Origin: Agreia sp. Leaf283
GTDB taxonomy: Bacteria > Actinomycetota > Actinomycetes > Actinomycetales > Microbacteriaceae
Direction of reading: 5' to 3'
Assembly: GCF_001422485.1 (NCBI RefSeq)
Contig: NZ_LMNF01000001.1
Span: 1,376,250-1,440,249, forward strand
Length of the DNA stretch: 64,000 nucleotides
Part shown: positions 1 through 64,000 of the stretch, one piece after another
How positions within the stretch are numbered: the stretch's first letter is position 1
Layout: every line of letters starts with the position of its first letter
Translations under genes and position numbers: made by a program
Notes under the pieces: generated by a model
Database searches by the model: none
What the model was told of the DNA's origin: nothing
What the model saw: the letters and a program-made list of their open reading frames with translations, nothing else

Positions 1-81
1 CCTTGCCGTTACCTGACCGTCGCTCGGCAGACACCGGAATCTCGACGACTGTCGCGTGAGGCGCACGATGTGATTCACGAC

Positions 82-915
82 TCACGCTGCCGGTCTGACC
101 GCCTGGATCGTGTAGCTCAGCGGGGCCACTCCCGCGAGGGCATCGAGGGCGAACTCGCCATCGGGTCGCAGCAGCATCTGGCCCGGGAGTGCTCGCCACG
201 GCACGCTGTCGTGTTCGACGAGCATCGTGAGCCTCAGGCCGGCGTCGAGGAGCGCTGTGACGATCTCGCCGATGCCGTGATTCCACTCGTAGGTCGTGGT
301 CGCGGTGATCGGCTGATCCGTCTCGACGTAGCTGGCCTCGTCGTTCCACTCGAGTGGAGCCTTCTGCTCGAAGTAGGGAAAGCGCAGGTGCAGGTCGTCT
401 GTCAGCCGCTCCTCCATCGTCCACAGGATGGGGTGGCCCTCGCGGATGAAGAGCCGGCCGCCCGGTTTCAGCAGGCCCGCGACGACCTCCGCCCACCGCT
501 GCACACTGGGCAGCCAGCAGAGGGCGCCGATGCCGGTGTAGACGAGGTCGAAGCTCTGCGGCTCGAGCACCGACAGCGCGGAGTAGACGTCTGCCTCGAC
601 GAAGTCGACGTCGTCGCCCGTCTCCGCCACGAGTCGGCGTGCCTCGTCGAGCGCGACGGGCGAGAAGTCGAGCCCCGTGACACGGGCGCCGAGTCGGGCG
701 AGCGAGAGCGTGTCCGTGCCGATGTGACACTGCAGGTGCACCGTGCGCAGCCCCTCGACGGAGCCCAGTCGGTCGAGGTCGAACCTCACGACGTCGGAGA
801 TGAGCCGCCGATCGTCGATGTAGCGCTGCACCTGGTAGCCCACTCCGCTGCGGGTGGCGTGCGCAGACGCCCGATCATTCCAGTTGTCGCGGTTCGCGTT
901 GAGATAGTCGGTCAT
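82..915 (-). CDS. Class I SAM-dependent methyltransferase
   Basis: A 277-residue cytoplasmic methyltransferase of unknown substrate. The SAM-binding motif I is a variant, HLQCHIGTDTLSLARLG (residues 60-76). It is followed by GLDFSP (81-86), an acidic EADVY (107-111), and the post-motif LKPGGRLFIREGHP (149-162), in the usual order of a Rossmann-fold methyltransferase. The form HLQCHxG instead of DxGxGxG is known in one subgroup of these proteins. The ATG start is preceded by a good AGGAAGAGG ribosome site. It is divergent from the next gene, with 76 bases between them for both promoters. The fold is certain; the acceptor is not known. Confidence 0.88.
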   Translation of the reverse strand: MTDYLNANRDNWNDRASAHATRSGVGYQVQRYIDDRRLISDVVRFDLDRLGSVEGLRTVHLQCHIGTDTLSLARLGARVTGLDFSPVALDEARRLVAETGDDVDFVEADVYSALSVLEPQSFDLVYTGIGALCWLPSVQRWAEVVAGLLKPGGRLFIREGHPILWTMEERLTDDLHLRFPYFEQKAPLEWNDEASYVETDQPITATTTYEWNHGIGEIVTALLDAGLRLTMLVEHDSVPWRALPGQMLLRPDGEFALDALAGVAPLSYTIQAVRPAA

Positions 916-991
916 CGTCGGCCTCTTCCTGCCGCCGTCCGGCGAGCCCGCCAGAATATCAGTCCGGGCGCATCCCTGTCAGGATGGGGGG

Positions 992-2128
992 ATGCCCGAT
1001 TTCTCGTTCGACGACCTCCGCCGCTTTCCCGACGTCGAGGCTCCCAACCTGTTCGCGGTCGACGCCAGCGACAGGCTGATCCTCGATGAGGCGGCGGATG
1101 CGCTTGCCGCGGCCGCTCCCGGGGAGGTCGCCGTGCTGGGCGATCGCTACGGGGCGCTGACGCTCGGCGCGGCCGGGCTGCACGGGGCCACGCGCATCCG
1201 GGTTCAGCAGGATGCGTTGACGGGCGAGCGGGCCCTGGCCCGCAATGCCGACCGCACGGGGCTCGCCGACTCGTACGAGTCGATGCCGTTCGACGCCTCG
1301 CTCGTCGAGGGGGCGACCGTCGTGCTCATGCAGCTGCCGCGAACGCTCGCCGCGCTCGAGCAGGCGGCGGCGCTCATCGCCCGGCATGCGCATCCGTCGG
1401 TCGTGGTGTTCGCAGGCGGACGCATCAAGCACCTCTCGACCAGCATGAACGACGTGCTTACGACTCACTTCTCCGAGCTGCGGGTGAGCCTGGCGCGGCA
1501 GAAGTCGCGCGTGCTCGTGGCCTCCCAGCCCCGGGCCGGCGCCCACGCCGATTCCGACGCCGCCGCGATGCGCACGGAGTTCCACGACGACGTGCAGCTC
1601 TGGGTCGCGGCGCAGGGCACCGCCTTCGCGGGCACGAAGCTCGACATCGGCACGCGCTTCCTGCTGTCGTTCATTCCGCAGATGGCGGCGCACCCCGACG
1701 TGGCCATCGACCTCGGATGCGGCACGGGCGTTCTCGCCGCAGAGATCGCCCGGGCCCGGCCCGAGGCGCGGGTGATCGCGAGCGACCAGTCGTCGTCGGC
1801 CGTCGCATCCGCCCGCGAGACGATGCGGCTCAACGGGCTCGAGGCCCGGGTCGAGGTCGTTCGCGACGATGCGCTGCGCTCGCAGCCGGATGCGTCGGCC
1901 GGGCTCATCCTGTGCAACCCGCCGTTCCACGTGGGCGCGGCCGTGCACGCGGACGCCGCCCTCGGGCTGTTCCGCGATGCGGCGCGTGTGCTCGAGTCGG
2001 GCGGTGAGCTCTGGACCGTGTTCAACAGCTCGCTCTCGCACGCCGCGACCCTGCGCAAGATCGTGGGGCCGACCGACGTCGTCGGGCAGAACGCGAAGTT
2101 CACGGTGACGCGCAGCACGAAGCGCTGA
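992..2128 (+). CDS. RsmC/RlmG-like rRNA guanine-N2 methyltransferase
   Basis: A 378-residue two-domain methyltransferase. The N-terminal half (about 1-200) is a degenerate methyltransferase-like domain. The C-terminal half carries the working site: DLGCGTGVLA (240-249) binds SAM, and NPPFH (309-313) is the N/D-PP-F/Y signature of enzymes that methylate exocyclic amino groups. This layout is that of RsmC (16S m2G1207) and RlmG (23S m2G1835), so modification of a ribosomal RNA guanine is the likely role. Which rRNA site is modified cannot be told from the sequence. A run of six G precedes the ATG, and CAGGAT lies six bases further up, so the start could be led by either a ribosome site or a leaderless promoter. 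Confidence 0.8.
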   Translation: MPDFSFDDLRRFPDVEAPNLFAVDASDRLILDEAADALAAAAPGEVAVLGDRYGALTLGAAGLHGATRIRVQQDALTGERALARNADRTGLADSYESMPFDASLVEGATVVLMQLPRTLAALEQAAALIARHAHPSVVVFAGGRIKHLSTSMNDVLTTHFSELRVSLARQKSRVLVASQPRAGAHADSDAAAMRTEFHDDVQLWVAAQGTAFAGTKLDIGTRFLLSFIPQMAAHPDVAIDLGCGTGVLAAEIARARPEARVIASDQSSSAVASARETMRLNGLEARVEVVRDDALRSQPDASAGLILCNPPFHVGAAVHADAALGLFRDAARVLESGGELWTVFNSSLSHAATLRKIVGPTDVVGQNAKFTVTRSTKR

Positions 2129-2145
2129 CCCACCCGCGCTGCGCC

Positions 2146-2218
2146 GGTCGAGTAGCGAGGAAGAGCGTATCGAGGCCATCCGGCCACCGCGCCCGCCCTT
2201 CGACAGGCTCAGGGAACG
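2146..2218. repeat. Intergenic repeats upstream of the GntR gene
   Basis: Two short repeat units lie here. Positions 2146-2175 hold GGTCGAGTAGCGAGGAAGAG continuing to CGTATCGAGG, which resembles another dispersed actinobacterial repeat from memory. Positions 2196-2218 hold one copy of the 23-bp family A repeat (core CTTCGACAGGCTCAGGGAAC), found at many other places in this window. Confidence 0.7.
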
Positions 2219-2267
2219 CCGCGGAGACCACCAGGTGATAGCGTCGAATCCAGCTCCGGGAGGCCAG

Positions 2268-3752
2268 ATGTCGCGTTCGCTCGGCCTCACCGCGGAGGCC
2301 CGCTCGGCCGTGTTCGCGCCGCTCGCCGGCCCCGGCCGCAGCGAGCAGGTCGAGCAGCGGATGCGCGAGGCGATCGTGCTCGGGCTCGTCGGGCACGGCG
2401 AGCGTCTGCCCCGAGAAACGGAGCTGGCGCGACAGTTCGGCGTGGCCGTGTCGACGGTGCGCGAGGCGCTCGACGCGCTGCGCGGCCAGGGGCTCGTGCG
2501 CACGACCCGCGGACGAGACGGCGGCAGCTTCATCACCTCGAGCCCCGAGGGCCAGCGCGAACTCCTCGCGGCCCGCCTCTCACGCTTCTCGAGGGCTCAG
2601 CTGCACGACCTCGCTCTGCAGCTCGGCGCGATCAGCGGCTCCGTCGCGGCCACGGCGGCCACGCGCGCCACGAGCTCCGACCTCGACAGCCTGCGCTCGA
2701 TCGCCGAGTCGATCGACTTCGGCGACGAGGTGTCCGCCCGCCGGGGCGAGGCCCTCTTCCGTGTCGAGGTCGCGGCGGCCGCCCAGTCGCCACGGCTGGT
2801 GGCCGAGGAGCTGCGTCTTCAAGCCGAGTTCGGTCCTCTTCTGTGGTTCGGCATGCGCGACCAGGCCCTCCGCGACACGGTTCGCGACGCGCAGCTCGCG
2901 CTGATCGATGCGCTCGCCCGGCGCGACGCGGCTCGGGCGCGGGCGATCGTCGACGAGCAGCTCGCGGCCCTGGCAGCCGGCGCGATCTCCATCTCCGATG
3001 CGCACAGGCACGCGGCGACCCAAGCGGCATCCACCGACGCCGCCCCTCAATCGATCCTCACGCTCGACGACTGCGCATCCCTCGTCGTCGAGACGCTCGA
3101 CACCGTCTTCGAGGCGCTCGGCCGGGCCCGCGACGCCTTCGCGACCACGCTGGCGGGCCTCGCGCATCCGATCACCCGGGCCGCCCTCGACGACAGCGTG
3201 CGCGCCCTCGCCGAGGCCGAGCTGAGCGCCGGCGCCCAGCTCGTGATCGGGGCCGGCTTCGTGGCGACGCCGGGGTTCGTCGACGACGCGGCCTGGCACC
3301 TCGCCTGGTGGGTGCGCCAGGCGGGAGACCCGCTCGTGCAGCGGCTTCCGCCCCGCCAGCTGGCCGTGGTCGAAGACCCCGAGTCAGAGTTCTTCCGCGA
3401 CTACACCCGGCTCGAGTGGTGGCGCGGAGTGGCGTCGGGCGAGGCGAGCCACGTGACCGGCCCCTACGTCGACTACCTCTGCACGGACGAGTTCATTTTG
3501 ACCCTCACCATGCCCGTGCTCGATTCGGCGGGCGCGCAGCCCGGCGTCGCCGGGGTGGATGTGACGGTGTCGGCCCTCGAGGCCCGGTTCCTGCCCGCAT
3601 TCGCGCGGCTCGGCGAGCGCGTCACTCTGGTGAACGCGGCCTCGAGGGTCGTGCTCTCGACCGACCCGACGATCGCGGCGGGGACCCTGCTGCCCGAGGG
3701 CGGGGATCGCGTCTCCTGCGGAACGCTGCCCCTCGCCCTCGTGCGGCACTGA
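2268..3752 (+). CDS. GntR/FadR-type transcriptional regulator with C-terminal cache domain
   Basis: A 494-residue DNA-binding regulator. Residues about 15-85 are a GntR winged helix (EQRMREAIVLGLVGHGERLP, then LARQFGVAVSTVREALDALR). Residues about 100-245 are helical and look like an FCD ligand domain. The rest resembles a cache (PDC) sensor, with GPYVDYLCTDEFILTLTMPV followed by GVAGVDVTV. The ATG at 2268 is preferred over an upstream GTG (2235) because GGGAGG sits five bases before it. It converges on the amine-catabolic operon and is the obvious candidate regulator for it; that link is inferred. No signal peptide or membrane segment is seen, so this cache domain would work in the cytoplasm. 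Confidence 0.85.
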   Translation: MSRSLGLTAEARSAVFAPLAGPGRSEQVEQRMREAIVLGLVGHGERLPRETELARQFGVAVSTVREALDALRGQGLVRTTRGRDGGSFITSSPEGQRELLAARLSRFSRAQLHDLALQLGAISGSVAATAATRATSSDLDSLRSIAESIDFGDEVSARRGEALFRVEVAAAAQSPRLVAEELRLQAEFGPLLWFGMRDQALRDTVRDAQLALIDALARRDAARARAIVDEQLAALAAGAISISDAHRHAATQAASTDAAPQSILTLDDCASLVVETLDTVFEALGRARDAFATTLAGLAHPITRAALDDSVRALAEAELSAGAQLVIGAGFVATPGFVDDAAWHLAWWVRQAGDPLVQRLPPRQLAVVEDPESEFFRDYTRLEWWRGVASGEASHVTGPYVDYLCTDEFILTLTMPVLDSAGAQPGVAGVDVTVSALEARFLPAFARLGERVTLVNAASRVVLSTDPTIAAGTLLPEGGDRVSCGTLPLALVRH

Positions 3753-3810
3753 GGTGCGGAAAAATGTCGCCTCGGCTCGCCGGGATGCGACACTTCTCCG
3801 CACCTCAGTG
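3747..3810. terminator. Bidirectional hairpin between convergent genes
   Basis: A long near-perfect inverted repeat. CACTGAGGTGCGGA (3747-3760) pairs with TCCGCACCTCAGTG (3797-3810), and the stem continues inward with few mismatches to a loop of about 16 bases. It overlaps the stop codon of the GntR gene and lies just beyond the stop of the opposing permease, so it probably ends transcription from both sides. Confidence 0.65.
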
Positions 3811-3822
3811 CAGTGACGAGGC

Positions 3823-5469
3823 TCAGTCGGTCGAGGTTCCGCGCTTCAGGGTCTGGCCGGTGAAGAACGCGGGGTTCACCGCGCGCATCACGAACATGAG
3901 CACCACGCCCGCGAGCAGCAGGAACGCGCCCAGGATGAAGACCAGGCCGAGCCCGCCGATGTTCGATCCGCTGCCGTAGTCGGGGTTCATCGAGTCGATG
4001 AGGGTGGTCACGAAGATGACCGCGAGGATGATGCCGCCGAGGAGCGGAGCGAGGAACTTGAAGAAGAACGACCGCGCGCCCGAGAAGGCCTCTTTGCGGA
4101 AGTACCAGACGCAGGCCAGCGCGGTGACGCCGTAGTAGAAGCAGATCATCATGCCGAGCGTCAGGATCGTGTCGGTGAGCACGTCGTTCGACAGCACACG
4201 CATCACCGCGTAGAAGCCCCATGCCACGACTCCGGCGATGATCGTGGCGAAGCCCGGCGACTTGAAGCGCGGGCTGATCGACGCGAAGCGCTTGGGGAAC
4301 GCCTGGTAGTGGCCCATGGCGAGCATCGTGCGGGCCGGGCCCACGAAGGTCGACTGCAGCGACGCGGCCGAGCTCGAGAGCACGGCCAGAGACAGCAGGA
4401 TGGCGAAGGGTCCCATGATCGGGCCGGCCAGCGCCGCGAAGACGTTGCCCGAGATGTCCTCGTTGCCGAGTCCGAGCTCGCCCGTTCCGATGCCCGAGAA
4501 CATCAGCGACGCGACCGCGACGAGGATGTAGAGCACGAAGATGATACCGACGGTCAGCGTCGCGGCGCGGCCCGGAGTGGTCTTCGGGTTCTTCGTCTCC
4601 TCGTTCATCGTGAGGGTCACATCCCAGCCCCAGAAGATGAAGATCGAGAGCGAGACGCCCGCGGCGAAGGCCGAGAACGAGGGAACGCCGAACGGGTTGA
4701 ACCAGTCGAGGCTGAAGGGTGTGGCGTCGAAGGCCGAGCCGTCTGCGAAGTGCACGATCGCGGCGATGGCGAACCAGACGAGCACCACGAGCTGGAACCC
4801 CACGAGCCAGTACTGCAGCGACTTGGTCGTCTCCATGCCCCGGTACGACACGTAACAGGCGCCCACCATGAAGACCAGACAGGTGAGGATGTTGATGGGG
4901 ATGTTGCCCGCCAGATCGGCGATGTCGGGATTCTGGGTGATCTGCGCGATCGCCAGATACAGGAAGTCGACCGCGACGCCGGCGAGGTTCGAGAGCACCA
5001 CCACCGTCGCTACGATCAGACCCCATCCGCCGAGCCAGCCGAGCCACGGCCCGAACGCCCGGGTGGCCCAGGTGAACGACGTGCCGCTGTCGGGCATGGC
5101 GTTGTTCAGCTCGCGGTAGCCGAGGGCCACGAGGAGCATGGGCAGGAAGCCCACGAGGAAGATGCCGGGCATCTGCGTTCCCACCGCTGCCGCCGTGGGG
5201 CCGAGCGACGCGGTGAGCGTGTACGCGGGGGCGATGCAGGAGATGCCGATGACAGTGGCTCCGAGCAGGCCGATCGAGCCGGCCGAGAGGCCCTTCGACG
5301 AGAGGCCGGTCTTCGCATCCGCTGCGTCGATGAAGTCGACGCCCGCGTCGCTCCCACTCCCTGCGCCGCCCCCACTCCCGTTCCCTGAGCGGCCCCCAGT
5401 CCCGTTCCCTGAGCCGCCCCCACTCCCGTTCCCTGAGCCTGTCGAAGGGGCTGTGTTCTTGCGTGCCAT
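3823..5469 (-). CDS. APC-family amino acid/amine permease
   Basis: A 548-residue polytopic transporter of the APC superfamily, with about 12 hydrophobic segments. SIGLLGATVIGISCIAPAYT begins the first membrane helix, and SNLAGVAVDFLYLAIAQ falls in a later one. It is the last gene of the amine operon, 27 bases after the Usp gene, so the probable cargo is the amine or amino acid that the operon degrades. Residues 8-42 are an odd Gly/Ser/Asn linker with an 8-residue period (SGNGSGGG, SGNGTGGR and so on), encoded by tandem copies related to the family A intergenic repeat. The ATG has AGAAGGA upstream, so the repeat-coded stretch lies inside the likely protein and not before its start. Confidence 0.88.
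   Translation of the reverse strand: MARKNTAPSTGSGNGSGGGSGNGTGGRSGNGSGGGAGSGSDAGVDFIDAADAKTGLSSKGLSAGSIGLLGATVIGISCIAPAYTLTASLGPTAAAVGTQMPGIFLVGFLPMLLVALGYRELNNAMPDSGTSFTWATRAFGPWLGWLGGWGLIVATVVVLSNLAGVAVDFLYLAIAQITQNPDIADLAGNIPINILTCLVFMVGACYVSYRGMETTKSLQYWLVGFQLVVLVWFAIAAIVHFADGSAFDATPFSLDWFNPFGVPSFSAFAAGVSLSIFIFWGWDVTLTMNEETKNPKTTPGRAATLTVGIIFVLYILVAVASLMFSGIGTGELGLGNEDISGNVFAALAGPIMGPFAILLSLAVLSSSAASLQSTFVGPARTMLAMGHYQAFPKRFASISPRFKSPGFATIIAGVVAWGFYAVMRVLSNDVLTDTILTLGMMICFYYGVTALACVWYFRKEAFSGARSFFFKFLAPLLGGIILAVIFVTTLIDSMNPDYGSGSNIGGLGLVFILGAFLLLAGVVLMFVMRAVNPAFFTGQTLKRGTSTD
5351..5447. repeat. 24-bp tandem repeat inside the permease gene, derived from the family A repeat
   Basis: Four tandem units of about 24 bp (variants of CCACTCCCGTTCCCTGAGCG) end in one full family A copy at 5428-5447. 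The length is a multiple of three, so the permease frame stays open and a flexible Gly/Ser-rich linker is added near the N-terminus. Confidence 0.8.
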
Positions 5470-5496
5470 GGTTTCGATCCTTCTGGTGAGGCGGCG

Positions 5497-6354
5497 CTAG
5501 TCGGCGTCGTTGGGAACAACGATGAGGGGAACAGGCAGGGAGTGCAGCATGCGGTTCGCCGTGGCGCCCAGGAAGATGCGACTCGGAGAGGCGAGCCTCG
5601 ACGATCCGACGAAGGCGATCTCATCGTCTCGCCAGCCGAGCGCCTCGACCGCGGCCTCGACGCTCGGACCCTCCGCGACCTCGGTCGACAGGATGCCCTC
5701 CGTCTTCTCCCGTTCGGAGAAGTAGTCGAGCACGGTCAGCAGGTGCTCGTCGCTCGAGACCGGGCGGGACTCGCCGGCCCCCACCTCGACCAGGGTCACG
5801 AAGCGCAGTTCCACATCGAGGCCCTCGGAGATCGCCACCATCGAGTCGAGCAGGGCCTCCCAGCCGGGGCGGGTTCCGATGGCGCACGTGATGCGGCTGA
5901 TGCGCTCCGGCGCCCGATAGCCCCGGGGTGCGAGCGCCACGGGAACCGGCGAGGCGTGCAGCAGGGCGTTCGCCACGCTGCCGATCGAGAAGCGCTTGAG
6001 GATTCCCGATCGGGCGGCACCCACGACGATGCGGTCGGAGTCGAATGCCTCTGCCGCCTCGATCAGACCCTCCGACGTCGACTCGGCCCACAGCACGTGG
6101 GTGGTGGCCGTCACGTCGGCGGGCACATTCTGGATGGCCTCATCCAGCCACAACTGCGCCTGCTGGGCGATGATGCCCTCGAAATCGGCGGCGGATGCCG
6201 GCACCTTCGCGGGCACCGCGGTGCTCTGCGGCAGCACGAGGCAGATGCGCAGCTCGGCCTCGGTGAGCCGCGCGAGCGCGATGCCGAGCTCGACGGCCTC
6301 GCGGCCTCGCTCGGTGGCCTCGTATGCCACGACGTAGTTCGCTGTGCGGGTCAC
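5497..6354 (-). CDS. Universal stress protein with two Usp domains
   Basis: A 285-residue protein made of two UspA folds in tandem (about 1-145 and 150-285). The first ends in VVGAARSGILKRFSIGSVA and the second in FVGSSRLASPSRIFLGATA, both variants of the G-2x-G-9x-G(S/T) nucleotide-binding tail. Such proteins bind ATP or act as small-molecule sensors in the cytoplasm; the partner is unknown. The start is GTG with AAGGAGC just upstream. It sits between the amine oxidase and the permease and probably shares their transcript. Usp genes often stand next to transporters and may modulate their activity; that role is inferred here. Confidence 0.88.
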   Translation of the reverse strand: MTRTANYVVAYEATERGREAVELGIALARLTEAELRICLVLPQSTAVPAKVPASAADFEGIIAQQAQLWLDEAIQNVPADVTATTHVLWAESTSEGLIEAAEAFDSDRIVVGAARSGILKRFSIGSVANALLHASPVPVALAPRGYRAPERISRITCAIGTRPGWEALLDSMVAISEGLDVELRFVTLVEVGAGESRPVSSDEHLLTVLDYFSEREKTEGILSTEVAEGPSVEAAVEALGWRDDEIAFVGSSRLASPSRIFLGATANRMLHSLPVPLIVVPNDAD

Positions 6355-6373
6355 TTCGGTGCTCCTTGCTTCT

Positions 6374-6448
6374 CGTTCCCTGGGCCTGCATTCCGTTACC
6401 TGAGCTTGTCGAAGGGCATCTCTCCCCTTCGACAGGCTCAGGGAACGG
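6374..6448. repeat. Family A repeats as an inverted pair
   Basis: A partial copy (6374-6390) is followed by one copy in each orientation (about 6393-6416 and 6424-6447). The opposed copies can form a hairpin in the gap between the amine oxidase stop and the Usp start, which could attenuate transcription within the operon. Confidence 0.75.
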
Positions 6449-6453
6449 GTGTA

Positions 6454-8451
6454 TCAGTGGTCGTGGGTCAGGCCGCCGTCGGTGCTCGGCGCGTGGTGGT
6501 CGTGGCCCTCGTGGCCGTGATCGTGTCCGGCGTGGTCGTGCCCGGGGGCGCAGTGTGCGCCGGGGCTCGGCTCCACGTCGATCGAGGGGTTGCGGTCGAA
6601 GAACGAGACCGGCTTCATCCAGAACGACACGGTGTCGCTCGGCATGATCGGCCAGTCCTCCTGGCGGGTGATGTGGTGGATTCCGAACACGTACCAGAGC
6701 ACCACGTCGGTGTTGCGCACGGGGCGCTCCGCCTCGATCCACTCGGGCAGGCCGTGGTCGATCGAGCTCTGGTTCACGAACTCGCCGGCCGGCCAGCGCT
6801 CGTTCTCGTCGTTCGGCGTGACCCACACCGTGTGCCCGATCACCTGGGCGCGCTCGAGCACGGCCGAGCCGGGGGCGAAGAACGAGGGGATGGCGCCGCC
6901 CGGAACCAGCTTGTAGGCCACCTGGTTTCCGATGGTGTTGCGCTTGTTCTCGTTCACGACCTTCCAGGCGCGCTGCGTGTTCCAGTCGAAGTCGTCGTGA
7001 CCCTCGACCTCGATCGGGGTGTTCGCCTGCACGAGGGCGAGTCCGTGCGGGTTCTCGTCGGAGATCGGCACGATCTGCGTCTCGGAGCGGTACACGGTGT
7101 TCTCGGTGCCGTCGATGTCGAGGTCCATGCGGGCCACGATGAAGTGCTGGTGGAACGGCGCGTAGGTGCGGTTGTCGACCAGGGTTCCGTTGGGGTGCGC
7201 CTGGCCCTCGTCGATGTGGGTGACCACCATGATGCCGGTGGCGCGCACCTCGCACTCGATGTTGCCGTCTTGATAGAAGCGCCAGTAGACGAGGTACTCG
7301 TAGTTGGCGACCGTCACATGGAACGAGACGACGAGTCGGCGCATGCGGCGCACCTCGGCGCCGGCGTCGTGGTCGACGTGCTTCCACAGAACGGCGTTGT
7401 CCTCCTCGTGGATGCAGAACGCGTTCGGGATCGCGTAGGGCTCGCCTTTGGAGTCGTGCATCACGGCGTCGATGTAGCGGATCTCACCCAGGCAGTCGCA
7501 TCCGAGTTCGAGCGATGTGGTCATGAAACCGAGGCCCCACTCGCCGATGTCGAAGGCCGTGCGGCGGAAGTGGTCGACGCTCGGGTCGCGGTAGGGCACC
7601 ACCATTTCGGAGAACGAGAGGCGGTTCGCGATGGAGCGAACCTCGTCGCCGTCTTTGTAGGAGATGGAGTGCAGGGTCATGCCCTCGCGGTAGTTGAAGC
7701 CCACCCGCAGCGACCAGTTCTGCCACTCGATGAGGTTGCCGTCGACCTCGAAACTGGGACCCTCGGGCTGCACGATGTCGAGGGGCTTGAGCGGCGGGCG
7801 CTTGTAGTGCTCGCGGATGCGCTCGGGAATGAGGTGCGGCACGTACTCGCCCATGATCTGCGGCGTCTCGACCGTGAACGTGTCCTCGATCTCGAGCAGC
7901 TCCATGGTGTTCACGTCGATCACGCAGTGGAAGCCGTTGACCGGGCCGGCGTAGGGGTTGGCGCCGGGCTGCGACTTCACCCAGGTGTCGCTCCAGCCGA
8001 GGCGGCGTCCCTTGTACTTCTCGGGGATCACGGCGGCGCCGTAGGTCCACGTGTCCATGAAGACGAGTTCGAGGTCGGTGATACCGCGGTTGGCGAGTGC
8101 CGCGATGACCTGCGGGTTGGCGCGCAGTGCCGCGTCGGCCTCCTCCCACTCGTCGACGGTGAAGTTGGCCTGCACGTCGGGCACGTGGGTCCACTCGAGC
8201 AGGGCGTCGGATGCGAGCGACACGACGGCGATGTACGTCGCGTTCTCGGCGCGGTTCAGCACCACGAGGCGCGCCCGGCGCTCGGGAACCGTGCCGTCGG
8301 CCTCGAACTGCTTCACGGCGGCCTTCGACGGTTCGATCATCTCGATCGAGGCGAAGCGCCAGCCCGGGCCGACGTCCTTCTCGCGTTTCAGAATCGCGGA
8401 TGCGGCGCGGAACTCGTCGGCGTTCAGCGGGTCGAGCGGGTGGAAGGTCAT
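6454..8451 (-). CDS. tynA: Copper-containing primary-amine oxidase
   Basis: A 665-residue copper/topaquinone amine oxidase, which turns a primary amine, O2 and water into aldehyde, H2O2 and ammonia. The cofactor motif NYEY (383-386) places the topaquinone at Tyr384. The catalytic base is Asp301 in DIGEWGLG. Copper ligands are His434 and His436 (HQH) and a third His at 592 or 593 (GIHHITRQEDW). The layout matches the Arthrobacter enzyme family in length and order. No signal peptide is seen, so it should be cytoplasmic. The last 34 residues contain 11 histidines in HDH repeats, an unusual metal-binding tail. Its ATG overlaps the gabT stop (ATGA), so the two are translationally coupled. The exact amine (putrescine, tyramine or phenethylamine) is not known. 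Confidence 0.95.
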   Translation of the reverse strand: MTFHPLDPLNADEFRAASAILKREKDVGPGWRFASIEMIEPSKAAVKQFEADGTVPERRARLVVLNRAENATYIAVVSLASDALLEWTHVPDVQANFTVDEWEEADAALRANPQVIAALANRGITDLELVFMDTWTYGAAVIPEKYKGRRLGWSDTWVKSQPGANPYAGPVNGFHCVIDVNTMELLEIEDTFTVETPQIMGEYVPHLIPERIREHYKRPPLKPLDIVQPEGPSFEVDGNLIEWQNWSLRVGFNYREGMTLHSISYKDGDEVRSIANRLSFSEMVVPYRDPSVDHFRRTAFDIGEWGLGFMTTSLELGCDCLGEIRYIDAVMHDSKGEPYAIPNAFCIHEEDNAVLWKHVDHDAGAEVRRMRRLVVSFHVTVANYEYLVYWRFYQDGNIECEVRATGIMVVTHIDEGQAHPNGTLVDNRTYAPFHQHFIVARMDLDIDGTENTVYRSETQIVPISDENPHGLALVQANTPIEVEGHDDFDWNTQRAWKVVNENKRNTIGNQVAYKLVPGGAIPSFFAPGSAVLERAQVIGHTVWVTPNDENERWPAGEFVNQSSIDHGLPEWIEAERPVRNTDVVLWYVFGIHHITRQEDWPIMPSDTVSFWMKPVSFFDRNPSIDVEPSPGAHCAPGHDHAGHDHGHEGHDHHAPSTDGGLTHDH

Positions 8452-9845
8452 GGCGTGGTTCCTTTCGGGTGCCCTTCGACGGGCTCAGGGAGCGTTCCCT
8501 GAGCCTGTCGAAGGGAAGAGCGGACGGCGTCTTCGAGCACGCCGATCCCCTCGAGCAGCAGGGCGTCGTCGATGACGAGCGAGGGGAGCAGGCGGATCAC
8601 GTTTCCGTAGGTTCCGCAGGTGAGGATGATGACGCCCGCCTCGAGGGCCGCAGCGGCCACGCGTTTCGTGATGTCGGCATCCGGCTCTGTGGTGCCGGGC
8701 CGCACGAATTCGATGGCGAGCATCGCGCCGCGGCCCCGTACGTCGCCGATGACGCCGGTGTCGTCGGCCAGCGCCCGCAACCGCGGCATCACGATCTCCT
8801 CGATGTGGCGCGCACGGCCGGCCAGGTCGTGCTCGCGCATCTGGGCGATGGATGCGACGGCCGCGGCACACGCGATCGGGTTGCCCCCGTAGGTGCCTCC
8901 CAGGCCACCGGCGTGCACGGCATCCATCAGCTCGGCGCGACCGACGACGGCCGCCAGAGGAAGCCCGCCCGCGATGCCCTTGGCGAGGGTCATGAGGTCG
9001 GGCACGATGCCCTCGTCGTCGCTGGCGAACCAGGAGCCGGTGCGGGCGAAGCCCGTCTGCACCTCGTCGGCGATGAAGACCACGCCGTTGGCCGTGGCCC
9101 AGGCGCTCAGCGTGGGGAGGAAGCCCGGAGCGGGCACGATGAAGCCGCCCTCGCCCTGGATGGGCTCGATGATCAGGGCCGCGACCTGGTCGCCGCCCAG
9201 CTGCTTCTCGATGGCCAGGATGGCGCGGTTCGCGGCGTCGACGCCCGAGAGGCCCGGCTCGTCGCGGAAGGGGTACGACATGGGCATGCGGTAGACCTCG
9301 GGCGCGAACGGTCCAAAGTTGGTCTTGTAGGGCATGGCCTTGGCGGTGAGCGCCATCGTGAGGTTCGTGCGCCCGTGGTAGGCGTGGTCGAAGGCGACGA
9401 CGGCGTCGCGACCCGTGGCCAGGCGGGCCACCTTGATGGCGTTCTCGACAGCCTCGGCGCCGGAGTTGAACAGCGCGGAACGCTTCTCGTGATCGCCGGG
9501 AGTCAGCTCGGCCAGCAGCTCGGCGACCTCGACGTAGCCCTCGTAGGGGGTGATCGTGAAGCAGGTGTGCGCGAAATGTGTGGACTGCTCGGTGACGGCG
9601 GCGGCGACAGCCGGGTTGGATGCTCCGACGCTGGTGACCGCGATGCCGGCGCCCAGGTCGATGAACGAGTTGCCGTCGACGTCGACGACGACCCCGCCGT
9701 CGGCATCCGCCGCGTAGACCGGAACGAGCGACGAGACGCCCGCCGATACGGCCTTGCGGCGGCGCTCGGTGAGGGCGGCCGACTTGGGCCCCGGGAACGG
9801 TCCCGTGATGCGCCGCTCCTGCGGCAGGCGATGCGTGATGGTCAT
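8448..9845 (-). CDS. gabT: 4-aminobutyrate aminotransferase
   Basis: A 465-residue class III PLP aminotransferase that moves the amino group of GABA to 2-oxoglutarate, giving succinate semialdehyde. Seen in the sequence: the phosphate-binding segment NSGAEAVENAIKVARLATG, the aspartate of VVFIADEVQTGFARTG, and the PLP lysine in TLAKGIAGGLPLAAVVGR. The body matches GabT up to LEDAVRSS. After that come about 20 extra residues (LRQAQGTLPEPVEGHPKGTT) encoded by an inverted pair of family A repeats. It follows the aldehyde dehydrogenase and overlaps the amine oxidase by four bases. A different omega-amino acid substrate remains possible. Confidence 0.92.
   Translation of the reverse strand: MTITHRLPQERRITGPFPGPKSAALTERRRKAVSAGVSSLVPVYAADADGGVVVDVDGNSFIDLGAGIAVTSVGASNPAVAAAVTEQSTHFAHTCFTITPYEGYVEVAELLAELTPGDHEKRSALFNSGAEAVENAIKVARLATGRDAVVAFDHAYHGRTNLTMALTAKAMPYKTNFGPFAPEVYRMPMSYPFRDEPGLSGVDAANRAILAIEKQLGGDQVAALIIEPIQGEGGFIVPAPGFLPTLSAWATANGVVFIADEVQTGFARTGSWFASDDEGIVPDLMTLAKGIAGGLPLAAVVGRAELMDAVHAGGLGGTYGGNPIACAAAVASIAQMREHDLAGRARHIEEIVMPRLRALADDTGVIGDVRGRGAMLAIEFVRPGTTEPDADITKRVAAAALEAGVIILTCGTYGNVIRLLPSLVIDDALLLEGIGVLEDAVRSSLRQAQGTLPEPVEGHPKGTTP
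8472..8515. repeat. Inverted pair of family A repeats in the gabT 3' end
   Basis: Two nearly perfect arms (CCCTTCGACGGGCTCAGGGA and TCCCTGAGCCTGTCGAAGGG) sit almost back to back inside the gabT reading frame and code for its C-terminal extension. As RNA this would be a very strong hairpin just before the amine oxidase start. Confidence 0.85.
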
Positions 9846-9858
9846 GGTGTCCTTGTGT

Positions 9859-9934
9859 CGTTCGCTGAGCTTGTCGTTCCCTGAGCTTGTCGAAGGGGCC
9901 GCGTGGAGGTTCCCTTCGACAAGCTCAGGGAACG
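9859..9934. repeat. Family A repeats between the aldehyde dehydrogenase and gabT
   Basis: A truncated copy (9859-9874), a full copy (9875-9897) and an opposed copy (9912-9934) fill most of the 96-base gap. The last two can pair into a stem-loop that may cut the transcript or protect its 3' end. Confidence 0.8.
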
Positions 9935-9941
9935 ATGGCGA

Positions 9942-11372
9942 CTACTCCAGCGACGACATCACGTGCTTGATGCGCGTGTAGTCCTCGACGCCGTACATCG
10001 ACAGGTCTTTGCCGTAGCCCGAGTACTTGAACCCGCCGTGCGGCATCTCTGCCGTCAGCAGGATGTGCGTGTTGATCCAGACGGCGCCGAAGTCGAGGTC
10101 GCGCGAGACGCGCATCGCCGTGGCGTGGTCCTTCGTCCAGACGCTCGAGGCCAGGGCGTAGCGCACGTCGTTGGCGAGCTCGACCGCCTCCTCTTCGTCG
10201 CTGAACTTCTGCACCGTGATGACGGGGCCGAAGGTCTCCTCCTGAACGATGTCGTCGCTCTGCAGCACGTTCGTGACGACGGTCGGCTCGAAGAAGAAGC
10301 CGGTGTCGCCCACCTGGTGGCCGCCCGTGGCGATGACGGCGTGGTCGGGAAGCGACTCCACCTTCGTCTTCACATCGGTGAAGTGGTTGATGTTGTTGAG
10401 CGGGCCGAAGTAGTTCTCGCTGTCGTCGGCGCTGCCGGTCGTGCGCTCCTTCGCCTCGCTCGACAGCGCCTCGACGAGCTCGTCGTGAATGGACTCGTGC
10501 ACGAGCACGCGGGTGATCGCCGTGCAGTCCTGGCCCGCGTTGTAGAACGAGAAGTCGGCGATCGCCGCGGCGGTCTTCGCCACGTCGACGTCGCCGAAGA
10601 CCACGGCCGGCGCCTTGCCGCCGAGCTCGAGGTGGGCGCGTTTGAGGGTCTTCGCGGCCCCGGATGCGACGGCCATTCCCGCGCGCACCGATCCCGTGAT
10701 CGAGACCAGGCCGGGGGTGGGGTGGTCGACGATCGCGGCGCCGGTGGCCCCGTTGCCGAGCACGATGTTGAGCACGCCGTCGGGCAGGATGCCCTGGCTG
10801 ATGCGCGCCAGCTCGAGGGTCGATTCGGGGGTGGTGTCGCTGGGCTTCAACACGATGGTGTTGCCGGTGGCGAGGGCGGGTCCGATCTTCCAGATCGCCA
10901 TGAGGAAGGGGAAGTTCCACGGGGTGACCTGGCCGACCACGCCGATGGGCTCGCGGCGAACGTAGGAGGTCGTGCCCTCGATGTACTCGCCGGCGCTCTT
11001 GCCCTCGAGCAGGCGGGCGGCTCCGGCGAAGAAGCGGATCTGATCGGCGCCGGCCTCGACCTCGTCTGTGCGGATCGTGTCACGGGGCTGGCCGGTGTTG
11101 CGGTGCTGCGCTTCGACGAGAGCGTCGGCGTTCGCCTCGATGGCGTCGGCGAGCTTCAGCAGCGCGAGCTGACGGGCGCCGGGAGTGAGTCGAGCCCAGG
11201 GCTTGAAGGCGGCCTTCGCGGCCTTCATCGCGACATCGACATCGTCGGCGGTGGAGACGGGCGCCTGGGCCACGGTCTCGCCTGTGGCCGGATTCACGAT
11301 GTCGAGCAGCTCGGAGCCCCCTGGCGTGACGAACTGGCCGTTGATGAAGTTCTTTAGCGTGGGCGTGGACAC
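9942..11372 (-). CDS. patD: Gamma-aminobutyraldehyde dehydrogenase (ALDH superfamily)
   Basis: A 476-residue NAD(P)-dependent aldehyde dehydrogenase. The catalytic glutamate lies in LELGGKAPAVVFGDVDV and the nucleophilic cysteine in NAGQDCTAITRV. The C-terminal end EMPHGGFKYSGYGKDLSMYG is very close to that of E. coli PatD/YdcW, which oxidises 4-aminobutyraldehyde to GABA, and fits the amine oxidase and GabT beside it. The reading frame is open to 11432, but a GTG at 11372 (STPTLKNFINGQ) has GAGG nine bases upstream and gives the usual family N-terminus; an ATG at 11381 is the alternative. It is the first gene of the amine operon. Use on succinate semialdehyde cannot be excluded. Confidence 0.88.
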   Translation of the reverse strand: MSTPTLKNFINGQFVTPGGSELLDIVNPATGETVAQAPVSTADDVDVAMKAAKAAFKPWARLTPGARQLALLKLADAIEANADALVEAQHRNTGQPRDTIRTDEVEAGADQIRFFAGAARLLEGKSAGEYIEGTTSYVRREPIGVVGQVTPWNFPFLMAIWKIGPALATGNTIVLKPSDTTPESTLELARISQGILPDGVLNIVLGNGATGAAIVDHPTPGLVSITGSVRAGMAVASGAAKTLKRAHLELGGKAPAVVFGDVDVAKTAAAIADFSFYNAGQDCTAITRVLVHESIHDELVEALSSEAKERTTGSADDSENYFGPLNNINHFTDVKTKVESLPDHAVIATGGHQVGDTGFFFEPTVVTNVLQSDDIVQEETFGPVITVQKFSDEEEAVELANDVRYALASSVWTKDHATAMRVSRDLDFGAVWINTHILLTAEMPHGGFKYSGYGKDLSMYGVEDYTRIKHVMSSLE

Positions 11373-11523
11373 GGATCTCATCCTCTGCGTCGAGTGGCGG
11401 AACAACCTGAGCGGCTGGGGCCAGTCTGGCACTGCCCGCGCCGTCGCGGCGATCGAATCGATAAAGATTTGATTCCGAATGTTATCACTCGGCGCTAGTG
11501 CTCCGCAGCGTCACTCCGCAGCG
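11373..11523 (-). promoter_or_regulatory. Probable promoter region of the amine operon
   Basis: The 151-base gap holds an AT-rich island at about 11450-11490, unusual for this DNA. It includes the inverted repeat GAATC (11455-11459), 11 bases, GATTC (11471-11475). This is a reasonable operator for the GntR-type regulator encoded by the facing gene. A short triple repeat of CTCCGCAGCGTCA-like units follows at about 11499-11537. Confidence 0.4.
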
Positions 11524-11820
11524 TCATTCCGCAGCCACGGGGATCCAGCGGTTGCCGACCCTGCGGGTGAGTTCCGGCGTGCTCAGCTCTGCCAGCTCGC
11601 CCGCCAGGCCGAAGATGCCGAGCGCGATGCTGCGCGCATCCGGGTCGTCGTCGCCGGTGAAGCGGATGACGACCCTCGCCTCGCCGCGGACCACCGCGAT
11701 GCTGGAGGCCTCGACGATGGCGAGTGTGCGCGCGTCGTCGCTGAGCTCGGGAAGCAGGCGTGCTGCCGCGACGCCGGGGCGCAGCGCGCCGATGGCGGCG
11801 GAGAACCGGTAGGAGGGCAC
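11524..11820 (-). CDS. Conserved-looking small hypothetical protein
   Basis: A 98-residue protein not recognised. It starts with GTG (MPSYRFSAAIGALRPGVAAA) and has strongly GC-rich third positions in this frame only, which is why it is preferred over the overlapping frames. It seems to fold as a small alpha/beta domain: a strand-helix start, a central VVRGEARVVIRFTGDDD strand pair, then two helices. There is no signal peptide, membrane segment or metal site. It lies alone between the amine operon promoter and the NlpC/P60 gene. No function is proposed. Confidence 0.65.
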   Translation of the reverse strand: MPSYRFSAAIGALRPGVAAARLLPELSDDARTLAIVEASSIAVVRGEARVVIRFTGDDDPDARSIALGIFGLAGELAELSTPELTRRVGNRWIPVAAE

Positions 11821-11850
11821 GCAGCGAGTATGCCACCTGCGCCGTCCGCC

Positions 11851-11915
11851 GAGCGCGCCGTAAGCGGGCGAACGCGCGCTCGTAGACGTAGCGCTCGCCC
11901 GCTCGAGGCGCGCTC
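11851..11915 (-). terminator. Long hairpin behind the NlpC/P60 gene
   Basis: GAGCGCGCC (11851-11859) pairs with GGCGCGCTC (11907-11915). Inside them GCGGGCGA pairs with TCGCCCGC, with four unpaired bases on each side between the two stems. It begins 25 bases after the stop of the minus-strand hydrolase gene. There is no U tract, so it is a stem-loop that may end or stabilise the transcript. Confidence 0.5.
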
Positions 11916-11939
11916 ACTGTCGATGAGGCCCGGGAGCGG

Positions 11940-12824
11940 CTACAGGCGGTAGAAGACCGGGCTGCCCCACAGGCTGTGGGCGTGCTCGACGAAGCGACCG
12001 AAGTCGGGGGAGTGGATCACGCCTCCCGCGCCGTCGTAGATGCCGATGTGCTCGCCGGGCCAGACCACGAGGTCTCCGGCTACAGCCTCGCTCTCGGAGA
12101 TCTGAGTGGCGAGCGCCGACTGGTGGTCGACGCCGCGGGGCAGGGAGATGCCGAACTGGCCGTAGACGTACTGGGTCAACCCGTCGCATCCGAAGCTGTC
12201 GTTAGGGTCTGCACCCCAGCCGTAGGGTACGACGCCCACGAACTGCTCGGCGTAGGCAACGACGGCCTCGCCGCTGTAGCCGCCCTGGGGTGCGGCGAAG
12301 GTTCTGGGTGCCGACGGGGTGGAGGGGGTCGACGGGGTCGATGCGGCCTCGACGGCTGCCGCAGCGGCGGCGAGCGCATCGGCGGCGGCCTGGGCCGCGG
12401 CGGCCTCGGCATCGCGCTGGGCCTGGAGAACCGACATGTCGGTGGAGTTGTACGAATCGCGCGTGGCGGACAGCGCGGTGACCTGGCTGTCGGCGTCGAC
12501 ATCGATCGTCTGCGTGGCGGGCGCCGTCTCGTCGACGAAGGTCTGGCCGGCGTTGACCGTAGTGGCGACGGGGTTGGTGCCCGTGGGCATCATCGCGTAG
12601 GCCGGCAGAGCGGTGACGCTGGCCATGCCCGCCGCGACGACGAAGACGCCGGCCCGGGCGAGATTGCGGATGCCGCGGCTCTTCGGCTTGATCGCCTGCG
12701 GCTTGTAGGTGCGCGACTCCCGAGCAGCAGCCGCGAGGGCAGCGCGAGTAGGAGCCTGGAAGGTCGAACGGTGCTGCCCGGCGAGTGCAAGGGCTGCGGA
12801 TTCTGCTGAGTGTCGTCCACTCAT
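11940..12824 (-). CDS. Secreted NlpC/P60 cell-wall peptidase
   Basis: A 294-residue exported peptidoglycan hydrolase. After a long basic N-terminus (1-52) comes a hydrophobic stretch ARAGVFVVAAGMASVTALPA (57-76) ending in AYA, a signal peptide or anchor. Next is an Ala-rich coiled stretch (about 125-160), a Ser-Thr-Pro linker (162-173), then the NlpC/P60 domain (about 185-294). The likely triad is Cys213 (FGCDGLTQYVY), His259 (GEHIGIYDG) and His271 (GGVIHSPDF). Family members cleave stem-peptide bonds during growth and division. The ATG is preceded by a structured leader, and its RNA level is likely controlled there. Confidence 0.9.
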   Translation of the reverse strand: MSGRHSAESAALALAGQHRSTFQAPTRAALAAAARESRTYKPQAIKPKSRGIRNLARAGVFVVAAGMASVTALPAYAMMPTGTNPVATTVNAGQTFVDETAPATQTIDVDADSQVTALSATRDSYNSTDMSVLQAQRDAEAAAAQAAADALAAAAAAVEAASTPSTPSTPSAPRTFAAPQGGYSGEAVVAYAEQFVGVVPYGWGADPNDSFGCDGLTQYVYGQFGISLPRGVDHQSALATQISESEAVAGDLVVWPGEHIGIYDGAGGVIHSPDFGRFVEHAHSLWGSPVFYRL

Positions 12825-12825
12825 G

Positions 12826-12960
12826 CTTTAGTACCTCAGGGATCTGTAGAGCGTCGGGCAGGTATTCGGGTTCCCCCCGTGCGGATGCTCCCCGTACGCA
12901 GGTCGACGACGCGATCGGCGGGGTGCTTTCCAACCCGGGCGACGGTACAGGGGCGCCCTG
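12826..12960 (-). promoter_or_regulatory. Structured 5' leader of the NlpC/P60 gene, possible riboswitch
   Basis: On the minus strand the 135 bases before the start fold readily. CGGGTT near 12935 pairs with AACCCG near 12870, and CCCCG pairs with CGGGG inside. The segment GCACGGGGGGAACCCGAA followed by CCTGCCCGACGC is the kind of sequence seen in actinobacterial leaders of cell-wall hydrolase genes, some of which are c-di-AMP (ydaO) riboswitches. I do not see every conserved ydaO element, so the class is uncertain. Confidence 0.35.
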
Positions 12961-13006
12961 AGTGAAAGCTGGCAAATGTGAGCCGCGCTCAAACGGGGAA
13001 CGCGTC

Positions 13007-16000
13007 TCAGGACTCGAGCAGGCCCCGGATGTCGTCGGCCGTGAGCGCCTGGCTGAACGCGGCCTCGTCGTCGAGCACCGCGTCGGTGAGCTCGGCCTTC
13101 TTGGCCTTGAGTGCCATGACCTTCTCTTCGATCGTGCCCTCGGCGACCAGTCGGTAGACCATCACGTTCTTGGTCTGCCCGATGCGGTGGGTGCGGTCGA
13201 TGGCCTGCGATTCGGATGCGGGATTCCACCACGGATCGAGCAGGAAGACGTAGTCGGCCTCGGTGAGGTTGAGCCCGAATCCGCCGGCCTTGAGGCTGAT
13301 CAGAAAGACCGGTGCCTCGCCCTGCTTGAACCGGTCGATGATGTCTTTTCGCCGGCGCGACGAGCCGTCGAGGTATTCGTAGGGCACCCCGAGCGCGTCG
13401 AGTCGCGCGGCCGCCTTCTGCAGGAACGTCGTGAACTGGCTGAAGACGAGAGCTCGGTGCCCCTCGGCCACCACGTCGTCGAGCTGCTCCATGAGCGAGT
13501 CGAGCTTCGACGACGGGATGTTCGCGTACTTCTCGTCGATGAGCGACGCGTCGAGGCTGAGCATGCGCAGCAGGGTGATCGAGCGGAACACGATGAAGCG
13601 GTTCTTGTCGAGGTCGTCGATGAGGCCCAGCAGCTTCTGCCGCTCGCGCTGCAGCACCACGTCGTAGAGCTTGCGGTGGCTCGGCGCGAGCTCGATCTGC
13701 AGTTCCTGCTCCTGCTTCTCGGGCAGTTCGGGCGCGACGAGCTGCTTGGTGCGTCTCATCATGAGGGGCCGGATGCGACGGCGCAGCCGCGCGATCAGCT
13801 GCGGGTTCTCGCCGCGATCGATGGGCCGAACGTAGTCTTCGGTGAACCGGCGCGACGACGGGAACAGCCCGGGCGCCGTGATGGCGAAGAGGGACCACAG
13901 CTCGAGGAGGTTGTTCTCCATGGGCGTGCCGGTGATCGCCAGCTTGAACGGCGCCTTCAGGTCGCGGGCGCACTGGTGGATGCGCGAGGTGTGGTTCTTG
14001 GCGAACTGCGCCTCGTCGAGGATGAGCCCGGCCCAGCGGCCCAAGTTGTAGGCAGCGAAGTCGAGTCGGAACAGGGCGTACGACGTGACGACGATGTCGG
14101 CGCCGGCCGAGATCGCGGCCACCTTCTTCTTGCTCTTCGCCTCGGTGGCGCTGATGGAGCGCACGACGAGGTGGGGTGTGAACCGCTGCGCCTCGGCGAC
14201 CCAGTTCGACACGACCGACGTCGGCGCCACGACGAGGAACGGGGCGCGCGTCTCGCCGGAGTCGGCTGCGACAGGCTGCTGCCGGGCGTGCGCGACGAGC
14301 GCCAGCGTCTGCAGCGTCTTGCCCAACCCCATGTCGTCGGCGAGGACGCCGCCCAGCGAGTGCGTGTGCAGAAAGACCAGCCATGAGAATCCATCGACCT
14401 GATAGGGCCGGAGTTCGGCCTCCACCGTCGAGGGAACCGCCACGGTGTCGACGCCGTCTGCCGCGTTGAGCCCCGACACGGCCGCGCGCCAGCTCGTGGC
14501 CTCGACGGTCTCTTCGGCCAGGTCTTCGAAGTCGGCCCAGAGACTGGCCTGGTAGCGGCTGATGCGCGGAGCGTCGGTCTCCCACTCCGCGATGCTGCGG
14601 GCCTCTTCGATGAGTTCGAGCAGTCTCTCGAACACCGGCTGCTCGAGCGAGAGGTAGCTGTTGTCGACCAGCTTCAGCTTCTTCTTGCCCTTCGAGAGGG
14701 CGGTGAAGAGCGGCCCGAACGGGATGGTGCGCCCCTCGACGGTGACCATGATGCCGAGGTCGAACCAGTCTCGCTTGTCGGTCTCGACCGTGGTGACGGT
14801 GAGCTCGGGCGCCTCGGTGAGCTCGACGTAGTCGGGTCGAGTGCCCACGGTCTCGACCACCACGTCGTCGCGGCCGTCGATCTGGTCGATGACCTCGACC
14901 ACGAACTGGGCCGCGTCGACCCCGTCGAACACGTTGCGGCTCGCGAAGGCCACGCTCGGGTCGGCCCCTCCCCACCCGCGCGCCGTGAGGGTGTGCGACA
15001 GCAGAGACAGGATGCGATCTTCTGCGGCGTCGTCGCGCAGCGCCCTGTCGGCCCCGGTCGACTGAAGAGGGAGCAGCCGCTCGCCGCCGTAGCGCCACCC
15101 CCACGAGATGCGCAGGCGACCCTTCGGCTCGAACGTGGCCGTGAGCACGAGCGTGGCCTTCGCCTGCTCGGGAAGGGCGACCGACTCGTCGGTGCTGGTG
15201 ACGGGCAGCAGGCGGCGCAGCCGAGGGTAGTAGTCGGCGAGGAACTCGGGGACCTCGTTCTTCGGCACCTCGATCGCGCGCGAGGCCGTGTCGAAGACCA
15301 GGCGGCGCTGCTCGTCGGCGAGCGGCGATTCGAGGGGCGCGAGGGCCACGCTGAACCGCGGACTGAGCGCATAGGAGTAGAGGCCGTGCGTGCCGATCGG
15401 CCCCACGGACTCGGCCGCCACCTCGGCGCCGTCGAAGTCGATCGACGTGGCCAGCGTGAGGTCGCCCGAGTTGCCGGCCGAGGCATCCAGACCCACGCTC
15501 GCCCGACGGGCGACCGCGACCGACGCGTCTTTCTTGACCCCGACCAGGGCGATGCCCAGCCGCTCGGCCTCGTCGAGCAGATGCCAGAGCAGGGGGCTGG
15601 CGAACTCGTCGAGGTAGATCCAGTCGAGGTCTTGACCCGTGTACGTGGCCCGGCTCGCGCGCTGCACGGCCGCGAACTCGGCGAACCAGCGGTGCTGCGC
15701 GGGGTCGAGGTTCATGCGGTTGGCCTGGTGCATGAAGGTGCCCCAGGTGAGGTTGTTGCGCACCCAGGCCCCGGTGGATGCGCTGCGCACCACGGGCCGC
15801 ACGCCGAGCCGGCGGGTCGCGGCCACCGCCGGCGACGACCGCGGCGACGCCGACGTGGAGGTGGGGCCGCGCCACCGGTCGTGCGTGCGGGTCGCTCGCT
15901 CACGCAGCTCGAACTGCAGGGCCATGGGCACGGAGCCGGGGCTGTCGACCTCGGCGATCGCGCCCGCGTCGGCGCCCGCACCCGCGATGCCGACGGCCGT

Positions 16001-16375
16001 GCCGAGAACGCTCTTCCAATCGGCGGCGACGGATGCCTCGGGCCGGGCGGGCGACGCCACCAGCGGCTTCATGGCGCGCGCGTTGGTGTCGACGAGCGCG
16101 GCGGCCACGTGCTTGCAGTCGATGCCGACGGGGCAGTCGCACATGCTGAAGATCGGACGGAAGCCGCGGCCGGTCGTGCCGAGGGTGACCGAGCACGCGT
16201 AGGGCTCGGGCGCGCTGCCCTGCACGAAGGCGCTGATGACCCGGGTGTCGGCGTTCCACGAGACGTCGACCACGGCGCCCTGGCGGAAGTAGGCCTGCCC
16301 ACGCTCGAACGCATTGCGGCCGACGAGCCGGGTGATCTCCGTCGCATCGACGAGCGGAAAGATCGACTCGGGCAT
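13007..16375 (-). CDS. SWIM-domain SNF2-family helicase
   Basis: A 1122-residue SWI2/SNF2 ATPase. The N-terminus has a SWIM zinc finger (Cys79, Cys81, Cys87, His89 in CDCPVGIDCKH). A long middle part without a named fold follows, then the helicase core: ADDMGLGKTLQTLALV (Walker A), LILDEAQFAKN (DEAQ), and motifs V-VI in LKAGGFGLNLTEADYVFLLD and QAIDRTHRIGQ. Such proteins translocate on double-stranded DNA and are usually linked to repair or removal of bound proteins; the exact role is not known. The frame is open far upstream (to 17746), but the ATG at 16375 gives the normal start of the SWIM domain and leaves the MFS gene free. Confidence 0.93.
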   Translation of the reverse strand: MPESIFPLVDATEITRLVGRNAFERGQAYFRQGAVVDVSWNADTRVISAFVQGSAPEPYACSVTLGTTGRGFRPIFSMCDCPVGIDCKHVAAALVDTNARAMKPLVASPARPEASVAADWKSVLGTAVGIAGAGADAGAIAEVDSPGSVPMALQFELRERATRTHDRWRGPTSTSASPRSSPAVAATRRLGVRPVVRSASTGAWVRNNLTWGTFMHQANRMNLDPAQHRWFAEFAAVQRASRATYTGQDLDWIYLDEFASPLLWHLLDEAERLGIALVGVKKDASVAVARRASVGLDASAGNSGDLTLATSIDFDGAEVAAESVGPIGTHGLYSYALSPRFSVALAPLESPLADEQRRLVFDTASRAIEVPKNEVPEFLADYYPRLRRLLPVTSTDESVALPEQAKATLVLTATFEPKGRLRISWGWRYGGERLLPLQSTGADRALRDDAAEDRILSLLSHTLTARGWGGADPSVAFASRNVFDGVDAAQFVVEVIDQIDGRDDVVVETVGTRPDYVELTEAPELTVTTVETDKRDWFDLGIMVTVEGRTIPFGPLFTALSKGKKKLKLVDNSYLSLEQPVFERLLELIEEARSIAEWETDAPRISRYQASLWADFEDLAEETVEATSWRAAVSGLNAADGVDTVAVPSTVEAELRPYQVDGFSWLVFLHTHSLGGVLADDMGLGKTLQTLALVAHARQQPVAADSGETRAPFLVVAPTSVVSNWVAEAQRFTPHLVVRSISATEAKSKKKVAAISAGADIVVTSYALFRLDFAAYNLGRWAGLILDEAQFAKNHTSRIHQCARDLKAPFKLAITGTPMENNLLELWSLFAITAPGLFPSSRRFTEDYVRPIDRGENPQLIARLRRRIRPLMMRRTKQLVAPELPEKQEQELQIELAPSHRKLYDVVLQRERQKLLGLIDDLDKNRFIVFRSITLLRMLSLDASLIDEKYANIPSSKLDSLMEQLDDVVAEGHRALVFSQFTTFLQKAAARLDALGVPYEYLDGSSRRRKDIIDRFKQGEAPVFLISLKAGGFGLNLTEADYVFLLDPWWNPASESQAIDRTHRIGQTKNVMVYRLVAEGTIEEKVMALKAKKAELTDAVLDDEAAFSQALTADDIRGLLES

Positions 16376-16425
16376 GCGTCCATGCTCCCACGCAGCGCCG
16401 ACATCCGATCGTGCCTCGGCCGGGT

Positions 16426-17703
16426 CTAGGCCTTCAGGCCCCCGCCGGCGCGGGTGCGGAGCAGGATCATCAGCGGCGCGTTGGCCACCACGACGACCGC
16501 GGCGATGAGCCCCACCGCGGCCTCCGCGCCGATGACGTCGTAGACGGCGAGCGCGGCGAGGGGGCCAACGACGGCACCCGCGTCGCCGGCTGTGCGCGTG
16601 ATCCCGACGACCAGACCGCTCGATCTCGAGGGGAACGCGTCGCTCATCACGACCGACGGAACGACACTGCTGATCGAATTCGCTAGTCCGTAGCCGACGA
16701 TGACCAGCGCGTAGACCCAGGGGCCGTCGGCGAGCGGGAAGAGGAGCAGGGTGCCGGCCGCCGCGAGCACGCTCGGCGCCAGCACACCGAGACGCGGACC
16801 GCGGTCGATGATCCGTCCGATCACGGGCATGGCGGCCAGGGAGACCAGCGTGGCGGCCGCCAACGCGAGTCCGAGGGTGAACGGAGAGAGGCCACCCCCG
16901 TCGTATGCCAGCACGGGAATGAGTCCCTGCTCGCCTCCGAAGCGGGCGAAGAACGCGGCGAACGAGCCGAGGGCCAGCGCCGCGACGAGCGCCCTCAGCG
17001 AGCCTGCCGGCCGGGCCGGGGCATCCGATCGCACAGGCCCAGTGCTCGGCACCGATGGCGTGGGGGCCGACGACGCCTCCCAGTAGAGCCTGGCCGGTCT
17101 GACGGAGTCCCAGAGCAGGGCGAGCGCAACGGGGGCTGCGGCGACCACGAACACGCCCGCCAGCGGCAGCACGCTCAGTGCCGCGCCGCCGAGGAAGGCG
17201 CCGAGTGCGCCCGCCGACATCTGCACGGCGGTCGCCGTGGCCATCACTCTGCCTCTGCGGTCGGGAGGCGCACCGGTCACAAGAACGGCGAAGCCGATGG
17301 TGATGGCCGCCCCTCCGAGGACTCCGGCGACCACCCGGGCCGCGATCAGCGAGGCCGAGTCGGTGCACAGCCCGGTGAGCGCGGTCACCGCGATCAGAAG
17401 AATCGTGACGATGTACAAAAACGGTCGCGGCCTCCACCATCGCAGCACCAGCCCCGCGGGGATGTTCACCAGCGCCCTGCCCAGGCCGAACGCGGCGATG
17501 ATCGGGCCCAGTACGAGGGCCGAGGCGCCGAAACGGTCGACGTAGAGCGGCAGCGCGGGCACGATCGTGCCCCATGTCATCTGCGTCGCCCCGATCAGCG
17601 CGCACACGACGAGAGTCTGCTCGGTGATCGATGGCATCCGCCGCCGGTCTCCACGATCGGCCGGGGCCGACGTGGTCTCCTCGCCGACGGCGTCGCGGCT
17701 CAC
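16426..17703 (-). CDS. MFS transporter at the end of the flavin-monooxygenase operon
   Basis: A 425-residue major facilitator with about 12 membrane helices. TWGTIVPALPLYVDRFGAS and the loop LRWWRPRPFLYIVT belong to the first half, and SVVPSVVMSDAFPSRSSG falls in the second. The GTG start overlaps the stop of the upstream monooxygenase gene (GTGA), so it is co-translated with it. In this setting it could import the substrate or export a product or toxic intermediate. The cargo cannot be named from sequence. It is the last gene of the nine-gene operon, 50 bases before the helicase start. Confidence 0.9.
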   Translation of the reverse strand: MSRDAVGEETTSAPADRGDRRRMPSITEQTLVVCALIGATQMTWGTIVPALPLYVDRFGASALVLGPIIAAFGLGRALVNIPAGLVLRWWRPRPFLYIVTILLIAVTALTGLCTDSASLIAARVVAGVLGGAAITIGFAVLVTGAPPDRRGRVMATATAVQMSAGALGAFLGGAALSVLPLAGVFVVAAAPVALALLWDSVRPARLYWEASSAPTPSVPSTGPVRSDAPARPAGSLRALVAALALGSFAAFFARFGGEQGLIPVLAYDGGGLSPFTLGLALAAATLVSLAAMPVIGRIIDRGPRLGVLAPSVLAAAGTLLLFPLADGPWVYALVIVGYGLANSISSVVPSVVMSDAFPSRSSGLVVGITRTAGDAGAVVGPLAALAVYDVIGAEAAVGLIAAVVVVANAPLMILLRTRAGGGLKA

Positions 17704-19061
17704 CGGGCCAGGTTCTCGCGCAGGGTGCGGCCGGGATACGCCTCACCCATGGCGCCCCGGCGGCGCAGCTCGGGAACGAGCAGTTCGGTGACGTCGGCGT
17801 AGGAGGCGGGCATGCTCAACGGGTTGCCGATCATGTAGCCCCCGCGCGAGCCCGTTGCCGCGAAGTTCTCCTCCAATTGGTCGGCGACCTGCGACGCCGT
17901 GCCGCTGAGCGTGTAGTCGAAGCCGACCGCGTGGCGCCAGCCCCGCTCGAAGAACTCGCTGCGGCTCATCTCGTGGTCGACGCCCAGCTCTGTGATGAGT
18001 TGACCGACGAACCCCGCGGGCGATGCGTTCGCCGCGCGGATCGCGTCGGCGAGCTCGCCGAGCACCACGCGCTCGGGCACGGTGGAGAAGTCGTGGCCAG
18101 AGTTGTACGACAGGTAGACACCGACCGCCTCATCGCCCCAGTACTCGAGCATCTCGAGTTTGCGCGCCGCCGCCTCGTCCTCGCTGCGGCCGAGCACGAG
18201 TTGCGTCGTCCACAGAATTCCCACGTCGGCGGGGTTGCGTCCGTTCGACACGAGCTCGGCGTCGAGGGCCGCGCGGTGCCTCGCCTGGCCGGCCGGATTG
18301 CCTCCGATGCCGAAGATGAGGTCGGCGAACTTCGCACTTGTGCGGATGCCCTGCGGCGAACTTCCGGCCTGCACGAGAACGGGTCGCCCCTGGGGGCTCG
18401 GCACGCTCGTGAGCGGGCCCTGCACGTCGAAGAACTGGCCGTGGTGGTCGATGCGGTGAACCTTCGACGGATCGGCGAAGCGGCCGGTCTCGCGGTCCAT
18501 CACGATCGCATCCGGTTCGACGGAGTCCCAGAGTCTCTGGCAGACGTCGATGAACTCCTCCATGCGCTCGTAGCGCAGCGAGTGCTCGAGCAACTGGTCG
18601 TAACCGTAGTTCGCCGCGTCGGCCAGGCGTGTCGAGGCCACGACGTTGAAGGCGACCCTGCCGGACGTGACGTGGTCGAGCGAGTTCAGCAGGCGGGCCA
18701 CATAGAAGGGGTGCATGAACGTCGACGAGTAGGTGAGGCCGAAGCCGATGCTCTGCGTCACGGCCGACATGGCGGCGATGAACGGGCTCATGTCGTGCCG
18801 TGGCCACTGCACTCCCCATTCGACGGCGGCGTCGGTGGAGCCGCGCCAGGTGTCGGGCAGGCCTGTGCCGTCTCCGAAGAACAGCATGTCGATGCCGCCG
18901 CGCTCCGCACTGATCGCGAGTTCCTGGAACATGCGCACATCGGGGAAGGAGCGATTCGTCCATGAGCCGGGACGAGCCCAGCGGCCCTCCGAGTGCGTGA
19001 ACGACAGGTCGAAGGCGAGGTGCATCTTCTGCGTGCCCACGTCGGGGTTCGGGGTGTTCAT
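17700..19061 (-). CDS. NtaA/SnaA/DszA-family flavin-dependent monooxygenase
   Basis: A 453-residue luciferase-like (LLM) class oxygenase using reduced FMN. The family signatures are clear: MHLAFDLSF at the start, NVVASTRLADAANYGYD, RYERMEEFIDVCQRLWDS, and SPQGRPVLVQAGSSPQGIRT. Relatives oxidise nitrilotriacetate, dibenzothiophene sulfone, dimethyl sulfide or similar small compounds, always with a separate flavin reductase. Two reductases are encoded at the head of this operon. The ATG at 19061 overlaps the upstream stop (ATGA); the frame remains open further upstream, but this start fits the family length. The substrate is unknown. Confidence 0.9.
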   Translation of the reverse strand: MNTPNPDVGTQKMHLAFDLSFTHSEGRWARPGSWTNRSFPDVRMFQELAISAERGGIDMLFFGDGTGLPDTWRGSTDAAVEWGVQWPRHDMSPFIAAMSAVTQSIGFGLTYSSTFMHPFYVARLLNSLDHVTSGRVAFNVVASTRLADAANYGYDQLLEHSLRYERMEEFIDVCQRLWDSVEPDAIVMDRETGRFADPSKVHRIDHHGQFFDVQGPLTSVPSPQGRPVLVQAGSSPQGIRTSAKFADLIFGIGGNPAGQARHRAALDAELVSNGRNPADVGILWTTQLVLGRSEDEAAARKLEMLEYWGDEAVGVYLSYNSGHDFSTVPERVVLGELADAIRAANASPAGFVGQLITELGVDHEMSRSEFFERGWRHAVGFDYTLSGTASQVADQLEENFAATGSRGGYMIGNPLSMPASYADVTELLVPELRRRGAMGEAYPGRTLRENLAR

Positions 19062-19726
19062 GCGTGAGTCGACTCTCGTTCGGATTCGGTGCGGGTGGAC
19101 TGCAGCGCCTCGGCCAGTTCGGATGTGGTGGTCAGTCGGGCGACCGAGAGGGCGAGCTGTTCGAGTGCATTGGTGTGGATACGCACGTCGTAGGCCGCCG
19201 TGGCATCGGTGGCGATCAGCACCGGAAACCCGTTCTGCATGGCATCCGTCGCCGTGGCCGCGACGCAGCACTCGGTGGTGAGGCCGGCCACGATCACCCA
19301 ATCGATGCCCTCTTCGCGCAGACGCGCATCGAGATCGGTCTGATGGAAGCCGCTGTAGTGCTTCTTGGCGACACGGGTATCGCCGGGCAGTGGCGTCACG
19401 CCGTACCAGTCGGCCCCGGGAGTGCCGACGATGCACGGCTCGTCTGCCGACATCACCGTCGGATCGCCGCCGTGAAGCCAGTTGCTCGAGCCCCACGGCT
19501 GCTGAGGATCAGAGGCGAGCTCGATCCAGACCACCGGCAATTCGGCGTTGCGTGCCACCTCGACGAGGGCGGCGATCGTGTCGATCGCCGTAACGAGAGC
19601 ATCGGATGCGGCGTCGTCGAGGCCGTACCCGGCCAGGTAGGCCGGGTCGCCGAACGAGCGCTGCACGTCGACGACGAGAAGGGCCCCCGATCCGTCGAGG
19701 CCCGCGAGCACGGGATTCGCGCTCAC
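19058..19726 (-). CDS. Isochorismatase-fold cysteine hydrolase
   Basis: A 222-residue hydrolase of the isochorismatase/nicotinamidase/RutB superfamily. The Asp-Lys-Cys triad is visible: Asp in ALLVVDVQRSFGDP, Lys in RVAKKHYSGFHQTDLD and Cys in GLTTECCVAATATDAM. These enzymes split C-N bonds in amides, ureides or carbamates. Beside a RutA-like oxygenase it recalls RutB, which cuts ureidoacrylate after pyrimidine ring opening, but the sequence is not close enough to name it so. The GTG start and the stop each share four bases with the neighbouring monooxygenase genes, a strong sign of a joint pathway. Confidence 0.88.
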   Translation of the reverse strand: MSANPVLAGLDGSGALLVVDVQRSFGDPAYLAGYGLDDAASDALVTAIDTIAALVEVARNAELPVVWIELASDPQQPWGSSNWLHGGDPTVMSADEPCIVGTPGADWYGVTPLPGDTRVAKKHYSGFHQTDLDARLREEGIDWVIVAGLTTECCVAATATDAMQNGFPVLIATDATAAYDVRIHTNALEQLALSVARLTTTSELAEALQSTRTESERESTHA

Positions 19727-20790
19727 GACGCGGCCGCCGTCGACTCCTGGGCGCGCAGCCCGGGCAGCACGGCCTCGCCGAACGCGGGAAGATCCTCGTG
19801 GTAGTCGGGGAAGATCAGCATGAGCCCGTCGAGCTCGGCCCCCTCGACCACGGTGTTGATGTGGCTCTGCACGGAGTCGGGAGACCCGACCACGTACGGA
19901 GTCTGGAACGCGTCCTTGCCGCTGGCCGACTCCGTCCACGATGAGGCGCGGTCACGCGGCATTCCCCAGGAGATCCGCATGTTCACCAGCGCCTCGAGAT
20001 CGACGCCCTCGGAGATGACGTCGACGCGCTTCTGCGCCAGTGCGTCGGTCTCGTCCATGACGACGGTGAGCATCGCGTACGTCTTGACCTGGCGACCCAG
20101 AGCGGCCGAGCGGTCGTGCACGTTCCGGGAGGCGTCGCGGAGTTCCTCCATCGTGTCTCCCGAGAGGAAGGCGCCGTCGCTGCGCCGTGCCTGGAAGTCC
20201 TGGCCCGCCGGCGACCGTCCCGCGCTGATGACGGTGGGGCGCACCCGTGGATGGGGCCGCGACTCCGCGTCCTTCAGCGTGAAGAACTCGCCGTCGAGGG
20301 TGACCGAGTCTTCGGTCCAGAGCCGGGTGACGGCATCCGTCCACTCGTCGACCATGCGGTAGCGCGCCTCCTTCGACATGTCCGCGTCCCAGAGGCCCAT
20401 CTGCTCGAACTCGTCGGCATAGGAACCCGAGACGATGTTCATTCCCGCGCGGCCGTTCGAGATCTGGTCGAGGGTGACGAACATCTTCGCGGCGATCGCC
20501 GGGTTGTGCACGTTCGCGTGGACCGTCGCCCAGATCTTGACCCGCTCGGTGGCCTCGGCGATGCCGGCCATCATCGTCATGGACTCCAAAGACCGACCCC
20601 AGTGATCGGTCGACCCACCGAAGCCGCGCCACTTGGCCATCGCCATCACGAAGTCGAGGCCCGCCTCCTCAGCCAGAATCGAGGCCTTCTTGTTGTATTC
20701 GTAGCTGCCGTCGGGGTGCGGAGCCGTCGTGGAGACCAGCCATCCGCCGTTGCCGATGGGGAGGAAGATTCCGTATTCGCGTGGAGTCAT
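19723..20790 (-). CDS. RutA-like flavin-dependent monooxygenase
   Basis: A 355-residue LLM-class oxygenase. The N-terminus YGIFLPIGNGGWLVSTTAPH and the later LRPHPRVRP-like region, VISAGRSPAGQDFQARRSDG and GVDLEALVN resemble pyrimidine oxygenase RutA and its relatives in length and order. RutA opens the uracil ring between N3 and C4 using FMNH2 and O2. The protein here differs enough that another N-heterocycle, or an alkanesulfonate-like substrate, is equally possible. It lies 100 bases behind the binding-protein gene, a gap occupied by repeats, and overlaps the hydrolase gene by four bases. Confidence 0.88.
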   Translation of the reverse strand: MTPREYGIFLPIGNGGWLVSTTAPHPDGSYEYNKKASILAEEAGLDFVMAMAKWRGFGGSTDHWGRSLESMTMMAGIAEATERVKIWATVHANVHNPAIAAKMFVTLDQISNGRAGMNIVSGSYADEFEQMGLWDADMSKEARYRMVDEWTDAVTRLWTEDSVTLDGEFFTLKDAESRPHPRVRPTVISAGRSPAGQDFQARRSDGAFLSGDTMEELRDASRNVHDRSAALGRQVKTYAMLTVVMDETDALAQKRVDVISEGVDLEALVNMRISWGMPRDRASSWTESASGKDAFQTPYVVGSPDSVQSHINTVVEGAELDGLMLIFPDYHEDLPAFGEAVLPGLRAQESTAAAS

Positions 20791-20828
20791 GGGTGGAACT
20801 GCTTTCTCAAGAGTGATCGCGGGGGGAG

Positions 20829-20880
20829 CGTCTCGACAGGCTCGACGAACGGAGAGATCGTTGCCCGAGCCTGTCGAGGG
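20829..20880. repeat. Opposed family B-like repeats
   Basis: A family B copy (20829-20851, CGTCTCGACAGGCTCGACGA onward) faces a degenerate copy (20859-20880). Together they can form a hairpin between the ABC importer genes and the monooxygenase genes of the operon. Confidence 0.75.
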
Positions 20881-20890
20881 AAGGCGTGAG

Positions 20891-21985
20891 TTACGGCGCC
20901 GGCCAGACGAGGGTGGTGCCGTCGTAGATCGCCTCGATGAAGCTGTTGTCGAAGTAGGAGCGCACGTCGGCGGGGGCCGTCTTGATCTGCTCGGTGTCGG
21001 TCAGGAACGTTCCCTCGGCGTCGACGTTGTCGAGGTCGATGAGCCCCACGGGGCGGTCCTCGGGCTGGTTGTCGGCGACGATTCCGACCTCCGTCTTCCA
21101 GATCTTCTCGTTGTGAGCGGCGTCGTATCCTTCGCCGGAGAGCGTCGCGGCGTAGTCGACGCACTCGGTGGCGTTGTCGACGCAGTAGTCGTATGCGTGC
21201 TGGGATGCGCGCAGGAAGTCCTCGACGGCGGTCGGGTTGGCGCTCGCGAACTCGGGGTTCGCCGCGATGCTGCCGAGCGATCCGGGAACTCCGAAGTCGT
21301 AGGGTCGCCAGACGGTGACCTTCTCGCCGGCCGCTTCGAGGAGGTTGGGCTCGTTCGAGATGAAGCCGGTGAGCGACTGCACCTGACCGCGCGGAAGGAT
21401 GGTCGGGTCGTATCCCACGACGACCTGCTGCATCGACGAGACATCGGCGCCGGCGTTGGTCAGCATGGTCGATACGGCGGGCGGCAGGTTGCCCTTCTGG
21501 CCCAGGATCGTGCCGTCGAGCTGGGTGAGGTCGGTGATGTCCGGGTTCGTCATGAGGATCTCGAGGCCCACGTTCGAGTAGGTCGAGATGCCGAGGATGT
21601 CGAGTCCGTTGTCTCGCGCCTGGATCAGGTTCTGCTCGCTCACGCCGGTGAAGGTCACCTGGCCCGATGCGAGGAGCTGGGCGTTCTCGCCCGTGTCGCC
21701 TGTGCCCGGCTGGATGGTGACGTCGAGGCACAGGGCGTCGAAGTACCCGAGCTCGTCGGCCGCGATCACATTGAGGATCGAGGCGGAGGCCTGGTACTGG
21801 TAGCCCGTGAGGAAGGTGATGGGGCCCGCCGCCTTGTTCGTCTCGCAGCGGTCCGCGCTGATCGCGCTTCCCTCCGCGGCGGCGGGTGTGCTCGATGCCT
21901 CGGTGCCGGATGCGCTGCAGCCGGTCACGAGGGTGAGGCCTGCGAGCGACAGAACGGCAAGGGCCAGGGGGGTGCGTTTGGGCAT
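20891..21985 (-). CDS. ABC transporter substrate-binding lipoprotein (NMT1/TauA type)
   Basis: A 364-residue lipoprotein. The signal peptide ends in a lipobox, LVTGC, with Cys23 as the lipid anchor. The mature part is an NMT1/THI5-like two-lobe binding domain of the NitT/TauT group: ILNVIAADELGYFDALCLDV, QLLASGQVTFTGVSEQNLIQ and the lobe hinge. Relatives bind aliphatic sulfonates, pyrimidine precursors or riboflavin. It would sit outside the membrane and hand the ligand to the permease encoded just upstream. The gene neighbourhood suggests a small compound later oxidised by the monooxygenases, so it determines the specificity of the whole operon. Confidence 0.92.
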   Translation of the reverse strand: MPKRTPLALAVLSLAGLTLVTGCSASGTEASSTPAAAEGSAISADRCETNKAAGPITFLTGYQYQASASILNVIAADELGYFDALCLDVTIQPGTGDTGENAQLLASGQVTFTGVSEQNLIQARDNGLDILGISTYSNVGLEILMTNPDITDLTQLDGTILGQKGNLPPAVSTMLTNAGADVSSMQQVVVGYDPTILPRGQVQSLTGFISNEPNLLEAAGEKVTVWRPYDFGVPGSLGSIAANPEFASANPTAVEDFLRASQHAYDYCVDNATECVDYAATLSGEGYDAAHNEKIWKTEVGIVADNQPEDRPVGLIDLDNVDAEGTFLTDTEQIKTAPADVRSYFDNSFIEAIYDGTTLVWPAP

Positions 21986-22050
21986 GGCTGTCTCCTATGG
22001 ATGTGGTGTGGGGTGGGGTGCGAAGGGGTGGAGCGGAAGCGGGCGGGGCG

Positions 22051-22956
22051 TCAGCCCCGTGATCCCTGGCGCGAGTCGTGCCAGTGCAGGGCGCGGTTCT
22101 CGATGGCCGTGATGATGAGCAGAAGAAGCGAGCCCATCAGTGCGAGGCAGACGATCGCGGCGTAGACCACGGCAAGCCGGTTGTTCGACGACGCGACGCT
22201 GATGACCGTGCCGAGGCCCTCCGCCGCGCCGGGGGCCGCGAGCTCGGCCACGACGGCGCCGATGATCGAGAGCGGGAAGACGATGCGGAGCGCGTTGAAG
22301 AGGTAGGGGAGGGCGCTCGGCATGCGCACGTGCCAGAGGGTCTCGAGTCGCGATGCGTGGAGGGTGGTGAAGACCTGCAGTACCGCGGGGGAGACCGAGC
22401 GGAGCCCCGTCGAGACTCCGATGAGGATGGGGAAGAAGCAGATCAGGGCGGTGACGATGAGCTTGGGCTCCGGCCCGAATCCGAAGGCCACGACCAGCGC
22501 GGGCGCGATGGCGACGAGCGGAGTCACATTGAGCACGACGGCGACGGGCATGATCGCTCTGCGCGCCAGAGGCAGCTCTGACACGAGGATGGCCAGCACG
22601 TAGGCCACCACGAAGCCGATGGCGAGTCCGATCAGGGCGACCTGCAGGGTGGCCCACGCGTTCTGCAGATAGAAGAGGGGGTTTCCGGCGAGGGCCTCGC
22701 CCACTGCCGACAGCGGCGGCAGCAGGTAGGGGCTGTCCTTCGCGACCACCGTCCAGACGATTCCGAGCCCGACCAGCAGCACGAGAACGGGCGCCCAGTA
22801 GGTGGGCTTGAGGAACTGCAGGCGCGACGAGCGCGTCCCGGCGCCGGTCGTCTTCACGGGCAGGGCGACCACCGGGGCGGAGAGGGCGGGGTCGATGCCG
22901 TCGGCGGTCGTCTCATTCGCGCCGGGGGTGTCGTGGGTCGTCATCATGGATGTCAC
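22051..22956 (-). CDS. ABC transporter permease (SsuC/TauC type)
   Basis: A 301-residue inner-membrane permease with about six helices in its C-terminal part, after a polar N-terminus of about 60 residues. The EAA-type loop that contacts the ATPase is visible around LFTTLHASRLETLWHVRMPS (read as VFTTLHASRLETLWHVRMPS). The start is GTG at 22956, because TAGGAGG sits five bases before it; two ATG codons just downstream are alternatives. It follows the ATPase gene after nine bases and precedes the binding protein by 65 bases, completing a NitT/TauT-family importer. Confidence 0.92.
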   Translation of the reverse strand: MTSMMTTHDTPGANETTADGIDPALSAPVVALPVKTTGAGTRSSRLQFLKPTYWAPVLVLLVGLGIVWTVVAKDSPYLLPPLSAVGEALAGNPLFYLQNAWATLQVALIGLAIGFVVAYVLAILVSELPLARRAIMPVAVVLNVTPLVAIAPALVVAFGFGPEPKLIVTALICFFPILIGVSTGLRSVSPAVLQVFTTLHASRLETLWHVRMPSALPYLFNALRIVFPLSIIGAVVAELAAPGAAEGLGTVISVASSNNRLAVVYAAIVCLALMGSLLLLIITAIENRALHWHDSRQGSRG

Positions 22957-22965
22957 CGTGGCCTC

Positions 22966-23820
22966 CTAGGCGGCGCTCGTGATCGGACCCTCGTGCCACG
23001 CCGACTGGAGGTGGTCGCGGATGAGGTCTTCGAAGTGGTGGAATTCGGGGGTCTTGAGCATGTCCTGGCTGCGTGGCCGGTCGAGAGTGATGTCGACCGA
23101 GGCCGTGATGCGGCCGGGCCGGGCAGACATCACGAGCACGGTGTCGCTCAGACGAACGGCCTCGGTGACCGAGTGCGTGACGAAGACCACTGTCGACTTC
23201 TGCTCGTCCCAGATGTCGAGCAACTGGCCCTGGATGGCCTCGCGGGTGAACTCGTCGAGCGCCGAGAAGGGCTCGTCCATCAGCAGCACGTCGGGCTGCA
23301 GGCCGAAGGCGCGCACGATGGCTGTCCTCTGCTGCATGCCGCCGCTCAACTGCGCCGGAAGCTTGTGCACGGCGTCGCCGAGTCCGACCGCGGTGAGCAG
23401 GGCGCTCATGTCGGGAGCCTCCTTCTCGACGTGCCCGCCGATGCGTTTGCGCCGCCGCTCGGAGCCTCGATTGACCTTGGCCGGCAGGCTGACGTTCTGG
23501 AGGACATCGAGCCAGGGGAGCAGGGCGGGAGCCTGCGGTACGAGACCGATCATCTTGGCCGCGCACGCGGCATCCGGGCTCACGCCGAACACGCTGGCCG
23601 TGCCGGCATCGGGCGTCTCGAGGCCGGCGATCAGCCGGAGCAGCGTCGACTTGCCGCAGCCGGACGGGCCGATGATGCTGACGAATCTGCCTCGCTCGAT
23701 CTCGACGTCGACGTTGTTCAGGGCCACCTGCTGTGTGGCCCCCGATCCGTAGATCTTCACCGCGCCCTGAATCGAGATCGAGTCGGGGCGTGCAGCGGCG
23801 GGAGTGTTCACCGTGTTCAT
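22966..23820 (-). CDS. ABC transporter ATP-binding protein (SsuB/TauB type)
   Basis: A 284-residue ATPase that drives the importer. Walker A is GPSGCGKST, the signature is LSGGMQQR, Walker B is DVLLMDEPFSALDE and the switch His is in VVFVTHSVTEA. All key residues are intact. The C-terminal extension (RSQDMLKTPEFHHFEDLIRD) is typical of NitT/TauT ATPases. The ATG at 23820 lies five bases after the flavin reductase stop. The frame is open further upstream, but that stretch overlaps the reductase gene and is not conserved in the family. Confidence 0.93.
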   Translation of the reverse strand: MNTVNTPAAARPDSISIQGAVKIYGSGATQQVALNNVDVEIERGRFVSIIGPSGCGKSTLLRLIAGLETPDAGTASVFGVSPDAACAAKMIGLVPQAPALLPWLDVLQNVSLPAKVNRGSERRRKRIGGHVEKEAPDMSALLTAVGLGDAVHKLPAQLSGGMQQRTAIVRAFGLQPDVLLMDEPFSALDEFTREAIQGQLLDIWDEQKSTVVFVTHSVTEAVRLSDTVLVMSARPGRITASVDITLDRPRSQDMLKTPEFHHFEDLIRDHLQSAWHEGPITSAA

Positions 23821-23825
23821 GGCGG

Positions 23826-24332
23826 TCAGACCAACTTCCTGAATTCGCGGTTCTGGTAGACGAGGGGGTCGCGCGCGGTGCGCAGTACATCGGTGACGGC
23901 GACGATGATCATGAGGTGATCCCCGACCGTCCAGCGCTCGTGCACACGGCCGACGATGGATGCCTGCGCACCCGTCACCACGGGGACGTGGTCGAAATCC
24001 TCGTGCAGGGTGACGGCGGCGAACTTGTCGACTCCTTTGGTCGCGAAGTGCCGGGCGATGTCGCCCTGGCCGTCGGCGAGGATGTTCACGGCGACCTGGT
24101 CGGTTTCGGCGAACGCCGGGTAGCTCTCGGCGGTCTCGGCGAGGAAGACGGCGACGAGGGGAGGTGTGACGGACACGTTGGTGAAGCTGTTGGCGGTGAA
24201 GCCGTGTGCCGTTCCGTCGACACTTGTGGTGACGAGGGTGACCGAGGTCGCCATGCCGGCCAGCGCCCGCCGGAGTTCTGCGGGGTCGAAGCTCGACGCC
24301 GGCGCTGTCGTGATGGTCTGAGAGTCGGTCAT
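23826..24332 (-). CDS. Flavin reductase domain protein (HpaC-like)
   Basis: A 168-residue NAD(P)H:flavin oxidoreductase of the small split-barrel type. Seen are LRRALAGMATSVTLVTTSVD at the N-terminus, HGFTANSFTNVSVTPPLVAV (flavin phosphate site), and the C-terminal DPLVYQNREFRKL that closes the fold. Its role in such operons is to feed FMNH2 to the partner monooxygenases. The ATG overlaps the stop of the upstream FMN reductase gene (ATGA). Having two unrelated flavin reductases in one operon suggests one for each oxygenase. Confidence 0.92.
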   Translation of the reverse strand: MTDSQTITTAPASSFDPAELRRALAGMATSVTLVTTSVDGTAHGFTANSFTNVSVTPPLVAVFLAETAESYPAFAETDQVAVNILADGQGDIARHFATKGVDKFAAVTLHEDFDHVPVVTGAQASIVGRVHERWTVGDHLMIIVAVTDVLRTARDPLVYQNREFRKLV

Positions 24333-24850
24333 GCCGCCACCCCGCTCGCGGAGAGAAGGGCGCGCCGCGCGTCGATCCACGAATCGAAGAGAGCATCCCT
24401 GGCATCGGGGTCTGCGGCCGTCGCGTCGGGCAGGAAGAGTCCGCCTGCCGGGCTGATGGCTCCCAGCTCGTCGAGCAGAGGCTGCAGGTGAGTCGAACCG
24501 GCGAGGGAGTGCTGCGCGGACGCCGCGATGGTCAGGGGAATCGTGCGCGTCGCGGACAGGGCGTCAGCGGCGTAGCCGTCGAGGAACGCCTTGAGCATGC
24601 CGGTGTAGGAGCCCTTGTAGACGGGGGTCGCGATCACCAGGACTCGGGATGTCGAGAGCTCGTGGCGGCGGTCGATCAGCTCGGAGTCGCTGTAGTCGAG
24701 CGCTCGGCCGCCGTAGCTCGCGAGGTCGATCGGCGAGAGGGCCTCGGCGCCGATCGCTTCGGCGACTTTCTCGACCAGCGAGACCGCGGCGGCGAAGGTC
24801 TTGGAGTTCGGTCGGGGGTTTCCGACGACTCCGGTGACGATGAATGACAA
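24329..24850 (-). CDS. NAD(P)H-dependent FMN reductase (SsuE/MsuE-like)
   Basis: A 173-residue flavodoxin-like reductase: VVGNPRPNSKTF is the FMN phosphate loop, VIATPVYKGSYTGMLKAFLD the second flavin-binding loop and the dimer contact. It is related to SsuE/MsuE, which serve alkanesulfonate monooxygenases. The best start is an unusual TTG at 24850, because GGGAGG precedes it by four bases and the family N-terminus (SFIVTGVVGN) follows at once; no ATG or GTG lies nearby. It is the first gene of the nine-gene operon. Confidence 0.88.
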   Translation of the reverse strand: MSFIVTGVVGNPRPNSKTFAAAVSLVEKVAEAIGAEALSPIDLASYGGRALDYSDSELIDRRHELSTSRVLVIATPVYKGSYTGMLKAFLDGYAADALSATRTIPLTIAASAQHSLAGSTHLQPLLDELGAISPAGGLFLPDATAADPDARDALFDSWIDARRALLSASGVAA

Positions 24851-24993
24851 CGTGCCTCCCAGGCTCTGGTGGTGCCGACGCGAACGTCGGCCAGATGAAT
24901 GGAGAGCGAGCGGGTGAAGTGCCGATGAGACAGATGGCCCGCGGAGGTCCGTGAGAATCACAGTAGGGCGATCGTGTTTCGCACCGGGTCGCC

Positions 24994-25012
24994 ACACGTT
25001 ACGCGCGTGTAA
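24994..25012. promoter_or_regulatory. Candidate operator before the flavin-monooxygenase operon
   Basis: Two overlapping palindromes lie 144-162 bases before the TTG start: ACACG (24994-24998), seven bases, CGTGT (25006-25010), and TTACGCG/CGTGTAA (24999-25012, one mismatch). TTAC...GTAA spacing is common for dimeric regulators. No regulator gene is adjacent. Confidence 0.35.
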
Positions 25013-25026
25013 ATTCGGCGGGTTCG

Positions 25027-25446
25027 TCAGACCAGCTGTTCGACAGGGTGGTCGGGTCGGTAGACGACGATGTCGACTCCGAGGTCGCGCGCCGCGGTGC
25101 TGGGCCACGAGGCGGCGGTGAAGAAACGCGCCAGGGGCTCCGAGATGCACAGCACGGCGCGAGGGCCGGTCGGCAGAGCCGAGCGAAGCCAGACGAGTTT
25201 GAGCATGTCGGCCATCGCCTTGTTCCGGTGATGGGACTTGGGTTGGCCCGACGTGGGAACGAGCTGCACGAGAACCGTTTCGGCCTGATCGATGCCCTCG
25301 ACTTCGACCCTGATGCCGCCGGTCAGGCTCAGGGTGCGCGGCTCGAGGCTCGTACCCAGCCAGTCTCCGACCGCCCGGAGCATGGCGTGCTCGACGGACT
25401 CGGCCTGCATGCGGCCGGTCTCGCCGATCAGGGGCCTGTCGGTCAT
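25027..25446 (-). CDS. Hypothetical protein
   Basis: A 139-residue soluble protein that I do not recognise. It begins MTDRPLIGETGRMQAESVEH and has a mixed alpha/beta pattern: LTGGIRVEVEGID and TVLVQLVPTS look like paired strands, and a later stretch RAVLCISEPLARFF followed by LGVDIVVYR gives two more. A basic PKSHHRNKAMADMLKL segment in the middle could touch nucleic acid. There is no signal peptide. It stands alone, back to back with clpB, so the gap 25447-25626 carries promoters for both. Confidence 0.75.
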   Translation of the reverse strand: MTDRPLIGETGRMQAESVEHAMLRAVGDWLGTSLEPRTLSLTGGIRVEVEGIDQAETVLVQLVPTSGQPKSHHRNKAMADMLKLVWLRSALPTGPRAVLCISEPLARFFTAASWPSTAARDLGVDIVVYRPDHPVEQLV

Positions 25447-25551
25447 GCGTCGGAGTGTAGGCGACCGGTGTTTCGCCCACGTTTCCCGGTTCGCTCGCCG
25501 ACATCCGATCGTGCGGGAATGCTCTGGCGCATCCGGCGTGTTGAGAGTAAA

Positions 25552-25572
25552 GTTGAGCCAGCAAGACTCAAG
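25552..25572. promoter_or_regulatory. HAIR element (HspR operator) upstream of clpB
   Basis: GTTGAGC (25552-25558), seven bases, ACTCAAG (25566-25572). This matches the HAIR consensus CTTGAGT-N7-ACTCAAG in 12 of 14 positions with the exact spacing. HspR represses dnaK and clpB in actinobacteria through this site. An extra TTGAG half lies at 25541-25545. Confidence 0.85.
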
Positions 25573-25626
25573 TTTTGGGGGCGGCCGATCGGGCCAGCCC
25601 TACGATAAAAGAGAAGGACAGACACA

Positions 25627-27780
25627 ATGCAGGCAGGGCAGGCCCCCGCTCAGGAGGACGCGAAGAGCGCCCTCGAACTGTACGGCGTCAACCTCACCGA
25701 GATCGCCGCGAGCGGCAAGCTCGACCCGGTGATCGGGCGCGACGCCGAGATCCGCCGAGTCAGCCAGGTGCTGACGCGACGCACCAAGAACAACCCCGTG
25801 CTCATCGGCGAGCCCGGCGTCGGCAAGACCGCCGTCGTCGAGGGGCTCGCCCAGCGCATCGTCGCGGGCGACGTCGCCGACTCGCTCAAGGGCAAGCAGC
25901 TCATCTCGCTCGACCTCGCGGCCCTGGTCGCGGGCGCGAAGTACCGCGGCGAGTTCGAGGAGCGCCTGAAGGCCGTGCTCAAGGAGATCAACGATGCCGA
26001 CGGGCAGATCATCACCTTCATCGACGAGCTGCACACCCTCATGGGTGCGGGCGCCGGCGAGGGCAGCGTGGCGGCATCCAACATGCTCAAGCCCATGCTC
26101 GCCCGGGGTGAGCTGCGCATGATCGGCGCCACCACGCTCGACGAGTACCGCGAGTACATCGAGAAGGACAAGGCGATGGAGCGTCGCTTCCAGCAGGTGC
26201 TGGTGGGCGAGCCCAGCGTCGAAGACACGATCGCGATCCTGCGCGGGCTGAAGGAGCGCTACGAGGCGCACCACAAGGTCTCGATCGCCGACTCCGCCCT
26301 CGTCGCGGCCGCCGCGCTGTCGAATCGCTACATTCCGGGCCGGCAGCTGCCCGACAAGGCCATCGACCTGATCGACGAGGCCGCGTCGCGCCTGCGCATG
26401 GAGATCGACTCGGCCCCTGTCGAGATCGACGAGCTGCGGCGCAGCGTCGATCGTCTGAAGCTCGAGGAGCTCGCTCTGAAGAAGGAGAAGGACGACGCGT
26501 CGAAGCAGAGGCTCGAGAAGCTGCGCGAAGACCTGAAGACCCGCGGCGCAGCCCTCAAGGAGCTGCAAGACCGGTGGGAGAGGGAGCGCGCCAGCCTCAA
26601 CCGCGTCGGCGAGCTCAAGGAGAAGCTCGACGCCGCACGCATGAAGGCCGAGCGCGCCCAGCGCGAGGGCAAGCTCGAGCAGGCCTCGAAGCTGCTCTAC
26701 GCCGACATCCCCGTGCTCGAGCGGCAGCTCGCCGAGGCCGAGGCCGTCGAGCAGGACGGCCCGCTGATGGTCAACGACCAGGTCGCCAGCGACGACATCG
26801 CGAGCGTGATCGCCGCCTGGACGGGCATTCCGGTCGACCGGCTCACCCAGGGCCAGACCGAGCGGCTGCTCGGCCTCGAGGGCGAACTCGGCAAGAGGCT
26901 CATCGGGCAGAAGCGCGCCGTCGTGGCGGTGTCGGAGTCGATCCGGCGCTCGCGGGCGGGCATCGCCGACCCCGATCGGCCCACCGGGTCGTTCATGTTC
27001 CTCGGCCCGACCGGCGTCGGCAAGACCGAGCTCGCGAAGGCGCTCGCCGACTTCCTCTTCGACGACGAGAAGGCGCTCATCCGCATCGACATGTCGGAGT
27101 ACGGCGAGAAGCACTCCGTTGCGCGCCTGCTCGGTGCCCCTCCCGGATACATCGGCTACGAGCAGGGAGGCCAGCTCACCGAGGCCGTGCGCCGCCGTCC
27201 GTACTCGGTCGTGCTGCTCGACGAGGTCGAGAAGGCACACCCCGAGGTCTTCGACGTGCTGCTCCAGGTGCTCGACGACGGGCGTCTCACCGATGGGCAG
27301 GGCCGCACGGTCGACTTCCGCAACACGATCCTCATCCTCACGTCGAACCTGGGGTCGCAGTACCTCGTCGACGGCTCGCTGACCACCGAGCAGAAAGAGG
27401 AAGCGGTGCAGGCCTTGGTGCGCCAGGCCTTCAAGCCCGAGTTCGTGAACCGGCTCGACGACATCGTCGTGTTCCAGGCGCTCACCCGCGAGGACCTCGC
27501 GCAGATCGTCTCGCTTTATGTCGATCGGCTGGCTCGCCGCATCGGCGACCGCCGGCTCGAGCTCGCCGTCACACCGGATGCCCGTGCCTGGCTCGCCGAG
27601 AAGGGTTACGACCCGATCTACGGGGCGCGCCCACTGCGTCGTCTCATGCAGCACGAGATCGACGACCGCCTCGCGACGGAGATCCTGCGTGGAACCGTGC
27701 GCGACGGCGACACCGTTCGGGTCGACCTCGACGATGACGGCGAAGGGCTCACGGTCACCGCGGAGGGCAACAACGCCTAG
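25627..27780 (+). CDS. clpB: ClpB-type disaggregase without the N-terminal domain
   Basis: A 717-residue AAA+ disaggregase. Walker A motifs are GEPGVGKT (61-68) and GPTGVGKT (460-467). Between the two ATPase rings is the long ClpB middle coiled coil (about 267-374, [20 protein letters not shown] and on) that contacts DnaK, so this is ClpB and not ClpC or ClpA. Full ClpB is about 850-870 residues; the Clp_N substrate domain is missing and the protein starts only about 20 residues before the first AAA domain. AGAAGGA precedes the ATG, and no Clp_N sequence lies upstream in any frame. HAIR element upstream and a strong terminator downstream make it a single-gene heat-shock unit. Confidence 0.95.
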
Positions 27781-27806
27781 CGCCTCACCCATCGTTTCGG
27801 CCGTGT

Positions 27807-27843
27807 AAAAAGGGGGCCACCCGTCGTCGGGTGGCCCCCTTTC
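27807..27843 (+). terminator. Rho-independent terminator of clpB
   Basis: A perfect stem AAAGGGGGCCACCCG with CGGGTGGCCCCCTTT around a TCGT loop, ending in a short T run. It lies 27 bases after the clpB stop. Confidence 0.93.
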
Positions 27844-27898
27844 GGGTCTAGGCTCTCTTTCTGCGAGTCAGCAGACGTCGACCGAAACGAGGCATTCC

Positions 27899-29482
27899 AT
27901 GGCGAAGTCAGAGCCATCCGTGAACCCGTCCGACACGCCCACGCCCCGAGACCGGCGCCTCGCCGCGGCTCGCAGCCGAGAGGACCTCGGCGACGAGCTC
28001 ACGAGCGTGCAGGACTTCTCGCACGAGCAGGAGGGCTACCACAAGACCCTCAAGCCGAGGCAGCTGCAGATGATCGCCATCGGCGGCGCCATCGGAACAG
28101 GACTCTTCCTCGGCGCCGGAGGGCGGCTCGCGTCGGCCGGCCCGTCGCTCGTGATCGTCTACGCGATCTGCGGATTCTTCGCCTTCCTCATCCTGCGGGC
28201 CCTCGGGGAGCTCGTGCTGCACCGGCCGTCATCCGGTTCGTTCATCTCGTACGCCCGCGAGTTCTACGGCGAGAAGATGGCCTTCGTCGCCGGGTGGATG
28301 TACTTCCTCAACTGGGCCATGACCGCCATCGTCGACGTGACCGCGGTGGCCCTGTACGTGAAGTTCTGGTCGGCGTTCACCGACGTGCCGCAGTGGCTGC
28401 TCGCGCTCATCGCCCTCGCGATCGTGCTGAGCCTCAACCTCGTCTCGGTCAAGGTCTTCGGCGAGATGGAGTTCTGGTTCGCCATCATCAAGGTCGTTGC
28501 ACTCGTGGCGTTCCTCATCATCGGCGCGATCTTCCTCGCGTTCTCCTTCCCCACGGATGTCGGCAACGGCGAGACGGGGATCTCGCTGCTCGTCGACAAC
28601 GGCGGCTTCTTCCCCGCCGGCCTCGTGCCGACCGTCCTGGTGGTTCAGGGCGTCGTGTTCGCCTACGCGGCCATCGAGCTCGTCGGCACCGCCGCAGGAG
28701 AGACGGCCGATCCGAAGAAGATCATGCCCCGCGCGGTCAACACCGTCGTCATCCGCATCGCCGTCTTCTACGTGGGCTCGGTCCTGCTGCTGTCGCTGCT
28801 GCTGCCGTACACCGCATACAAGGCGGGCGAGAGTCCCTTCGTCACGTTCTTCTCGAGCATCGGCAGTCCCGAGGTCGGGGCCATCGCCGGCAACATCATG
28901 AACTTCGTCGTTCTGACGGCCGCCCTGTCGAGCCTGAACGCCGGGCTCTACTCGACCGGTCGCATCCTGCGTTCGATGTCGGTGGCGGGAGCTGCGCCGA
29001 AGTTCACCGGGCGCATGAACGCGTCGGGGGTGCCGTACGGCGGAATCCTGCTCACCGCGGCCATCACCTTGCTGGGCGTGGGCCTCAACGCGATCGTGCC
29101 CGAGCAGGCGTTCGAGATCGTGCTCAACGTGTCGGCGCTCGGAATCATCAGCGGCTGGGGCACGATCATCCTGTGTCAGATGCGGCTGCAGAAGTGGGCG
29201 AAGGAGGGCCGGCTGGAGCGCCCGTCGTTCCGCCTGTTCGGGGCGCCGTTCACCTCGTGGCTCACGCTCGCGTTCCTCGCGACCGTGCTGGTGCTCATGG
29301 CCATCGACTTCCCTGTCGGAACGATCACGATCTCATCGCTCGTCGTGATCATTCCGCTGCTGATCATCGGCTGGTACGCCAGCCGCGACCGCATCCAGGC
29401 GATCGCGGCCGCGCGCGAGGGCCACACCGGTCCGTTCCCGGTGGTGGCGGAGCGGCCTGGAATCGACAGCACGAAGGAGTAG
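27899..29482 (+). CDS. ansP: AnsP-like L-asparagine/amino acid permease
   Basis: A 527-residue APC-superfamily (AAT group) permease with about 12 membrane helices. The N-terminal consensus [17 protein letters not shown] starts helix 1. The stretch [20 protein letters not shown] followed by [16 protein letters not shown] is nearly the same as in E. coli AnsP, as are [12 protein letters not shown] and [20 protein letters not shown]. Uptake of asparagine by proton symport is therefore the best guess, though related permeases carry other amino acids. It starts about 56 bases after the clpB terminator, so it has its own promoter. A cluster of repeats follows the stop. Confidence 0.85.
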
Positions 29483-29489
29483 CGGCCGG

Positions 29490-29639
29490 CCCCTGAGCTT
29501 GTCGTTCCCTGAGCTCGTCGTTCCCTGAGCCTGTCGAAGGGCCTCCCTACCTGTCGTTCCCTGAGCCTGTCGAAGGGCATCCCTACCTGTCGTTCCCTGA
29601 GCCTGTCGAAGGGCATCCCTTCGAGAAGCTCAGGGAACC
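29490..29639. repeat. Cluster of five to six family A repeats
   Basis: Copies of TTCCCTGAGCCTGTCGAAGG, some truncated to the first 15-17 bases, follow each other between the permease and the convergent nitroreductase. The last one is inverted. Three of them recur with a 34-37-base spacing with the filler CATCCCTACCTGTCG, suggesting local duplication. Confidence 0.85.
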
Positions 29640-29646
29640 GGGCCTG

Positions 29647-30246
29647 CTACTCGTTGACGAGAACGATCTCGTCGAGGGGGAAGCGCTCGCGCGGAGCCTT
29701 CTCGCGGGCGATCGCGCCCTCTTCGCCCAGCGCCTCGGGGGTGTCGATCGTGCCGAGGGCGGTCACCGTGAGGGCGGTGAGGTTCTCGGGAATCGAGAAC
29801 GCCTCGCGCAGTCCCTCGGCGACGATGCCGCTCATCTGGTGAACGTGCAGGCCCTCGTGGTGCGCCTGCACCGACATGTGGGCCACGGCCTGGCCGAGGT
29901 CGTAGGCGGCCATGCCGCGCGGCTTGCCATCGGGGTCTGTGGTCTCGGCGATGTTCACGATGAGCACGGCGGCGTTCGGGGTCCAGGCCTGATTGAAGCC
30001 CATGAGGTTCGACACGATCGTGTCGAACGCGGCGGTTCCGCGGCGGGCGACGATGAAGCGCCACGGCTGCGTGTTGGCCATCGACGGCGACCAGCGGCCG
30101 GCCTCGAGAACGGATGCGAGTGCCTGCTCGTCGATCGCGACGGTCGGGTCGTACGAGCGCGGGCTCCACCGGGCGGCGAGCACCTCGAGGATCGGAGCGC
30201 TGGTCTCGTCGGCGCGGGTCACGGCGGTGGTCGTGGTGAGGGTCAT
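29647..30246 (-). CDS. Nitroreductase-family flavoprotein
   Basis: A 199-residue FMN-dependent oxidoreductase. ARWSPRSYDP at the N-terminus gives the Arg/Ser residues that hold the FMN phosphate, EAGRWSPSMANTQPWRFIVA is the signature loop, and the GIVAEGLREAF region near the C-terminus fits the malonic-semialdehyde-reductase or NfsA/NfnB type of fold. Members reduce nitro groups, quinones or enones with NAD(P)H. The physiological substrate is not known. AAGGA stands before the ATG. A palindrome about 80 bases upstream may be its operator. Confidence 0.88.
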   Translation of the reverse strand: MTLTTTTAVTRADETSAPILEVLAARWSPRSYDPTVAIDEQALASVLEAGRWSPSMANTQPWRFIVARRGTAAFDTIVSNLMGFNQAWTPNAAVLIVNIAETTDPDGKPRGMAAYDLGQAVAHMSVQAHHEGLHVHQMSGIVAEGLREAFSIPENLTALTVTALGTIDTPEALGEEGAIAREKAPRERFPLDEIVLVNE

Positions 30247-30321
30247 GAGGGAGTTCCTTAGGGTGTGATTCTTCGCACCCTCCTCAAGCGGCGGATGCGC
30301 GGCCCGGCATCCATTGCCTAG

Positions 30322-30337
30322 CTATGCAAACGCATAG
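30322..30337. promoter_or_regulatory. Palindrome upstream of the nitroreductase gene
   Basis: A perfect inverted repeat, CTATGC, four bases, GCATAG, in a locally AT-rich patch 76 bases before the nitroreductase start. Its size fits the binding site of a small dimeric repressor; no regulator gene is adjacent. Confidence 0.35.
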
Positions 30338-30353
30338 ATGTCCCCACTATTCC

Positions 30354-30474
30354 CGTTCGTCGAGCTTGTCGAGACGGACCCTCTGTTCCCGTTCGTCGAG
30401 CTTGTCGAGACGGACCCTCTGTTCCCGTTCGTCGAGCTTGTCGAGACGGACCCCTTCGACAGGCTCAGGGAGCG
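30354..30474. repeat. Three family B repeats in a 36-bp tandem array plus one family A copy
   Basis: Family B copies start at 30354, 30390 and 30426, exactly 36 bases apart. The 13-base filler GACCCTCTGTTCC is the same in the first two units. An inverted family A copy ends the array at 30474, just behind the threonine aldolase stop. Confidence 0.88.
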
Positions 30475-30478
30475 GTGC

Positions 30479-31558
30479 TCAGCGCTCGGCGAGCAGCTCC
30501 TTCAGGCGCCCTGCGAACGCGTCGACGTCGGCCTCCGTCGTGTCGAAGGCGCACATCCAGCGAACCTCGCCCGTCGAGGGATCCCAGTCGTAGAAGCGGA
30601 AGCTCTCGCGGAGCCGGTCCGCGATCTCCGGAGCCACGATCGCGAAGACGGCGTTGGACTGCGTCTGCTGGGTGATCGTCACGCCGTCCAGCCCCTCGAC
30701 GGCCTGCCGCAGCCGCTGGGCCATCGCGTTGGCCTGCGAGGCGGAGCGCATCCAGAGCCCGTCGCTGAGGAGCGCGATGAGCTGGGCCGAGACGAAGCGC
30801 ATCTTGCTCGACAACTGCATGTTCAGTTTGCGCAGGTACGTGAGGCCCTCGGATGCATCGGGGTTGAGCACCACGACCGCCTCGCCGAACATGAGCCCGT
30901 TCTTCGTGCCGCCGAACGAGAGGAGGTCCACTCCGGCGTCGGAGGTGAACGCTCGAAGCGGCACGCCGAGGTAGGCGGCGGCGTTGGAGATGCGCGCGCC
31001 GTCCATATGCAGGGTCATGCCGCGGGAGTGCACGTGGTCGGCGATCGCTCGGACCTCGTCGGGCGTGTACGCGGTGCCGAGCTCGGTGGTCTGCGTGATC
31101 GACACGGCGAGCGGCTGCGCGCGGTGCTCGTCGCCCCAGCCCCAGGCCTCGCGGTCGATGAGTTCGGGTGTGAGCTTGCCATCCGGCGTCGGAACGGTGA
31201 GCAGCTTCAGGCCCGCGACCCGCTCGGGCGCCGCGTTCTCGTCGGTGTGGATGTGCGCGGTCTGCGTGCAGATCACCGCACCCCAGCGGGGCAGCATCGA
31301 CTGCAGGCTCAGAACGTTGGCGCCGGTGCCGTTGAACACGGGGAACGCCTCGACGCCGTCGCCGAAGTGCTCGGCCATCACGTGCTGCAGGCGGGCCGTG
31401 TAGAGGTCTTCTCCGTAGGCGATCTGGTGGCCGCCGTTGGCCGCGGCGACGGCGGCGAGCACCTCGGGGTGCACGCCCGCGTAGTTGTCGCTGGCGAACC
31501 CGCGGTAGTCGAGGTCGTGCAGGCGCAGGGGAGTGGCGGTGTCAGTCGAAGGGGTCAC
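30479..31558 (-). CDS. Threonine aldolase / beta-eliminating lyase family protein
   Basis: A 359-residue PLP enzyme of fold type I. FASDNYAGVHPEVLAAVAAA is the typical N-terminus, HMDGARISNAAAYLG carries the cofactor-binding Asp and Arg, and the PLP lysine is in SFGGTKNGLMFGEAVV. Low-specificity threonine aldolases cleave threonine and allo-threonine to glycine and acetaldehyde. The start is GTG at 31558 with AAAGG directly in front, closer than usual, so the N-terminal ten residues are uncertain. A 14-bp tandem repeat lies 50-120 bases upstream in its promoter region. Confidence 0.88.
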   Translation of the reverse strand: MTPSTDTATPLRLHDLDYRGFASDNYAGVHPEVLAAVAAANGGHQIAYGEDLYTARLQHVMAEHFGDGVEAFPVFNGTGANVLSLQSMLPRWGAVICTQTAHIHTDENAAPERVAGLKLLTVPTPDGKLTPELIDREAWGWGDEHRAQPLAVSITQTTELGTAYTPDEVRAIADHVHSRGMTLHMDGARISNAAAYLGVPLRAFTSDAGVDLLSFGGTKNGLMFGEAVVVLNPDASEGLTYLRKLNMQLSSKMRFVSAQLIALLSDGLWMRSASQANAMAQRLRQAVEGLDGVTITQQTQSNAVFAIVAPEIADRLRESFRFYDWDPSTGEVRWMCAFDTTEADVDAFAGRLKELLAER

Positions 31559-31610
31559 CTTTCAAGTGTGGCGCACGGGCCGCGCACGGGCGTTGCGTTC
31601 GGCGCGTCTT

Positions 31611-31680
31611 TGTTGTCGCGACTGTGTTGTGGTTTCAGTGTTGTCGCGTCCGTGTTGTCGTTTCGGTGTTGTCGCGTCAG
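31611..31680. repeat. Five-copy 14-bp tandem repeat
   Basis: The core TGTTGT occurs at 31611, 31625, 31639, 31653 and 31667, a strict 14-base period. Units are variants of TGTTGTCGCGTCCG, and odd and even units differ in a regular way, giving a 28-base super-period. It ends at the stop codon of the DUF559-like gene and lies in front of the threonine aldolase gene. Confidence 0.85.
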
Positions 31681-32645
31681 GTCTCGATGCCGAGGGTCGG
31701 CCACGTGGGGGTGCCCGTCCAGCCGCGCTCGCGGAGTTGCTGCTCGAGGGTGTGCAGCAGGTGGCCCGGGTTGCGGATGTCGAGAGCGACCGCCTCGATC
31801 GTTTTCCACTTGATCGCGTCGAGCTCCCTGCGCCGCACCACGTCGCGCTGCCACTGCGACCTGTTCTTTCGATGGCCGTCGCCTTGGTATTCGAGCCCCA
31901 CGTTGAAGCCGGGAATCCGCAGGTCTGGCTGCGCGATCGTGTCTCCCCGGGCATCCAGAATCGGTTCGTTCACGATGGGATCGGGAAAGCCCGCGCTCTG
32001 CACGATCAGTCGGAGGCGGGTCTCGTAGGGGGAGTCGACGCGCTCGCGGATGAGATCGAGCGCTGCCGAGATGAGCCGCCCCTGTCGCCGCGCCGGGTTG
32101 CTCGCCGCCTCGTCGCGCAACTGGTTCATCGTGACGAAGGGGGTTCGTCGGCCGCTCGGCTGTCGAAAGCCGCGCAGCAGGTAGTCGCCCGCGATCACGA
32201 GCTCGACGAGGTCGAGCTGGCTCGCGAGGTCGAGCCAGAGGCGTGCCGCTCGGGAGATGCGCAGTCCGCGGGAGTCGAGCCAGGGTGCGTCGTGGGCGCC
32301 GGGCGCCGTGGAATGGCCGACGACCCCTGGGCGCTGCGGGGCGCGCGTTCCCCTGGCGACGGAGAGGTGAATACGCTCGTCGAGCTCGAGTCGCCGCGGC
32401 AGCGGAACCCCGTAGAGCAATGCGGCCGTCGAGTGACTGACGTAGCTTGCCGGGCTGCTGACGGATTGCAGGGCGAGGCTCCGTTCGCGCAGGGTGGTGG
32501 CCCCGGCCGGCAGTCGCGCTCCTCGAAAAGGGGTGGAGAGGTCTTGAGCACGCAGTTGTTTCGGTGAGGCGCCGAGATGGAGCGCCTCGCGGGTTGAGAA
32601 GGGTCGACCGACGAGCGCGGGCGGCAGAGGCTTGCGGCGTTTCAC
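31677..32645 (-). CDS. AbiEi-like / DUF559 domain protein
   Basis: A 322-residue protein of two parts. The N-terminus (PFSTREALHLGASPKQLRAQ) resembles the winged-helix of type IV antitoxin AbiEi. The C-terminus (about 225-315) looks like a DUF559 PD-(D/E)XK nuclease-type fold: QPDLRIPGFNVGLEYQGDGH, then QWQRDVVRRRELDAIKW. Genes of this type are frequent in actinobacteria and usually stand alone, without an AbiEii toxin gene, as here. The function is not established. The start is GTG at 32645 with no clear ribosome site. Flanking tandem and palindromic repeats are notable. Confidence 0.75.
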   Translation of the reverse strand: MKRRKPLPPALVGRPFSTREALHLGASPKQLRAQDLSTPFRGARLPAGATTLRERSLALQSVSSPASYVSHSTAALLYGVPLPRRLELDERIHLSVARGTRAPQRPGVVGHSTAPGAHDAPWLDSRGLRISRAARLWLDLASQLDLVELVIAGDYLLRGFRQPSGRRTPFVTMNQLRDEAASNPARRQGRLISAALDLIRERVDSPYETRLRLIVQSAGFPDPIVNEPILDARGDTIAQPDLRIPGFNVGLEYQGDGHRKNRSQWQRDVVRRRELDAIKWKTIEAVALDIRNPGHLLHTLEQQLRERGWTGTPTWPTLGIET

Positions 32646-32959
32646 TCGCCTGATGCTGCCGCAGGACGGCCACCTCTCGCAGAAGTTGTCCACAGGCGCG
32701 TCGTGGCGGCTGTCGCGTCGCGGCACGTGGCGCCGCTGCGCCCATCCGGGGCATCGGGATAGGCGCGACGACGCCACGCGATCGGCGGGACGGGCGCGCG
32801 TGGCGCGGTTGCGCCCATCCGAACGTTCCGGATGGGCGCGACGACGCCACGCGACAGCGAATCGAGCCGAGCCGGGTCGCTCGCTCGAGCGCAAGGGGGT
32901 CGAGCGCATCCCGGCGGGAGGACTAACGTGGCCGACTTCACACCAACCGAGAGGACACG
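32646..32959. other. Gene-free region with palindromic repeats and the HAD gene promoter
   Basis: These 314 bases hold no credible gene. They contain two tandem hairpin units (32726-32841, listed separately), the promoter of the downstream HAD gene, and the upstream region of the divergent DUF559-like gene. Confidence 0.6.
32726..32841. repeat. Two tandem palindromic (REP-like) units
   Basis: Unit 1 (32726-32778) and unit 2 (32799-32841) both begin CGTGGCG and end CGCCACG, with GCGCCCATCC followed by its mirrored GGATGGGCGCG inside. Unit 2 folds into an almost perfect stem with an AACGTT loop; unit 1 is a diverged copy with mismatches. Confidence 0.8.
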
Positions 32960-33673
32960 ATGGCCACCGGCGAAAGCTCCGACGACACCACCCGCAGCGC
33001 TGAGAACGAGCCCGAGACCTGGTCTCCGATGCCGAAGGCGGTGCTGTTCGACATCGACGGAACCTTCGTCGACTCCAACTACCTGCATGTGGATGCCTGG
33101 AGCCGGGCCTTCGAGAAGGTCGGTCACCCCGTCGAGGCCTGGCGCATCCATCGCTCGATCGGACTCGACAGCGATCGACTGGTCGAGACCCTGCTCGGCG
33201 ACGACGCCGACGAGCTCGGAAGCCGCGCGAAGCAGCTGCACACCGATCTCTACGGTGAGATGTACGACCGGCTGATTCCTCTTCCCGGAGCCGTCGAGCT
33301 GCTCCACGCGCTCGCGGACGCCGGCATCAGGGTCGTGCTCGCGACGAGCGCACCCGAGGACGAGCTCCACGTTCTCACGGGCGTGCTCGACTCCGACGAC
33401 GCCCTGCACGCGACGACCTCGTCAGACGACGTGGACACCGCGAAGCCCGAGCCCGACATCGTGAACGTGGCACTCGAGCGCGCCGGGGTGCAGGCATCCG
33501 AGGCGCTGTTCGTCGGTGACGCCGTGTGGGACATGGTGGCGGCGGAGCGCGCGGGCGTGCGGTCGATCGGCGTGCGCACCGGCGGGTTCGGCGCCGACGA
33601 ACTGACGGATGCCGGCGCGACGCGGGTCTTCGACGACACCGCGGCGATTCTGGCCGCGTTCAGAAAGCGGTGA
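32960..33673 (+). CDS. HAD-superfamily phosphatase (PGMB/phosphatase type)
   Basis: A 237-residue Asp-based hydrolase. Motif I is LFDIDGTFVDSN (nucleophile Asp followed by the acid Asp), motif II is VLATSAPEDE, motif III is the Lys of DTAKPEPDIV, and motif IV is LFVGDAVWDMVAAE with the metal-binding Asp. An alpha-helical cap lies between motif I and II, as in beta-phosphoglucomutase-like phosphatases. The substrate is a small phosphate ester, not known further. An extra 25 polar residues stand before motif I; the ATG at 32960 has GAGAGGA and is accepted. A second ATG (MPKAVLFD) would remove this tail. Confidence 0.9.
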   Translation: MATGESSDDTTRSAENEPETWSPMPKAVLFDIDGTFVDSNYLHVDAWSRAFEKVGHPVEAWRIHRSIGLDSDRLVETLLGDDADELGSRAKQLHTDLYGEMYDRLIPLPGAVELLHALADAGIRVVLATSAPEDELHVLTGVLDSDDALHATTSSDDVDTAKPEPDIVNVALERAGVQASEALFVGDAVWDMVAAERAGVRSIGVRTGGFGADELTDAGATRVFDDTAAILAAFRKR

Positions 33674-33700
33674 CCGGGGTCGGCCTGCGGGCGGCCCCCT

Positions 33701-34372
33701 TTAGATGAGTCGCAGGATCGCGTCTGCCCTGGATGCCGTGGCCGCGATCGCCTCGGCATTGCGTTGGTCGCTGCCGAGCGCCCAGAGTTCGGCCTCGGCG
33801 CGGGTCTTTCCGTAGGCCTCGTGTCGCCTGATCAGCCTGTCTTGTCGCACCGATTCGGGTGGAGCGAGGAACCAGACCTGGTCGATCGCGGCTCGCGCCC
33901 GGGGCCAGGCTCCGCTCTCGAGCAGCAGGTAGTTGCCCTCGGTGATGATGAGCGGGGTCTCCGGGTGGATCGGAATCGATGACCCGATCGGCTCCTCGAT
34001 CTCGCGGAGGAACCGCGGGGCGTAGACGATGCCGTCGTCGTCACCGACGTCATCCGCATTCGACCGCCGCTGATCGCGGATGCGGCTCATGAGGCCCGCG
34101 TAACCGGCCGCATCGAAGGTGTCGTGCGAGCCCTTGCGATCGCGGCGCCCCAGCGCGCGCAGTACCTCGTCGGCGAGGTGGAAGCCGTCCATGGGCACCA
34201 GCTCTGCGAGGGCGGGGCCGAGAGCGTCGACCAGCTGACCGGCCACGGTCGACTTGCCCGCGCCCGGCGCCCCCGTCAGGCCCAGGATGTGGCGCCGGCC
34301 GGGGATGGCGAGGCCACGGGCCCGGTCGACCAGCTCGTCGAACGAGAGGTCTTCTGCAGTCAGATCGATCAC
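33701..34372 (-). CDS. P-loop nucleoside/nucleotide kinase-like protein
   Basis: A 223-residue kinase of the uridine kinase / pantothenate kinase / phosphoribulokinase superfamily. The P-loop is GLTGAPGAGKSTVAGQL (about 31-47). LVPMDGFHLAD provides the substrate-side Asp and His typical of this group. A conserved PLIITEGNYLLLESGAW and the lid arginines in RQDRLIRRHEAYGKT follow. In related genes the substrate is a nucleoside or a sugar; here it cannot be fixed. The start is GTG at 34372 with GGAG nine bases before it. It runs away from the HAD gene tail-to-tail with 27 bases between. Confidence 0.85.
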   Translation of the reverse strand: MIDLTAEDLSFDELVDRARGLAIPGRRHILGLTGAPGAGKSTVAGQLVDALGPALAELVPMDGFHLADEVLRALGRRDRKGSHDTFDAAGYAGLMSRIRDQRRSNADDVGDDDGIVYAPRFLREIEEPIGSSIPIHPETPLIITEGNYLLLESGAWPRARAAIDQVWFLAPPESVRQDRLIRRHEAYGKTRAEAELWALGSDQRNAEAIAATASRADAILRLI

Positions 34373-34447
34373 GTGGCTATCTCCGGAAGGCGGGAGGGGT
34401 GGGGAGGGGTGGAAAAGGGAACGGCGTCATTCGAGGCCCGCCCCCCG

Positions 34448-36199
34448 TCAGTGGTCCGACGCGCGGGGCCTCAGCCGAGTCTCCTCGACGTCGAGCATCG
34501 CCTGGGCCTGGGCGAGGATTCGCGAGGGGTACGCGCCCCGGCGCCGCGCATCCAGAAGCCGTTCGCGTTCGGCCAGCACCACGGCCAACCGCAGCTGCCG
34601 GTAGACGCGGTGCGGCGTCTCGCCGTCGCCCGAGTAGGTGGGCGACGCCTCGTGCGAGCGTTCCCAGGCGGCTTCGGCCCTGAGGAACGACGACTGGCGA
34701 ACGCGCTCCACCACGTCGGGATCGACGTCGTTCGTGCTGTCGGTGGCCGCAGCGGGGTCGTCGAGCACGGCCAGGCCGGCGAAGCTGATCTCGTCGAGCA
34801 GGGTGGCGAGCTCGCGCCGGTCCTCCGCCTCGTCGACGCCCTGGATTCCGAGCAGGCGGATGAGCCAGGGCAGAGTGCCGCCCTGCACGATCAGGGTCAC
34901 CACCGCGACGGTGAACGCGATGAGGATGAGCTGCGAGCGGTAGGGGATGTCGGCCGGCAGCGACTGCGCAGCCGCCAGCGTGACCACGCCGCGCATGCCC
35001 GACCAGCTCAGCACGATGCCTCCGCGCCAGTCGATGCTCTCGCGGCGCAGCTGCTCGAGGTCGCTGCGCCTGCGCTGGTACATGCGCTCTTCCCGCAGGC
35101 GTCGCCGCGCCGTCCAGACGCCTCGGTGGGGTGTCTTTCGATAGTGATAGAGCGCGAGCAGGTTCTTGTAGGTGAGCTTCTCGGCGTGTTCCGCGCGTCT
35201 CTTCAGCAGATACACGAGGGGGCCGATCCAGAGGAAGCGCACGAGCGTCAACGCGACGACGGCGATGAGGCCGAGCCCGATGGCATCCGTGACGCTCAGC
35301 ACCTCGGGGTTCTCGACGTCGTTGATGAGCGTGCGGATCTCGAGCCCGATCAGCAGGAACACGCCGTTCTCGAGCAGGAACTGAATCGTGCGCCAGTTGA
35401 TGCGGTCGCTGATTCGTGCCTGCGCCGAGAACGCCGACGGCGCGTGGTGTCCGGTGTAGAGGCCGGCGACCACCACCGCGAGAACGCCGGATGCGCCGAG
35501 CGCCTGGGTGGGAAGGAACGCCAGGAACGGCACGGCGATGGAGATCGCGGTGTCGAGGACGGGGTCGTTGAGCTTGGTGCGCACGAACACCGAGACCAGG
35601 CCGGCGAGCAGGCCGATCACGATCGCCACGAAGACCGCGAAGAGGAAGTCGCCGATGGTCTCCCACGGCGAGAGCAGGCCGCCCGCGGCGGCGGCGGTGG
35701 CCGACCGCAGCAGCACCAGGGCGGTCGCGTCGTTCACGAGGCCCTCGCCCTCGAGCACGGTCAGGATGCGCGGCGGCAACCCGAGACGGCGGCCGATCGA
35801 CGTGGCGGCCACGGCGTCGGGAGGGCTGATGATCGCGCCCAGGGCGATGGCCGCGGCCAGATTGAGGTCGGGCAGCATCGTGAAGAGGAGGAAGCCGGAG
35901 CCGAAGGCGGTGACGATGACGAGCACGACCGAGAGGCTCGTGATGGTGCTGAAGTTGCGTCTGAAGTCGACGACGGGCACGCTGATGGCCGCCGCGTAGA
36001 GGATGGGCGGAAGCACCACGTCGAGCACGAGCTCGCCCTCGATGTGCAGTTCGGGGAATCCGGGCAGGAACGAGATTCCGACGCCGACGATCACGAGAAT
36101 GATGGGAGCGGCGACCCCGAGGCGCTTGGAGAAGTATGCGACCGCGACAATGACCGCGATGCCGAATACTGCGTAGACGCCGAGTTCCATGGTCATCAC
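34448..36199 (-). CDS. CPA1-family Na+/H+ antiporter
   Basis: A 583-residue cation/proton antiporter. About 12 membrane helices fill residues 5-440, including the ion-site segment ALGAIISPPDAVAATSIGRR and LEGEGLVNDATALVLLRSA, which hold the conserved Asp residues of the CPA1 family. A cytoplasmic tail of about 130 residues rich in Glu and Arg follows. It would exchange internal Na+ (or K+) for external protons in pH and salt balance. GTG at 36199 is followed at once by two in-frame ATG codons (36196 and 36190), so the exact start is open. Repeats and the divergent MFS promoter lie upstream. Confidence 0.92.
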   Translation of the reverse strand: MMTMELGVYAVFGIAVIVAVAYFSKRLGVAAPIILVIVGVGISFLPGFPELHIEGELVLDVVLPPILYAAAISVPVVDFRRNFSTITSLSVVLVIVTAFGSGFLLFTMLPDLNLAAAIALGAIISPPDAVAATSIGRRLGLPPRILTVLEGEGLVNDATALVLLRSATAAAAGGLLSPWETIGDFLFAVFVAIVIGLLAGLVSVFVRTKLNDPVLDTAISIAVPFLAFLPTQALGASGVLAVVVAGLYTGHHAPSAFSAQARISDRINWRTIQFLLENGVFLLIGLEIRTLINDVENPEVLSVTDAIGLGLIAVVALTLVRFLWIGPLVYLLKRRAEHAEKLTYKNLLALYHYRKTPHRGVWTARRRLREERMYQRRRSDLEQLRRESIDWRGGIVLSWSGMRGVVTLAAAQSLPADIPYRSQLILIAFTVAVVTLIVQGGTLPWLIRLLGIQGVDEAEDRRELATLLDEISFAGLAVLDDPAAATDSTNDVDPDVVERVRQSSFLRAEAAWERSHEASPTYSGDGETPHRVYRQLRLAVVLAERERLLDARRRGAYPSRILAQAQAMLDVEETRLRPRASDH

Positions 36200-36239
36200 A
36201 GGGTACTGGGGCTATGTTCCGGCCACATTTCGTGGCTCA

Positions 36240-36295
36240 CGTTCGTCGAGCCTGTCGAGACGCCTCCATGGTCGTTCGTCGAGCCTGTCGAGACG
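36240..36295. repeat. Two direct family B repeats
   Basis: Copies at 36240-36262 and 36273-36295, both in the same orientation (TTCGTCGAGCCTGTCGAGAC), separated by ten bases. They lie in the gap between the divergent antiporter and MFS genes. Confidence 0.88.
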
Positions 36296-36304
36296 CCTCG
36301 GGCA

Positions 36305-36335
36305 CAACTACATGCCCAGGCTATATAGTTGATCA
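36305..36335 (+). promoter_or_regulatory. Leaderless promoter with overlapping operator, MFS gene
   Basis: TATAGT (36324-36329) lies exactly six bases before the GTG start, so the mRNA should begin at or next to the start codon. An inverted repeat CAACTA (36305-36310), 15 bases, TAGTTG (36326-36331) overlaps this -10 box and would block it if bound by a repressor. Confidence 0.5.
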
Positions 36336-37577
36336 GTGCCAACTTCTACTTCACCCCACACCGGATCCATCCTCAAGCAGCCGCTCGCGGTCTGGGCGGT
36401 CGCCTTCGCCAGCGTCATCGCGTTCATGGGCATCGGCCTCGTCGACCCGATCCTGCCCGCCATCGCGAAGAGCCTGAAGGCCAGCCCCACCGAGACCTCG
36501 CTGCTGTTCACGAGCTACCTCGTCGTCACCGGCCTCGCCATGCTCATCACGAGCTGGATCTCGAGCCGCATCGGCGCCAAGAAGACGCTGCTCATCGGCC
36601 TCGCGCTGATCATCGTGTTCGCGGCGCTCGCCGGATTCGCGGGCAGCGTCGAGGGCGTCATCGGCTTCCGCGCCGGATGGGGGCTCGGCAACGCGCTCTT
36701 CATCTCCACGGCCCTGTCGACCATCGTCGGCGCGGCCAGCGGCGGAAGCGGAGCGGCGATCACGCTCTACGAGGCCGCGCTCGGCGTCGGCATCGCCGTC
36801 GGCCCCCTGCTCGGCGGCACCCTGGGCACGATCAGCTGGCGCGGTCCGTTCTTCGGCACCGCGGTGCTCATGGCCGTGGGATTCATCGCGATCGTCACGC
36901 TGCTGCGCGAGGACAAGTCCATCGCCCGCACACCCACGAAGCTGTCGGCGCCGTTCACCGCGATGAAGGTGCCCGGCATCCGCTATCTCGCCGGAATCGC
37001 CCTGTTCTACAACATCGGCTTCTTCGTGCTGCTGGCCTACACGCCCTACCCCCTCGGGCTGAACGAGATGGGCCTCGGCTACACCTTCTTCGCGTGGGGT
37101 CTCTCCGTGGCCTTCACCTCGGTGTTCGTCGCGCCCCTGCTCACGAAGCGCATGAAGCGCACGAGCGTGCTCAAGCTCGTGCTCACGATCCTCGCGCTCG
37201 ACCTGGTCGCCGGCGGCATCGTGATCGACTCGCAAGCCGGACTCATCGTCTGCATCGTCATCGGCGGGCTCATGCTCGGAATCGTGAACACGGTGCTGAC
37301 CGAGAGCGTGATGGAGGCGAGCGACCTGCCCCGATCGGTGGCGTCGTCGTCGTATTCCGCGGTGCGCTTCCTCGGTGGTGCGTTCGCCCCTCCCGGTGCC
37401 GCAGCCCTGGCTGCCGCGATCTCGCCGAGCGCGCCCATGTACGCGGGAGCCGCATCCGTGCTGGTCGCCGTGCTGATCGCGTTCCTCGGCCGCAAGGCAC
37501 TGCGCCGGGTCGACTCCGCCCACGAGGAGAGCCCGCTCGTCGAGGCGGAAGCGATCACGGTGGGCGAGTCGCTGTAG
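36336..37577 (+). CDS. MFS transporter (drug efflux type)
   Basis: A 413-residue major facilitator with 12 predicted helices. FMGIGLVDPILPAIAKSLKA in helix 1 and the loop SWISSRIGAKKTLLIGLALI are typical of drug/proton antiporters. Charged residues in helix 1 and the Gly-Pro-rich GIAVGPLLGGTLGTISWRGP (motif C) point to the efflux direction. The compound is unknown. It starts with GTG directly under a leaderless promoter with an operator-like palindrome, which suggests induction by its substrate. The family A/B repeats behind its stop separate it from a second MFS gene. Confidence 0.9.
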   Translation: MPTSTSPHTGSILKQPLAVWAVAFASVIAFMGIGLVDPILPAIAKSLKASPTETSLLFTSYLVVTGLAMLITSWISSRIGAKKTLLIGLALIIVFAALAGFAGSVEGVIGFRAGWGLGNALFISTALSTIVGAASGGSGAAITLYEAALGVGIAVGPLLGGTLGTISWRGPFFGTAVLMAVGFIAIVTLLREDKSIARTPTKLSAPFTAMKVPGIRYLAGIALFYNIGFFVLLAYTPYPLGLNEMGLGYTFFAWGLSVAFTSVFVAPLLTKRMKRTSVLKLVLTILALDLVAGGIVIDSQAGLIVCIVIGGLMLGIVNTVLTESVMEASDLPRSVASSSYSAVRFLGGAFAPPGAAALAAAISPSAPMYAGAASVLVAVLIAFLGRKALRRVDSAHEESPLVEAEAITVGESL

Positions 37578-37582
37578 AAGCC

Positions 37583-37673
37583 CGTTCGTCGAGCCTGTCG
37601 AGACGGGCCCCTTCGACAAGCTCAGGGAACGGAAGGCTGACAGGCTCCGTCGTTCGTCGAGCCTGTCGAGACG
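37583..37673. repeat. Family B - A - B repeat cluster
   Basis: A family B copy (37583-37605), an inverted family A copy (about 37609-37631) and a second family B copy (37651-37673) fill the gap between the two MFS genes. The first two can pair as a hairpin through their shared GAGCCTGTCGA core. Confidence 0.85.
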
Positions 37674-37696
37674 GGAGCGGAAGCCCGAAACGCCCG

Positions 37697-37702
37697 TAGC
37701 CT
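37697..37702 (+). promoter_or_regulatory. -10 box of a leaderless MFS transcript
   Basis: TAGCCT ends six bases before the GTG start at 37709, the spacing expected when transcription begins at the start codon. Confidence 0.45.
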
Positions 37703-37708
37703 GAGGTA

Positions 37709-38962
37709 GTGCCACGCCTCTTCCGCTCTGCTCCTCGCGAGCGCCTCTCCCGCGACGTCTACGTTCTCGGACTCATCGCCTTCTTCGTGATGGTCGGCTT
37801 CGGTGTGGTCGTTCCCGTTCTGCCCGTGTTCGTGCGCAGCTTCGGCGTCGGCTACGCCGAGGTCGGCGCCGTCGTGTCGGCCTTCGCACTCATGCGCCTG
37901 GTCGCGAGCCCCTTCGTCGGCAAGCTCATCGACCTGATGGGCGAGCGTGTGGTGCTCGCCGTCGGAATCGGCATCGTCGCCGTCTCGAGCGGACTCGTCG
38001 GGATCGCCGCGGACTACCCGCACCTGCTGATCCTGCGCGGCGTCGGCGGAATCGGCTCGGCCATGTTCACGGTCGCCGCCATGACGCTGCTGCTCGGCTC
38101 CACCAGTGCCGCGCATCGCGCCCGTGCCGTGGGCTTCTACCAGGGCGGCTTCCTCATCGGCGGTATGACAGGCCCCGCGATCGGCGGCCTCCTCGCCACG
38201 ATCTCGCTCACCGCCCCGTTCTTCTTCTATGCCGGCACCCTCGCCGTGGCCGGAATCGTCGGCCTCGTGCTGCTGCGGCCCCGCGCGCAGCCCGCCGACG
38301 GGCAGGCCGAGGCCGCGGGCGCTCCGGATGCCGACGGCTCGGTGAACCCGCTGGTTCCCCTTCGCGACGTGCTGCGTGATGCGCGCTTCCGCGCCGCCTG
38401 CCTCGCGAACTTCGCGCAGGGCTGGAACTCCTTCGGGGTGCGCAGCGCCCTCATCCCCGTGATCGTCGTCGAGGTGATCAAGGGACCGAGCTCGTTCACG
38501 GGCATCGCCTTCGCCATCGCCGCCGTCGCACAGACCCTGGCACTCGGCCCGGCTGCGCGCTTCATCGACCGCGCAGGGCGCAAGCCGGCCCTCGTGCTGT
38601 CGCTGGCCGCGGCGGCGGTGCTGACCGTGGCCATCTCGTTCACGGGCGACATCGTCACGCTCACGGTTCTGCTCAGCCTCTACGGGGTCGTCTCGGCGTT
38701 CCTCGGGATCGCGCCCGCGGCATCCGTCGGCGATGTCGTCGGCCGACGTGGCGGGCGCGGCATCGCCATCTTCTCGATGAGCTCCGACATCGGCGCCATC
38801 GTCGGGCCGCTCGCGGCGGGCGCGCTGGTCGACGCCTTCTCGTTCCCCGTCGCGTTCGGCGTGGGCGCCGTCTTCTTTTTGGCCGCGTCGCTCTACTCGC
38901 TCCGGATGCCTCGGGCGGTGTCGGCGGCTCCCGCTAGCGTGGGTACGACGACGGAAGGTTAG
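37709..38962 (+). CDS. MFS transporter
   Basis: A 417-residue major facilitator, about 12 helices, with a polar loop between helices 6 and 7 (RPRAQPADGQAEAAGAPDAD). GVVVPVLPVFVRSFGVGYAE is helix 1 and FVGKLIDLMGERVVLAVGIG the conserved loop 2-3. GGMTGPAIGGLLATISLTAP is motif C of the antiporter type. It is only moderately like the preceding MFS protein, so the pair is not a recent duplication. The cargo is unknown. The start is GTG under a leaderless -10 box. The nuclease/helicase gene follows after eight bases and may be read from the same mRNA. Confidence 0.9.
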   Translation: MPRLFRSAPRERLSRDVYVLGLIAFFVMVGFGVVVPVLPVFVRSFGVGYAEVGAVVSAFALMRLVASPFVGKLIDLMGERVVLAVGIGIVAVSSGLVGIAADYPHLLILRGVGGIGSAMFTVAAMTLLLGSTSAAHRARAVGFYQGGFLIGGMTGPAIGGLLATISLTAPFFFYAGTLAVAGIVGLVLLRPRAQPADGQAEAAGAPDADGSVNPLVPLRDVLRDARFRAACLANFAQGWNSFGVRSALIPVIVVEVIKGPSSFTGIAFAIAAVAQTLALGPAARFIDRAGRKPALVLSLAAAAVLTVAISFTGDIVTLTVLLSLYGVVSAFLGIAPAASVGDVVGRRGGRGIAIFSMSSDIGAIVGPLAAGALVDAFSFPVAFGVGAVFFLAASLYSLRMPRAVSAAPASVGTTTEG

Positions 38963-38970
38963 GCGTATCC

Positions 38971-41900
38971 ATGTTCCTTCTCGACGGCACGGTGGTCTAC
39001 TCCGCCAGCGACCTCACCGCGGCGGCGGCGTGCGAATGGGCCCTGATGCGCAGGCTCGACGCCAAGCTCGGCCGCATCGACGCGGTCGTCGAGGCCGAAG
39101 ACGACATGCTGCGGCGCACGGCGACGCTGGGCGACCTGCACGAGCTCGCGACGCTCGAGCGGCTGCGCGAGGCGGGCGGCGTCGTCGAGATCGAGCGCCC
39201 CGCGATCGACCAGGTGGCCGTCGCCGCCGAGCAGACCCTCGACGCGCTGCGCTCGGGGGCGGCCGTCGTGTTCCAGGGCGCGTTCTTCGACGGGCGGTTC
39301 CTGGGCTACTCCGACTTCCTGGTGCGCGACGGCGTCGACCAGAATGATTCACCTGCGTACTCCGTGTACGACACCAAGCTCGCCCGCAAGGCCAAGATCA
39401 CGGCGCTGCTGCAGCTCGCGGCCTACGCCGATCAGCTGCAGCAGAACGGCATCCCCACGAGCGAGACCGTGCACCTCATTCTCGGCACGGGCAAGACCAC
39501 CTCGCATCGGCTGCGCGACATCCTGCCCGTGTATCGCCGCCGGCGCGCACGCCTGCAGCAGCTCGTCGACGACCGCGTGGCCGATTCCGAGGCCACGCCG
39601 TGGGGCGATCCGCGCTACACCGCGTGCGGGCGCTGCGCCGCCTGCGCCGAGCAGGTCGAACGCACCCGCGACGTGCTGCTCGTGGCGGGCATGCGGCTCA
39701 CGCAACGGGCGCGCCTGCGGGCCGCGGGCATCCAGAGCATCGACCAGCTCGCGGTGGCCACCGGCCCCGTCGCCGGCCTGGCCCAGTCGACCCTCGAGTC
39801 GCTCGCGGGGCAGGCGCGCATGCAGCTCGAACCGCCGGCCTCGGGCCAGGCGCTGAGCTGGCAGATCGCCGATCCGGCACCGCTCGCCGCCATTCCGGTG
39901 CCCGACGACGGCGACATCTTCTTCGACTTCGAGGGCGACCCCCTCTATCAGGAGGGCTCCGCGTGGGGCCTCGACTACCTGTTCGGCCTCGTCGAACCCG
40001 ACGAGACGTTCGTGGCGTTCTGGGCGCACGACCTGGCCGAAGAGCGGCAGGCGCTCATCGACTTCCTCGACTACGTGGCCGAGCGCCGGGCCCGGCATCC
40101 GCTGATGCACATCTACCACTACGCCTCGTACGAGCGCACGCACCTGCTCACGCTGGCCGCCAGGCACGGAGTCGGAGAAGACGCGGTCGACGACCTGCTG
40201 CGCCAGAACGTGCTGGTCGACCTGTACCCGATCGTGCGGCAGGGCGTGCGCATCGGCACGCACAGCTACTCGCTGAAGAAGCTCGAGCCGCTCTACATGG
40301 GCGATGCCGAGCGGGCGGGAGTGGCCAACGCGGCCGACTCCATCACCGAGTACGTGCGTTCGCGCGAGCTGCTCGCCGCGGGCGACGTGGCGGGGTCGGC
40401 ACGGGTGCAAGACGACATCGCGCGCTACAACACCTACGACTGCGTCAGCACGCTGAGGCTGAGGGACTGGCTGCTCGAGCGGGCCGCCTCGGTGTCGCGC
40501 GACTCCCTTCCCGAGGTCGGCGGCAGGCTCGACTTCGACCTCCCGGTGCGCGAGCCCGATCCGGTGTACCTCGAACTCGCCGCGCTGTCTGCGGCGGTGC
40601 CGCTCGCAGAGCGCACGGCCGACGACACGGCGCTCGCACTCGCATCCGCCGCCATCGACTACCACCGGCGCGAGCAGAAGTCGTTCTGGTGGCAGCACTT
40701 CGCGCGGCTCACAGGCCCCATCGACGAGTGGGCAGACACCCGCGACGTTCTCGTCGTGACCGACGCGGTCGTGCTGCGCGACTGGTTCCGCGAGGGCAGG
40801 CAGCGCAGCGACCGGCGGCGACTCGGCCTGCGGGGAATCCTCGCGCCGGGCAGCTCGATCAAGCAGGGGCAGAGTCCGTTCATCCTCTACGACGCGCCCT
40901 ACCCGCCGATCCTGCGCGGGCGAGAACCGGGTGCCCGAACCGCCCACAGCAGGGTCACCGTGGTCGAGACCCTCGACGATGGCACGATCATCGTCGACGA
41001 GGTGCTCGAGAAAGACGCGCCGCACTACGACGAGCTGCCCGTCGCCCTGACACCGGGCACGCCTCCGCCGCCCGGAACCCAGGTCGACGCCATCAACGAG
41101 TGGGGCAGGGCGATCCTCGACGCGCATCCCGAGCCGCTCGTCGACCCCGCCTACGACGTGCTGCGTCGCAGGCCGCCGCGTGCGACGCTCGCTCCCGTGG
41201 CCGTCGGCGCCGACGGTGTCGTCGACGTGGCCTCGGCCCTCGTCGACTCGCTGCTCGCCCTCGACCGCTCGTACCTCGCGGTGCAGGGCCCTCCGGGAAC
41301 GGGCAAGACCTACACGGGATCGCACGTGATCGCGCGTCTGGTGCACGAGCACGGGTGGAGGATCGGCGTCGTCGCGCAGTCGCACGCCGCGGTCGAGAAC
41401 ATGCTGCGTGCCGTGGTGGGCGCGGGCGTCGACCGGGCGCTGGTGGGCAAGAAGGCATCTGGGGCATCCGCATCGGCATCGTCAACGGCCGGCTCCGACG
41501 AGGCGTCCGACGAGCCGGCCTTCACCGTGCTGTCGCCCAGCGACTTCGCGCGCTTCACCTCCCGCGACGGCGGCTACGTCGTCGGCGGAACGGCGTGGGA
41601 CTTCAGCAACGCGTCCCGCATCCCGAGGCAGTCGCTCGACCTTCTCGTCGTCGACGAGGCCGGCCAGTTCTCGCTGGCCTCCACCATCGCCTCCTCCGTG
41701 GCGGCGACGCGCCTCCTTCTGCTGGGCGACCCGCAGCAGCTGCCGCAGGTGAGCCAGGGTACCCACCCCGAGCCGGTCGACGAGTCCGCCCTCGGCTGGC
41801 TGTCGGCCGGGCACGACGTGTTGCCCCCCGAGCTCGGCTACTTCCTCGCGACATCGTGGCGCATGCACCCCGCGGTGTGCGCGCCGGTGTCCGAGCTCTC

Positions 41901-42429
41901 CTACGAGGGACGGCTGGTCTCGCACGCCTCCGACCGGCGGCTCGAGGGCATCCAGCCGGGGCTGCATCCGGTGCCGATCGACCACGCGGAGCGCTCGACC
42001 TCCTCGCCCGAGGAGGCCGATGCCGTGGCCCGGATCGTCGACTCCGTTCTCGGTCGCACCTGGTCGTCGCGCGGCGTCTCGAGGCCGCTCGGCGAGACCG
42101 ACATCATCGTGGTGGCGCCGTACAACGCGCAGGTCGAACTGCTCAGGCTGCGGCTCGCGGCGGCCGGGTACGAGTCGATCCCGGTGGGAACGGTCGACAA
42201 GTTCCAGGGCCGCGAGGCCGCGGTCGCCATCGTGTCGCTCGCCGCGTCGTCGGCAGACGACGTGCCGAGGGGCCTCGAGTTCCTGCTCCTGGCGAACAGG
42301 CTCAACGTCGCGATCTCCCGCGCGCAGTGGGCGGCCTACCTCGTGTACTCGCCGGCCCTCACAGACGCGCTGCCGAGATCCGAAGAGGCCCTCGCCCAGC
42401 TGAGCGCCTTCATCCGCCTGGTGTCCTGA
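38971..42429 (+). CDS. TM0106-family RecB-like nuclease fused to a DNA2/Upf1-type helicase
   Basis: A 1152-residue nucleic-acid enzyme. The N-terminal 300 residues match the RecB-like TM0106 nuclease: YSVYDTKLARKAKITALLQL carries the Asp and Lys of the active site, and CGRCAAC with nearby residues could hold an iron-sulfur or zinc site. Residues about 310-520 look like an RNase H-like exonuclease (DIFFDFEGDPLY, HIYHYASYERTHL, YNTYDCVSTLRLRDW). The C-terminal 400 are a superfamily 1 helicase: QGPPGTGKTYTGS (Walker A), LLVVDEAGQFSLAS (Walker B), GTVDKFQGREAAVAIVSLAA and ANRLNVAISRAQW. It probably processes DNA or RNA ends in repair or defence. Function inferred from domains only. Confidence 0.92.
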   Translation: MFLLDGTVVYSASDLTAAAACEWALMRRLDAKLGRIDAVVEAEDDMLRRTATLGDLHELATLERLREAGGVVEIERPAIDQVAVAAEQTLDALRSGAAVVFQGAFFDGRFLGYSDFLVRDGVDQNDSPAYSVYDTKLARKAKITALLQLAAYADQLQQNGIPTSETVHLILGTGKTTSHRLRDILPVYRRRRARLQQLVDDRVADSEATPWGDPRYTACGRCAACAEQVERTRDVLLVAGMRLTQRARLRAAGIQSIDQLAVATGPVAGLAQSTLESLAGQARMQLEPPASGQALSWQIADPAPLAAIPVPDDGDIFFDFEGDPLYQEGSAWGLDYLFGLVEPDETFVAFWAHDLAEERQALIDFLDYVAERRARHPLMHIYHYASYERTHLLTLAARHGVGEDAVDDLLRQNVLVDLYPIVRQGVRIGTHSYSLKKLEPLYMGDAERAGVANAADSITEYVRSRELLAAGDVAGSARVQDDIARYNTYDCVSTLRLRDWLLERAASVSRDSLPEVGGRLDFDLPVREPDPVYLELAALSAAVPLAERTADDTALALASAAIDYHRREQKSFWWQHFARLTGPIDEWADTRDVLVVTDAVVLRDWFREGRQRSDRRRLGLRGILAPGSSIKQGQSPFILYDAPYPPILRGREPGARTAHSRVTVVETLDDGTIIVDEVLEKDAPHYDELPVALTPGTPPPPGTQVDAINEWGRAILDAHPEPLVDPAYDVLRRRPPRATLAPVAVGADGVVDVASALVDSLLALDRSYLAVQGPPGTGKTYTGSHVIARLVHEHGWRIGVVAQSHAAVENMLRAVVGAGVDRALVGKKASGASASASSTAGSDEASDEPAFTVLSPSDFARFTSRDGGYVVGGTAWDFSNASRIPRQSLDLLVVDEAGQFSLASTIASSVAATRLLLLGDPQQLPQVSQGTHPEPVDESALGWLSAGHDVLPPELGYFLATSWRMHPAVCAPVSELSYEGRLVSHASDRRLEGIQPGLHPVPIDHAERSTSSPEEADAVARIVDSVLGRTWSSRGVSRPLGETDIIVVAPYNAQVELLRLRLAAAGYESIPVGTVDKFQGREAAVAIVSLAASSADDVPRGLEFLLLANRLNVAISRAQWAAYLVYSPALTDALPRSEEALAQLSAFIRLVS

Positions 42430-42430
42430 G

Positions 42431-42500
42431 GCATCCGCGCCCTGTCGGCACATCCGCGCCCGGTCGTGCGGCAGCGCATGCGCCCAACGGGGGCGGATGC
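42431..42500. terminator. Possible stem-loop between convergent genes
   Basis: GCATCCGC (42431-42438) can pair with GCGGATGC (42493-42500), and GC-rich stretches inside can extend the structure. It lies between the helicase stop and the stop of the facing small gene. No T tract is present. Confidence 0.35.
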
Positions 42501-42513
42501 GTAGCGCAGCCGG

Positions 42514-42795
42514 CTAGTGCGGGTGCGACGCGGGCTTCGGGTGGCCCGGGATCGAATCGCCGCTCAGGTTGAACTCCGACGGATCCACCTCGATGTCGCC
42601 GACATCGTCGGGGCCGCCCGAGCCCGGGAGCACAAGAATCTCCGACGAGTCCATATCGGAGTCGACCGCCGCGCTGTCGGTGACCCGCTCGTCTTGCAAC
42701 GCCTCGTCGTCTCGCTCGCTCGACGGGCCGTACGACGTGTCCTTCTCGAGGTCTGCTTCTGACGACAATCCATGGGTGCGCTTCTCGTGGGTCAT
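42514..42795 (-). CDS. Small acidic hypothetical protein
   Basis: A 93-residue, very acidic and probably disordered protein (MTHEKRTHGLSSEADLEKDT to the His-Pro end). It has no cysteine, no membrane segment and no known motif. GC3 use supports coding. The ATG has no ribosome site, but TAGCGT (42803-42808 on the opposite strand) lies seven bases ahead, the spacing of a leaderless start. I do not know its function. Similar small acidic proteins are, to my memory, common in Microbacteriaceae. Confidence 0.75.
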   Translation of the reverse strand: MTHEKRTHGLSSEADLEKDTSYGPSSERDDEALQDERVTDSAAVDSDMDSSEILVLPGSGGPDDVGDIEVDPSEFNLSGDSIPGHPKPASHPH

Positions 42796-42839
42796 GCCAG
42801 CCACGCTATGCGGACAGGCCGCTCTCAACCACCCCCTTG

Positions 42840-43940
42840 TCAGATCAGATCCTTTCGCCACGCTCCCTCGTAGCCGACGGGCACGAATCCGAGCCGCTCG
42901 TTGATGGCGAGCATGTGCCGGTTCTCCTCGGCGTTGAACGTCAGTACAGATGGATGCCCGGGTCGCTCGGTGTGCAGCTGCTGGAGGTTGCCGAGTTTCA
43001 CGAGCAGGCCGAGCCCGTGGCCGCGGTGCTCGCGCAGCACGAGCGTGTCCTCCTGCCACACGGGTCTGGCGACCTCGTCGCTCACCGACAGCTCGCTGAA
43101 CGCGACGAGCCTGCCCGTCGGCACGTACTCCACCGCGGCGGTCAGCGAGGTGACGGGCGCCTCCCGGTCCGACTCCTGCTGGGCGACGAGCCGCTCGACC
43201 GTCCACACGTCCTCCGGCTCGTCGAGCCCGGCCGATGGCGCGTCGGTGCTCATGCGGGTGAGCAGCATCGCGAGGTCCTTACGCCAGTGCGCCGGTGTGT
43301 CGCCGATCCAGTGAACGAGCCAGTAGTCGGCCCCGGATGCTCGGCGCGCGTCGTCGAGACTACGCGCGAGATCGTCGGCATCGAGGGGCAGCCCGAGCCT
43401 GCTCCCGCGTTCGACCTGCTCGAGGCGGTAGCCGCGCCCGAGCAGGAAGCGCACCTCGTCGTTGCCGAGTGGCACGGACCCCGAACCGGTGGGCGCCCGC
43501 AGACGCTCGCCCGGCGCATCCGGCGACACGACGTAGACCAGCAGCCGAGTTGCGCCGGCCTCACGAGCCGCCGCCTCGACAGCGTCGGCGACGGCCGTGC
43601 CGACACCGCGCCCGCGGTATTCCGGCAGTACCTGCACGGCGATCCAGGCCACCGGCCAGCCGTCCTCCAGCCTGGTCTCGACGAAACCCCGGCCGACGAT
43701 GCTTCGTCGGCCGGGCCCCCGCGCATCCGGCACCGTGGCCACGAACAACTCGCGCGGCTCGTGTTCGCGATGCCAGCTCGGGAGGTCCTCCTCGGCGGAC
43801 GAGGCGAAGTCGTCCGATCCGTATCCGAGGGCCTCGACGAGGTTGCGGAGCTCGACCGCACGTCGATAGTCGACGACGTTCGGGTCGGTGTCGTCGCCGA
43901 GCGACCGCGGAACGGAGACCCTGCGCACCTCGATGGTCAT
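42840..43940 (-). CDS. Protein with two GNAT acetyltransferase domains
   Basis: A 366-residue protein made of two GNAT folds. In the first (about 1-185) the acetyl-CoA loop is VLPEYRGRGVGTAVADAVE. In the second (about 200-366) it is VLREHRGHGLGLLVKLGNLQ, and the end ERLGFVPVGYEGAWRK closes the fold. Such tandem GNAT proteins resemble MshD (mycothiol synthase) in layout, but the usual MshD residues are not evident and the substrate is left open. The ATG at 43940 has a perfect GAGGAGG in front; the open frame further upstream overlaps the glycosidase gene and is not used. Confidence 0.88.
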   Translation of the reverse strand: MTIEVRRVSVPRSLGDDTDPNVVDYRRAVELRNLVEALGYGSDDFASSAEEDLPSWHREHEPRELFVATVPDARGPGRRSIVGRGFVETRLEDGWPVAWIAVQVLPEYRGRGVGTAVADAVEAAAREAGATRLLVYVVSPDAPGERLRAPTGSGSVPLGNDEVRFLLGRGYRLEQVERGSRLGLPLDADDLARSLDDARRASGADYWLVHWIGDTPAHWRKDLAMLLTRMSTDAPSAGLDEPEDVWTVERLVAQQESDREAPVTSLTAAVEYVPTGRLVAFSELSVSDEVARPVWQEDTLVLREHRGHGLGLLVKLGNLQQLHTERPGHPSVLTFNAEENRHMLAINERLGFVPVGYEGAWRKDLI

Positions 43941-43969
43941 CGTCGACCTCCTCGCTTCGGAACGGTGCT

Positions 43970-45637
43970 TCAATACTGCGTCGTGTCGCCGCCCCGCACC
44001 ACCCGCAGCCAGCGGAACCCGTAGCCGTCGAGCGCGATCGAGACCCGGCCACGCGCATCCAGCGCTACGGAATCACCCGAGAGCAGGTCGTTCAGCACGT
44101 CGTCGTCTTCGGTGCCGAGCGTCAGCGCGACATCGGCGGGGTCTGAGCCGAAGTTGTGCAGAACCACGACGCGGCCGCCGTCCCAGCTGAGCGAGTGCAC
44201 GAAGACCGCCGTGTTCGGCTGGTCGATCACCTCGAAGGCGCCCCAGCCGAACTCGGGCGCGTTGCGATAGTGCCGCACCAGGTTCTGGATGAAGCGCAGC
44301 AGGGATTCGGGGTCGCGCCGCTGATCTTCGACGTTCACGTGCGCCGGTGCGTAGCCGCCCTCGACCACGGGATTGCGGAGGCGACGCTTCGACGCGCGGG
44401 AGAATCCGCCGTTGGCGCCGCCGTTCCACTGCATCGGCGTGCGCACCGCCATGCGGCCATCGGCGTCGAGGTTCTCACCCATGCCGATCTCCTCGCCGTA
44501 GAACAGAACGGGCGTGCCGGGCAGCGAGAACAGCAGGCTGTAGACCATGCGGATGCGCCGGGGATCGCCGTCGAGCATGGTGGGTAGGCGGCGCACCAGG
44601 CCGCGGCCATAGACCTGCATGCGCTTCTCGGGGCCGAAGGCATCGAACACCTCCTGCCGTTCGTCGTCGGTGAGCTTGTCGAGGGTGAGCTCGTCGTGGT
44701 TGCGCACGAAGTTCGCCCACTGCGAGTCGGGCGAGCCCGCCGGGCGGGACAGCAGCGCCTCGACGAGGGGGCGGGCATCCTGCCGCGCGAGCGACAGGTA
44801 GAGGTTCTGCATGGCGATGAAGTCGAACTGCATCGTGAGCTCGTCTCCCTCCGAGCCGCCGAAGAACTGCTCCTGCTCTGCGCGCGCAAGGTTCACCTCG
44901 CCGAGCAGCACACCGTCGCCACTCCGGCGACCCAGGAAGGAGCGCAGGGAGCGCAGGTACGCATGAGGATCGGGAAGGAGCTTCGATCCGCCGACCACGC
45001 CCGACGCGTCGAGCAGGAAGGGAACCGCGTCGACACGGAATCCGGAGAGACCGAGCTGCAGCCAGAACCCCATGACCTTCGCGATCTCGTCTCGAACCAC
45101 CGGGTTGGTGATGTTCAGGTCGGGCTGGTGCTTGTAGAAGACGTGCTGGTAGTACTGACCGGTCTTCTCGTCGAGCTCCCAGTTGCTGTTCTCCTGATCG
45201 GGGAAGACCGGCTCTCCATCGTCGACCGGCTCGTCGCGCCACACGTAGTAGTCGCGGTACTGCGAATCCCTCGAGCTCCGCGCCGACCTGAACCAGGGGT
45301 GCTTGTCCGACGTGTGGTTGATGACGAGGTCGGCGATCACCCGCATCCCGCGGTCGCGGGCGATGCGGATGCACTCGACGAGGTCGCCGAGAGAGCCGAG
45401 TCGCGGGTCGACCCCGTAGAAGTCGATGATGTCGTAGCCATCGTCACGATCGGGTGTCGGATAGAACGGCATGAGCCAGAGGCAGGTGACCCCGAGCTCG
45501 GCCAGGTAGTCGAGTCGGTGCGCGAGGCCGGCGAAGTCGCCGATGCCGTCGTTGTTCCAGTCGAGAAAGGTCTCGACGTCGAGGCAGTAGACGACGGCGC
45601 TCTTCCACCACAGGTCTGACGTGTCGGTGATCTTCAT
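43970..45637 (-). CDS. GH13 alpha-glucosidase / trehalose-synthase-like enzyme
   Basis: A 555-residue glycoside hydrolase family 13 enzyme. The catalytic residues are Asp203 (GFRVDAVP), Glu247 (LLGEVN) and Asp315 (VRNHDE). DLVINHTSDKHPWF is the first conserved region. The N-terminus WWKSAVVYCLDVETFLDWNN, and length, point to the trehalose-synthase (maltose-trehalose isomerase) branch, but the typical YxxxP segment is changed to YCLDVETF, so activity on other alpha-glucosides is possible. The C-terminal beta domain (about 470-555) is present. No signal peptide; cytoplasmic. TAGGCT lies six bases before the ATG, another leaderless start. It is followed after 29 bases by the GNAT gene. Confidence 0.9.
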   Translation of the reverse strand: MKITDTSDLWWKSAVVYCLDVETFLDWNNDGIGDFAGLAHRLDYLAELGVTCLWLMPFYPTPDRDDGYDIIDFYGVDPRLGSLGDLVECIRIARDRGMRVIADLVINHTSDKHPWFRSARSSRDSQYRDYYVWRDEPVDDGEPVFPDQENSNWELDEKTGQYYQHVFYKHQPDLNITNPVVRDEIAKVMGFWLQLGLSGFRVDAVPFLLDASGVVGGSKLLPDPHAYLRSLRSFLGRRSGDGVLLGEVNLARAEQEQFFGGSEGDELTMQFDFIAMQNLYLSLARQDARPLVEALLSRPAGSPDSQWANFVRNHDELTLDKLTDDERQEVFDAFGPEKRMQVYGRGLVRRLPTMLDGDPRRIRMVYSLLFSLPGTPVLFYGEEIGMGENLDADGRMAVRTPMQWNGGANGGFSRASKRRLRNPVVEGGYAPAHVNVEDQRRDPESLLRFIQNLVRHYRNAPEFGWGAFEVIDQPNTAVFVHSLSWDGGRVVVLHNFGSDPADVALTLGTEDDDVLNDLLSGDSVALDARGRVSIALDGYGFRWLRVVRGGDTTQY

Positions 45638-45664
45638 GGCTCGAGCCTAGGACGGCACCAGCTG

Positions 45665-46387
45665 TCAGCCCAGCGGAACGCGACTGTCGTTGAGCTCGGC
45701 CGCGTCGCCCCGCCAGAGTCCGACCACGGCCTCGCCGAGCGCATCCACGTGGGTGAAACCGGCGTAGGTCTTCTCGGGGTTGTCTCGCTGCATGTCGTCA
45801 TCGACGAGGGCCATGATCGAAAACCGTACGGCGGCCGCACGCTGGGGCGTCGGATCGGTCTTGCTGCCCGACTGCGCCCGGCGGAAGCCGTCTGCGACGG
45901 AGCGCACCCAGCTCTCCGCGGCCGCCTTCGCCGCGGTGTAGCTGGCGCCCCCGGCGGTCGGACGCTCGACCGAGTTCGACGACACGATCGCCAGTCGACC
46001 GGCCTCGCTGGCGACGAGGGCATCGAAGAAGGCGCGCGAGGTGTTGCGCAGGGTGGTGAAGCCCGACTCCATCGCGGCCCAGTCGTCGTCGCTCTGGGCT
46101 GTGATGCCAGAGGCTCCGCGCCATCCCCCCACGAGGTGGATGAGCCCGTCGACGCCACCGAACTCCTGCGACACCGACGAGGCGAGCTCGCTGACCGCGG
46201 CGAGCTTCGACAGATCGCACACCCGCGTCGTGGCGCCGGGCACGCTTCGCTCGAACGCGCTCAGCCTCTCGACATTCGACCCGACCGCTATGACGCGAGC
46301 CCCCGCACCCAGCAGCGCCCGCGAGGTCGCAACCCCCGACGCACTCGTGGCCCCCGCGACAACGACAACCCTGTTACTAACGCTCAT
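45665..46387 (-). CDS. Short-chain dehydrogenase/reductase
   Basis: A 240-residue SDR with a Rossmann core. The dinucleotide loop is VVVVAGATSASGVATSRALL, a variant of TGxxxGxG in which the middle Gly is Ser. The catalytic Tyr and Lys are in SYTAAKAAAESW, with the Ser in IVSSNSVERP. Substrate unknown. The ATG at 46387 is preferred over an upstream start because the latter would read through the palindrome of the preceding intergenic gap. It follows the DUF6421 gene in the same direction, 100 bases behind, and the two are commonly adjacent in actinobacteria, as I recall. It may therefore act with that protein. Confidence 0.9.
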   Translation of the reverse strand: MSVSNRVVVVAGATSASGVATSRALLGAGARVIAVGSNVERLSAFERSVPGATTRVCDLSKLAAVSELASSVSQEFGGVDGLIHLVGGWRGASGITAQSDDDWAAMESGFTTLRNTSRAFFDALVASEAGRLAIVSSNSVERPTAGGASYTAAKAAAESWVRSVADGFRRAQSGSKTDPTPQRAAAVRFSIMALVDDDMQRDNPEKTYAGFTHVDALGEAVVGLWRGDAAELNDSRVPLG

Positions 46388-46424
46388 GCCCCACCCGTTC
46401 CTGCGTTCCCGAGCAACTGTTTCT

Positions 46425-46470
46425 GTTGCGGACAGTAGTGACCGGCGCACCGGGCGCTACTGTCCGCAAC
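46425..46470. terminator. Perfect 14-bp stem behind the DUF6421 gene
   Basis: GTTGCGGACAGTAG (46425-46438) pairs without mismatch with CTACTGTCCGCAAC (46457-46470). The loop of 18 bases contains a second short CCGG/CCGG pairing. It lies 18 bases after the stop of the DUF6421 gene and in front of the SDR start, so it may act as terminator for one or operator for the other. Confidence 0.55.
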
Positions 46471-46487
46471 GGTAACTCCTATCGGAG

Positions 46488-47924
46488 CTACACGCGAGAG
46501 GAGCCCGTGATGCCCTCCGTCGAGAGGATCACGTCTCCGATCTTCTTCGCGAGCGCCTCGTAGAACATCGAGAGGGGGAACTCGTCGTCGAGGATCGCGT
46601 CGGTCAGGGCGCGCGGGGGGCCGTCGAGGGGCAGGGCCTGCGGGCCGCGGGCCCAGACGGATGCCGGGTTCGGCGTGACCGTCTCGGTGACCAGCTCGTA
46701 GGCGGCCAGCCAGTGCGCCACCTTCGGGCGGTCGATCGAGCGCCAGTAGAGCTCGTCGATCTGCTTTCCGAGCGCGAGCACGCTGTCGGCGACCTCGGGC
46801 CAGTCGATGGTGAGCTTCGTGTCTGTCCAGTGCAGCACGTGGTGCTGGTGAAGCCACGCGAACAGCAGCTGGCCGCCGAGTCCGTCGTAGTTGCGCACGC
46901 GCGAACCCGTGAGCGCGAAACGGAAGATGCGGTCGAAGAGAACCGCGTACTGCACGAGCCGGGCGTGCTCGAGGAGGTGCGCATCGGCATCCGACAACTC
47001 GGCCTCGCCGAGCGCCTCGAGTCGACGCTGGATGCCCACCGACTCGCGGAACGCGGTGAGGTCGCAGCGCAGCTCCTCGAGCGAATACAGGAAGAACGGC
47101 ATGCGCTGCTTGATCATGAACGGGTCGAAGGGCAGATCGCCGCGCATGTGCGTGCGGTCGTGGATGAGGTCCCACATCACGAAGGTGCGCTCGGCCAAGG
47201 CCTGGTCGGTCAGCAGCCGGGCGGCGTCGTCGGGCAGCTCGAGCCCCGTGGTGTCGGCCGCCGCCCGCACGACGGTGCGGAATCGGGCCGCCTCCCTGTC
47301 GGCGAAGATGGCGCCCCAGGTGAACGTCGGGATGCTGCGGGTGGCGACGGTCTCGGGAAAGAGCACGGCCGAGTTGGTGTCGTAGCCGGGCGTGAAGTCG
47401 ACGAAGCGGATGGGCACGAACAGGGCGTTCGAGTAGTCGCCCGCCTCGAGCTCGGCCACGAACTCCGGCCAGATGACCTCGATCAGCACGGCCTCGACGA
47501 GACGCGACGCCGAGCCGTTCTGGGTCGTCATCGGAAAGACAACGAGGTGCCGGATGCCGTTGAAGCGGTGCCTCTCGGGGTGGAACAGCACGAGCGAGTC
47601 GAGGAAGTCGGGAACCCCGAAGCCATCGGCCGCCCAGCGGGCGAAGTCGGCGCGCAGGGCCTCGTGATACTCGGCGTCGTGGGGGAACGCCGGCGAGAGG
47701 GCCGCGATGGATGCCGAGATCACGGCGACGAGGTCGGCCGCGCGTTCGTGGTCTGCCGCGTCGGGCACGGAGCCGTCTTTGATCTGCAGCGACTGCAGCT
47801 GCGTGGCGGCGGCCTTGAGGCCGGTCCAGGCGGCGGAGGTCTCGGCGAGGGACGCGTCTTCGACGACCTCGGGTTCATCGCCGATCGCGGGAACGACGTA
47901 CTGGGTGGTCGTTGTGGTGGGCAT
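46488..47924 (-). CDS. DUF6421 family protein
   Basis: A 478-residue soluble protein of an uncharacterised actinobacterial family. The stretch WDLIHDRTHMRGDLPFDPFM followed by IKQRMPFFLYSLEELRCDLT is its most striking part: two His, several Asp and a Glu in a helical setting that could form a metal site, as in M48-like or HExxH-lacking hydrolases. A further WLHQHHVLHW cluster adds four histidines. The ATG at 47924 has a good GGAGG; the frame extends six codons upstream without support. It pairs with the SDR gene behind it. No activity is known to me. Confidence 0.82.
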   Translation of the reverse strand: MPTTTTTQYVVPAIGDEPEVVEDASLAETSAAWTGLKAAATQLQSLQIKDGSVPDAADHERAADLVAVISASIAALSPAFPHDAEYHEALRADFARWAADGFGVPDFLDSLVLFHPERHRFNGIRHLVVFPMTTQNGSASRLVEAVLIEVIWPEFVAELEAGDYSNALFVPIRFVDFTPGYDTNSAVLFPETVATRSIPTFTWGAIFADREAARFRTVVRAAADTTGLELPDDAARLLTDQALAERTFVMWDLIHDRTHMRGDLPFDPFMIKQRMPFFLYSLEELRCDLTAFRESVGIQRRLEALGEAELSDADAHLLEHARLVQYAVLFDRIFRFALTGSRVRNYDGLGGQLLFAWLHQHHVLHWTDTKLTIDWPEVADSVLALGKQIDELYWRSIDRPKVAHWLAAYELVTETVTPNPASVWARGPQALPLDGPPRALTDAILDDEFPLSMFYEALAKKIGDVILSTEGITGSSRV

Positions 47925-48085
47925 GGGGAACCTCCGATCCAAAGGACAGTGCTCGTGGGGCGCGGCATGCGCCGTGATTCGAGGCTACGGGCGATCGGAC
48001 CGTGGTTTCGTGCCCGGAGCATCGATTTGCTGCGGCAGGGGCCGCCCGCGGTGCACGAATCCTGCACACGACGCACGTCCCCCTT

Positions 48086-48091
48086 TAGGAT
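48086..48091 (+). promoter_or_regulatory. -10 box of a leaderless DUF4190 transcript
   Basis: TAGGAT ends seven bases before the ATG at 48099. An in-frame ATG at 48090 lies inside the box and is therefore an unlikely start. Confidence 0.45.
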
Positions 48092-48098
48092 GAACCGC

Positions 48099-49061
48099 AT
48101 GAGCCAGACGCCGCCCACTCCGCCCTCCGTGCCGCCCGCCCCCGGATACGGGGCGCCGGTTCCGCCCGGCGACGGGTACGGAAACGGGTACGGCAACGCG
48201 ACGCCTCCGTACGGCGCCCAGCCCGGCGGCAGCTATTCGCCCGTGCAGGAACCCCGGTACAACGTGCTCGCGATCGTCTCGTTCGTTTCGGCCTTCTTCC
48301 TCTCGCTCGTCGCCGTCATCACAGGGCACATGGCGCTCGGACAGATCAAGCGCACGGCGGAGAAGGGGCGGGGGCTCGCGATCGCGGGCCTGGTCCTCGG
48401 CTACGCCGGCATCGTCGGCGGCATCATCACGATCATCGCCCTGGTCGTCATGGCCATCGCGGGCATCGGGCTCTTCGCGACGATCGCCACCAACTATGAC
48501 TCCGACGACTACAGCTACACGTCGGATCCCTTCAGCTCGACGGCCGTGCCCGACTCGCTCGGCGGAGACCTGACGTTCGAGGCCGGCAACGACCTCGACG
48601 CGACCACGGTCGCCCAGTTCGCCGACCCGTTCATCATCGACTCCGAGTGGACCGTGGCCAGCCCCGACGACGGAAACGGCAACTGGTCCTACCTCGACCC
48701 CTCGGGCCTCTGCACCGTGTCATTCCACCAGGGCGGACTCGGCGACACGGTTCCCGTGACCGCCGGCGACGACCGCGCGACGACCACGAGTTTCTTGGCC
48801 GTCGTGCTCGACACCGACGACTCGACGATCGCGGGCAAGGCCACCGACAGCACGATCTCGTACAACTTCGAGGATGCCGGGCTCGTCGACACCCTGTTGA
48901 TGCAGGGAACAGACGCAGACGGCTCGAACTGGAAGCTGGCGGGTCGCGCGTTCGGCGAGCTCGGCAGCGGACTCTACGTCGATGTCACCTGCAAATCGGG
49001 CGGCGACCTCGAGTCGGTCTACGACACGGTGACGACGAAGGCTGCCATCACTGTCTTCTAA
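48099..49061 (+). CDS. DUF4190 membrane protein
   Basis: A 320-residue membrane protein. The N-terminus (1-52) is a Pro/Gly/Tyr-rich tail (PPGDGYGNGYGNATPPYGAQ). Residues about 53-130 form a DUF4190 hairpin of two helices: VLAIVSFVSAFFLSLVAVIT, then GHMALGQIKRTAEKGRGLAI and the second helix. Outside the membrane a beta-rich domain of about 180 residues follows with two Cys (GLCTVSF and DVTCKSG) that may form a disulfide. Proteins with this layout are common in the actinobacterial envelope; their task is not known. The AfsR-like gene starts four bases after the stop, suggesting one mRNA. Confidence 0.82.
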   Translation: MSQTPPTPPSVPPAPGYGAPVPPGDGYGNGYGNATPPYGAQPGGSYSPVQEPRYNVLAIVSFVSAFFLSLVAVITGHMALGQIKRTAEKGRGLAIAGLVLGYAGIVGGIITIIALVVMAIAGIGLFATIATNYDSDDYSYTSDPFSSTAVPDSLGGDLTFEAGNDLDATTVAQFADPFIIDSEWTVASPDDGNGNWSYLDPSGLCTVSFHQGGLGDTVPVTAGDDRATTTSFLAVVLDTDDSTIAGKATDSTISYNFEDAGLVDTLLMQGTDADGSNWKLAGRAFGELGSGLYVDVTCKSGGDLESVYDTVTTKAAITVF

Positions 49062-49065
49062 TTCA

Positions 49066-52000
49066 GTGGAGCGGGGGGCCTCCGAGGGAGGCCTCGCCCT
49101 CCTGGGCCCGATCCAGCTCGTGACGGCGGCTGGTGAGCCCATCACCGTTCGCGGTTCGCTGAGCCGCGCCGTGCTTGCGTCGCTGGCACTCGCCGACGGC
49201 CGGCCGCGTTCCATCGACGGCCTGGTCGACGACGTGTGGGGCGACGAGCCGCCGCAGAATCCCCGGGCCTCCCTGCAGACGCTCGTCTCACGCATCCGGG
49301 CCCTGGAGCCGTCGCCGATCATCGAATCGTCGGCCGCGGGCTACCGACTCGCGCTGGGCCGGCCGTCGATCGACCTGCTGGTCGCGGAGGCGGTTCTCGA
49401 CGGCCTCGCGACTCCGGGCGCCCCCGAGACCGCACTGGCCGAGGCGGAGACGGCGCTCGCGCTCTGGCGGGGCGAGCCGGCGGCCGACCTGCCTCAGACC
49501 GCGCCCGTCACCGCCGCCCTCGCCCACCGGGCCGAGCGCGCACGCGATGCGCTCCGTCGCATCCGGGCACGTGCCCTCGCGGCGCTCGGCCTCACCGACG
49601 ACGCCTCGGCCGCCTTCGACGAGCTCGCCCGGGCGCACCCTCTCGACGAGAAGGCCCAGCTCGAGGCGATGAACGCGGCGGTCGACGCGGGGCGCTTCGC
49701 GTCGGCGCTTCAGCGGTTCGCCGACCACCGCGAGCTGCTGGCCGAGCGGCTGGGCACAGACCCGTCGCCGGCCCTCGTCGAGGCCAACGCGGCGATCCTC
49801 AGGGCATCGAACGGTCAGAGCGTTCCGAGCGCACCCCAGGGGCCGCAGGCCCGGATGCTCCGGCCGGCGTTCGGCATCGGCCTGCGCCAGGCGCCGAACG
49901 ACATGGTCGGGCGAGACGACGACGCGCGTCGCGTGCTCGAGCTGCTCGGTCGTCACCGGCTCGTCACGCTTCTGGGCTCGGGCGGTCTCGGCAAGACGCG
50001 GCTGGCGCAGGATGTCGCGGCGCGCGCCGCCCTGGCGGGCTCGTCGGTCGCCGTGGTCGAGCTCGCGAGCATCGCGTCGGGAGACGATGTCGGGCTGCTC
50101 ATCGCGTCGACGCTGGGAATTCGCGAGGTGCAGTCTGCGCGCCGGATCGGTGACCCGATCGTGGTGCCCGACGTGCGTCGACGCATTCTCGACGCCCTCG
50201 TCGGCCAGCCAGCGCGAGACGCGCTGCCGACCCTTCTCGTGCTCGACAACTGCGAGCACGTCATCGACGCGGCCGCGGTCTGGGCCGCCGACCTCGTCGC
50301 GGCGTCCGCCGAGCTGACGATCCTCTGCACGAGCCGCTCGCCCCTCTCCATCGCCGCGGAGCAGGTCTACTCGCTGCAGCCGCTTCCCTCGACGAGTGAC
50401 GACGGTTCCCCGGCGGCGGCGGTCACGCTCTTCGTCGATCGCGCCCGCGCGGCCCGGCCATCCGTTCGTCTGCCGCCGACCGTCGTCGAGCGGCTCTGCG
50501 ATCGGCTCGACGGTCTTCCCCTCGCCATCGAACTCGCGGCGGCCCGCGTGCGCTCGTTCTCGGTCGAGGAGATCGAGGCCCGGCTCGTCGACAGGTTCGC
50601 CCTGCTCACGTCGGGCGACCGCTCGGCTCCGGAGCGCCACCGCACGCTGCTCGCCGTGATCGAGTGGAGCTGGAACATGCTGCACGACGACGAGCAGCAG
50701 CTCCTCGTGCGCCTGTCGCGGTTCGCCGACGGATTCTCGCTTCGCACGGCGGAGACGATGATGCGCGCGGCCGGCCGGGAGGGTGCGGCCGCCGATGCGC
50801 TCGACGGTCTCGTGCTGCAGTCGCTCGTCGTCGTCACCGAGACGGCGCAGGGCACCCGCTACCGGATGCTCGAGACGGTCAGGGAGTTCGGGAACCGCGG
50901 CATCGGCTCGATCGTCGACGAGAAGGAGCTGGCGCAGCACGAACGCGACTGGGCGATCGGCCTGGCCCTCGACTCCGCGGAACTCTGGTTCGGATCGGGG
51001 CAGGGCTCGCGTCTCAGGGACAGCCCCGCGAGCATCGAGCAGGACAACCTCGTCGCCGTGCTCCGGCGCGCCATCGCCGACGGCGAGCAGGATGCGTCCG
51101 TCGGCGTGTACGCCGCGCTCGCCTATCTGTGGACCCTGCGAGGCGCTCACTCCGAGGTGCTCGCCTTCGGTGCCCCCGTGATGGCGATGCTCGGCGGCTA
51201 CCGACCGGCCGCCGCCCTGGGGCAGCTCGCCGTGCTCGCGCTGGTGATCACCGCGGCGACCTTCGGACTGTTCCAGTTCAGCACGACCGTTCGGGCGATC
51301 GTGCTGCTGCGTCGGCTCGTCGACCGCGTGGAGGTGGCGTATCCGCAGCTGCAGGCGATGGCCCGACTGGTGCTCTCGATCGACAACCTGTCGGCCGCGT
51401 TCTCCGCCGTGGAGGCGACCCAGGCGCATCCGGATGCCCGCACCGCGATCCTCGGCAACGTGATGGGCGCCCAGCTCGCCGAGAACGGGGGCGACGTCGA
51501 GGGTGCGCGCGTCTTCGCGCTGCGCGCCCGCGAGCTGGCCGAGCAGGTCGGAGACGAGTGGGGCTCGACCATGAGCGCCCAGATGCTCGTGCTCTTCAGC
51601 AGCGAGGCCGGCGACTGGCAGGGTGTTCTCGACTGGGCGCCGATCGCGAGCGAAGGTCTGCGCGACATGGGCGCCCTCAGCGATCTGCATCAGCTGACCT
51701 GGGCGATCGCCATCGCCCGGATCGGCCTCGGCGAACTCGACGAGGCCGAGGTCCTGCTGCACGAGGTGATCGCGGTCGAGGGAGGGCTGGACGACGGCAT
51801 GCTCGCGCTGAACGGGCGGGCGGGCCTCGCGGAGGTCGAACTCGCCCGGGCCGCGAAGGCCGCGCGGGCCGGAGATCGCGCTGCGGCAGCCCGGCATCGG
51901 GCGCTCGGCACCGAGGGGTACCGCAGGAGCGTCGACCAAGGGCGCTCATCGGCTCAGCGCCTGCGCCCCGAGGCGCTCATCGCCCTCGCCATCCTGGTCG

Positions 52001-52455
52001 CCACGGAGTGCCAGACCGCAAGCGACGCCGCTGCGGACAGCGACACCGCTGCGGACAGCGACACCGCTGCCGATACCAACGCTGCTTCCGACGCCCGAAT
52101 GCTGCGCGACCACGGGCGCGATCTGCGCATCCGGCTGCTCGTCGAGTTCCGCAGGCGGAGCATCCAGTTCGACAGGCCCGTGCTCGGAACGGCGACCGTG
52201 GCCATGGCCCGCTGGGCCCTCGACGCCCTCGACGAGCCCGAGCTGGCGGCCGAACTGCTCGCCCTCGCATCCGGCATCTCGCCGCGGCAGGACAGCCCGA
52301 GCATGCGCATCGAGCAGCACGTCGCACACGTGAGCTCGGCCGTCGGGGCAGACGAGTACGGCCGGATGCTCGAGGCATCCGGCCGTCTGACCCGCGATGA
52401 GCGCGTGGCGCGCATCTCCGAGCTGCTGTCGTCTCCCGCCCTGCGCTTGCAGTAA
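49066..52455 (+). CDS. AfsR/SARP-like regulator with BTAD and NB-ARC-type ATPase domains
   Basis: An 1129-residue transcriptional regulator. Residues 8-97 are an OmpR-like winged helix (RPRSIDGLVDDVWGDEPPQN), 105-245 a BTAD domain (AELLAERLGTDPSPAL-like end), and about 275-530 a STAND ATPase with Walker A GSGGLGKT (304-311), LLVLDNCEHVID and GLPLAIELAAARV. The remaining 500 residues are helical repeats of TPR type. Such proteins sense a signal and activate secondary-metabolism or export genes. Near residue 985 an in-frame 18-bp repeat encodes AADSDT copies. It starts with GTG, four bases after the DUF4190 stop. The drug-exporter genes face it tail-to-tail and are its most likely neighbours in function. 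Confidence 0.9.
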   Translation: MERGASEGGLALLGPIQLVTAAGEPITVRGSLSRAVLASLALADGRPRSIDGLVDDVWGDEPPQNPRASLQTLVSRIRALEPSPIIESSAAGYRLALGRPSIDLLVAEAVLDGLATPGAPETALAEAETALALWRGEPAADLPQTAPVTAALAHRAERARDALRRIRARALAALGLTDDASAAFDELARAHPLDEKAQLEAMNAAVDAGRFASALQRFADHRELLAERLGTDPSPALVEANAAILRASNGQSVPSAPQGPQARMLRPAFGIGLRQAPNDMVGRDDDARRVLELLGRHRLVTLLGSGGLGKTRLAQDVAARAALAGSSVAVVELASIASGDDVGLLIASTLGIREVQSARRIGDPIVVPDVRRRILDALVGQPARDALPTLLVLDNCEHVIDAAAVWAADLVAASAELTILCTSRSPLSIAAEQVYSLQPLPSTSDDGSPAAAVTLFVDRARAARPSVRLPPTVVERLCDRLDGLPLAIELAAARVRSFSVEEIEARLVDRFALLTSGDRSAPERHRTLLAVIEWSWNMLHDDEQQLLVRLSRFADGFSLRTAETMMRAAGREGAAADALDGLVLQSLVVVTETAQGTRYRMLETVREFGNRGIGSIVDEKELAQHERDWAIGLALDSAELWFGSGQGSRLRDSPASIEQDNLVAVLRRAIADGEQDASVGVYAALAYLWTLRGAHSEVLAFGAPVMAMLGGYRPAAALGQLAVLALVITAATFGLFQFSTTVRAIVLLRRLVDRVEVAYPQLQAMARLVLSIDNLSAAFSAVEATQAHPDARTAILGNVMGAQLAENGGDVEGARVFALRARELAEQVGDEWGSTMSAQMLVLFSSEAGDWQGVLDWAPIASEGLRDMGALSDLHQLTWAIAIARIGLGELDEAEVLLHEVIAVEGGLDDGMLALNGRAGLAEVELARAAKAARAGDRAAAARHRALGTEGYRRSVDQGRSSAQRLRPEALIALAILVATECQTASDAAADSDTAADSDTAADTNAASDARMLRDHGRDLRIRLLVEFRRRSIQFDRPVLGTATVAMARWALDALDEPELAAELLALASGISPRQDSPSMRIEQHVAHVSSAVGADEYGRMLEASGRLTRDERVARISELLSSPALRLQ
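52024..52095 (+). repeat. In-frame 18-bp tandem repeat in the AfsR-like gene
   Basis: About three and a half units of GACACCGCTGCGGACAGC code for AADSDT repeats in a linker. The copies differ by one to three bases. A change in copy number would keep the frame and alter only linker length. Confidence 0.8.
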
Positions 52456-52475
52456 TGAGCAGAGCGGACGCGCCT

Positions 52476-53297
52476 CTACGCCTTGCGCATGTAGGCGCGC
52501 ACGGTGAGCGGAGCGAAGATCGCCACGACGACCGCGGCTCCGAGCAGCGCCAGCCAGAAGTCGCCGCCGATCGTGCCGAGGTTGGCGAGGTCGCGCACCG
52601 CCGACACCAGGTGCGACACCGGGTTGACGTTCACGAACGCCTGGAGCCACCCCGGCATGGTGTCGCTCGGAACGAACGCGTTCGACAGGAAGGTGAGCGG
52701 GAAGAGCACCAGGAACGAGATGCCCTGCACGCTCGAGGCGCTGCGGGCGATCACGCCGAAGAACGCGAAGATCCAGCTCAGCGCCCACGAGCAGACGATC
52801 ACCAGCAGGCCGGCGAGCACCACCATGCCGATGCCGCCCTCGGGCCGGTAGCCCAGGATGAACCCCACGACGAAGGTGATCGTCGTGGCGATCGTGTAGC
52901 GCACGGTGTCGGCCAGCAGCGCGCCGGCGAGCGGGGCTATGCGGGCGATGGGCAGCGACTTGAAGCGGTCGAACACGCCCTTGTCCATGTCCTCGCGCAG
53001 CTGCACGCCGGTCACGACCGAGGTCGTGATCACGGTCTGCACGAGGATGCCCGGAATGAGCAGGGGCAGGTAGCTCGCCACGTCGCCGGCGATGGCGCCT
53101 CCGAAGATGAAGGTGAACATCACGGTGAAGATGATCGGCTGCAGCGTGACGTCGATCAGCTGCTCGGGGGTGCGCCTCACCTTCAACAGGCCGCGATAGG
53201 CCATCGAGAACGAGTTGCGCACGGTCTGGCCGACGCTCACGTGGTTGCGCAGCTCCCGGCTCACGCCGGATTGGATGGTCGAGGTGATGGTGCTCAT
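52476..53297 (-). CDS. ABC-2 type export permease (DrrB-like)
   Basis: A 273-residue integral membrane protein with six helices, of the ABC-2 export group. After an amphipathic N-terminus (1-45), SMAYRGLLKVRRTPEQLIDV leads into helix 1 and QPIIFTVMFTFIFGGAIAGD. The signature SNAFVPSDTMPGWLQAFVNV followed by NPVSHLV is typical of DrrB and related drug-export permeases. Its ATG overlaps the ATPase stop by four bases (ATGA), so the two form one exporter. The transported compound is unknown, likely a hydrophobic drug-like molecule. Confidence 0.92.
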   Translation of the reverse strand: MSTITSTIQSGVSRELRNHVSVGQTVRNSFSMAYRGLLKVRRTPEQLIDVTLQPIIFTVMFTFIFGGAIAGDVASYLPLLIPGILVQTVITTSVVTGVQLREDMDKGVFDRFKSLPIARIAPLAGALLADTVRYTIATTITFVVGFILGYRPEGGIGMVVLAGLLVIVCSWALSWIFAFFGVIARSASSVQGISFLVLFPLTFLSNAFVPSDTMPGWLQAFVNVNPVSHLVSAVRDLANLGTIGGDFWLALLGAAVVVAIFAPLTVRAYMRKA

Positions 53298-54301
53298 GCG
53301 TTCACCCGTCCTCTCGGGGTCTCGGATGCGTCGGGCCGGGTCTCGGAGTCGTTCTCGACGCCGTGCCCGGTGAGGGTGAGGAAGACCTCGTCGAGCGTCG
53401 GCTTCTGCACGGCGAGCTCGGTGAGGCTGATGTTCTGCTCGCGCAGCGCAACGAGGAGGTCGGTGATGCGATCGGGGTCCTGCATGGGGGCGGTGATGCG
53501 GGCGGCCTCGGGCGACAGGGTCACGTCGACCCCGAGCACCGAGCGGATGGCGCGCACGGCGTCGTCTCGATCGGCGGGGTCGAGCAGGCGCAGCTGCAGC
53601 GAGGACTTTCCCACCGAGGCCTTGAGCTCGTCGGCGGTTCCCTCGGCGACGACCCTGCCCGTGTCGATCACGGCGATGCGGTCGGCCAGCTGGTCTGCCT
53701 CGTCGAGGTACTGGGTGGTGAGCAGCACGGTCGATCCCGTGCTGACGAGCCGCCGGATGGTGTCCCACATCTGCGAACGCGTGCGCGGGTCGAGACCCGT
53801 GGTCGGCTCGTCGAGGAAGATGAGAGGGGGCTGCGAGATCAGGCTCGCGGCCAGGTCGAGGCGGCGTCGCATGCCGCCGGAGAAGTTCTTGAGCGGGCGT
53901 TTCGCGGCGGCCGTCAGCCCGAACTCCTCGAGCAGCTCGTTGGCCTTGACCCGGGATTCCGCGCGGCCGAGACCGTTGAGCCGGCTGAAGAGCACGAGGT
54001 TCTCGGTCGCGCTGAGCGTCTCGTCGACCGAGGCGTACTGCCCGGTCACGCCGATGAGCTGGCGCACGATCTGCGCCTCGTGCTGCACGTCGTGCCCGAA
54101 GACGGTGGCGTGCCCGGCGTCTGGTCGAAGAAGGGTTGCGAGCATGCGGATGACGGTGGTCTTGCCGGCGCCGTTCGGGCCGAGAACGCCGTAGACGCTC
54201 CCGGTTCGCACGCGCAGGTCGACGCCGTCGACGGCGCGGTTGTCGCCGAAGATCTTGACGAGGCCGGTGGCCTCGACGGCCCAGTCGGAGCTGGTTGCCA
54301 T
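53294..54301 (-). CDS. ABC export ATPase (DrrA-like)
   Basis: A 335-residue ATPase of the DrrA (daunorubicin resistance) type. Walker A is GPNGAGKTT, the Q-loop is VTGQYASVDETLSATENLV, the signature is NFSGGMRRRLD, Walker B is LIFLDEPTTGLDPRTR and the switch His is replaced by Gln in LLTTQYLDEAD, as in many DrrA proteins. A C-terminal domain of about 100 residues ends in QKPTLDEVFLTLTGHG, also a DrrA feature. The start at 54301 (MATSSDWAVEATGL) has AAAGGAAG ahead of it; an ATG 33 bases upstream overlaps that site. Confidence 0.93.
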   Translation of the reverse strand: MATSSDWAVEATGLVKIFGDNRAVDGVDLRVRTGSVYGVLGPNGAGKTTVIRMLATLLRPDAGHATVFGHDVQHEAQIVRQLIGVTGQYASVDETLSATENLVLFSRLNGLGRAESRVKANELLEEFGLTAAAKRPLKNFSGGMRRRLDLAASLISQPPLIFLDEPTTGLDPRTRSQMWDTIRRLVSTGSTVLLTTQYLDEADQLADRIAVIDTGRVVAEGTADELKASVGKSSLQLRLLDPADRDDAVRAIRSVLGVDVTLSPEAARITAPMQDPDRITDLLVALREQNISLTELAVQKPTLDEVFLTLTGHGVENDSETRPDASETPRGRVNA

Positions 54302-54445
54302 GGGTGGACTTCCTTTCGCTGAAGTTGTCTCCATCGTTCAGCGGCCCGCTGTCGTGGCGCTGTCGCGGCTCTGTCGTCGTGCTGTCGGCGCCGTCGCCCC
54401 GGCCGAAAGACAATCCGTTGCGGCGCGCGGGCACGAATACAGTCC

Positions 54446-55135
54446 ATGAGCCTCCTGCAGCAGAACCCCGCCGATGCCACGTTCGGCCGCGGGGGAGACG
54501 AGCCCTACGCCCGGGCGCTTCGGGATGGCGCCGCGGGGCGCCTCGAACTGCGCGAGGCCGGGCGGGGAGGCTCGACGGCCCTGCTCGACCTTGATGTCAC
54601 GAAGTGGAGCGCCGACGCCGACGAGGTCGACCGCTCACTGCTTCGGCACGCCCGCGGTCCCGTGCTCGACATCGGATGCGGGCCCGGCCGGATGGTGCGG
54701 GCGGCGGGCGAGTACGATCTCGTGGCCCTTGGCCTGGATGTCTCGCCCGAGGTCGTCGCGCTGGCCCGCCGAGACGGTCTGGCCGTCGCGCTCGGCTCGG
54801 TGTTCGACCGGGTTCCTGCGGAGGGGCTCTGGCGCACCGCGCTGCTCCTCGACGGCAACGTCGGCATCGGGGGAGACGTCGCGGCCCTGCTGGCACGCTG
54901 CCACGAGGTGCTCGCCGAGTCGGGGCGGCTCGTCGTCGAACTCCACGCCGATGACGATCGCGACCACTCCTATACGGCGGCCCTCGTCGGCGTAGACGGT
55001 GCACGCAGCGCCGTCTTTCCGTGGGCCGAGATCGGCCTGACCCGCCTGCGCGAGATCGCCCACGCATCCGGATTCGCCGTCGACCGAGCCTTCACGGCGG
55101 GCGGCCGTCGCTTCTGCCGCCTGTCTCGAGCCTGA
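54446..55135 (+). CDS. Class I SAM-dependent methyltransferase
   Basis: A 229-residue methyltransferase. VLDIGCGPGRMVRAAG (about 73-88) is a classic motif I, followed by GLDVSPEVVALAR and VLAESGRLVVELHADDD. The fold is therefore sure and the substrate open. Proteins like this often lie beside glycosyltransferase genes in actinobacteria, but none are present here. The upstream gap (54302-54445) is shared with the divergent exporter genes and contains several CTGTCG-rich short repeats. There is no clear ribosome site; TACAGT or GAATAC just before the ATG may be a promoter. Confidence 0.88.
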   Translation: MSLLQQNPADATFGRGGDEPYARALRDGAAGRLELREAGRGGSTALLDLDVTKWSADADEVDRSLLRHARGPVLDIGCGPGRMVRAAGEYDLVALGLDVSPEVVALARRDGLAVALGSVFDRVPAEGLWRTALLLDGNVGIGGDVAALLARCHEVLAESGRLVVELHADDDRDHSYTAALVGVDGARSAVFPWAEIGLTRLREIAHASGFAVDRAFTAGGRRFCRLSRA

Positions 55136-55138
55136 GGA

Positions 55139-55489
55139 CTAGCCGGCCGGTCCCAGCAGTACTGCGAGCATCGCGGCCGCGCCGCCCACGATGAAGAGCA
55201 TCGTTCCCAACTGCATGGTGCGGGTCTTGTTGCGGTCCGCGGTCGGCACGTCGACCTCGAGAATGGGGCAGCCCGACCAGCCGATCAGTCCGATGCTCAC
55301 GGCCACGAGGCCCGCACCGATCCACCACAGCAGCGCGAGGCCCTTCGCCAGCAGCGCCGGCCGCCATCCGCTCGACAGCAGCAACCCCAGGGTGATCGCC
55401 GACGCCCCGACGGCAGCGACGAACCAGATGGTTCCCGTCCACATGATGCGCTGGACGTTCTTCTCGGGGGTCATGAGATCGTGGGTCAC
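55139..55489 (-). CDS. Small membrane protein, hypothetical
   Basis: About 116 residues with four membrane segments: TGTIWFVAAVGASAITLGLL, ALLWWIGAGLVAVSIGLIGW, then, after a charged loop with TADRNKTRTMQ, LGTMLFIVGGAAAMLAVLLG. The middle loop has a single Cys (WSGCPILEVDV). I do not recognise the family. The start is uncertain: GTG at 55489, ATG at 55474 and a GTG at 55537 are all possible, and none has a good ribosome site. It ends three bases from the methyltransferase stop, tail-to-tail. Confidence 0.65.
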   Translation of the reverse strand: MTHDLMTPEKNVQRIMWTGTIWFVAAVGASAITLGLLLSSGWRPALLAKGLALLWWIGAGLVAVSIGLIGWSGCPILEVDVPTADRNKTRTMQLGTMLFIVGGAAAMLAVLLGPAG

Positions 55490-55588
55490 CTTGACATCAT
55501 TCACCCGTGCGGGGCGCAAAACAAATTGATTTCTCACAACTATCGTGGCGAGCCCGTCCTGTGGTACCGCGCCTGAGCCGCGACGGGG

Positions 55589-56209
55589 CTAGAGAAAGCC
55601 GATGCGTCTCAGCAGCCGAGTGACGCCGGGCAGCACCCAGTAGGCCATGATCGGCGTGAGAACGACGGTCGTCAGCAGAACCTTGAGCGCGGTGGCCAGG
55701 TCGTTCCAGCCCGGCAGCAGCGTCGTGACGAGCAGCGTGAACGCCAGGTTGACCGGGAAGAATCCCAGCCAGATGCTCGTCGCCTGTTTCCATCTCGGCG
55801 GCGCGACCGTGGCCGCGGCCTGGCCGTCGGCATCCGGTGCCTGCAACACCTGCGGCTGGTCGAACCACCCCTCGATGCCCGTGCGCTTCTCGACCCGCGA
55901 CTCGCGCACGAGTTCGCGCCCGCCCTCGAGCCAGGCGCGCCGGTCGGCCGACGACTCCCACTTCTCGAGCAGCGTCGCGTCGGCGAAGCGGTAGAGCATG
56001 TGCCAGTGCACGGAGTCGGCGCCCTGCCTCACCCAGCCCGACCCGAGGAAGCCCGGATAGCGATTGGCGAGGTTCACCCCCGCCTGCACCCAGCGGGTGA
56101 CGTCGGGGATCCTGTCGGGATCGACTGCGCGGGTGATGGACACGGTGATGGGAACGGAGGGCGATGCTTGTGGCTGCCCGAACGCGTTCTCCGACTCTTC
56201 TGGAGACAT
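55589..56209 (-). CDS. Antibiotic biosynthesis monooxygenase-domain membrane protein
   Basis: A 206-residue protein. Residues about 20-110 look like an ABM (dimeric alpha/beta ferredoxin-like) domain: VPITVSITRAVDPDRIPDVT, PGFLGSGWVRQGADSVHWHM and the WESSADRRAWLEGG helix. Two membrane helices follow (about 143-165 and 175-197), with a charged end. Proteins of this type are common in bacteria. The ABM domain often handles small aromatic or quinone-like molecules or acts as a sensor; here the role is not known. Family B repeats lie directly upstream. Confidence 0.82.
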   Translation of the reverse strand: MSPEESENAFGQPQASPSVPITVSITRAVDPDRIPDVTRWVQAGVNLANRYPGFLGSGWVRQGADSVHWHMLYRFADATLLEKWESSADRRAWLEGGRELVRESRVEKRTGIEGWFDQPQVLQAPDADGQAAATVAPPRWKQATSIWLGFFPVNLAFTLLVTTLLPGWNDLATALKVLLTTVVLTPIMAYWVLPGVTRLLRRIGFL

Positions 56210-56251
56210 GCCCTCCAGTATCCGCCGCCGATGTTACGCCCGCATTAAGCG

Positions 56252-56324
56252 CGTCTCGACAGGCTCGACGAACGGCGTCTCGACAGGCTCGACGAACGAT
56301 CCGTTCCCTGAGCCTGTCGAAGGG
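56252..56324. repeat. Two family B and one family A repeat
   Basis: Inverted family B copies at 56252-56274 and 56276-56298 are only one base apart. A family A copy in the other orientation follows at 56302-56324. The cluster lies behind the TPR gene and before the ABM gene, both on the minus strand. Confidence 0.88.
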
Positions 56325-56328
56325 CCCG

Positions 56329-56967
56329 CTACTTCTGGTCGTCCTCGTCGTAGTCGACCTCGTCGTACTCCTCGAGGATCTCGAGGGCCTCCTCGTCGAG
56401 GTCGTCGGGCTTGTGCCCTGCCTCGTGCCGAACGGCGTGACGGCCGAGGATGAGCAGTTCGCGCGTCTCCATGGCATCCGCCAGCTCGTCGCGGTCGAGG
56501 TCGTCCGCCTCGTTGATGACCTTCGTCACCATCTCGATACCCATGTCGAACCAGCGCTCGGCGTTGTGCGCATCGCCCGCGGCGTCGTAGCTGTCACCCA
56601 GGAACGAGTACACCATCGGGTCTTCGGGCTTCTCGGCGCGCAGGGCCTTGGCGAGTTCGTTCGCCTCCGCCTCCTGGCCGGTGCGCAGCAGGCCCTCGAT
56701 CAGGTAGACGCGCTTGTCGGGAGCGGCGTCGCCCGGCGCATCCTGGGCCTCGCGCGCGGCCTCGTAGGCGCGTAACGGCAGAAGGGCGTCGTAGAAGCTC
56801 TCGGATGCGGCGATGAAGACGGCCGCGGGCGTCACGTCGTCGTCGTAGAAGGTCTCGGGGTCGCGGGCGAGCGCGAGGAACTCCTCGGCGACGGCGAGCG
56901 CCTTCTCGGGGTCGTCGGCTTTGAAGCTGGACTCGTCGATGTAGTCCCAGGTCACGGTCTTAGGCAT
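56329..56967 (-). CDS. TPR-like repeat protein with acidic tail
   Basis: A 212-residue soluble protein of helix pairs. VYLIEGLLRTGQEAEANELA and MVYSFLGDSYDAAGDAHNAE are good tetratricopeptide repeats. The end (EEALEILEEYDEVDYDEDDQ) is strongly acidic. It should act as a protein-protein adaptor; the partner is unknown. TAAGGT lies six bases before the ATG on the coding strand and there is no ribosome site, so the transcript is probably leaderless. It is divergent from the acyltransferase gene, and the 47-base gap carries promoters for both. Confidence 0.82.
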   Translation of the reverse strand: MPKTVTWDYIDESSFKADDPEKALAVAEEFLALARDPETFYDDDVTPAAVFIAASESFYDALLPLRAYEAAREAQDAPGDAAPDKRVYLIEGLLRTGQEAEANELAKALRAEKPEDPMVYSFLGDSYDAAGDAHNAERWFDMGIEMVTKVINEADDLDRDELADAMETRELLILGRHAVRHEAGHKPDDLDEEALEILEEYDEVDYDEDDQK

Positions 56968-57014
56968 GAGGCAACCTTAACGCCCAGACGCCGCCAGCTA
57001 GCATGGTCAGCGAT

Positions 57015-59135
57015 ATGCATACGAGCCCGCCGCCCTCCCGCACGCGCGCGTCCGCGGGCACCCCGGCCCACTTCCTTCCCCACCTGCAGGGATTGCGCGC
57101 CATCGCCGTTCTGCTCGTGGTCGTCTACCACTTCTGGCCCGGCCGCCTGCAGGGCGGCTACATCGGCGTCGACGTCTTCTTCGTCATCTCGGGCTTCCTC
57201 ATCACAGGGCAGCTCGCCCGCGAGCTCGAAAAGACGGGGCGCATCGGCCTGCCCGGCTTCTATGCCAAGCGGGTGCGACGGCTGCTGCCGGCTGCCGTCA
57301 CCGTGCTCATCTTCTCCGCGCTGGCGACGCTGTTCATCCTGCCCCTGTCGAGCCTCGGCGAGAACCTGCGCGAGATCCTCGCGTCGACCTTCTACGTCGA
57401 GAACTGGGCGCTCGCGGCCAACTCCGTCGACTACCTCGCGGCGGCCAACGAGGCCACCCTCGTGCAGCACTACTGGTCGCTGTCGCTCGAGGAGCAGTTC
57501 TACCTGATCTGGCCGCTGATGCTCCTTGGCGCATCCTGGCTCGCGGTGAAATTCTGGTCGGGCAAGCGCTGGAACGCGCTGTTCGCGGTCGTCGTGGCCG
57601 TCAGCATCCTGTCTCTCGTGTTCTCGATCGTCTACACGCAGACCAATGCGGCCCAGGCCTACTTCGTGACCTTCACCCGCATGTGGGAGTTCGGCGCGGG
57701 CGCCGTGCTCGCCCTGCTGCCGAGGCTGCGCCCAACAAAGGCGTGGCTGTCGAACGTGCTCGGCTACGGCGGCATCGCGATCGTGCTCGGCTGCGGCTAC
57801 TTCTACGACAAGTCCACGCCGTTCCCCGGCTCCGCGGCGATCCTGCCGGTCGTCGGAACGATGGCGATCATCCTCGCCTCGCACCGCGAGCACTGGTACG
57901 ACGCCGGCCGCGTCCTGAGCTTCCGCCCGGTGAGCTTCATCGGCGACATCTCGTACTCGCTCTACCTGTGGCACTGGCCGCTCATCGTCATCGCCCCCTT
58001 CGTTCCGGGCTGGGGCCTCTCGACCATCAACCGTCTCGTGCTCTTCGTGCTCTGCTTCGTGATCGCCTGGCTCACCAAGAAGTTCATCGAGGACCCGACC
58101 AGGGCCTGGAAGCCGCTCGTGCGTCGCAAGCCCCGCTTCACCTTCGTGTCGATGCTCGCGGCGATGGCCGTGGTCACCCTCGTCGTCGGAGTCACGAGCC
58201 TCGTGCAGCAGCCGAAGTACGACGCGGCGGCCGCCGAGCTGCGCAGCACCCTCCAGACGATGCCCGACTGCTTCGGCGCGGCATCCGGGCTCACCGACGG
58301 TCTCGAGAAGATCGATTCCTGCTCGAATCCCGAACTCGCGGGTCAGATCATCCCGAGCCCCGGGTTCGGCAACGCCGACCGGCCGCAGCGTCCCGACTGC
58401 CTGGTCACTCTCAACGACTCCACACTCACCAGTTGCGAGTTCGGCGACACCACGTCGGATGCGGCGCCCCGGGTGGCGATCATCGGCGACAGCCACGCGT
58501 ACTCGCTGCTCGACCCGCTCGTCCAGCTCGCCGAGATGAACGGCTGGCACCTGACCACGTACCTCAAGGGCGCCTGCCCCTGGAGCACGACCCCGATCGC
58601 GGGCGGCGACGCCTTCGCGGCATCCTGTGCCGACTGGCGGGCCAACCTCGACGCCGAACTCGCCGAGGTCGCTCCCTACGACGTGATCTTCACGGCCGCG
58701 CTCGCCGATCACACTCTGGATGCCGATGGCTCGGCCGCGGCAGACGAGACCGCGGGATTCGTGGAGGCCTGGACTCCGCAGCTCGGGCAGGGCACTCCGG
58801 TGGTCACCCTCGTCGACAACCCGTCGTGGGAGACCGACCCGAACAAGTGCCTCCGCATCTCGGATGCCGCCGACTGCACCGAGCCGCGCGAAGACGGTCT
58901 GGGAGAGGTCGACCCCCTCGCCTCGGCGGCCACGCAGCTCGCGACGGGTGGCAACGACGTGACCCTCCTCGACTTCTCCGACACCTACTGCGACGCCGAC
59001 GACTGCTTCCCCGTGATCGGCGGCGCTAACGTCTACCGTGACCAGGACCACCTGACGCGCACCTTCGCCTTCACGCTCGCCCCCTTCATCGAGAGCGCCA
59101 TCGTCGCCGCCCTCGGTCGATCGACCGTGCGCTAG
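57015..59135 (+). CDS. Acyltransferase (AT3) fused to an SGNH domain, OafA type
   Basis: A 706-residue membrane enzyme. Residues about 20-380 are an acyltransferase-3 unit with 10-11 helices: HLQGLRAIAVLLVVVYHFWP holds the catalytic His, and GGYIGVDVFFVISGFLITGQ and SLEEQFYLIWPLMLL are conserved. The C-terminal 300 residues are an extracytoplasmic SGNH hydrolase-like domain: RVAIIGDSHAYSLLDP (Ser) and the DQDHLTRTFA block (Asp-x-x-His). Such OafA-like proteins O-acylate cell-wall polysaccharides or glycolipids. The ATG at 57015 is preferred over one at 57003, which lies inside a TAGCAT promoter box. Two cysteine pairs outside may form disulfides. Confidence 0.92.
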   Translation: MHTSPPPSRTRASAGTPAHFLPHLQGLRAIAVLLVVVYHFWPGRLQGGYIGVDVFFVISGFLITGQLARELEKTGRIGLPGFYAKRVRRLLPAAVTVLIFSALATLFILPLSSLGENLREILASTFYVENWALAANSVDYLAAANEATLVQHYWSLSLEEQFYLIWPLMLLGASWLAVKFWSGKRWNALFAVVVAVSILSLVFSIVYTQTNAAQAYFVTFTRMWEFGAGAVLALLPRLRPTKAWLSNVLGYGGIAIVLGCGYFYDKSTPFPGSAAILPVVGTMAIILASHREHWYDAGRVLSFRPVSFIGDISYSLYLWHWPLIVIAPFVPGWGLSTINRLVLFVLCFVIAWLTKKFIEDPTRAWKPLVRRKPRFTFVSMLAAMAVVTLVVGVTSLVQQPKYDAAAAELRSTLQTMPDCFGAASGLTDGLEKIDSCSNPELAGQIIPSPGFGNADRPQRPDCLVTLNDSTLTSCEFGDTTSDAAPRVAIIGDSHAYSLLDPLVQLAEMNGWHLTTYLKGACPWSTTPIAGGDAFAASCADWRANLDAELAEVAPYDVIFTAALADHTLDADGSAAADETAGFVEAWTPQLGQGTPVVTLVDNPSWETDPNKCLRISDAADCTEPREDGLGEVDPLASAATQLATGGNDVTLLDFSDTYCDADDCFPVIGGANVYRDQDHLTRTFAFTLAPFIESAIVAALGRSTVR

Positions 59136-59144
59136 GAGCCGGGC

Positions 59145-60068
59145 ATGGCCGGGGTGCTCACCGGGTTCGCCATCATCGGCTTCGTCATAGCTGTCGGCTA
59201 TGTCGTGGGCCGCACGAACATCCTGCAGGTCGATGCGCAGAAGCCGCTCAACCGCATCGCGTTCTTCGTCACCAGCCCTGCCCTGCTCTTCACGGTGCTC
59301 GCGCGCGCCGACGTGAGCGTCATCTTCTCGTCGTTCCTCGTCGTCACCGTCATCACGATCGCCGTGTCGATCGGGCTCTACGTGGCCCTGTCGCGCATCT
59401 TCTTCCGCCGACCGGCGGCGGAGACGACCGTCGGCGCGGCCGCGGCGTCGTACTCCAACGCGAACAACATCGGCCTGCCCGTGGCCATCTACGTGCTCGG
59501 AGATCCGCAGTTCGTGGCGCCGCTGCTGATGCTCCAGCTGATCGTGATGGCGCCCCTCACGCTTACGGTGCTCGACACGGTGACGCGCGGCAAGGCATCC
59601 ATCGGATCGTTTCTCACCCAGCCCGTACGCAACCCGATGATCATCGCGTCGCTGGTGGGACTGCTGCTGAGCGTCTTCGGCGTGACGTTGCCAGAGCCCG
59701 TGATGGCGCCGTTCGATCTCATCGGCGCGGCCACGATTCCGCTGGTGCTCATGACCTTCGGCATGTCGCTCGCCGGGCAGCGCCCGCTCGCCCCCGGCAC
59801 CGGCCGTCGCGACGTGCTGACCTCGGCCGTGCTCAAGAGTGTGGTCATGCCCGTGGTGGCCTATCTCGTGGGTCGGTTCGTGTTCGACCTCGACGCCACG
59901 CACCTGTTCGGGGTCGTCGTGCTCGCGGCCCTGCCGACGGCGCAGAACGTGTTCAACTTCGCGTCGCGCTACGAGCGGGGAGTCGTGATCGCCAGGGACA
60001 CGGTGCTCATCACGACGATCGCGTCGGTGCCCGTGCTGGTGATCGCGGCGGCGCTGCTCGCCCCGTGA
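59145..60068 (+). CDS. AEC-family transporter
   Basis: A 307-residue membrane protein of the auxin efflux carrier family, about ten helices in two inverted halves. VGRTNILQVDAQKPLNRIAF is the typical first loop, ASYSNANNIGLPVAIYVLGD contains the conserved Asn pair in the crossing helix, and ALPTAQNVFNFASRYERG the matching motif in the second half. Bacterial members carry malate and other small organic acids or act in export. The cargo is not known. It starts nine bases after the acyltransferase stop with TAGGAG as ribosome site. Confidence 0.9.
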   Translation: MAGVLTGFAIIGFVIAVGYVVGRTNILQVDAQKPLNRIAFFVTSPALLFTVLARADVSVIFSSFLVVTVITIAVSIGLYVALSRIFFRRPAAETTVGAAAASYSNANNIGLPVAIYVLGDPQFVAPLLMLQLIVMAPLTLTVLDTVTRGKASIGSFLTQPVRNPMIIASLVGLLLSVFGVTLPEPVMAPFDLIGAATIPLVLMTFGMSLAGQRPLAPGTGRRDVLTSAVLKSVVMPVVAYLVGRFVFDLDATHLFGVVVLAALPTAQNVFNFASRYERGVVIARDTVLITTIASVPVLVIAAALLAP

Positions 60069-60074
60069 CCACCC

Positions 60075-60129
60075 CGTTCCCTGAGCCTGTCGAAGGGAAC
60101 ACATGGCCCTTCGACAAGCTCAGGGAGCG
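60075..60129. repeat. Inverted pair of family A repeats, probable bidirectional terminator
   Basis: Opposed copies at 60075-60097 and 60107-60129 with nine bases between them make a 22-bp stem. They lie precisely between the stops of the convergent AEC and exonuclease III genes, where a terminator is expected. Confidence 0.88.
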
Positions 60130-60140
60130 GCCGGGCGCAC

Positions 60141-60977
60141 TCACCAGAACATCGGGCGGTCTTCGTCTTCTTCTGTGTCGACGTCGATGTCCACCCGCAC
60201 CGGAACGTGGTCGCTGGGCGCGTCGCCCTTGCGCTCGTTGCGGTCGATACCGGCGTTCGAGACCACATCGGCGAACGGCTTGGAGCCGAGGATGAAGTCG
60301 ATGCGCATGCCCTCGTTGCGCGGGAAGCGCAGCTGCTTGTAGTCCCAGTAGGTGTAGCCGGTGGGGATGCGCGGGCGCACCACGTCGGTGAGCCCGGCAT
60401 CCATGAAGTCGTTGAACGCCGCGCGCTCGGGCGCCGACACGTGGGTCGACCCCTCGAACGCCTGGATGTCCCACACGTCGGTGTCGAGCGGAGCCACGTT
60501 CCAGTCGCCCATCAGCGCGAGCGGCTGCTGCGGGTTCGCCGCGATCCACGCGCGGGTGTCTGCGGAGAGGGCGGCGAGCCAGCGCAGCTTGTAGTCGTAG
60601 TGGGCGTTCTCGAGCTCGCGGCCGTTGGGAACGTAGAGGCTCCAGAGGCGGACGTCGTTCACGGTCACGCCGAGGGCGCGGGCCTCGAGGGGGAGGGTTC
60701 CGTCGTCGTTCTCCTTGCCGAAGCCGGGCATGTTCTCGAAGTCCTTCGTGACCTCGGTCATGGGCAGCCGCGACGCGAAGGCCACGCCGTTCCACTGGCT
60801 CAGGCCGTGCAGCTCGACCTCGTAGCCCGCGGCGGTGAACTGCTCGAAGGGGAACTGGTTCTCCTTGCACTTGATCTCCTGCATGGCGAGAACGTCGACG
60901 TCCTCCCGCACGAGCCAGTCGGCGACCCGGTCGACCCGGGCTCTGATGGAGTTCACGTTCCAGGTCGCAATGCGCAT
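60141..60977 (-). CDS. xth: Exodeoxyribonuclease III
   Basis: A 278-residue AP endonuclease/3'-5' exonuclease of the ExoIII family, for base-excision repair. The active site is complete: RIATWNVNSIRAR (Asn), MQEIKCKENQFP (Glu), SLYVPNGRELEN (Tyr), MGDWNVAPLDTDVWD (Asp, Asn), RIDFILGSKPF (Asp), and SDHVPVRVDI (Asp-His). The ATG at 60977 yields the usual N-terminus directly. TAAACT lies seven bases before it, with no ribosome site, so it should be leaderless. It is divergent from pyrE, with a repeat pair in the gap. Confidence 0.97.
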   Translation of the reverse strand: MRIATWNVNSIRARVDRVADWLVREDVDVLAMQEIKCKENQFPFEQFTAAGYEVELHGLSQWNGVAFASRLPMTEVTKDFENMPGFGKENDDGTLPLEARALGVTVNDVRLWSLYVPNGRELENAHYDYKLRWLAALSADTRAWIAANPQQPLALMGDWNVAPLDTDVWDIQAFEGSTHVSAPERAAFNDFMDAGLTDVVRPRIPTGYTYWDYKQLRFPRNEGMRIDFILGSKPFADVVSNAGIDRNERKGDAPSDHVPVRVDIDVDTEEDEDRPMFW

Positions 60978-60997
60978 GCGGCCCAGTTTATTCGTGT

Positions 60998-61045
60998 CGT
61001 TCCCTGAGCCTGTCGAGGGGCTCGCTTCGACAGGCTCAGCGAACG
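60998..61045. repeat. Inverted pair of family A repeats between xth and pyrE
   Basis: Two opposed copies (60998-61020 and about 61023-61045) with only two bases between them. Unlike the other pairs this one lies between divergent genes, immediately upstream of both leaderless -10 boxes (60985-60990 and 61053-61058). Confidence 0.85.
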
Positions 61046-61052
61046 GCTCCCC

Positions 61053-61058
61053 TAAACT
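61053..61058 (+). promoter_or_regulatory. -10 box of a leaderless pyrE transcript
   Basis: TAAACT ends six bases before the GTG start of pyrE. The same hexamer serves the divergent xth gene on the other strand. Confidence 0.5.
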
Positions 61059-61064
61059 GGGGCG

Positions 61065-61613
61065 GTGACGAACGCGCGCCAGCAACTCATCGACTACATC
61101 TCCTCCGAAGCCGTCTTCCACGGCGACTTCACGCTCACGAGCGGCAAGAAGGCGAGCTACTACGTCGACCTGCGCAAGGTGAGCCTCGACCACCGCGTCG
61201 CGCCCCTCATCGGCCAGGTCATGATCGACGTCATCAAAGACATTCCCGACGTGTTCGCGGTCGGCGGCCTCACCATGGGGGCCGACCCCGTGGCATCCGC
61301 GATTCTGCACCAGGGTGCGGCGCAGGGCCTGTCGTACGACGCGTTCGTCGTGCGCAAGGAGCCGAAGGATCACGGCCGCGGCAAGCAGGTCGAGGGCCCC
61401 GAGCTCGAGGGCAAGCGCGTGATCGTGCTCGAAGACACGTCGACCACGGGCGGATCGCCGCTCAAGGCCATCGAGGCGCTCGAGAAGGTCGGAGCGATCG
61501 TCGCGGGCGTCGCGGTCGTCGTCGACCGCAACACCGACGCGCGCGAGCGCATCGAGAAGGCCGGCTACCCCTACTATTACGCGATCGGCCTGGCTGACCT
61601 CGGTCTCGAGTAG
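61065..61613 (+). CDS. pyrE: Orotate phosphoribosyltransferase
   Basis: A 182-residue type I phosphoribosyltransferase, converting orotate and PRPP to OMP in pyrimidine synthesis. The PRPP loop RVIVLEDTSTTGGSPLKAIE is a perfect match to the family. FTLTSGKKASYYVDLRKVSL is the orotate-binding N-terminus and VVRKEPKDHGRGKQVEG the flexible catalytic loop with its Lys and His. The start is GTG under a leaderless promoter. The next gene follows three bases after the stop and is probably co-transcribed. It stands apart from the other pyr genes. Confidence 0.97.
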   Translation: MTNARQQLIDYISSEAVFHGDFTLTSGKKASYYVDLRKVSLDHRVAPLIGQVMIDVIKDIPDVFAVGGLTMGADPVASAILHQGAAQGLSYDAFVVRKEPKDHGRGKQVEGPELEGKRVIVLEDTSTTGGSPLKAIEALEKVGAIVAGVAVVVDRNTDARERIEKAGYPYYYAIGLADLGLE

Positions 61614-61616
61614 ACC

Positions 61617-62264
61617 GTGACAGACCCGGTGGATGCCACGGGCGGCGCGGGCGCTCGGCCCGCGACGCCGAGATGGCTGGTCGTGGTCGTCGCCTCACTC
61701 GCAGCGGTGTTCATCGTGGTGCTGTTCTTCGTGCTGGGTCGGCACCTGCCTTGGTTCGACGACTCGGGGGCCGTGGTGCCGACATCCACCCCGACACTGT
61801 CGACGACGCCGACCGCAACCGCGACCGCGGAATCCACTTCGACTCCCACGCCCGAGCCCGTCGCGGAGACGGGCCCTGTTGCTGCGGGAGTCCACCCGTG
61901 GACCGAGCTGCGGGGAGGGGAGTGCCTCGATCCCTTCACCTCGCCCTGGGACGAGTCGTTCACGGTCGTGGACTGTGCGGCACCGCACGTCGCCCAGCTG
62001 ATCGCGCGGGTATCGCTCAACCCCGACCCGGCCGCGGCGTATCCCGGCGAGGCGGCCATCACGTCGCAGCTCAACCTCGCGTGTACGGCTCCGACCGCGC
62101 TCGACTTCGCCGCGGCGGCGGCATACCCGGATGTGCAATGGCAGGCGAGCTATCCGGTCTCGGACGCGCAGTGGGCTGCGGGACAGCGCGACTACTCGTG
62201 CTTTATCAGCCGATCGTCGGGCGAGGCGCTCACCGGGTCGGTCCAAGCCGTCGCGGCGGGTTGA
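61617..62264 (+). CDS. Membrane-anchored septum-formation-like protein
   Basis: A 215-residue protein with one N-terminal membrane anchor (VVVVASLAAVFIVVLFFVLG, 22-41) and a Thr/Ser/Pro-rich stretch (55-85, PTSTPTLSTTPTATATAEST). The outer domain has four Cys: ELRGGECLDPF, FTVVDCAAPHVAQL, LNLACTAPT, DYSCFIS. The pattern GxC...VxCxxPHxAQ with later Cys is that of the actinobacterial Septum_form family, exposed proteins with disulfides. Exact role unknown. The start is GTG three bases after the pyrE stop. Confidence 0.8.
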   Translation: MTDPVDATGGAGARPATPRWLVVVVASLAAVFIVVLFFVLGRHLPWFDDSGAVVPTSTPTLSTTPTATATAESTSTPTPEPVAETGPVAAGVHPWTELRGGECLDPFTSPWDESFTVVDCAAPHVAQLIARVSLNPDPAAAYPGEAAITSQLNLACTAPTALDFAAAAAYPDVQWQASYPVSDAQWAAGQRDYSCFISRSSGEALTGSVQAVAAG

Positions 62265-62584
62265 CCGACACGCAACGAGTTCGTTCCCGCTTGGTTTTAG
62301 TGGGCAGCGAAACAATCTCAAAATTCTTTTTCGGCACTTCAGATGCCTCGGGAGCTCGTCGAGGCGGCGAGCAAAACCCGCTTGACCACTCGTTTTGCGA
62401 CAAGCGAAAAAACGAAGGGTCTGTAACCTTTTAGTGGGGTCCCGGTATTGCCCCTCTTGGGGGCCTTGGCTTTTCTGGGAAACTGCCTATAGCCTGACGG
62501 GGACGCAGCATATTCGCAGCATCACCCCTTTCATCGATGGAAACGCCGATGATGCTCCCCCTGCTCGCTTATTTCAGGAGAACA
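62265..62584. other. AT-rich gene-free region with the promoter and leader of the surface-protein gene
   Basis: These 320 bases contain no gene. The first 180 are unusually AT-rich for this DNA and hold T/A runs and a weak hairpin (TCGTTTT at 62390-62396 with AAAACGA at 62409-62415) that may end the upstream transcript. A promoter follows at 62466-62493, then a leader of about 85 bases ending in a strong ribosome site, CAGGAG. Confidence 0.6.
62466..62493 (+). promoter_or_regulatory. Probable promoter of the LPXTG-like protein gene
   Basis: TTGGCT (62466-62471) and TATAGC (62488-62493) are 16 bases apart and near the sigma-A consensus. The mRNA would start near 62500 with a leader of about 85 bases. 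Confidence 0.5.
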
Positions 62585-63487
62585 ATGTCCCGCACAATCC
62601 TTTCCCGCCTCGGCGCGGGCCTCGTCGCAACGGCTCTCGTTGCTGGCGGATCGCTCCTCGTCGCTGCGCCGGCTTCCGCCGCTAACGACATCGTCACGCC
62701 CAACTCCGTCGTCGAGAACACCTGGGGCCCTGACAACACCGTCACGGTCTCCGGCACCGGCACCGCCGGCGACGAGCTCGAGGTCGACCTGCTGGACTCG
62801 GACGACCTCAGTGGTACGCCGAACTCCTACCTCTCCGACACCGCGGTCTTCGAGACCACGGTTCTGGAAGATGGCACCTACTCGATCACGTTCTCGCTCG
62901 AAGCATCTGACTTCTCCGCGTACCCCGCGCTCGGAGACACCGTCTTCGCTGCGATCTTCAACAACACGGCCGATGTCGAGCCGATCTTCGTTCCGATCGC
63001 CGTCACGGCCTTCGCTCCTGCAGCTCAGAACGTCATCATCGACCCGATCTGCCTCACCGGCGACGCTGTCCGCGACCCGGGCGTGTCCGTCTACGCCACC
63101 GGCTTCGGCCAGGGCGAGGTCGTCACGTACACCGTGACCGACTCTGCCGGCACCGTTGTTCCCGGCGACGGAAACACCGTCACCGCTGACCAGACCGGTT
63201 CGGTCGGCCCCGCGTTCCTGACGCTGTTCTCCTCCACCGGAAACATCCCCGACGGCGTCTACACGATCACGTTCTCCGGTTCGGTCACCACCGCCGGTCT
63301 CGTGACCATCGGAAACTGCGACGCTCCCGTTGTCCCCGTCGTTCCTGCTGAGGTTGTCCCGGCTGCCCCGCAGCTGGCCAACACCGGTTCGTCCGACGCC
63401 GGCATCCTCGTCGGTGGCTCGGCTCTCCTGCTGCTCGTCGGTGCCGCCCTCGTGGTCGCCCGTCGTCGCCAGAACGCCGACGCGTAA
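62585..63487 (+). CDS. LPXTG-like cell-wall anchored surface protein
   Basis: A 300-residue exported protein. The signal peptide (1-32) ends in APASAAND. The mature part has beta-sandwich-like repeats of Thr/Val/Asp-rich sequence (TVTVSGTGTAGDELEVDLLD; VVTYTVTDSAGTVVPGDGNT). The C-terminal sorting signal is LANTG (264-268), a hydrophobic helix GILVGGSALLLLVGAALVVA and an RRRQ tail, so a sortase (probably class E, which takes LAXTG) should link it to the wall. More T-ending codons (GCT, GTT) than in its neighbours, strong ribosome site and terminator suggest high expression. Two cysteines (DPICLTG, GNCDAP). Adhesin or surface-layer role inferred. Confidence 0.88.
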   Translation: MSRTILSRLGAGLVATALVAGGSLLVAAPASAANDIVTPNSVVENTWGPDNTVTVSGTGTAGDELEVDLLDSDDLSGTPNSYLSDTAVFETTVLEDGTYSITFSLEASDFSAYPALGDTVFAAIFNNTADVEPIFVPIAVTAFAPAAQNVIIDPICLTGDAVRDPGVSVYATGFGQGEVVTYTVTDSAGTVVPGDGNTVTADQTGSVGPAFLTLFSSTGNIPDGVYTITFSGSVTTAGLVTIGNCDAPVVPVVPAEVVPAAPQLANTGSSDAGILVGGSALLLLVGAALVVARRRQNADA

Positions 63488-63517
63488 CCTGAATCACCCG
63501 CCGATCTGATCGGCACC

Positions 63518-63550
63518 CGAAGGGCCGAGACATTCCGTCTCGGCCCTTCG
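63518..63550 (+). terminator. Terminator of the surface-protein gene
   Basis: A perfect 14-bp stem: CGAAGGGCCGAGAC and GTCTCGGCCCTTCG around the loop ATTCC. It lies 30 bases after the stop codon. Only a short T-rich tail follows. Confidence 0.88.
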
Positions 63551-63571
63551 TCGTTCCCGTCGCCCTTTCCG

Positions 63572-63577
63572 TAGAGT
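63572..63577 (+). promoter_or_regulatory. -10 box of a leaderless DUF2207 transcript
   Basis: TAGAGT ends seven bases before the ATG at 63585; no ribosome site is present. Confidence 0.45.
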
Positions 63578-63584
63578 GAGCAGC

Positions 63585-64000
63585 ATGCGCCCCATCCCCG
63601 TGACCGCACGTCTTATGACCGCCCTCGTCGTCGCCGGTCTGGGGGTCATGGGGCTGGTCGCGGCCGCCCCCGCGACCGCGACGGCCCTCGAGGCCGCACC
63701 CGTCGCATCCGGTGTCTCAGCGGGCGTCGACGACTTCTCGTTCTCGTCGTACGACGCCGACTTCTATCTCGGCACCGACGCCGACGGCCGCTCGACGCTC
63801 AAGACGGTCGAGACGTTCGTCGCCGAATTCCCCGAGGCCGATCAGAACCGCGGAATCCGACGGGCGATTCCGGTGGAGTACGACGGGCATCCGACCGATG
63901 TGCACGTCGAGAGCGTCGTCGACCAGAACGGCGAGCCGCGCGGTTTCGAGGCGGAGAGGAACGACGACGGGGACTTCCTCGTAGTCACCGTACGCGCTGA
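63585..64000 (+). CDS. DUF2207-type membrane protein, 5' part only
   Basis: The first 138 codons of a gene cut by the window end. A signal peptide (MRPIPVTARLMTALVVAGLG to about residue 33, ending ATATA) leads into a secreted beta domain: FSFSSYDADFYLGTDADGRS, LKTVETFVAEFPEADQNRGI and RRAIPVEYDGHP. The pattern of a signal peptide followed by a strand-rich domain with RxIP is that of DUF2207 proteins, which have one or more membrane helices further on. Function unknown. The ATG is preceded by a leaderless-type TAGAGT. Confidence 0.75.
   Translation, partial: MRPIPVTARLMTALVVAGLGVMGLVAAAPATATALEAAPVASGVSAGVDDFSFSSYDADFYLGTDADGRSTLKTVETFVAEFPEADQNRGIRRAIPVEYDGHPTDVHVESVVDQNGEPRGFEAERNDDGDFLVVTVRA

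Follow-up and report, generated by a model that had tools for sequence, protein, structure and literature searches.

A conserved actinobacterial operon encoding RutA-like and NtaA-like flavin monooxygenases, a candidate pathway for an imported N-heterocycle

The window analysed here, a stretch of 64,000 nucleotides from Agreia sp. Leaf283, contains a nine-gene operon in which two flavin monooxygenases, one RutA-like (gene 6, oxygenase 1) and one NtaA-like (gene 8, oxygenase 2), lie on either side of an isochorismatase-fold hydrolase (gene 7, the hydrolase) and are accompanied by two flavin reductases, an ABC importer and an MFS transporter (Table 1). The gene set is common to many soil actinobacteria, across many genera, and we give about even odds (roughly 0.5) to its serving the catabolism of an N-heterocycle that is imported, resembles a pyrimidine and contains a cyclic amide, the candidate substrate class. 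The preliminary description of this DNA had spoken more broadly of a pathway for one N- or S-containing organic compound; conservation upholds its single unit, in which two FMNH2-type oxygenases and reductases go with an importer and a hydrolase predicted to cleave amides or urea, and the thiamin-pathway relatives of the gene 5 protein now favour an N-heterocycle as the substrate. The extent it gave was right for the nine genes but missed a linked small-protein gene, c8, and a leader hairpin, both of which track the operon, so that the unit extends beyond the nine genes.

Table 1. Coordinates of the operon and of the features linked to it in the window
Feature	Coordinates	Strand	Basis
Nine-gene operon	16426-24850	-	All nine genes present
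Gene 1: NADPH-type FMN reductase, SsuE-like, 173 aa, TTG start	24329..24850	-	Pfam FMN_red 8.8e-15
Gene 2: flavin reductase, HpaC/RutF type, 168 aa	23826..24332	-	Pfam Flavin_Reduct 8.5e-38
Gene 3: ABC importer ATPase	22966..23820	-	Pfam ABC_tran 2.9e-30
Gene 4: ABC importer permease	22051..22956	-	Pfam BPD_transp_1 1.8e-22
Gene 5: NMT1/THI5-type substrate-binding lipoprotein	20891..21985	-	Pfam NMT1 1.2e-28
Gene 6: RutA-like flavin monooxygenase, 355 aa	19723..20790	-	34.7% identity to E. coli RutA
Gene 7: isochorismatase-fold cysteine hydrolase, RutB/BiuH-like	19058..19726	-	Pfam Isochorismatase 1.3e-36
Gene 8: NtaA/DmoA-family flavin monooxygenase, 453 aa	17700..19061	-	NCBIfam TIGR03860
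Gene 9: MFS transporter	16426..17703	-	Pfam MFS_1 1.4e-32
Conserved leader hairpin: outer GGA/UCC helix, internal loop, inner helix GCGGG/CCCGC	24893..24957	-	Covariance model 42.1 bits
CTACTGT, candidate -10 region immediately 5' of hairpin	24960..24966	-	Motif count
Direct repeat GTAACG (25002-24997) / GAAACA (24980-24975), 22 bases apart	24975..25002	-	Spacing count
c8: conserved 139-residue partner protein, predicted PD-(D/E)XK-type fold	25027..25446	-	Co-occurrence and predicted structure

Neighbouring genes overlap by 4 bases at the pairs 1-2, 6-7, 7-8 and 8-9 and are otherwise separated by gaps of 5, 9, 65 and 100 bases, which confirms the earlier account of nine genes on one strand with four short overlaps and most gaps under 70 bases. 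The Pfam families of genes 1 to 9 are, in order, FMN_red, Flavin_Reduct, ABC_tran, BPD_transp_1, NMT1, Bac_luciferase, Isochorismatase, Bac_luciferase and MFS_1. For the 80 top-ranking relatives of oxygenase 1, every one actinobacterial by name, the binding-protein gene lies directly upstream of oxygenase 1 in 72/80 loci and an isochorismatase hydrolase gene directly downstream in 63/80, overlapping oxygenase 1 in 62 of these 63. The 19 loci around orthologues of oxygenase 2, taken one to a family genome and leaving out its own, all have the RutA-like, isochorismatase and NtaA-like genes in an unbroken row; this, together with the placement of the hydrolase, argues that the gene order did not arise by chance. 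An HpaC-type reductase is found in 43/80 loci and an SsuE-type one in 29/80, one or both being missing from many of them, partly through contig ends, and genome G238 has a solitary RutA-like gene with no other operon genes found within 20 kb. A literature search by gene-name combinations found no description of such an operon, in agreement with the earlier statement that no described pathway has exactly this gene set.

The best solved relative of gene 6 is RutA (207 bits), followed by dimethylsulfone monooxygenase (132), while SfnG is its second family match. Four of the five residues whose roles in the RutA dioxygen pocket are described in PMC7662398 are retained (T105, N134, V136 and F224), the fifth, L65, being replaced by a methionine that is found in all four operon sequences aligned and is invariant in 20 sequences. 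At about 262 bits (261.6 in the genome search) gene 6 falls below the cut-off of 498.3 for NCBIfam TIGR03612 (RutA). In a tree of 40 proteins, to be read with caution on its long branches, 16 operon sequences lie on one side of a branch (98/94, plus two ungrouped rows) and RutA forms a separate group (100/98); gene 6 groups with RutA and its kin, outside the RutA clade, not in SfnG and not beside SsuD. The preliminary description had named a placement of both oxygenases inside one known clade, such as RutA or SsuD, as a ground for refutation, and oxygenase 1 gave no such placement. In a related genome, a sister RutA-like clade is represented by cluster L173, where TenA, an amidohydrolase and two proteins of the Rid family are encoded together with an NMT1 binding protein, a neighbourhood that speaks for the N-heterocycle reading; since that cluster has an NMT1 binding protein too, an NMT1-type importer, once put forward as a distinction from rut, is a weak one.

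Gene 7 starts at GTG 19726 or 19711. Of the active-site residues that PMC5806882 gives as conserved in BiuH and seven relatives, all nine stand at the same spacing in an alignment read by eye; the Asp-Lys-Cys triad is present, and a Tyr, as in RutB, takes the position of BiuH Lys145. Scores against curated NCBIfam models are low (RutB 61.9 bits, cut-off 377.95, and far under the BiuH cut-off too), and the residues support a putative amide- or urea-cleaving hydrolase with a C-N amidase active site. Gene 8, placed by search scores (the tree covers oxygenase 1), is an NtaA/DmoA family member above the TIGR03860 cut-off (372.8 bits against 279.7), with DszA as its best solved relative (244.5 bits). 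DszA has DszB and DszC as partners, neither of which is seen here, gene 8 instead adjoining a RutA-like enzyme and an amidase.

The likeliest start of gene 1 is TTG 24850, with GGGAGG at 24860-24855; the gene reaches 69.5 bits against NCBIfam SsuE, under the cut-off of 164, while gene 2 is 29% identical to E. coli RutF over 156 alignment columns. The importer ATPase and permease resemble those of nitrate, taurine and sulfonate importers. The binding protein (gene 5) matches Pfam PF09084 at 101 bits (threshold 20.5), a profile search with it returned six PDB sequences, namely ThiY (3ix1), four of Thi5 type (HMP synthase) and 4nmy (named thiamin-bound), and in a fold search ranks 1-21 were thiamin-pathway pyrimidine proteins, with TauA and SsuA coming later. 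These nearest solved relatives favour an N-heterocycle over an S-compound, although, at 20% similarity to 3ix1, gene 5 is a weak pointer to ligand class. In some relatives an MFS-riboflavin kinase fusion stands in place of gene 9, and a riboflavin kinase signature occurs in 17/80 loci, 13 of these in MFS-cluster proteins, leaving 63/80 without it.

In the proposed pathway the ABC importer would take up the ring compound and genes 1 and 2 would supply FMNH2; the RutA-like enzyme may then cleave a ring amide via a flavin-N5-peroxide, after which the hydrolase would take off the amide or ureido group so formed. A second flavin oxygenation, on substrate or product, would fall to the NtaA/DszA-like enzyme, and the MFS protein would transport one or the other. 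Expression would be set at the promoter and then by a structured leader RNA. PMC7662398 names three enzymes for flavin-N5-oxide chemistry, and RutA and DszA are among them. Counterparts of RutC, RutD and RutE are absent, so the proposal leaves the fate of the ring-opened product unexplained, and the place of oxygenase 2 in the pathway is weakened by its being the second gene downstream of oxygenase 1 in 53/80 loci only and missing near the RutA-like gene in 14/15 Nocardiopsis loci. Relatives of RutA and DszA stand together across many actinobacterial genera, and the operon offers a concrete set of genes, a binding protein on which ligands can be screened, a covarying leader hairpin and an operon-tracking orphan protein; identification of the substrate could add a route of N-heterocycle degradation and test whether N5-peroxide amide cleavage reaches past uracil.

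The thiamin-pathway relatives of gene 5 also allow a narrower form of this proposal, in which the ring arises from the breakdown of thiamin (deaminated hydroxymethylpyrimidine being one example) and the operon serves to degrade the pyrimidine of vitamin B1. Hydrolysis of the 4-amino group would yield the amide needed by RutA chemistry, and the sister cluster L173 has TenA beside its NMT1 binding protein and amidohydrolase; we nevertheless find this version unlikely, as TenA and a deaminase are absent among the window genes, the window has no Rfam match, just one sister cluster like L173 was found, and its binding protein has LDWTPNTNHTGLYVA near the start, where the window protein differs. An actinobacterial uracil/thymine (Rut) pathway with transport and late steps replaced would account for RutA-, RutB- and RutF-like proteins occurring together, as they do in the E. 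coli rut operon, and for the fact that RutA above the curated cut-off was found in 0/346 genomes of the phylum (the nearest, G546, reaching 485.9 bits). It is improbable given the low RutA score and separate clade of oxygenase 1, the absence of RutC, RutD, RutE and RutG among the nine genes and c8, and the presence of a second oxygenase. Other features in which the operon goes beyond E. coli rut are its NMT1 ABC importer, MFS protein, c8 and leader hairpin.

Catabolism of riboflavin or lumichrome, in which oxygenase 2 would cut the side chain, the RutA-like enzyme open the uracil ring, the hydrolase remove urea and a kinase trap imported riboflavin, draws on the kinase signature of some loci and on riboflavin lyase being an NtaA-family relative of oxygenase 2 (169.6 bits). 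DszA, LadA, DmoA, HcbA1 and YtnJ all score higher, most loci lack the kinase signature, the window operon has neither riboflavin kinase nor ribokinase, and in plasmid clusters of different composition, too, the kinase is found near flavin-oxygenase genes, all of which makes this reading quite improbable. In rca clusters, riboflavin kinase and ribokinase accompany riboflavin lyase; the window operon was considered as such a cluster and rejected, both kinases being absent and oxygenase 2 not being nearest riboflavin lyase. A Microbacterium riboflavin cluster does exist, and its description (PMC12746152) gives a lumichrome route (lum cluster) of P450 and hydrolases with hydrolytic ring opening; in a text search of that paper neither RutA nor isochorismatase came up. 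Assimilation of sulfur from an organosulfur substrate through DszA-like and SfnG/RutA-like enzymes would fit oxygenase 2 being nearest DszA, the SfnG match of gene 6, the likeness of the importer ATPase and permease to those for nitrate, taurine and sulfonates and the SsuE-like gene 1, but the binding protein is nearest thiamin-pathway proteins rather than TauA or SsuA, gene 6 groups with RutA and its kin, not with SfnG or SsuD, and the hydrolase has the active site of a C-N amidase; we regard it as highly improbable and retain the N-heterocycle pathway as the preferred reading.

The leader hairpin is found in 65/80 loci and in 19/21 family genomes with an oxygenase 1 orthologue. It shows compensatory changes, its covariation score being reached in 0/500 shuffles and its pair 19-48 having four pair types with zero exceptions in 47; the minimum-energy fold has a z of -2.38 and RNAalifold by itself predicts no more than 3/7 of the leader pairs. 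Rfam gave no match in the window or in loci L120, L127 and L138, and anti-Shine-Dalgarno pairing was examined and found not to be general. The hairpin may be transcribed, as its position and the candidate -10 box suggest, and act as a cis-regulatory RNA; CTAnn[GT]T occurs in 42/65 upstream regions (a raw count, without shuffle control), and a scan for the sigma-70 consensus found no promoter. Pairs of [AT]AAC at a spacing of 22 or 23 bases number 33 in 65 upstream regions, the largest count at any spacing in 300 mononucleotide shuffles being 4, and the direct repeat is a possible activator site.

The c8 gene has a single match in its own genome and no assigned family, and among 299 genomes it is present in 19/21 with a RutA-like orthologue against 1/278 others. 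Its AlphaFold2 model (pLDDT 93.9) gave three Foldseek matches with E <=0.001, including XisH (2inb, E 2.6e-4, TM 0.63) and Card1 (6xl1, E 7.2e-4), all three of which we take to be PD-(D/E)XK-fold proteins, and such a fold is predicted for c8. PD-(D/E)XK nucleases carry a (D/E)xK motif on the third strand; c8 lacks it there, having Gln61-x-Val63 instead, with Gln at position 61 in 45/45 sequences and Lys not among the five commonest letters at 63 (44/45 rows). A far-reaching reading, which we hold as doubtful, is that the leader represents a class of RNA not described before, sensing a ligand or a protein and dedicated to this pathway, that c8, a PD-(D/E)XK-fold protein lacking the nuclease motif, is its partner, recognises either the leader or the neighbouring promoter repeats and is linked to FMN supply by being fused, in occasional cases, to riboflavin kinase, and that the operon is an undescribed oxidative route with a RutA-type and a DszA-type oxygenase acting on one N-heterocycle.

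Related arrangements exist elsewhere. In a paralogous operon (L052-L058), and in a similar cluster on an Agrobacterium vitis plasmid (L153), RutA-like and NtaA-like oxygenases stand side by side, and L052 is confirmed to have an NMT1 binding protein; the paralogous operon differs in having an asparaginase-like protein in place of the isochorismatase and a GntR regulator. The RutA-like enzymes of L052, L053, L055 and L057 are nearer true RutA, the A. vitis enzyme being a long branch placed elsewhere. The ytmI-ytnM operon of Bacillus subtilis, whose substrate is S-alkylcysteine, has two flavin oxygenases (one NtaA-type), the riboflavin kinase RibR, an amidohydrolase and an ABC importer and, to our knowledge, no RutA-like enzyme; the likeness follows its general description, YtnJ alone having been compared by score. 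Plasmid p2MP of Arthrobacter sp. 68b, which we take to be a pyridine degrader, carries a cluster that likewise has a flavin oxygenase and a flavin reductase, with its own amidohydrolase and a stand-alone riboflavin kinase, but adds a semialdehyde dehydrogenase and a RidA protein and has no ABC cassette in the stretch examined. This occurrence of the kinase beside flavin-oxygenase genes of other make-up fits FMN supply, and it is FMN supply, rather than riboflavin catabolism, that the riboflavin kinase of the relatives looks like.

The reading of the nine-gene operon to which we give a probability of about one half is that of a pathway in which the ABC importer would bring the substrate in, a flavin-N5-peroxide would cleave a cyclic amide, hydrolysis of an amide or urea would follow this ring cleavage and a second flavin oxygenation would take place at some step. 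As regards the substrate, it is a class that we infer. The parts of the operon all come from known families, the least familiar pieces being the leader, a hairpin element upstream of gene 1, and the small protein gene c8 that precedes it.

Coordinates of the operon, its upstream elements and the features of other loci discussed in the text
Feature	Location	Strand	Remark
Operon, genes 1-9	window 16426-24850	minus	gene order runs from 24850 to 16426
Leader	window 24893-24957	minus	between c8 and gene 1
Direct repeats GTAACG and GAAACA, and CTACTGT box	window 24960-25002		upstream of leader; repeats 22 bases apart
c8	window 25027-25446	minus	139 residues
Tandem NMT1-type binding-protein genes	L070:7678-9960		relative from Actinoplanes
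Riboflavin kinase domain fused to c8	L071:14308-15093		Paractinoplanes atraurantiacus
Plasmid cluster	L152:8128-12622		Acinetobacter baumannii
Solitary RutA-like gene	L172 (G238:C2:304741-305790)		within operon clade; other operon genes not found in 20 kb
Sister cluster	L173:1693-11987		genome G059
Distant c8 relative	L174:8630-9136
Weak leader match	L198 (G753:C268:158411-158469)		E 1.5e-4; operon genes absent from about 1.5 kb around it

As the preliminary description had stated, all nine genes lie on one strand with overlaps, which are four bases long at gene pairs 1-2, 6-7, 7-8 and 8-9, the remaining gaps being of 5, 9, 65 and 100 bases, and the gene families that it named agree with the assignments given by Pfam. 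The G+C content of the window is 68.7% and the genome carrying it has a size of 3.98 Mb. Gene 6, which encodes the RutA-like oxygenase 1, is 98% identical in a genome of the same genus (G004), and oxygenase 2 (gene 8) is found with at least 63% identity in 20 of the 299 genomes of the family, own genome counted, the next matches dropping to 56-57%. In all 19 loci fetched around the orthologues of oxygenase 2 (L033-L051, own genome excluded) genes 6, 7 and 8 are contiguous, with the ABC cassette directly upstream of them in 15 (L033-L047) and divergent in four (L048-L051). These four loci have alcohol dehydrogenase-like and LacI-like genes with the divergent cassette, opposite the trio, and three of the four stretches contain an extra NtaA-like gene. 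The downstream neighbour of the operon starts 50 bases on and encodes, as read by eye, a large helicase-like protein; among the same 19 loci, a protein of helicase size downstream was seen only in L033.

A wider but non-random sample consisted of the 80 loci around the best 80 of 317 relatives of oxygenase 1, obtained from 84,980 species genomes with a RutA-like alignment and two peptide patterns of the RutA-like protein; some of these loci are cut by contig ends, and their genes come from a purpose-written caller, with some starts misplaced and some genes missed. Organism names among these best 80 are actinobacterial throughout, the genera including Agreia, Cryobacterium, Herbiconiux, Curtobacterium, Subtercola, Actinoplanes, Nonomuraea, Amycolatopsis, Streptomyces, Nocardiopsis and others. 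A binding-protein gene immediately precedes the RutA-like gene in 72 of the 80 loci, an isochorismatase gene immediately follows it in 63, and an NtaA-like oxygenase comes next in 53; where genes 6 and 7 are adjacent, they overlap in 62 of 63 cases. Since most Nocardiopsis loci are without oxygenase 2 next to the RutA-like gene, and no importer was seen there in L073, L083, L098 and L107, the commonest core is formed by the importer, the RutA-like enzyme and the hydrolase. In relatives from Actinoplanes (L070, also L077 and L086), two NMT1-type binding-protein genes stand in tandem before the RutA-like gene. No description of the operon was found in literature searches by combinations of gene names, subscription papers being mostly outside their coverage.

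The nearest solved relative of oxygenase 1 is E. coli RutA (207 bits, 34.7% identity), and its curated RutA score is 262 vs a cut-off of 498, which is passed by none of the 346 genomes of the phylum (highest score 485.9, in G546). In a tree of 40 proteins, a branch (98/94) sets apart the 16 operon enzymes together with the Acinetobacter plasmid enzyme and the lone gene of G238. RutA itself joins the RutA-like enzymes from a paralogous operon (100/99), and SfnG and SsuD are distant, with a long-branch warning from the program for SsuD and four others, including the Acinetobacter and A. vitis enzymes. This tree places oxygenase 1 neither within RutA or SfnG nor beside SsuD, and the comparisons argue against naming the enzyme RutA. 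Passages of PMC7662398 state that mutations of RutA residues T105, N134 and V136 abolished activity, T105S excepted; oxygenase 1 keeps these three residues and F224, with L65 replaced by Met, and the conserved residues support a RutA-type oxygen chemistry.

Gene 7, which encodes the hydrolase, has the residue pattern D-x-Q-xx-F, K-x5-F-xx-T, G-x5-C-x3-T that is listed for BiuH and seven relatives in a section of PMC5806882, and it carries Tyr at the position of the substrate-binding Lys145 of BiuH, as does RutB. Its functionally named solved relatives include biuret hydrolase, RutB and N-carbamoylsarcosine amidohydrolase, as well as nicotinamidases and isochorismatases, and because of these relatives and the residue pattern it is likely that the protein acts on a carbamoyl or amide substrate. 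Oxygenase 2 belongs to the NtaA/DmoA family by curated cut-off; among solved proteins it is most similar to DszA (244 bits), LadA (222), DmoA (211), HcbA1 (184), YtnJ (173) and riboflavin lyase (170), and judging from these search scores it is therefore no nearer to riboflavin lyase than to several other enzymes.

As for import, 18 binding proteins were combined in a profile that matches six PDB sequences, namely ThiY, four Thi5-type proteins and 4nmy; the sequence search gives the last of these the title ABC extracellular solute-binding protein, and the fold search calls it thiamin-bound. When the AlphaFold2 model of gene 5 (pLDDT 88.6) was used in a fold search, this same group took ranks 1-21, ahead of TauA and SsuA, at 16-20% identity. 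These matches favour an aromatic, pyrimidine-like ligand.

A riboflavin kinase signature is present near the operon in 17 of the 80 loci, in 13 of them within 572-788-residue proteins of the MFS cluster (in L043, the one fusion tested, Pfam confirms both the kinase and the MFS domains), as a stand-alone kinase in L066, L073 and L083, and in L071 at the N-terminus of c8. The MFS-kinase fusion suggested riboflavin itself as the substrate, a proposal whose weight is lowered both by PMC12746152, which in the parts available describes a lumichrome pathway opening the pyrimidine ring hydrolytically and whose main text, by text search, makes no mention of RutA or isochorismatase, and by the occurrence of such kinases near other oxygenase genes. 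In the settings examined, those of four of 70 plasmid records, plasmids of Arthrobacter sp. 68b, A. dokdonellae and an Agrobacterium carry riboflavin kinases close to genes for flavin oxygenases. A Phaeobacter plasmid kinase has lumazine synthase and an FAD monooxygenase as its neighbours, and these kinases are therefore not tied solely to two-component flavin oxygenases. The simplest reading is that the operon-linked riboflavin kinase supplies free FMN to the two-component oxygenases.

Several gene clusters are related to the operon. A paralogous operon (L052-L058) contains another RutA-like enzyme, nearer to true RutA, with a 56-57% NtaA-like enzyme, an asparaginase-like protein and a GntR-type regulator, and a similar set is carried by an Agrobacterium vitis plasmid (L153; NtaA-like enzyme 55%). 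The Acinetobacter baumannii plasmid cluster, which adjoins insertion sequences, comprises an MFS transporter, a 48% RutA-like enzyme, an isochorismatase and a flavin reductase, and a protein of this cluster annotated as peptidase M20 has a Pfam score below the cut-off. On a Pantoea plasmid, a 41% RutA-like enzyme is accompanied by a Rid-family protein, an aldo/keto reductase, a flavin reductase and a BMP-type importer. Genome G059 has the operon and two sister RutA-like genes; its sister cluster (L173) includes an NMT1 binding protein, ABC genes, GntR, two Rid-family proteins, two RutA-like enzymes, an amidohydrolase and TenA, and thiamin-pyrimidine degradation is a possible function for it. 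RutA-like enzymes thus recur with amide-cleaving proteins, and one cluster points to thiamin pyrimidines.

Upstream of the operon, the word CGCTCTCC is present in 32 of the 45 gaps between c8 and the operon; in 20 mononucleotide shuffles no 8-mer exceeded a count of 6. The leader covariance model was built from 47 elements selected visually among the pattern hits found ahead of operon genes, with false-looking and duplicate hits discarded; the seed pattern fixes the CCGC and GCTCTCC-type ends, where conservation is partly by construction, and leaves the covarying columns 18-22 and 45-49 free. The model, which also recovered loci outside the seed, finds the leader in the window and in 65 of the 80 loci (E up to 0.016), extra matches in three loci or window stretches (E 0.39 to 0.88) being taken as noise. 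Of the 65 loci, 49 have the start of the next called operon gene 24-188 bases downstream and four have a called start that overlaps the leader, and in 12 it is farther away, partly from missed genes. Within the family, 19 of the 21 genomes with a RutA-like orthologue have the leader, once each, and among 216 genomes of the class there were seven matches, six of them beside operon-type genes and the seventh being the weak one in G753. The leader was also considered as a marker of a wider regulon and rejected: in four further genomes of the 299 (G032, G038, G052 and G111) the matches are weak and fall within called reading frames, and the only similarity to an operon gene nearby is a generic one to an ABC ATPase (G032). 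Rfam gave no match to a known RNA upstream, either in the window or in three other loci.

The covariation score of helix 16-22/45-51 is above that of all 500 shuffles and of every slid register, and pair 19-48 (GC 24, UA 17, AU 5, CG 1) has no exceptions in 47 sequences, kinship among which inflates such pair-cell counts; on a quick protein tree 4 changes are required for this pair and 15 for pair 20-47, some of them to unpaired states. Against the hairpin, the measure of further pair types is not unusual, being reached by 179 of 500 shuffles and, in another run, by 86 of 500; RNAalifold returned only 3 pairs on the seed (-0.38 kcal/mol); pairs 21-46 and 22-45 are unpaired in 18 and 17 of the 47 sequences, respectively, and the window is without both. 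Folded singly, seven of the nine sequences tested show the outer GGA/UCC helix and the inner helix with an internal loop between them, L119 and L068 deviating outside the inner helix, and the fold energy beats shuffles at z < -2 in four of the nine. Since loop lengths in the seed span 10 to 22 nucleotides, an RNA hairpin fits better than a DNA operator. Anti-Shine-Dalgarno pairing of CUCUCC was tried and rejected: the longest duplex averaged 5.4, vs 4.55 when the segments were shuffled, 54% of 50 loci exceeded the control, and the Streptomyces rows reached 4 base pairs only. Paired [AT]AAC repeats 22-23 bases apart occur 33 times in 65 upstream regions (shuffle maximum at any spacing 4), CTAnn[GT]T is present in 42 of the 65, and no sigma-70 consensus promoter was found in the search for one; because of the repeats and the CTAnn[GT]T box, transcription may start at the leader.

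No Pfam or NCBIfam match was obtained for c8, and family and sequence searches gave nothing convincing; its own genome holds a single match. It is present in 20 of the 299 family genomes, 19 of which are among the 21 with a RutA-like orthologue (Fisher p 8e-27), and in the exception, G227, the match is weak and closely precedes the gene for a methylase of type I restriction-modification. Two genomes with the orthologue are without c8, and one of them, G238, is also without other operon genes nearby. As the distance between c8 and the RutA-like gene is about 25 kb in G207 and about 9 to 11 kb in G014 and G251, the link of c8 with the operon exceeds mere position. The fold of the c8 model (pLDDT 93.9) is of the PD-(D/E)XK type (XisH 2inb, E 2.6e-4; Card1, 7.2e-4), the (D/E)xK position reads Gln-x-Val, and Gln61, Gly67, Arg74 and Lys83 are invariant in all 45 sequences; a role in nucleic-acid binding is plausible. 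In L174, a distant relative of c8 directly precedes the gene for the methylase HsdM in a type I restriction-modification locus.
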